From positions 1 to 13,899 of the forward strand of contig JAITHR010000282.1 of the NCBI GenBank assembly GCA_031279895.1: 13,899 bases of DNA, given 5' to 3'. Of this stretch, positions 1 through 13,899 are shown piece by piece. The stretch is from Spirochaetaceae bacterium. Lineage in GTDB: Bacteria > Spirochaetota > Spirochaetia > Treponematales > Breznakiellaceae. Position numbers and translations under genes: made by a program. The notes under the pieces were generated by a model. That model did no database searches. It worked only from the letters and a program-made list of their open reading frames with translations, and had not been told where the DNA came from. Each line of letters starts with the position of its first letter. Position 1 is the stretch's first letter.

Positions 1-250
1 TGCGCGGCGCTCAGCCCCGCACAACGACAAGCCCCTTACTACGCACAACAACGCGCCGCTCCCAAACCGCCCGTCGTTGCGCGAAGCGTAGCCGCGCCTG
101 AGTAGCAGAAAGCGAAGTAACCGGACAAGGTGTTGCACCATTAAGAGGCAACAGGCGGCCTTGCTAGAACAGCCGGAGGCTGCGGAACCGCCGGCGGCTG
201 CGTCTGAGGCACGGGGCGGGACGCTTATGAAGCCGTCGGAGACGGGCGCG
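1..250 (-). repeat. Mosaic intergenic repeat, copy A
   Basis: The copy carries the shared landmarks of the family: a GGTGTTGCACC core at 129-139, the GCGAAGCGTAGCCGCGC palindrome near 80-97, and AACAGCCGGAGGCTGCGG near 168-185. It is in the minus orientation relative to the word GGTGCAACACC. It closely resembles copy D at 8775-8963. It continues past the left edge of the window. Confidence 0.85.
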
Positions 251-402
251 GGACGCTTATATAAAAAAGTAAAAAAAAGATGAAATTCTATCGAATTGGG
301 CTTGATAAGTGCAGGTGCGTACATATATTTAGTGTATTGTTTGTCCAAAGTCTGCCCTGAGGGGCTCGCGACATCAAAAATAAAAATCATTCCGTAATGC
401 AT
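1..402 (-). CDS. Partial ORF, paralogue of the right-edge phase-variable ORF; runs off the window
   Basis: Read from the ATG at 402 this frame stays open for all 134 codons to the window edge. The first ~45 residues are not repeat-derived: MHYGMIFIFDVASPSG, then DKQYTKYMYAPALIKPNSIE, then a Phe/Leu-rich stretch. From about base 250 downward the frame enters mosaic repeat copy A and becomes Arg/Cys-rich (KAACC..VQHLVRLL..RRGYASR). The N-terminal part aligns with the ORF at 13660 in that ORF's second frame (KYVHGLLLVKHNSIKFYL), with many differences at third codon positions, which favours a real protein family. A promoter lies directly upstream. I do not recognise the family. Only the non-repeat head is likely to be ancestral; the tail may be a read-through fusion. 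Function unknown. Confidence 0.4.
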   Translation of the reverse strand, partial: MHYGMIFIFDVASPSGQTLDKQYTKYMYAPALIKPNSIEFHLFFTFLYKRPAPVSDGFISVPPRASDAAAGGSAASGCSSKAACCLLMVQHLVRLLRFLLLRRGYASRNDGRFGSGALLCVVRGLSLCGAERRA

Positions 403-436
403 AATACCACTATAGCATACTCCGCCGAAAACGCAA
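403..436 (-). promoter_or_regulatory. Promoter with ATG 6 bases after the -10 (leaderless candidate)
   Basis: On the minus strand the -10 TATAGT (409-414) is preceded by TGC, an extended -10, with a weak -35 TTGCGT (431-436) 16 bases upstream. Only six bases separate the -10 from the ATG at 402, so transcription would begin at or next to the start codon. No Shine-Dalgarno sequence fits. Confidence 0.5.
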
Positions 437-446
437 GCTTTTTTTT

Positions 447-830
447 CAGCCTCCGGCTGTTTCAAACATGGCCGCCTGTTGTTTCCAAATAGTGCAACAC
501 CCTGTCCGCCGGCGGCGCCGGAGGCACAGCAAGGCCGCTTGTTGTTTCCAAGCGGTGCAACACCTTGTCCGGTTAGGGGGCTTGCACAGCCCAGGCGCGG
601 CTTACGCTTCGCGCAGCCTCCGGCGGCTTGTGCGTTGTTGTGCGTTGTTCGGGGCGGGTCGTTGTTCGGGCGCGGCAAACCAATCTCCGCCCGCTTAGAG
701 GCGCTCCGCAGGAAGCTTATGGAACAGCCGGAGACGGCGGGGCGCTGCGCGGCAAAGCTGACCGTCGTTGTTCAGAGCGCTTCGCAGGAAGCTTTTGTGC
801 CTCCGCCGCCGGCGGCGGCTTTTTGGAAGC
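447..830 (+). repeat. Mosaic intergenic repeat, copy B, internally duplicated
   Basis: It starts with CAGCCTCCGGCTGTTTCAAA and contains the core word twice (491-501 with one change, and 554-564), so the GGCCGC..TGTTGTTTCCAA segment is tandemly duplicated about 62 bases apart. The part at about 743-780 (GCGCGGCAAAGC through CGTCGTTGTTC) is the reverse complement of a segment near 13548-13592 in copy F, with a short deletion, showing that modules have been inverted. The right end enters the 3' end of the rhomboid gene. No convincing gene lies in 403-771; the short plus-strand ORFs here are repeat-derived. Confidence 0.85.
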
Positions 831-1365
831 CGAAGAGACTTCCGCAGACGCCGCCTATGATATGGGCGAACTCGGAGATGTTGTTGTCGTCAAACGAGGA
901 AACCGCCTCGCCGCCCACGTAGAGGATAAGCACGAGAATAAAGGTCAGGGGGATCTCCCCTTTGCGGAAGTTGGTGAAAGACGCGAGGAGTATCAGCATG
1001 AACACGACGCCGCTTGCGCCCAGCAGGGCCGTGGAGAAGAAAAACACGTTAAGCACGCCGGTAACGAGCGCGGTAACGAACATCATAAAGAGGAGGGACA
1101 GGGAGCCGTAGTGTTCCTCCAGCATGGGGCCGAGGATGAGAAGCAGGGAGAAGTTGCTGATAAAGTGGAAGAAGTCCGCGTGGCCTATGGCGTGGGTAAC
1201 GAGCGTAACGATGTTGCGGATGCTGCGGAGGGAAAAGTCTTCCTTTCCCGGCACGAGAAACCACCGTTCCATAAGATCCGGTAACACGGTGAGCGAAAGG
1301 ATAAGGGCGCCAAGGCTTATGAGGGTGTAGGTAAGCACCACCGGCGAGTTGTAGGTAATACGCAT
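772..1365 (-). CDS. Rhomboid-family intramembrane serine protease
   Basis: A polytopic membrane protein of 197 residues. Signatures of the rhomboid family are visible: H(62)-A-D-F-F-H-F-I-S-N(71) with a following G79-P-M-L-E, the catalytic serine motif G116-A-S118-G119, and the partner histidine in F166-A-H168-I-I-G-G in the last helix. Six hydrophobic segments can be traced. Rhomboids cleave substrates within or beside the membrane; the substrate here is unknown. The ORF ends with about 17 residues (QKAAAGGGGTKASCEAL) encoded by mosaic repeat copy B, so the natural C-terminus was probably replaced just after the last helix; the catalytic core is intact. It lies 48 bases downstream of exonuclease III on the same strand, with a hairpin between them and its own -10. 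The start has no Shine-Dalgarno sequence. Confidence 0.88.
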   Translation of the reverse strand: MRITYNSPVVLTYTLISLGALILSLTVLPDLMERWFLVPGKEDFSLRSIRNIVTLVTHAIGHADFFHFISNFSLLLILGPMLEEHYGSLSLLFMMFVTALVTGVLNVFFFSTALLGASGVVFMLILLASFTNFRKGEIPLTFILVLILYVGGEAVSSFDDNNISEFAHIIGGVCGSLFGFQKAAAGGGGTKASCEAL

Positions 1366-1380
1366 TGGAGAAGTATACCA
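1366..1380 (-). promoter_or_regulatory. Extended -10 adjoining the rhomboid start codon
   Basis: On the minus strand TGGTATACT (TATACT at 1372-1377, with TG at 1379-1380) is an extended -10 with six bases before the ATG at 1365. I see no good -35. The upstream sequence lacks a purine-rich ribosome site, so a leaderless message is the simplest reading. Confidence 0.45.
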
Positions 1381-1386
1381 CGGGAA

Positions 1387-1410
1387 CCGCGGGACGCGCC
1401 ATACCCGCGG
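1387..1410 (-). terminator. GC-rich hairpin after exonuclease III
   Basis: CCGCGGG (1387-1393) and CCCGCGG (1404-1410) form a perfect 7-bp inverted repeat with a 10-base loop, between the exoA stop codon and the rhomboid -10. There is no T-run, so it may be a weak terminator, a pause site or an mRNA-stabilising stem. Confidence 0.4.
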
Positions 1411-1413
1411 AGT

Positions 1414-2193
1414 TCAGAGGATATGGAGTTCCACAGGGCAGTGGTCAGAGCCTTTTATGTCGGCACGGATGATGCTTTTCTCCACCCGCCACATGAAAGC
1501 GCGGTCAACGCAGTGGTAGTCGAGGCGCCACCCTATATTTCTCGATCGGGCGTTCGCCGAGTAGGACCACCAGGTATAGTGCTTGGGCTCCCCCGGATGA
1601 AAGGCGCGGAAGGTGTCGACATACCCCGCGCCGCAAAATATATCCATCCACTCGCGCTCCTCCGGCAAATAACCGGCGGACTTCTCGTTTTCTTTGGGAT
1701 ATTCCAGATCAATGGCGTTGTGGGCGATATTGTAGTCCCCGCACAGTACCACGTGGCGCCGGCAGGCCACGAGCGTATCGCAGCGCGTCTTTATGGCCCG
1801 GCAAAACCCCATCTTGTAGTCAAGGCGCGCCCCGAAGTCCCGCGAATTGGGGAAGTACGCGGCGATAAGCACGAAATCCCGAAAGTCCGCCTGCAATACC
1901 CGCCCCTCGTCGTCGAAATAGGGTATGCCCATGGGCTTTACGCTCCGCGGCTTTATGCGCGTATAGAGCGTTACCCCGGAATACCCGCGTTTCTTGGCGC
2001 AGCTCCAATAGGAACGGTAGCGCCGCTCCTTTTTGTCCGTCGGATTTAGCATTTCTTTGGGAAGCTGGTCCGGCGTGGCTCTGGTTTCCTGAAGGCACAG
2101 CACCTCCGGCGCATCGGACCTCAGCCACTCCATAAGACCCATCCTCTTTTCCGCCGAGCGGATACCGTTCACATTCCACGATACAATACGCAT
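1414..2193 (-). CDS. exoA: Exodeoxyribonuclease III (AP endonuclease family)
   Basis: A DNA-repair nuclease of the ExoIII/EEP family that removes nucleotides 3'->5' from duplex DNA and cuts at abasic sites in base-excision repair. Family landmarks in order: MRIVSWNVNGIRS at the N-terminus (Asn7), LCLQETR with metal-binding Glu36, CGDYNIAH, the R-L-D-Y block, and GSDHCPVEL at the C-terminus with catalytic His251. The length of 259 residues is normal. The frame is open 12 codons further upstream, but the family begins at this MRIVSWN and a promoter sits directly before it, so the start is placed at 2193. It is followed on the same strand by the rhomboid gene. All the key residues I can check are present. 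Confidence 0.95.
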   Translation of the reverse strand: MRIVSWNVNGIRSAEKRMGLMEWLRSDAPEVLCLQETRATPDQLPKEMLNPTDKKERRYRSYWSCAKKRGYSGVTLYTRIKPRSVKPMGIPYFDDEGRVLQADFRDFVLIAAYFPNSRDFGARLDYKMGFCRAIKTRCDTLVACRRHVVLCGDYNIAHNAIDLEYPKENEKSAGYLPEEREWMDIFCGAGYVDTFRAFHPGEPKHYTWWSYSANARSRNIGWRLDYHCVDRAFMWRVEKSIIRADIKGSDHCPVELHIL

Positions 2194-2229
2194 TTTATCA
2201 CTATAGCTCCGGCGCCTATGGGTTCGCAA
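2194..2229 (-). promoter_or_regulatory. exoA promoter, leaderless arrangement
   Basis: On the minus strand: -35 TTGCGA (2224-2229), an 18-base spacer, -10 TATAGT (2200-2205), then six bases to the ATG at 2193. A GGAG lies 13 bases from the ATG, overlapping the promoter, too far to act as a normal ribosome site. Transcription would start at or beside the A of the ATG. Confidence 0.55.
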
Positions 2230-2263
2230 GCGTCTTTTGGCCCGTCACCACCCCGCCGGCGGC

Positions 2264-2630
2264 GGGAGGCACAGCCTCCGCAGCCTCCGGCTGTTTCAAA
2301 CATGGCCGCCCCGTCTCCGACGGTTTCAAGCAAGGCCGCTTGTTGTTTCCGAATGGTGCAACACCTTGTCCGGTGAGCGGGCTTGATATTAGCCAGGCGC
2401 GGCTACGCTTCGCGCAGCGGCGGACGGTTCGGGAGCTATGCGTTGTTGTGCGCGGTAAGGGGCGGCGCGTTGTTCGGGGCGCGGCGCGTCTTGCGCTACC
2501 GGGGGGTCTGGGGGAACCGGTTCCCCCAGCCGCCGGAGGCAGCTAGTCTGTCGTTGCCCGCTTTGCCGCGCTTCGCATGACGCTTATGGAACAGCCGGAG
2601 GCTGCGTCGGAGACGGGCCGGAGTCGTCTC
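2264..2630 (+). repeat. Mosaic intergenic repeat, copy C
   Basis: It contains CAGCCTCCGGCTGTTTCAAA (about 2281), the core GGTGCAACACC at 2355-2365, the GGCGCGGCTACGCTTCGCGC segment near 2396, and the GCTTATGGAACAGCCGGAGG word near 2583. It fills the space between exoA and the prophage remnant and supplies the last ~25 codons of the frame at 2543-2995. The reading frame that is open in copies A, D and F has a TGA here right after GTCCGG. No gene is supported in the 2194-2620 gap. Confidence 0.85.
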
Positions 2631-2995
2631 ATTCTGCCTTGGAGGTGCGCGGATATGCCGTGCGGATGCAGGCCAGCGCCGGTAATAACATACTCAACGC
2701 CCCACCATACCAGCCGGTCTGACGGCCTCTGGGTTGCCGGGTCCGCCACGAAAAACGTCAGAGCGCGGGGCGCGACAACCTCAATGACGTCTCTCTTTCT
2801 CGTCCCTTCGGGCAGTATCCGCATGGTTTCACCGGAGGGCAGGGCTGTACCGTTCCCCTGAAAGGCGTGTCCAGCACCGCTCCGTCCGTCCATGTGCCGT
2901 TTATGTATGAACCGGCGCGATTTCACTTTACGAGGTCTACCGACCGACCGCATGAGGCTCATCCTAGCCCGACCCGCCATTGGAGCGTATGACAT
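2625..2995 (-). pseudogene. Phage head-closure/adaptor-like gene, frameshifted, tail lost to the repeat
   Basis: The frame from 2995 gives GRPRKVKSRRFIHK, then a non-phage-like stretch, then MRILPEGTRKRDVIEVVAP, FFVADPATQRPSDRLVWWG and EYVITGAGLHPHG. This resembles small virion proteins of the head-tail joining type. Between about 2900 and 2830 another frame reads GTWTDGAVLDTPFRGTVQP, which continues the family pattern much better, so a first frameshift near 2900 appears to be reversed by a second near 2825-2850. The last ~25 codons (RPVSDAASGCS onward) are encoded by repeat copy C. The family assignment is by pattern memory. It is almost certainly inactive. Confidence 0.6.
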
Positions 2996-3001
2996 TATGC
3001 G

Positions 3002-3556
3002 TTACCGCCCCCGCATGGCGCCGATATCAATGAGCGGCCTGCCGGTCTTTTCCTTTTTGACGGTAATGCCGGAATTGGGACAAAACTCCCCTCGCGGATA
3101 AACGTTTTCACCCCTTCCTCCGCGAACTGTCCGATCCGGCTTACTGCGGTTCGGACGTCCAGTTTTCCCTCTGATACCAGCGCGAAAAATTTATCAACGG
3201 TGTTTTTGATAGCGCCCTCTTTGTTTTCTATCCGGCCTCTTATGAAGGGGCGGGGTGATATCCGCCATTTGCCGTTCCGAAAGACGCCAAACTTGTTGGC
3301 CACTGCGTACTCGGCTATGGATATGCCGTCCGTGGAACCCGCCCCTTCGGGAATACCGACTTTAACCCGCAATAGTCGCAATATTTTTCCGTATCTCCCA
3401 AGTCCCTGGCCGTATCGACGATGCCTCACGGATTGCCGCCACCCGCCCTGTTTTCTCAAAGCCGGACGTAAGCAGTCCGCAGCCGGACATTTTCCTGTAC
3501 AAACCAAAGTTCGGCGTGTAAAAATCAAAGTCCGCCGCAGCCTCCGGCTGTTTCAT
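3002..3556 (-). pseudogene. HK97 gp10-like tail-completion gene, broken in three frames
   Basis: Pieces in consecutive frames assemble into one phage protein: DFDFYTPNFGLYRKMSG and SGFEKTGRVAAIREAS (3362-3556); then RYGQGLGRYGKILRLLRVKV, SIAEYAVANKFGVFRNGKW, ISPRPFIRGRIENK and VRTAVSRIGQFAEEGVKTFI (about 3085-3450); then VKKEKTGRPLIDIGAMRGR to a TAA at 3002-3004. The AeyAxxNxFG, PPRPFxR-like and RPLIDxGxMR motifs are typical of gp10-like tail-completion proteins. Two single-base indels, near 3450 and near 3078, explain the breaks. The first codons (MKQPEAAA) come from the repeat scrap at 3538, which supplies both an ATG and a new N-terminus. Confidence 0.7.
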
Positions 3557-3562
3557 AAACTT
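3538..3562 (+). repeat. Short scrap of the mosaic repeat inside the prophage remnant
   Basis: CAGCCTCCGGCTGTTTCATA followed by AACTTC matches, with one change, the 26-base segments at 13098-13123 and 13516-13541. On the minus strand it reads ATGAAACAGCCGGAGG, giving a start codon fused to the phage-derived frame that follows. Confidence 0.8.
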
Positions 3563-3566
3563 CCCG

Positions 3567-3936
3567 CTACGCGCCTTTATCCCGTGCCTTCGGCTTTATC
3601 CCGAGCTTCTCCATCCGCTGAAGTATCACCAGTCTAAGTTCCTCGCGAGTCTCCTCCTGAAACCACTTCCGAAGCGTGTCGGGGTTGACGCACTCATCAA
3701 TCAGTTCGTAGGCGGTGTTTACCGGAACCTCTTTGAGGCTTTTGGTTTTATTATCTCTGTCCGCGCCGGATGCGCCGCCATAATTTCCCGCTCGTCATCG
3801 GTTACCTCGTTGACCCCGGGCAGTAACGAAACCTGCCCTCTGGTAAGCCGTATCTTTTCCAGCTCTGTTCGGCGGCGGCTACAAGCGGGACTGTTTTTAA
3901 GTATGCACCGTTTAACGGCTTGTATTTCAACAGCAC
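3567..3936 (-). pseudogene. Phage virion-associated gene with LPGVN motif, frameshifted
   Basis: A strong ribosome site, TAGGAGG (3944-3950), precedes a GTG at 3936 that opens VLLKYKPLNGAYLKTVPLVA. The homology then moves frame to GQVSLLPGVNEVTDDERE and IMAAHPA, and moves again near 3770 to KSLKEVPVNTAYELIDECVN and DTLRKWFQEETREELRLVIL, ending at the TAG at 3567-3569. The LLPGVNxVxDxxW-like motif followed by a Lys/Glu-rich helical tail recurs in small structural genes of Mu-like and related phages. Two indels (roughly 3850-3880 and about 3770) break the frame. It is inactive as read. The exact family is not certain. Confidence 0.6.
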
Positions 3937-3947
3937 GGTTTAACCTC

Positions 3948-4064
3948 CTAAACTCCGTCCGCAAAGGCGAACGCCATAGAGTAATAGATAATGACCCCGG
4001 CGCAGCAGCTGTGGCAGGGTATCGTGAACTCCATGCCCTTCTGTACGGGGTCAAATAAATTCAT
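3948..4064 (-). CDS. 38-residue ORF, phage-associated small hydrophobic protein
   Basis: The ATG at 4064 lies three bases after the stop of the 522-residue gene, and the TAG (3948-3950) overlaps the ribosome site of the following LPGVN gene. The product is MNLFDPVQKGMEF followed by a Cys/His cluster (IPCHSCCAG) and a hydrophobic end (VIIYYSMAFAFADGV). The tight packing with the next gene suggests it belonged to the prophage operon. It could equally be the intact last part of a longer phage gene whose 5' end was lost when the island arrived. No obvious ribosome site precedes it. Function unknown. Confidence 0.4.
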   Translation of the reverse strand: MNLFDPVQKGMEFTIPCHSCCAGVIIYYSMAFAFADGV

Positions 4065-4067
4065 ACT

Positions 4068-5636
4068 TTATGCGTTTAACCTCTCCCATTCAGCATCCAA
4101 ATCGCGGTTTAGGGTATCCATATCTAGCATATTACCCCGGTAGATAGCCATTATCTCGCGCAAACCGGAAAAGGCAAACTTTTGCCATGCAACCAGATTA
4201 AGATGTAAAGCAAACGTAAGAACATTGCCGCCAGATCGTATTCCAGCGTCTATTGCGTCAACAATGCAAAGAGAACCATGTCCCACGACAAGCATACGCC
4301 TTAATTCAGGCTGATTGCCAAAGGGCATTGATTCCTTCCAGGTTTTCTTATGGTAGAATTTTCTCTTGATAGTAAAAGATACCCTGATTATTATTTCGTT
4401 AAGAAAAACAGGAATTGCCATTGCCGCTCCATGGCGGGCATCATAGCCTTCCTGAAACATTTTTGTTGAAAATTCCGCTAATGTTTTTTGGTCGCCGCCA
4501 ACATTGAAAGAACCGAAATCGCATAGTTGGAACAGCTCAAAAAAAGGCATCGGTATACCGCTGCCTCTTGTATTTTTGTGACCTCTTGTACCGCTTGAGC
4601 CTGCCAAGTCTGACATTATGTGTCCCAACCAATTAAAAAACCCACAAAATAATTTTGCAATAAAATTATCGCCCTGTAATCTGAAATTACCGTCCTTGTT
4701 TTCTATTCTGATTATTTGTCCATCTGAAATAATAGATGTAGTATTGGTAAATTGGTCCAGAAGAGAAAAAAATAATCCTATTATGTCAGGAGCATGACCT
4801 AATGATTTTAGGTGATGATTAACAGGAGCCATACTCAATTGTTCGGTTGTTAATCCAAGATCAGCAGCATAGCGGGCGTCATAGTTCACTTTGAATCTAT
4901 GTTCAAGATAACCGATACAGCTTGCAATTCCTTCAGGCGCCTTGTTTTGCAAAGCTGACTTGGCTTTTTTATCAGCATTAAAAACAAAGCCAGTAAATTT
5001 TTCAACCAGATTATCCGCCATTTTGTCTGTCCAGTTTCCAAGTTTACTTTTCCCCGGCATTCCAACAAAAAAGGCATCTATTAGGCCGCATACAACACCA
5101 CTTGAAGCCGCGATAATGTAATCCCATTTATCGCAGTGGGCTTTTTTCATGGTATAGTCATCTTTTATACGTTTTGCTATTTCCGCACGATCTTTTGCCG
5201 TCATTAACTCCTGGAATGGATCAACGGACAGATCTATGTGGTGTTTTTCGGCATAACCTTCGATATTGGCGAGATAATCTTCCCACGATACACTTTCACC
5301 AAAATCAATAGTATCTACATGGTCAAAGGTATATGCTTTAATTGACTGCACCTCTTTTTCTGATAAATTCAGCATTTTATCTATAGCGGAAGTATTCACA
5401 TTCGTATAATCAATGACATCAGTATTCACTCCTTGTTTTTGTAGTAATACTTCGCTTTGTTCCAGTAGCGATTCCAATTCGGAGAGGTTACTATCGTTAA
5501 TTTGTGACAAAACGCCCAAACCTTGATTAATTTGGTCTGTCAGATTACCCAAAGCCTGCTGCTGGTGGCGCTGTGCCAAACCAGCTTTCCCGGCATCATC
5601 CATGGTTTCACGAGAGATTCTTTTTTCATCATGCAT
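4068..5636 (-). CDS. 522-residue membrane-associated protein of the accessory island, unknown function
   Basis: The N-terminal ~110 residues are Gln/Asn/Leu-rich and helical (HQQQALGNLTDQINQGLGVL and on), possibly a coiled coil. One clear hydrophobic helix lies at about 173-193 (YIIAASSGVVCGLIDAFFVG); further hydrophobic stretches lie near 283-296, 325-342, 405-420 and 472-492. Three GH...D motifs stand out: HHLKSLGHAPDIIG (274-287), LGHIMSDLAGSSG (337-349) and VGHGSLCIVDAID (451-463), a pattern that could bind metal or form a membrane-embedded active site. I recall similar uncharacterised proteins in gut bacteria but no name. The start at 5636 has AAAGGGG seven bases upstream. It follows the 554-residue gene by 50 bases with a hairpin between them, so the two are probably co-transcribed. 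Composition is AT-richer than the flanking chromosome, which suggests transfer. Confidence 0.8.
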   Translation of the reverse strand: MHDEKRISRETMDDAGKAGLAQRHQQQALGNLTDQINQGLGVLSQINDSNLSELESLLEQSEVLLQKQGVNTDVIDYTNVNTSAIDKMLNLSEKEVQSIKAYTFDHVDTIDFGESVSWEDYLANIEGYAEKHHIDLSVDPFQELMTAKDRAEIAKRIKDDYTMKKAHCDKWDYIIAASSGVVCGLIDAFFVGMPGKSKLGNWTDKMADNLVEKFTGFVFNADKKAKSALQNKAPEGIASCIGYLEHRFKVNYDARYAADLGLTTEQLSMAPVNHHLKSLGHAPDIIGLFFSLLDQFTNTTSIISDGQIIRIENKDGNFRLQGDNFIAKLFCGFFNWLGHIMSDLAGSSGTRGHKNTRGSGIPMPFFELFQLCDFGSFNVGGDQKTLAEFSTKMFQEGYDARHGAAMAIPVFLNEIIIRVSFTIKRKFYHKKTWKESMPFGNQPELRRMLVVGHGSLCIVDAIDAGIRSGGNVLTFALHLNLVAWQKFAFSGLREIMAIYRGNMLDMDTLNRDLDAEWERLNA

Positions 5637-5652
5637 AAATTATCCCCTTTGC

Positions 5653-5675
5653 CTGCCCGCAAATAACACGGGCAG
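5653..5675 (-). terminator. Intergenic hairpin between the two island genes
   Basis: CTGCCCG (5653-5659) and CGGGCAG (5669-5675) pair perfectly around a 9-base AT-rich loop, between the stop of the 554-aa gene and the ribosome site of the 522-aa gene. No T-run follows on the minus strand. It may be a partial terminator or an RNA-processing stem that sets unequal expression of the two proteins. Confidence 0.45.
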
Positions 5676-5686
5676 ACGATCAAAAG

Positions 5687-7351
5687 TTATTCACCTGTCA
5701 ATGCCCCTTTTGCCTTGCCCAAAAGGTTTTTCCCAAAAGCGTTCATCGAAGCAAGTCCGGCAGTTTTCACATCGAAGTAGCCGAAGTTATCCAGAACACC
5801 GTGAATTTCTTCCAGTTTTTCCAACGGAAGGTCAAAGTTCAAAATCCATTCGATTCTAGACTGCCCATCGGAACTCTTCGTTTTGGTTTCATCAAATCCC
5901 GCCATGACAATCGGACGGTATTTTTGTTGCGTCGGTTTGCTGGTCAATTCATCAAAACGAGTCTTGTTGAGTTTTTGTGGGAGTTTGGCTATAACTGCTT
6001 CTTTTTCCGCATTAGCCATGCGTCCGCTCACCGTCAAAGTGCCCTGAGCAAGCATTAAAAGCTGCGTTTTCAGTTTTTGGATATGGATTGCAGTAACTTG
6101 TCCTTTTGACAATTCCGCTGACAATTTTACTGCAATATAATTTACGTCCTCGATGAGAAAATTGAGGGCTTTTTGTGAGTTGCGGATAATACCTTGAAGC
6201 ATAAGCTCACGCTTGCCATTTGCCTCGATTTCATTAATACCGGTTAAGTATTTAACGCCTTTAAACGCGGCAAAGCCAAGCCCCGCAGCGATTGCGAGCG
6301 GTAAAAAACTTCCAAAAAGAAGCAATTGACCGCCGATTATCCACATTGATCCGGAAAAAAACAAGGTCGCCGCTGGAACGCCGACAGCTACGCCTTTTGC
6401 CATAAGGTCTTTGAACGTGTTCTCAATTTGTTTATCAGTTTGCCGTTGTTTGATAATTTCTTCATCAGTTTTGAATTTTTCAAAGAAAAATTCAATTTGC
6501 GCATCGGTGACATCAAGCAGTTTTTGGAGTTCTTTCAGAAAAGAATCATTGGACCACCGCGAAAAATCACAATCGTCCTTTTCAGTTTCCCTGATTCTGA
6601 ACAACCCGATGACATCCTGCATCAGCGATTTCTGCAATTCCACAAGGCTGCCTTCATCAACATTTGCACAAAGAAACTTGACCAGTGACGCGTTGTCTTC
6701 AAGACTGGCAGTGTCCATGATGTATTGGCGCAAAATGAAACGATTTTCATTGTCAATATTGTTACGAACAATGATGCCGATTATTTCGGCATACTCTTTA
6801 TTGTTGACAGTCTCCCTGTCAGAATGCAGATAGTTGGTGACAATTTTAATATATGCCATTCTCACGGCAATATCCATATCTGACAATGATTGCAATTGAT
6901 GTGAAGTTTGGAAACTTCCTTCTTCACCGCCCTCCGCGATAATGGCATCAAGCAGTTCGGAAAATTTGTCATGCCCGAAGGACGGGTCTTGAATGTTCAG
7001 AATGATTTGTCCGTCTTTGCCGAAAACATCAACGATTTTTGTCGTTGTTACCTTTCCTTTTTCATCGGTCTTTTCGATGATTTTATGTTCCGATTTTGAT
7101 ATGTCTTTATAGGAAATTGCCACCGGCTTTGCAGATCCCCGGTAATAAAGCGTATCTCCGGTAAACACAAGTCCTTTAGCGCTTCCGAGGATAGTCGTCG
7201 TATCCACAATGGCAACGATTAGGCCCGGATCAATACCCGTGGCAATAGACGTGACGGCATTATTGAGTTTCTTTTCCTCAATGACTGGCGCGATATAAAC
7301 TCTGCTTCCCAGAGCTTTAGCGCCATCTTTGATAATTTGTTCAACTGACAT
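5687..7351 (-). CDS. 554-residue PH-like / TerB-like membrane protein of the accessory island
   Basis: Segments in order: a beta-rich N-terminal domain at about 35-145 (GLIVAIVDTTTILGSAKGLV, FTGDTLYYRG, then alternating strands) that looks like a bacterial PH/short-PH fold; a helical domain at about 155-290 (DMDIAVRMAYIKIVTNYLHS, DRETVNNKEYAEIIG) reminiscent of the TerB/tellurite-resistance fold; a membrane hairpin at about 318-366 (GVPAATLFFSG...LLLFGSFLPLAIAAGLG); and a helical, charged C-terminal part to 554. The domain names are by pattern only. PH-like plus TerB-like plus membrane segments suggests an envelope stress or defence sensor, with the 522-aa protein as partner. The start at 7351 has AGGGGG six bases upstream. 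A composite palindrome lies about 30-58 bases upstream. Intact; AT-richer than the chromosome around it. Confidence 0.8.
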   Translation of the reverse strand: MSVEQIIKDGAKALGSRVYIAPVIEEKKLNNAVTSIATGIDPGLIVAIVDTTTILGSAKGLVFTGDTLYYRGSAKPVAISYKDISKSEHKIIEKTDEKGKVTTTKIVDVFGKDGQIILNIQDPSFGHDKFSELLDAIIAEGGEEGSFQTSHQLQSLSDMDIAVRMAYIKIVTNYLHSDRETVNNKEYAEIIGIIVRNNIDNENRFILRQYIMDTASLEDNASLVKFLCANVDEGSLVELQKSLMQDVIGLFRIRETEKDDCDFSRWSNDSFLKELQKLLDVTDAQIEFFFEKFKTDEEIIKQRQTDKQIENTFKDLMAKGVAVGVPAATLFFSGSMWIIGGQLLLFGSFLPLAIAAGLGFAAFKGVKYLTGINEIEANGKRELMLQGIIRNSQKALNFLIEDVNYIAVKLSAELSKGQVTAIHIQKLKTQLLMLAQGTLTVSGRMANAEKEAVIAKLPQKLNKTRFDELTSKPTQQKYRPIVMAGFDETKTKSSDGQSRIEWILNFDLPLEKLEEIHGVLDNFGYFDVKTAGLASMNAFGKNLLGKAKGALTGE

Positions 7352-7380
7352 ATTTGTCCCCCTGTCGTAATGTTAAGTTT

Positions 7381-7409
7381 ATAATCCACAGGTAAAAACC
7401 TGAAATTAT
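7381..7409. promoter_or_regulatory. Composite inverted repeat, candidate operator
   Basis: The arms are ATAAT (7381-7385) and ATTAT (7405-7409) outside, CAGGT (7389-7393) and ACCTG (7398-7402) inside, with a four-A centre on the plus strand. It lies between the end of the WYL regulator and the 554-aa gene. On the minus strand its edge includes the -10-like TATAAA. It is a plausible binding site for the WYL regulator. Confidence 0.4.
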
Positions 7410-7423
7410 CATAACCGCTCAAA

Positions 7424-8426
7424 TCATTCATACATCCCCCGCACCTTCTCCGCCTCTGACTTCACCATGTCTACCAGCTCTGCCGGTCCCAGTGCCTTTA
7501 CCATGCGGCCCTGACCCAGAACCCAGCGCAAAACTTCCGGCATCTGGGTCGTGGTAAACTTCACATACACCGAACCGTCATCATTGGACCTGACTTCCTG
7601 CGTACTGTGCCACTGCCGGTCAAGGGCGTAGGTCACAATTTCCTTACTTATCAACAATTCCACCATATATGGAGTGCGGAACGAGGCCCACACTCCTATT
7701 TCTTTGTCAAAATACGCTTCCGGTTTAAAATCAGCGGGAATTCCAAAATTCTGTTTGGTCATTTTGACGTTTTTCATTCGGGAAAAAGAGAACAATCGTA
7801 GCTCCTGCCTCTTATGGCAGAAGCCGATGAAATACCAGTTACCGCTCTGGCTGACAGCGTGATAGGGGGTCGGCCATTCGGAATGTGTAGTTGCTTTGTT
7901 CAAGGGACCGGTATTCAAAACAGACGGTCTGGTGTTGTTTTAACGCCTTGAAAACTGTCTTAAATACCTCCAGATGTATCATTCCTGCATGGCCAGGAAT
8001 AAAAGTCATCTGCCTGGTCAAAAAGTTCGCTTGCACATTAACATTATCCGGTAGGCATTGGACGATTTTTCCAAAGATGTTTCGCAAGTCCTTTTCAAGA
8101 GGGGTATTCCGGTACTCCTCAAGCATCCGGTCGAACAAAGCGATGGAAAATAACTCCCCTTCGGTGAGGGGGACACTTTTGATGAAGAAGTTCGGTTCGG
8201 TGTAGTAGTAGCCCCGGCGGGCGGGACTATACTTGATGGGCGCTCCGTACATAGCCCGCATATACTCGATGTCCCGCTGGATGGTCCGGGAATTGACCTC
8301 GGCAAGGGCGGCCAGGCTGTCCGTGTTAGGGTACTTCCCGACCCTGATAGCCTCGTCTATCACCAAGAGACGCCTTGCTCTTACTTTTTGCTCATTGGAG
8401 CGTATTCCACTACTCATATCTTCCAA
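7424..8426 (-). pseudogene. HTH-WYL transcriptional regulator with a +1 frameshift
   Basis: Two overlapping frames make one protein of about 330 residues. The first (8426 to 7839) has an N-terminal winged helix (RARRLLVIDEAIRVGKYPNT, LAALAEVNSRTIQRDIEYMR, RRGYYYTEP) and the beginning of a WYL domain (TVCFEYRSLEQSNYTFRMAD). The second (7918 to 7424) continues with PYHAVSQSGNWYFIGFCHKR, RLFSFSRMKNVKMT and a C-terminal ligand/oligomer part. The join is at a run of five C on the minus strand (G5 at 7865-7869): four would give ADPYHAV in one frame. WYL regulators often control phage-defence islands, and this gene heads the island. The start is either TTG at 8426 or ATG at 8417. The extra base could be a real lesion, a switchable tract, or a sequencing error; if an error, the gene is intact. 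Confidence 0.85.
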
Positions 8427-8461
8427 TTTACAACTCTTGCTACGTCAAATAATGTCGCAAC

Positions 8462-8471
8462 AGAATATTCT
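8462..8471. promoter_or_regulatory. Perfect 10-bp palindrome upstream of the WYL regulator
   Basis: AGAATATTCT lies 36-45 bases before the TTG start at 8426. On the minus strand it sits between a possible -35 (TTTACT) and -10 (CATTAT) 18 bases apart. It could be an autoregulatory site, but short AT palindromes occur by chance. Confidence 0.25.
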
Positions 8472-8669
8472 CAGTAAAATTCCCCTGAATTTTGGGACAA
8501 GTTTGGACTCCCAGAGCTTCCGCTCCTATCCTGACAATCAATCAATATACCCAGCCAATCAGATTAATTGAACACAATAGTTAATTATATTGACCATTTA
8601 GATGTTTGTAAAGTGGGTAATATTTTGGTTCAATAGACTTGAATAGACAGGTTAACAGGATGCAAAATT

Positions 8670-8774
8670 ATGGAAAAACAGAAATCAAACGGCCTCCTGG
8701 TTGTTCCACAGATACTCGCAGACAAAATCTTTCATGGGGCGCAACCACGCCCGGACAGCCGCCAGCTGTTTTAA
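8670..8774 (+). CDS. 34-residue ORF at the island/repeat border
   Basis: The product is MEKQKSNGLLVVPQILADKI followed by FHGAQPRPDSRQLF. It starts ten bases after an AGG in an AT-rich stretch and stops at the edge of repeat copy D. TTGACC (near 8610) and TAATAT (near 8628) upstream look promoter-like but are spaced too far apart. Its early codons look protein-like rather than repeat-like. It may be a small gene or the front end of one truncated by the repeat. The rest of 8427-8669 is AT-rich and I see no other gene there. Confidence 0.3.
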   Translation: MEKQKSNGLLVVPQILADKIFHGAQPRPDSRQLF

Positions 8775-8963
8775 ACGGCTTCTGGCGCCGCGCCCCGAAC
8801 AACGACCAACCCCTTACTACGCACAACAACGCACGACTCCCGAACCGCGACCGGCTGCGCGAAGCGTAGCCGCGCCTAAGTAGCAAACAGTGAAGTAACC
8901 GGACACGGTGTTGCACCACTTGGAAGCAACAGGCGGCCATGCTAGAACAGCCGGAGGCTGCGG
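8775..8963 (-). repeat. Mosaic intergenic repeat, copy D
   Basis: It is the cleanest copy, with the core GGTGTTGCACC at 8907-8917, the GCGCGAAGCGTAGCCGCGC palindrome near 8859-8877 and AACAGCCGGAGGCTGCGG at 8946-8963. It begins immediately after the stop codon of the minus-strand gene that ends at 8965, so its CAGCC-TCC-GGCTG hairpin could act as that gene's terminator. On the minus strand it holds an open frame beginning MAACCFQVVQHRVRLLHCLL that also appears in copies A and F. Confidence 0.9.
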
Positions 8964-8964
8964 G

Positions 8965-9630
8965 TTAAGAGGGGAGAATGGCGATGATGTCGCTCCAGGG
9001 GCCGGTTTCCATGTCGGCGTTCACGAAACGCGCCGCCGCATACACCCCCCGGCACTGCGGCGGAAGACTGATAGTGTACACCCGCCGGCGCGTACCTACC
9101 ACCACGGGTAGGCTTTCGGCGCACTGCGGCACCACGAGCATCTCGTCAACCCTGCCGGAAATCTCGTCCACCAGCACACCGTAGGCAAAGTCGACATGAT
9201 GGAGCAGGTGCGGGTCCGCATTCGGCGCAACCGGCGCGACTTTGACCTGTACCTCTTGCTTGTCAATAAGGCTTAACGTAATCCGCGGGGAAAAGTCCGG
9301 CGCCGCGCTGCCGGAAGCGGTGAGCAGGAGGGCGATTTCGTCCGCTTCGGTGAGCGGCGGAGACACGAAAAAACGCTCCCTCGTAAGGTGCATCTTCTCC
9401 TCAAGCGGATTAAACGCCACGCGGCAGAGCGCGTTCAGCACCTCGGTGCGCTCCTCTGACCTTTTCGCCCGCTCAAGCGCCACTTCCGCCAGAAAAATAA
9501 GCGCCTCAAACTCCGCGCTATGAGTCCGGGGTATCCCCCATGAATCGCCTTCCTGCCGCATCTTCTCCAGCCAGACCTTCGCCATACACAAAATACCGTC
9601 ACGGGAACCGGGTAGCCAGTCTGTTCTCAT
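8965..9630 (-). CDS. Conserved hypothetical protein, MRTDWLPG family
   Basis: The product has 221 residues and starts MRTDWLPGSRDGILCMAKVW. The frame extends upstream to a TTG at 9654, but the ATG at 9630 has AAAGGAG eight bases before it and matches the way I recall this family beginning. The N-terminal half is helical (WGIPRTHSAEFEALIFLAEV, then ALERAKRSEERTEV, then EEKMHLTRERFFVSPPLTEA); the C-terminal half is beta-rich and sandwich-like (HHVDFAYGVLVDEIS, RRRVYTISLPPQCRGVYAAA, WSDIIAILPS). I recall related proteins in treponemes, often in several copies per genome, with no assigned function. There is no signal peptide or membrane helix. It stops directly against repeat copy D. Confidence 0.85.
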   Translation of the reverse strand: MRTDWLPGSRDGILCMAKVWLEKMRQEGDSWGIPRTHSAEFEALIFLAEVALERAKRSEERTEVLNALCRVAFNPLEEKMHLTRERFFVSPPLTEADEIALLLTASGSAAPDFSPRITLSLIDKQEVQVKVAPVAPNADPHLLHHVDFAYGVLVDEISGRVDEMLVVPQCAESLPVVVGTRRRVYTISLPPQCRGVYAAARFVNADMETGPWSDIIAILPS

Positions 9631-9722
9631 ACGAAACGCTCCTTTAATCCCCAAACCAAACCGCCAGCTTGAAGATACTGGTAAAACTTTTATTAGAGCC
9701 TAGTCCGAAACGCGGCGGCGTG

Positions 9723-9990
9723 TCAACCGTCTCCGCCCGCCGGCGGCGGGTGGCACATAAGCGTCCTGTGGCGCGGCTCAAAGCGGACAAAGACTGCTTA
9801 GGAGCGCTGGACGGGACGCTGCCGGAACCGTCGGAGACGGGCCGGAGGCTGCCGCGCACAACAACGCACGGCTCCCGAACCGCGACAGGCGGCGCGAAGC
9901 GTAGCCGCGCCTCAACAGCAGCCAGACTGCTCACCGGACACGGTGTTGCACTACTTGGAAACAACAGGCGGCCATGCTGTGCCACCCCCG
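9723..9990 (-). repeat. Mosaic intergenic repeat, copy E
   Basis: The region between the divergent 9630 and cobQ starts is mostly repeat. Landmarks are CGCCGGCGGCGGG near 9740, CGTCGGAGACGGGCCGGAGG near 9829, CGGCGCGAAGCGTAGCCGCG near 9891 and a core with one change at 9942-9952. The frame open in copies A, D and F is closed here by TGA after GTCCGG, as in copy C. At 9655-9722 I see no gene, only the upstream region of the 9630 gene. Confidence 0.8.
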
Positions 9991-10027
9991 CTGGGGGATT
10001 GACCGGCCCGCGGGTTTCGGATAGGCT
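9985..10027 (+). promoter_or_regulatory. cobQ promoter with upstream C5/G5 hairpin
   Basis: -35 TTGACC (9999-10004), a 17-base spacer and a weaker -10 TAGGCT (10022-10027) lie ten bases before the GTG start. CCCCC-GCT-GGGGG (9985-9997) forms a tight stem just upstream of the -35. I see no cobalamin-riboswitch layout; the leader would be only a few bases long. Confidence 0.5.
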
Positions 10028-10037
10028 CTGACCCATT

Positions 10038-11528
10038 GTGGCAAAGACCATTATGATACAGGGAACCGCCTCCAATGTGGGAAAAAGCCTCATTGTCGCG
10101 GCGCTCTGCCGGATTTTCAAACAGGACGGATACCGCGTCGCGCCGTTCAAGGCGCAAAACATGGCGCTTAACTCGTATATCACCGAAGACGGGCTTGAAA
10201 TGGGAAGGGCGCAGGTGGTGCAGGCGGAAGCCGCGGGCATCGCGCCGCTGGTTGACATGAACCCCGTGCTCCTCAAGCCCACAAGCGATACGAAAGCCCA
10301 GGTCATCGTCCACGGCGAAGTCTTCGACAACCTCTCAGCCGCGGATTATTACGCCTACAAACAAACCCTGGCCCCGAAAATACAAGACTCCTTTGAGAGG
10401 CTCAACGCGGACTTCGACATACTGGTCATCGAGGGCGCCGGAAGTCCGGCGGAGATTAACCTTCGGGAAAACGACATCGTGAATATGCACGTGGCGCGAC
10501 TTGCCGGAGCGCCGGTCATCCTCGCCGGGGACATTGACCGCGGCGGCGTGTTTGCCGCGATTGCCGGCACCCTCCTCCTCTTTACCCCGGAAGAGCGGCG
10601 CTTTGTCAAAGGGCTTCTTATTAACAAGTTCCGCGGGAACAGGGCGCTCCTCGAAAGCGGCCTGCGTAAAATCGAAGAGATAGCCTGTGTTCCGGTTCTG
10701 GGGGTGGTTCCCTACCTGTCCGTTGATATTGACGACGAGGACAGCCTCTCGGAACGCTTCCGGCACCGGGACGCGCCCGCGCCGGTGGTTGACATCGCGG
10801 TGCTGCGCCTCCCGCATATCGCCAACTTTACCGACTTTAACGCGCTCAGCCGCATCCCGGGCGCGGGGGTCCGGTATGTTGACCGTCCCGACCGTCTGGG
10901 AAACCCCGATCTCCTGGTCATTCCCGGCACCAAGAACACCATGGCTGACCTGGCGTGGTTGCGGAAAACCGGCTTTGAAAAGCCCGTGAAGACCCTCCAT
11001 TATCAGGCGGGGAAGCCGGTGTTCGGCATCTGCGGGGGGTATCAGATGCTGGGGAAACGACTCTCCGACCCCTGCGGGGTGGAACACGGCGGCGAAATGG
11101 AAGGGCTGGGCCTTCTCAACGCGGAAACCGTTTTCACCAGGGAAAAGGTGCGCACCCGCGCAGCCGGCGTGTTCGCGCCGCTTACCGGTATTCTCGCGCC
11201 CCTCTCCGGCAGACCCGTAGAGGGGTACGAGGTACACATGGGCCTTACCGACACGTTTCACGCGCCGCCTGTGGTCTACTGTAACGGGAAAGCTGACGGG
11301 GCGTTTCAGGACAACGTATACGGCGCGTATATGCACGGCATCTTCGACCTGGAGGGCGAGGCGCTCTTCCACGCCTTGCGGGAAGCCAAAGGCGCGCCGC
11401 GCCCGAAGGACGGGGAACTTACGAGTTTCCACGATTATAAAGAGGCCCAGTACGACGCGCTCGCGGACGGCGTGAGAACTCATGTTGACCTGGGGAAAAT
11501 CTACGCGATCCTTGAGGAAGGGGTATAA
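10038..11528 (+). CDS. cobQ: Cobyric acid synthase (adenosylcobyric acid synthase, glutamine-hydrolysing)
   Basis: It amidates side chains b, d, e and g of adenosylcobyrinic a,c-diamide using ATP and glutamine. The N-terminal synthetase half opens MAKTIMIQGTASNVGKS, with its P-loop-like GTASNVGKS, followed by FKAQNMALNSYITEDGLEMG and LVIEGAGSPAEINL. The C-terminal class-I-like glutamine amidotransferase half has the nucleophile Cys332 in FGICGGYQML and His433 in GAYMHGIFD. The length of 496 residues is normal. The start is GTG at 10038, chosen because the family begins MAKTIMIQGT; an ATG five codons later is possible. Cytoplasmic. cobO follows after ten bases. It is GC-rich like the rest of the chromosome and intact. 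Confidence 0.96.
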   Translation: MAKTIMIQGTASNVGKSLIVAALCRIFKQDGYRVAPFKAQNMALNSYITEDGLEMGRAQVVQAEAAGIAPLVDMNPVLLKPTSDTKAQVIVHGEVFDNLSAADYYAYKQTLAPKIQDSFERLNADFDILVIEGAGSPAEINLRENDIVNMHVARLAGAPVILAGDIDRGGVFAAIAGTLLLFTPEERRFVKGLLINKFRGNRALLESGLRKIEEIACVPVLGVVPYLSVDIDDEDSLSERFRHRDAPAPVVDIAVLRLPHIANFTDFNALSRIPGAGVRYVDRPDRLGNPDLLVIPGTKNTMADLAWLRKTGFEKPVKTLHYQAGKPVFGICGGYQMLGKRLSDPCGVEHGGEMEGLGLLNAETVFTREKVRTRAAGVFAPLTGILAPLSGRPVEGYEVHMGLTDTFHAPPVVYCNGKADGAFQDNVYGAYMHGIFDLEGEALFHALREAKGAPRPKDGELTSFHDYKEAQYDALADGVRTHVDLGKIYAILEEGV

Positions 11529-11538
11529 AGAGGCATAT

Positions 11539-12060
11539 ATGGCGGGACTCATTCACGTCTATACCGGCGACGGTAAAGGCAAAACCACCGCGGCGGCGGG
11601 CCTGTGCGCCCGGGCCAGAGGAAGGGATAAAACCGTGGTGTTCTCCCAGTTCCTGAAAAGCGGCGTTACCGGCGAGGTGGCGTCCCTTGAGAGGCTGGGG
11701 GCGCTGGTTATCCGGTCGGACCTGCGCTTCGGCTTTACCCACGAGATGGACGCGGAAACCGGCGCGGCGTGTCGGGAGGAGCAGGAGCGGCTTTTTTCCC
11801 GCATTATTGCCGCGGTGCGGGAGCCCGCGGCGGACCTCCTCGTGCTGGACGAGGTTCTCGACGCGATGAATGCCGGAATGCTCGAAGAGCGCCTCCTCCG
11901 CTCCTTTCTGGAGGGACGGAACGCGGATCTGGAGGTGGTTATCACCGGAAGACGCCCGGGCGCGTGGCTTATGGAAATGGCGGACTACGTTTCTGACGTG
12001 CGAAAAGTGAAACACCCCTTTGACCGGGGGGTGGCGGCGCGTATCGGGATTGAAAGATGA
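11539..12060 (+). CDS. cobO: Cob(I)yrinic acid a,c-diamide adenosyltransferase (CobO/BtuR family)
   Basis: It transfers the 5'-deoxyadenosyl group of ATP to cob(I)alamin-type corrinoids, supplying the adenosylated substrate that CobQ uses. It starts MAGLIHVYTGDGKGKTT, with the Walker-type loop G10-D-G-K-G-K-T-T17 typical of CobO/BtuR, then VVFSQFLKSG, LLVLDEVLDAMNAG and VVITGRRP, in family order. The length of 173 residues is normal. The frame is open to 11482, inside cobQ, but the ATG at 11539 has AGAGG about six bases upstream and gives the family N-terminus. Its stop overlaps the cbiC start in ATGA (12057-12060), implying translational coupling. Confidence 0.94.
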   Translation: MAGLIHVYTGDGKGKTTAAAGLCARARGRDKTVVFSQFLKSGVTGEVASLERLGALVIRSDLRFGFTHEMDAETGAACREEQERLFSRIIAAVREPAADLLVLDEVLDAMNAGMLEERLLRSFLEGRNADLEVVITGRRPGAWLMEMADYVSDVRKVKHPFDRGVAARIGIER

Positions 12061-12704
12061 CCTACACGGACCCCCAGGAGATAGAGCAGCGCAGTTTTGA
12101 GATTATACGACAGGAACTTGCGCGTCTTGAGGCCGCGGCGGGCCCGCGCCGGCGGGAACTCACCGGCCTTGAGGCCGCGGTGCTGACGCGGGTTATCCAT
12201 ACGAGCGCGGACTTCGACTACTATGAAAATCTGGTGTTTACCCACGACGCGGCGCGGGCCGGGTACGATCTCCTCCGCGCCGGCGCGTGGGTGGTTACCG
12301 ATACCGTGATGGCCTTTTCAGGGATACGCAAACGGAATCTGGAGCGCTACGGCGGGGAGGCGCGGTGTTTCATCGCCGACCGCGACGTGGCGGACGCGGC
12401 GCGTCTCAACGGAGGCACCCGCGCCCGCGCCGGCGTCGACAAGGCCGCGGGGCTTGCGGCGCCGCTCGTCTTTGCCGTGGGGAACGCGCCGACTGCCCTT
12501 ATGCGGATGCGCGAATTATACGACGCGGGACGCTTCTCCCCCCGCATGGTCATAGCCGCGCCTGTGGGCTTTGTCAACGTGGAGGAGTCCAAAGCGCTCT
12601 GCGCCGCGCTGCCGGTTCCCTGCGTCATCGCCTTGGGGAGAAAAGGCGGGAGCGCCGTGGCCGCAGCCGTTATAAACGCCCTCCTTCAGGACTATACGGA
12701 CTAG
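12057..12704 (+). CDS. cbiC: Cobalt-precorrin-8 methylmutase (precorrin-8X methylmutase)
   Basis: It moves the C-11 methyl group to C-12, forming cobyrinic (hydrogenobyrinic) acid in the corrin ring pathway. The catalytic histidine lies in RVIHTSADFDYY (His48). Other family blocks are WVVTDTVMAFSGIRK, VFAVGNAPTAL, PVGFVNVEESK and the glycine-rich GRKGGSAVAAAVINALL near the end. The length of 215 residues is normal. It overlaps cobO by four bases and is the last of three genes in the run; no further cobalamin gene lies in the window, and the downstream neighbour is convergent. With CobO and CobQ it covers non-consecutive steps, so the remaining enzymes must be encoded elsewhere. Whether cobalt is inserted early (CbiC) or late (CobH) cannot be decided here. 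Confidence 0.95.
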   Translation: MTYTDPQEIEQRSFEIIRQELARLEAAAGPRRRELTGLEAAVLTRVIHTSADFDYYENLVFTHDAARAGYDLLRAGAWVVTDTVMAFSGIRKRNLERYGGEARCFIADRDVADAARLNGGTRARAGVDKAAGLAAPLVFAVGNAPTALMRMRELYDAGRFSPRMVIAAPVGFVNVEESKALCAALPVPCVIALGRKGGSAVAAAVINALLQDYTD

Positions 12705-12713
12705 GAGCCCGCA

Positions 12714-12950
12714 TCAGGCGCTCTCCAGGTCATCCATGTCCTCTTCGGCGTCCGGTTCGGGAGCAGCGGCCTTTTTCTCTTTTTTGGGCGCCGGCGGCTT
12801 GGGGCGCGGTATATTGTGCATTTTCGCGGAGGGGTCGTAGTCCGTTATATAGAAGACCATACTCAGGAACAAAAGAAGCGCGACCGTAATCCCGATGACC
12901 TGCCACGAGGTAATGACCTGCACAAGCAGGGTTTTAAGTTCTTCTGACAT
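12714..12950 (-). CDS. Small single-helix membrane protein, unknown function
   Basis: A 78-residue product: a short amphipathic start (MSEELKTLLVQVITSWQ), one transmembrane helix at about 17-37 (VIGITVALLLFLSMVFYI), a Tyr/Asp linker, a Pro/Lys/Ala-rich segment (PRPKPPAPKKEKKAAAP) and an acidic tail (DAEEDMDDLESA). The layout suggests an inner-membrane anchor with a charged cytoplasmic tail. I recall similar short proteins in treponemes without a function. The frame is open 11 codons further up, but that part lacks protein character and overlaps the promoter. It converges on cbiC with only nine bases between the stops, so the two transcripts may interfere. Confidence 0.75.
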   Translation of the reverse strand: MSEELKTLLVQVITSWQVIGITVALLLFLSMVFYITDYDPSAKMHNIPRPKPPAPKKEKKAAAPEPDAEEDMDDLESA

Positions 12951-12987
12951 ACTACAAAAGATACGCCGACCCTCCCCCCTCATTCAA
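12951..12987 (-). promoter_or_regulatory. Promoter of the small membrane protein gene, leaderless arrangement
   Basis: On the minus strand: -35 TTGAAT (12982-12987), an 18-base spacer, -10 TATCTT (12958-12963), then seven bases to the ATG at 12950. There is no Shine-Dalgarno sequence. The promoter lies in the few bases between repeat copy F and the gene. Confidence 0.5.
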
Positions 12988-12993
12988 CCCCCC

Positions 12994-13200
12994 CAGCCTC
13001 CGGCTGTTTCAAACATGGCCGCCTGTTGTTTCAAAGTGGTGCAACACCGTGTCCGGTTACTTCACTGTTTACTGTTGAGGCGCGGCTACGCTCCGCGCAG
13101 CCTCCGGCTGTTTCATAAGCTTCCTGTGCGGTGCGCCGAAGCAGTCAACGACTGGTTACAGGCGCGGGGCGGGAATCTGTAGACGAAGGCTGCGGAGACG
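12994..13200 (+). repeat. Mosaic intergenic repeat, copy F, left part
   Basis: It has CAGCCTCCGGCTGTTTCAAA at 12994, the core GGTGCAACACC at 13038-13048 and GGCGCGGCTACGCTCCGCGC near 13080. It contains the frame MAACCFKVVQHRVRLLHCLL shared with copies A and D. Its 26-base end segment (13098-13123) recurs at 13516-13541 on the other side of the large inverted repeat. Confidence 0.88.
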
Positions 13201-13203
13201 GGT

Positions 13204-13515
13204 CGGAGGCGGTTTTGACCCGTAAAACCGTGGTTTCAGCGCGAAATCCCCGGCAAAACGCGGTGTTGTTGAGACGTATTTTCAGGTCTAAACGCCGGCG
13301 TTTGAAGGCTACCCGCCGGCGTTTCAGGTCTACCCGCCGGCGTTTGAACTCTAAACGCGGGCGTTTGAAGGCTACCCGCCGGCGTTTGAAGGCTACCCGC
13401 CGGCGTTTGAAGGCTACCCGCCGGCGTTTAGCCCTGAAAATACGTCTCGACAACACCGCGTTTCACCGGGGATTTCGCGCTGAAACCACGGTTTTACGGG
13501 TCAACACCGCCTCCG
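13204..13515. repeat. 83-bp inverted repeat enclosing a seven-unit 21-bp tandem array
   Basis: The left arm 13204-13286 and right arm 13433-13515 are reverse complements with 79 of 83 positions matching and no gaps (every pair sums to 26719). The 146-base middle is the tandem array plus a few bases. An RNA or single strand from this region would form a very stable long hairpin. The outside flanks are 26-base direct repeats of the mosaic family (13098-13123, 13516-13541). No transposase is present. Confidence 0.95.
13291..13430 (+). repeat. Seven-unit, 21-bp minisatellite
   Basis: The units share GCCGGCGTTT (one reads GCGGGCGTTT) at 13294, 13315, 13336, 13357, 13378, 13399 and 13420, exactly 21 bases apart, with the linker GAAGGCTACCC or a variant. 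The first unit includes the perfect palindrome AAACGCCGGCGTTT. Because 21 is a multiple of three, both strands stay open and read as Arg-rich seven-residue repeats; I do not treat that as proof of coding. Confidence 0.95.
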
Positions 13516-13617
13516 CAGCCTCCGGCTGTTTCATAAGCTTCACACTACGCGCTCCGAACAACGACGGTCAGCTGACAGTCCGGCTTTGCCGCGGTATCTG
13601 GAAGCTTAGAGAAAAAA
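13512..13617 (+). repeat. Mosaic intergenic repeat, copy F, right part
   Basis: It resumes with CAGCCTCCGGCTGTTTCATA and AGCTTC, then CGAACAACGACGGTCAGCTG and CTTTGCCGCGG, a segment that occurs inverted in copy B. It leads directly into the promoter at 13620. I see no gene between 12951 and 13659. Confidence 0.75.
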
Positions 13618-13619
13618 GC

Positions 13620-13648
13620 TTGACGGGAGGCCGGGGGGTTGGTATTAT
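13620..13648 (+). promoter_or_regulatory. Strong sigma-70-type promoter
   Basis: -35 TTGACG (13620-13625), a 17-base spacer and -10 TATTAT (13643-13648) make the best promoter match in the window. The ATG at 13660 follows 11 bases after the -10, so the leader would be only about five bases long. Confidence 0.65.
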
Positions 13649-13659
13649 TTTCCGTAATT

Positions 13660-13899
13660 ATGAAAGGCCTAGGATTTTTCTTTTATAACACCCCGTTCCC
13701 CTCAGAGATTAGTTCGCCCTTCAAACGACAAACGACAAACGACAAACGACAAACGACAAACGACAAACGACAAACGACAAACGAAGTATGTGCATGGATT
13801 GCTTCTTGTCAAGCATAACTCGATAAAATTTTATCTTTCTTTATTCTTTTATATATTTCCCGCCACGCCCCACAGCTGTCTTAGACAGCTTAGAGGCGC
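13660..13899 (+). CDS. Candidate phase-variable ORF, partial; currently out of frame
   Basis: As read, the ATG gives MKGLGFFFYNTPFPSEISSP, then the repeat-encoded KRQTTND tract, and stops at the TAA 13816-13818 after 52 residues. After the tract the +1 frame is open to the window end and reads KYVHGLLLVKHNSIKFYLSL and on. That frame matches the left-edge ORF (KYMYAPALIKPNSIEFHLFF), which reaches it without a tract. The two N-termini also agree in style (MHYGMIFIFDVASPSG against MKGLGFFFYNTPFPSE). With nine heptamers the homologous frame is off; with 8, 11 or 5 it would be on. Function unknown. The alternative is that both are copies of a promoter-bearing repeat with incidental frames. Confidence 0.4.
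13722..13784 (+). repeat. Heptanucleotide tract, nine perfect copies of CAAACGA
   Basis: Nine uninterrupted units run from 13722 to 13784. Seven is not a multiple of three, so gaining or losing one unit by slipped-strand mispairing changes the frame of the ORF that starts at 13660. At the matching place the left-edge paralogue has a single unit-like ACAAACAA. Confidence 0.98.
13874..13890. repeat. Seven-bp hairpin near the right edge
   Basis: AGCTGTC (13874-13880) and GACAGCT (13884-13890) pair around TTA. The CTTAGAGGCGC that follows matches a word in copy B (near 694), so another mosaic repeat copy probably begins at the window edge. Confidence 0.6.

Follow-up and report, generated by a model that had tools for sequence, protein, structure and literature searches.

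The 554- and 522-amino-acid (aa) proteins encoded in the 13,899-nucleotide (nt) stretch of Spirochaetaceae DNA analyzed here (the window) are, judged from their sequences, almost certainly the two components of the Bunzi antiphage system, because both match the PADLOC BnzA and BnzB models over nearly their full lengths (Table 1). Our overall reading, to which we assign a probability of about 0.9, is of a Bunzi system in a probably acquired, AT-richer island, preceded by a WYL-family regulator gene whose frame is interrupted in the assembly. Residues 1 to 535 of the 554-aa protein aligned to positions 2 to 534 of the 544-position BnzA model, and residues 5 to 520 of the 522-aa protein aligned to positions 5 to 500 of the 504-position BnzB model. 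Both genes lie on the minus strand, separated by 50 nt, with the order and strand that are usual for Bunzi. Every member of the aligned family sets, each including the window's own protein, matched the corresponding PADLOC model: 54 of 54 BnzA proteins (aligned from 86 found) and 55 of 55 BnzB proteins (aligned from 120 listed among 1,244 matches, each sharing 46% identity or more with the protein in the window). The first-pass annotation had rightly seen here a phage defense locus with two membrane-associated proteins, and hydrophobic segments are present in both BnzA and BnzB. It erred in calling the system undescribed and without a match to any named defense system, a view that we rejected on the strength of the paired PADLOC matches. 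Its alternative of envelope stress, and likewise a tellurite-stress island, was rejected after family searches against Pfam, PHROGs, and NCBIfam gave nothing in support.

Table 1. Features of the window (nucleotide positions) and regions of the two Bunzi proteins (residue numbers)
Feature	Position	Strand	Evidence
Possible phage head protein, weak	2543..2995	-	PHROG 939, E 0.0011
Prophage remnant adjoining island: neck/tail-completion protein	2995..3528	-	PHROG 222, E 2.3e-17
bnzB, 522 aa	4068..5636	-	PADLOC PDLC03834, E 1.6e-181; single full-length frame
bnzA, 554 aa	5687..7351	-	PADLOC PDLC03833, E 2.3e-117; single full-length frame
WYL regulator 3' part: end of WYL plus WCX	7424..7918	-	Pfam WCX, E 7.1e-13; WYL, E 8.2e-11
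WYL regulator 5' part: HTH plus start of WYL	7839..8426	-	PADLOC WYL, E 3.2e-21
Sigma-70-like promoter upstream of regulator	8584..8612	-	TTTACA, 17, TATAAT; 11 of 12; consensus match only
Dispersed repeat, right island edge	8784..8963	.	61 matching genome sites, own copy counted
BnzA PH-like domain	residues about 17-140		PH-like fold, moderate score
BnzA TerB-like helical domain	residues about 143-296		Weak
BnzA hydrophobic segment	residues about 321-363		Hydropathy
BnzA long helices	residues 379-455		Model; then C-terminal strands plus helix
BnzB N-terminal long helix	residues 9-67		Model
BnzB helical core with hydrophobic segments	residues 118-521		Model; His/Asp motifs H274, H275, H281, H339, D343

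Bunzi itself is already known, reportedly first described by Millman et al. in 2022, and the locus is not the discovery of a new system. It adds a well-preserved Bunzi example with a broken regulator, and a case with a WYL regulator. The components are tabulated as BnzA/BnzB in PMC11206119, and a table in PMC10952713 places Bunzi among TerB-bearing systems, giving PF05099 for Shango and Bunzi. The text of PMC11305592 describes Bunzi in Salmonella as often carried by IncHI1 plasmids. In the table of a 2026 review, the mechanism is entered as "Unknown" (PMC12926258), and no paper title in our literature search, which covered few subscription papers and preprints, announced one.

The two families are linked rather than mostly apart, and the finding that would have refuted the first-pass reading, separate families in housekeeping contexts, was not obtained. 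In all 10 loci with a near-full-length BnzA (the window, L002, L003, L024, L026, L030, L031, L090, L091, and L092), bnzB came directly after bnzA in the same orientation; other partners of BnzB also occur and are described below. Eight of these loci were the window or were found with the BnzA query alone, L024 was found with both queries, and L026 with the BnzB query. BnzA is split into two open reading frames (ORFs) in L002, type I restriction genes come next after the pair in L003, and L090 to L092 are three contigs of the IMG/VR viral collection. A near-full-length BnzA was present in 3 of 392 genomes of the phylum, the source genome included. Sixteen genomes matched in all, and the 13 others gave only partial matches, at 48.3 bits or less, that were not counted as Bunzi; larger stretches from 7 of the 13 (L035 to L041) were scanned with our own profiles, and one of them (L037) was read gene by gene. 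BnzB matches were found in 4 of 58 relatives, again with the source genome included, and in none of the 5 other genomes of the genus searched, which are 62 to 81% complete. The rarity of BnzA in the phylum and the absence of BnzB from those 5 genomes indicate that Bunzi is accessory. A single-sequence search of named genome contigs gave 2 Bunzi loci. Distant BnzB matches in genomes G070 (L033) and G310 (L034) were not recovered by our own BnzB profile, and a protein of spirochete G086 (L032) matched the PADLOC BnzB model (E 5.3e-30) though it was missed by our profile.

The island, from 4068 to 8426, has a GC content of 43.2%, against 58.4% in the rest of the window. The source genome is 1.88 Mb in 292 contigs and 75% complete, and the window is one of those contigs (C134). 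On the left flank, a 197-aa rhomboid-like ORF (772 to 1365) and an exonuclease-like ORF (1414 to 2229), both called by eye, also adjoin in the three other genus genomes that have the second ORF, of five searched. When the window was compared by blastn (E≤1e-10) with four contig stretches of genus relatives, similarity ended at 2237 and resumed only at 8981 to 9660. The prophage pieces and the island, which lie between 2237 and 8981, had no match in those four stretches, which are short contigs that also lack the genes to the right of 9660. The bnzA-bnzB pair was probably gained on an accessory island of higher AT content.

The first-pass annotation holds for the island and its contrast in composition, and for the WYL-type regulator heading it: HTH, WYL, and WCX parts were recognized by Pfam and PADLOC, but the gene is frame-broken, occupying two overlapping ORFs in different frames with no single intact frame. 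The Pfam matches of the 5' part, HTH_11 (E 0.0016) and WYL (E 0.004), fell below the cutoff, and those of the 3' part, WYL and WCX, were above it. An ATG near 8417, read by eye, is the likely start of the 5' part. Homologs in genomes G414, G413, and G310 (57 to 65% identity) each occupy one frame of 328 to 347 aa. The break may be genuine or may come from an error of sequencing or assembly. The domain order and the same-strand position upstream of a defense operon resemble those of BrxR- and CapW-type regulators, from which the window's regulator differs in its split frame and in that no inverted repeat of at least 10 nt was found at the settings used (a search of 7300 to 8760 for inverted pairs within 60 nt); such operators are not required by all BrxR/CapW members. 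Inverted-repeat operators were reported upstream of 193 of 347 BrxR homologs (PMC9122601). The same paper describes WYL regulators as accompanying diverse defense systems, and its main text does not contain the terms Bunzi and dynamin. The sigma-70-like site upstream of the regulator was the best of 17 promoter-like sites between 3950 and 8800 (shuffles, 9.1; standard deviation, 3.9).

By analogy with BrxR and CapW elsewhere, an intact WYL protein would control the Bunzi operon, and that control has probably been lost or altered in this copy if the break is not simply an error in sequencing. The broken frame, the prophage fragments nearby, and the many repeats around the island could also be read as signs of a decayed, nonfunctional island in which the adjacent phage genes are remnants and the pair is silent. 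We regard this as quite improbable, given that bnzA and bnzB are each one full-length frame with a strong family match and that losing a repressor would not necessarily shut them off.

A WYL regulator gene upstream of the pair sets the window apart from most of the Bunzi loci examined, being found in 2 of 10, the window and L002. The L002 protein is more distant (PF13280, E 4.9e-11), and its gene stops 428 nt short of bnzA; a 94-aa ORF lies in the gap. The closest intact homolog of the window's regulator, from G414 (L084), lies 3 bp ahead of two tandem dynamin-like GTPases (PF00350, E 1.7e-14 and 6.1e-14). Downstream of the WYL gene in L087 come a 120-aa ORF and then a GTPase with matches to MMR_HSR1, Dynamin_N, and IIGP. 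Six WYL relatives were retrieved to inspect their genomic context (L084 to L089), and these two are the ones with GTPases. Among the rest, the downstream side leaves the contig in L085, a 405-aa gene beside the regulator in L086 had no PADLOC or Pfam match, two of the genes that follow in L088 (260 and 530 aa) had no PADLOC match, and the genes after the regulator in L089 are on the opposite strand. At a seventh WYL locus, L037, the next gene had no PADLOC or Pfam match. A search of viral contigs gave no WYL relatives.

The structure model of BnzA (mean pLDDT, 82.7) agrees with the PH-like and membrane architecture first proposed for the 554-aa protein, having a PH-like fold and a hydrophobic segment; a Foldseek search of the PDB gave no match at E≤0.001. 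PF05099 was matched by none of the 54 aligned BnzA proteins (E≤0.01), and weak fold and profile matches suggest a TerB-like domain. A 19-residue hydrophobic window occurs in 53 of the 54. Compared with Bunzi generally, the membrane segment of the window's BnzA is shortened, a trait that the 8 sequences nearest to it in alignment A1 also have.

BnzA also shows likenesses to dynamin-type systems (LeoA, LeoBC), beyond the GTPases found downstream of WYL relatives. The PADLOC LeoBC model was matched (E≤0.01) by 23 of the 54 aligned BnzA proteins, with a best E value of 3.5e-7, and by 1 of 55 BnzB proteins. Against a Treponema LeoBC-type profile, built from 39 of the 120 matches listed, BnzA aligned in its N-terminal TerB-like part only (41.5%), a domain that the two may share. 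Shared ancestry of BnzB with the LeoBC-type proteins was rejected (hhalign, 0.4%). A LeoBC family search over 198 genomes gave no usable count, since the GTPase part of the family hit 196 of the 198 genomes and 14 of 14 controls; its two strongest loci were the ones examined. From the LeoBC matches and the GTPases next to the closest intact WYL homolog, one might propose that the pair protects the membrane, by repair or scaffolding as is imaginable for dynamin-like systems, without killing the cell. We give this little credence: the window's own BnzA did not match the PADLOC LeoBC model, there is no GTPase at the locus, and neither protein of the pair matched a GTPase family at E≤1. The link to LeoBC may instead reflect hydrophobic-glycine and helix composition, because PDC-M09A proteins, partners of other BnzB relatives, match LeoBC too; E values were 2.7e-4 for the small partner in L027, described below, and 4.1e-4 and 1.3e-4 for the PDC-M09A proteins.

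BnzB is modeled as a multi-helix, membrane-like protein (mean pLDDT, 87.5; pTM, 0.70), and a 19-residue hydrophobic window occurs in all 55 aligned sequences. Kinship to a solved structure or a viral protein was rejected after Foldseek searches of the PDB and BFVD gave nothing at E≤0.001, and common ancestry with BnzA was rejected as well (hhalign, 0.4%). Nine residues are at least 95% conserved in the alignment: H274, H275, H281, D294, N335, H339, D343, N413, and E414. Counterparts of H274, H281, H339, and D343 are kept in all 15 BnzB-family genes of the loci, diverged ones included; at position 275, 10 of these have His and 5 have Arg. The four residues kept throughout are concrete targets for tests of mechanism.

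YdjM proteins (PF04307) are annotated as metal-dependent hydrolases, and the order of the His/Asp motifs in BnzB, H(H/R)xxSLxH ... HxxSD ... G ... P, resembles their HRxxTHS ... SHxxxD ... G ... PF. BnzB could on this basis be a YdjM-like, membrane-embedded metal-dependent hydrolase that attacks membrane lipids after a signal of infection from BnzA. All 15 of the BnzB-family locus genes have the core H-6-H ... H-3-D. A longer regular expression was met by 37 of 55 aligned BnzB proteins and 9 of 16 YdjM fragments, by 0 of 206 fetched non-BnzB proteins, and by 3 of 11,000 shuffled BnzB sequences; among 365 distinct locus genes it picked out 6, all of them BnzB. That expression, however, was written post hoc, and it misses 18 of the 55 aligned BnzB proteins and 9 of the 15 BnzB locus genes. 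The single hhalign alignment of BnzB with YdjM sits exactly on the second motif, but at a probability of 0.6%, a failed profile test on which we rejected kinship of BnzB to YdjM. The first motif is also spaced differently, H-6-H in BnzB against about H-4-H in YdjM, and BnzB had neither a Pfam PF04307 match at E≤1 nor a fold match. With the resemblance confined to motif order and lacking statistical profile support, we consider the lipid hydrolase unlikely.

Building on the family membership, the linkage, the hydrophobic segments, the PH-like fold (moderate score), and the conserved His/Asp set, we infer a tentative model, in our view the most likely mechanism although held at somewhat under even odds, in which BnzA is a PH/TerB-like membrane sensor and BnzB a membrane effector that halts the infected cell. 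BnzA would lie at the inner face of the membrane, held there by its hydrophobic segment, and its PH-like and TerB-like domains would sense infection. Sensing would activate BnzB, in which the conserved His/Asp motifs may form a metal or catalytic site. The putative effector would then damage or remodel the membrane, an abortive outcome in which the infected cell releases no phage.

BnzB relatives extend beyond Bunzi: 491 plasmid records matched BnzB, and a single one covered 80% or more of the query. As in the window, the BnzB-family protein belongs to an adjacent pair in four further loci that were read, but with other partners. In L027, on one IncHI2A plasmid, and in L032, from spirochete G086, the partner is a protein of 175 to 189 aa without the PH-like and TerB-like parts. 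These small partners align to the membrane segment of BnzA (hhalign, 97%; E 2.9e-11 and 8.8e-11). The small protein of L027 matched 472 plasmid records, with adjacency to a BnzB gene checked in L027. Such a naturally smaller BnzB pair, carried on conjugative plasmids, could be used in mechanism tests. In L025, on one Lactiplantibacillus plasmid, and in L028, from phage NatCom_3357, the partner is PDC-M09A (E 1.4e-70 and 3.9e-70).

The small partners, which correspond to the glycine-rich membrane segment of BnzA plus helices and little else, together with the multi-helix, membrane-like model of BnzB, are what one might expect if BnzB forms or gates a pore that BnzA opens on sensing infection, depolarizing the cell without any chemistry. 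This is possible, but we lean against it, since the conserved His/Asp/Asn/Glu set exceeds what a simple pore needs. The sensor-effector model could also be widened, though we find the wider form doubtful: BnzB would be a shared membrane His/Asp effector, probably metal dependent, whose partners bring a membrane segment with exchangeable sensors (PH-like plus TerB-like in Bunzi, no sensor in the small pairs of plasmids, and PDC-M09A in the others), and in spirochetes one WYL subfamily would have moved between operons of the Bunzi and dynamin types. This possible WYL exchange and the wider BnzB family deserve specialist attention. PDC-M09A itself was rejected as a BnzA homolog (hhalign, 2.9% for the L025 protein); its model was weakly matched by 1 of the 54 aligned BnzA proteins (E 3.3e-4) and by the BnzA of L024 (E 0.0014).

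Genes of the BnzB family, BnzB being one of the two proteins of the Bunzi anti-phage system, occur with other partners at several of the fetched loci. On a Lactiplantibacillus plasmid (L025) and in a human-gut phage (L028), the BnzB-family gene is followed by a gene for a 369-aa PDC-M09A protein. An IncHI2A plasmid (L027) carries a BnzB relative paired with a small BnzA-like membrane protein; the pair sits near the ter genes of that plasmid, and the small protein is matched by 472 plasmid records. Another BnzB relative (E value of 4.3e-62) was seen in a Streptococcus suis phage record (L029), immediately upstream of a cluster resembling ESX/type VII; a sigma-70 region 4 protein is encoded a short way ahead of this relative. 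The BnzA of Lactiplantibacillus xiangfangensis (L002) is divided between two ORFs, of 406 and 157 aa.

Loci around homologues of the window's WYL regulator were also inspected. In a related spirochaete (L084), two tandem dynamin-like GTPases directly follow the WYL regulator. At L037, the WYL gene is followed on the same strand by genes for proteins of 473, 702, 1354, and 245 aa, the last of which matches the BnzA profile with an E value of 1.5e-7; the 1354-aa protein appeared ankyrin repeat-like by eye.

In the window, the island of Bunzi genes is bordered by one copy of a dispersed repeat of ∼180 nt that is also present in inverted orientation, and the copy starting at 8784 has genome matches at 61 places, itself counted. 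The 229-aa protein encoded right of the island is one of a multi-copy family, with nine matches in its own genome and matches in all six genus genomes, its own included. Farther right, 21-nt units in tandem are enclosed by a 97-nt inverted repeat whose arms are 95% complementary.

Coordinates of features in the window and at the fetched loci
Sequence	Coordinates	Feature	Remark
Window	6-185, 8784-8963, 9819-9998	∼180-nt repeat
Window	near 2325-2487 and 13008-13142	∼180-nt repeat, inverted
Window	8965-9654	229-aa protein gene	No Pfam match above cut-off
Window	10038-12704	Cobalamin-type genes (CobQ-, CobA-, CbiC-like)	Right of island; by eye
Window	13204-13515	97-nt inverted repeat	Left arm 13204-13300, right arm 13419-13515
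Window	13259-13450	21-nt tandem units
L002	2470-4180	Split BnzA
L025	7980-10533	BnzB-family and PDC-M09A genes
L027	8082-10044	BnzA-like protein and BnzB relative
L028	3294-5847	BnzB-family and PDC-M09A genes
L029	7010-9005	BnzB relative and sigma-70 region 4 protein
L037	111-9985	WYL gene and following genes
L084	5274-9262	WYL regulator and tandem dynamin-like GTPases
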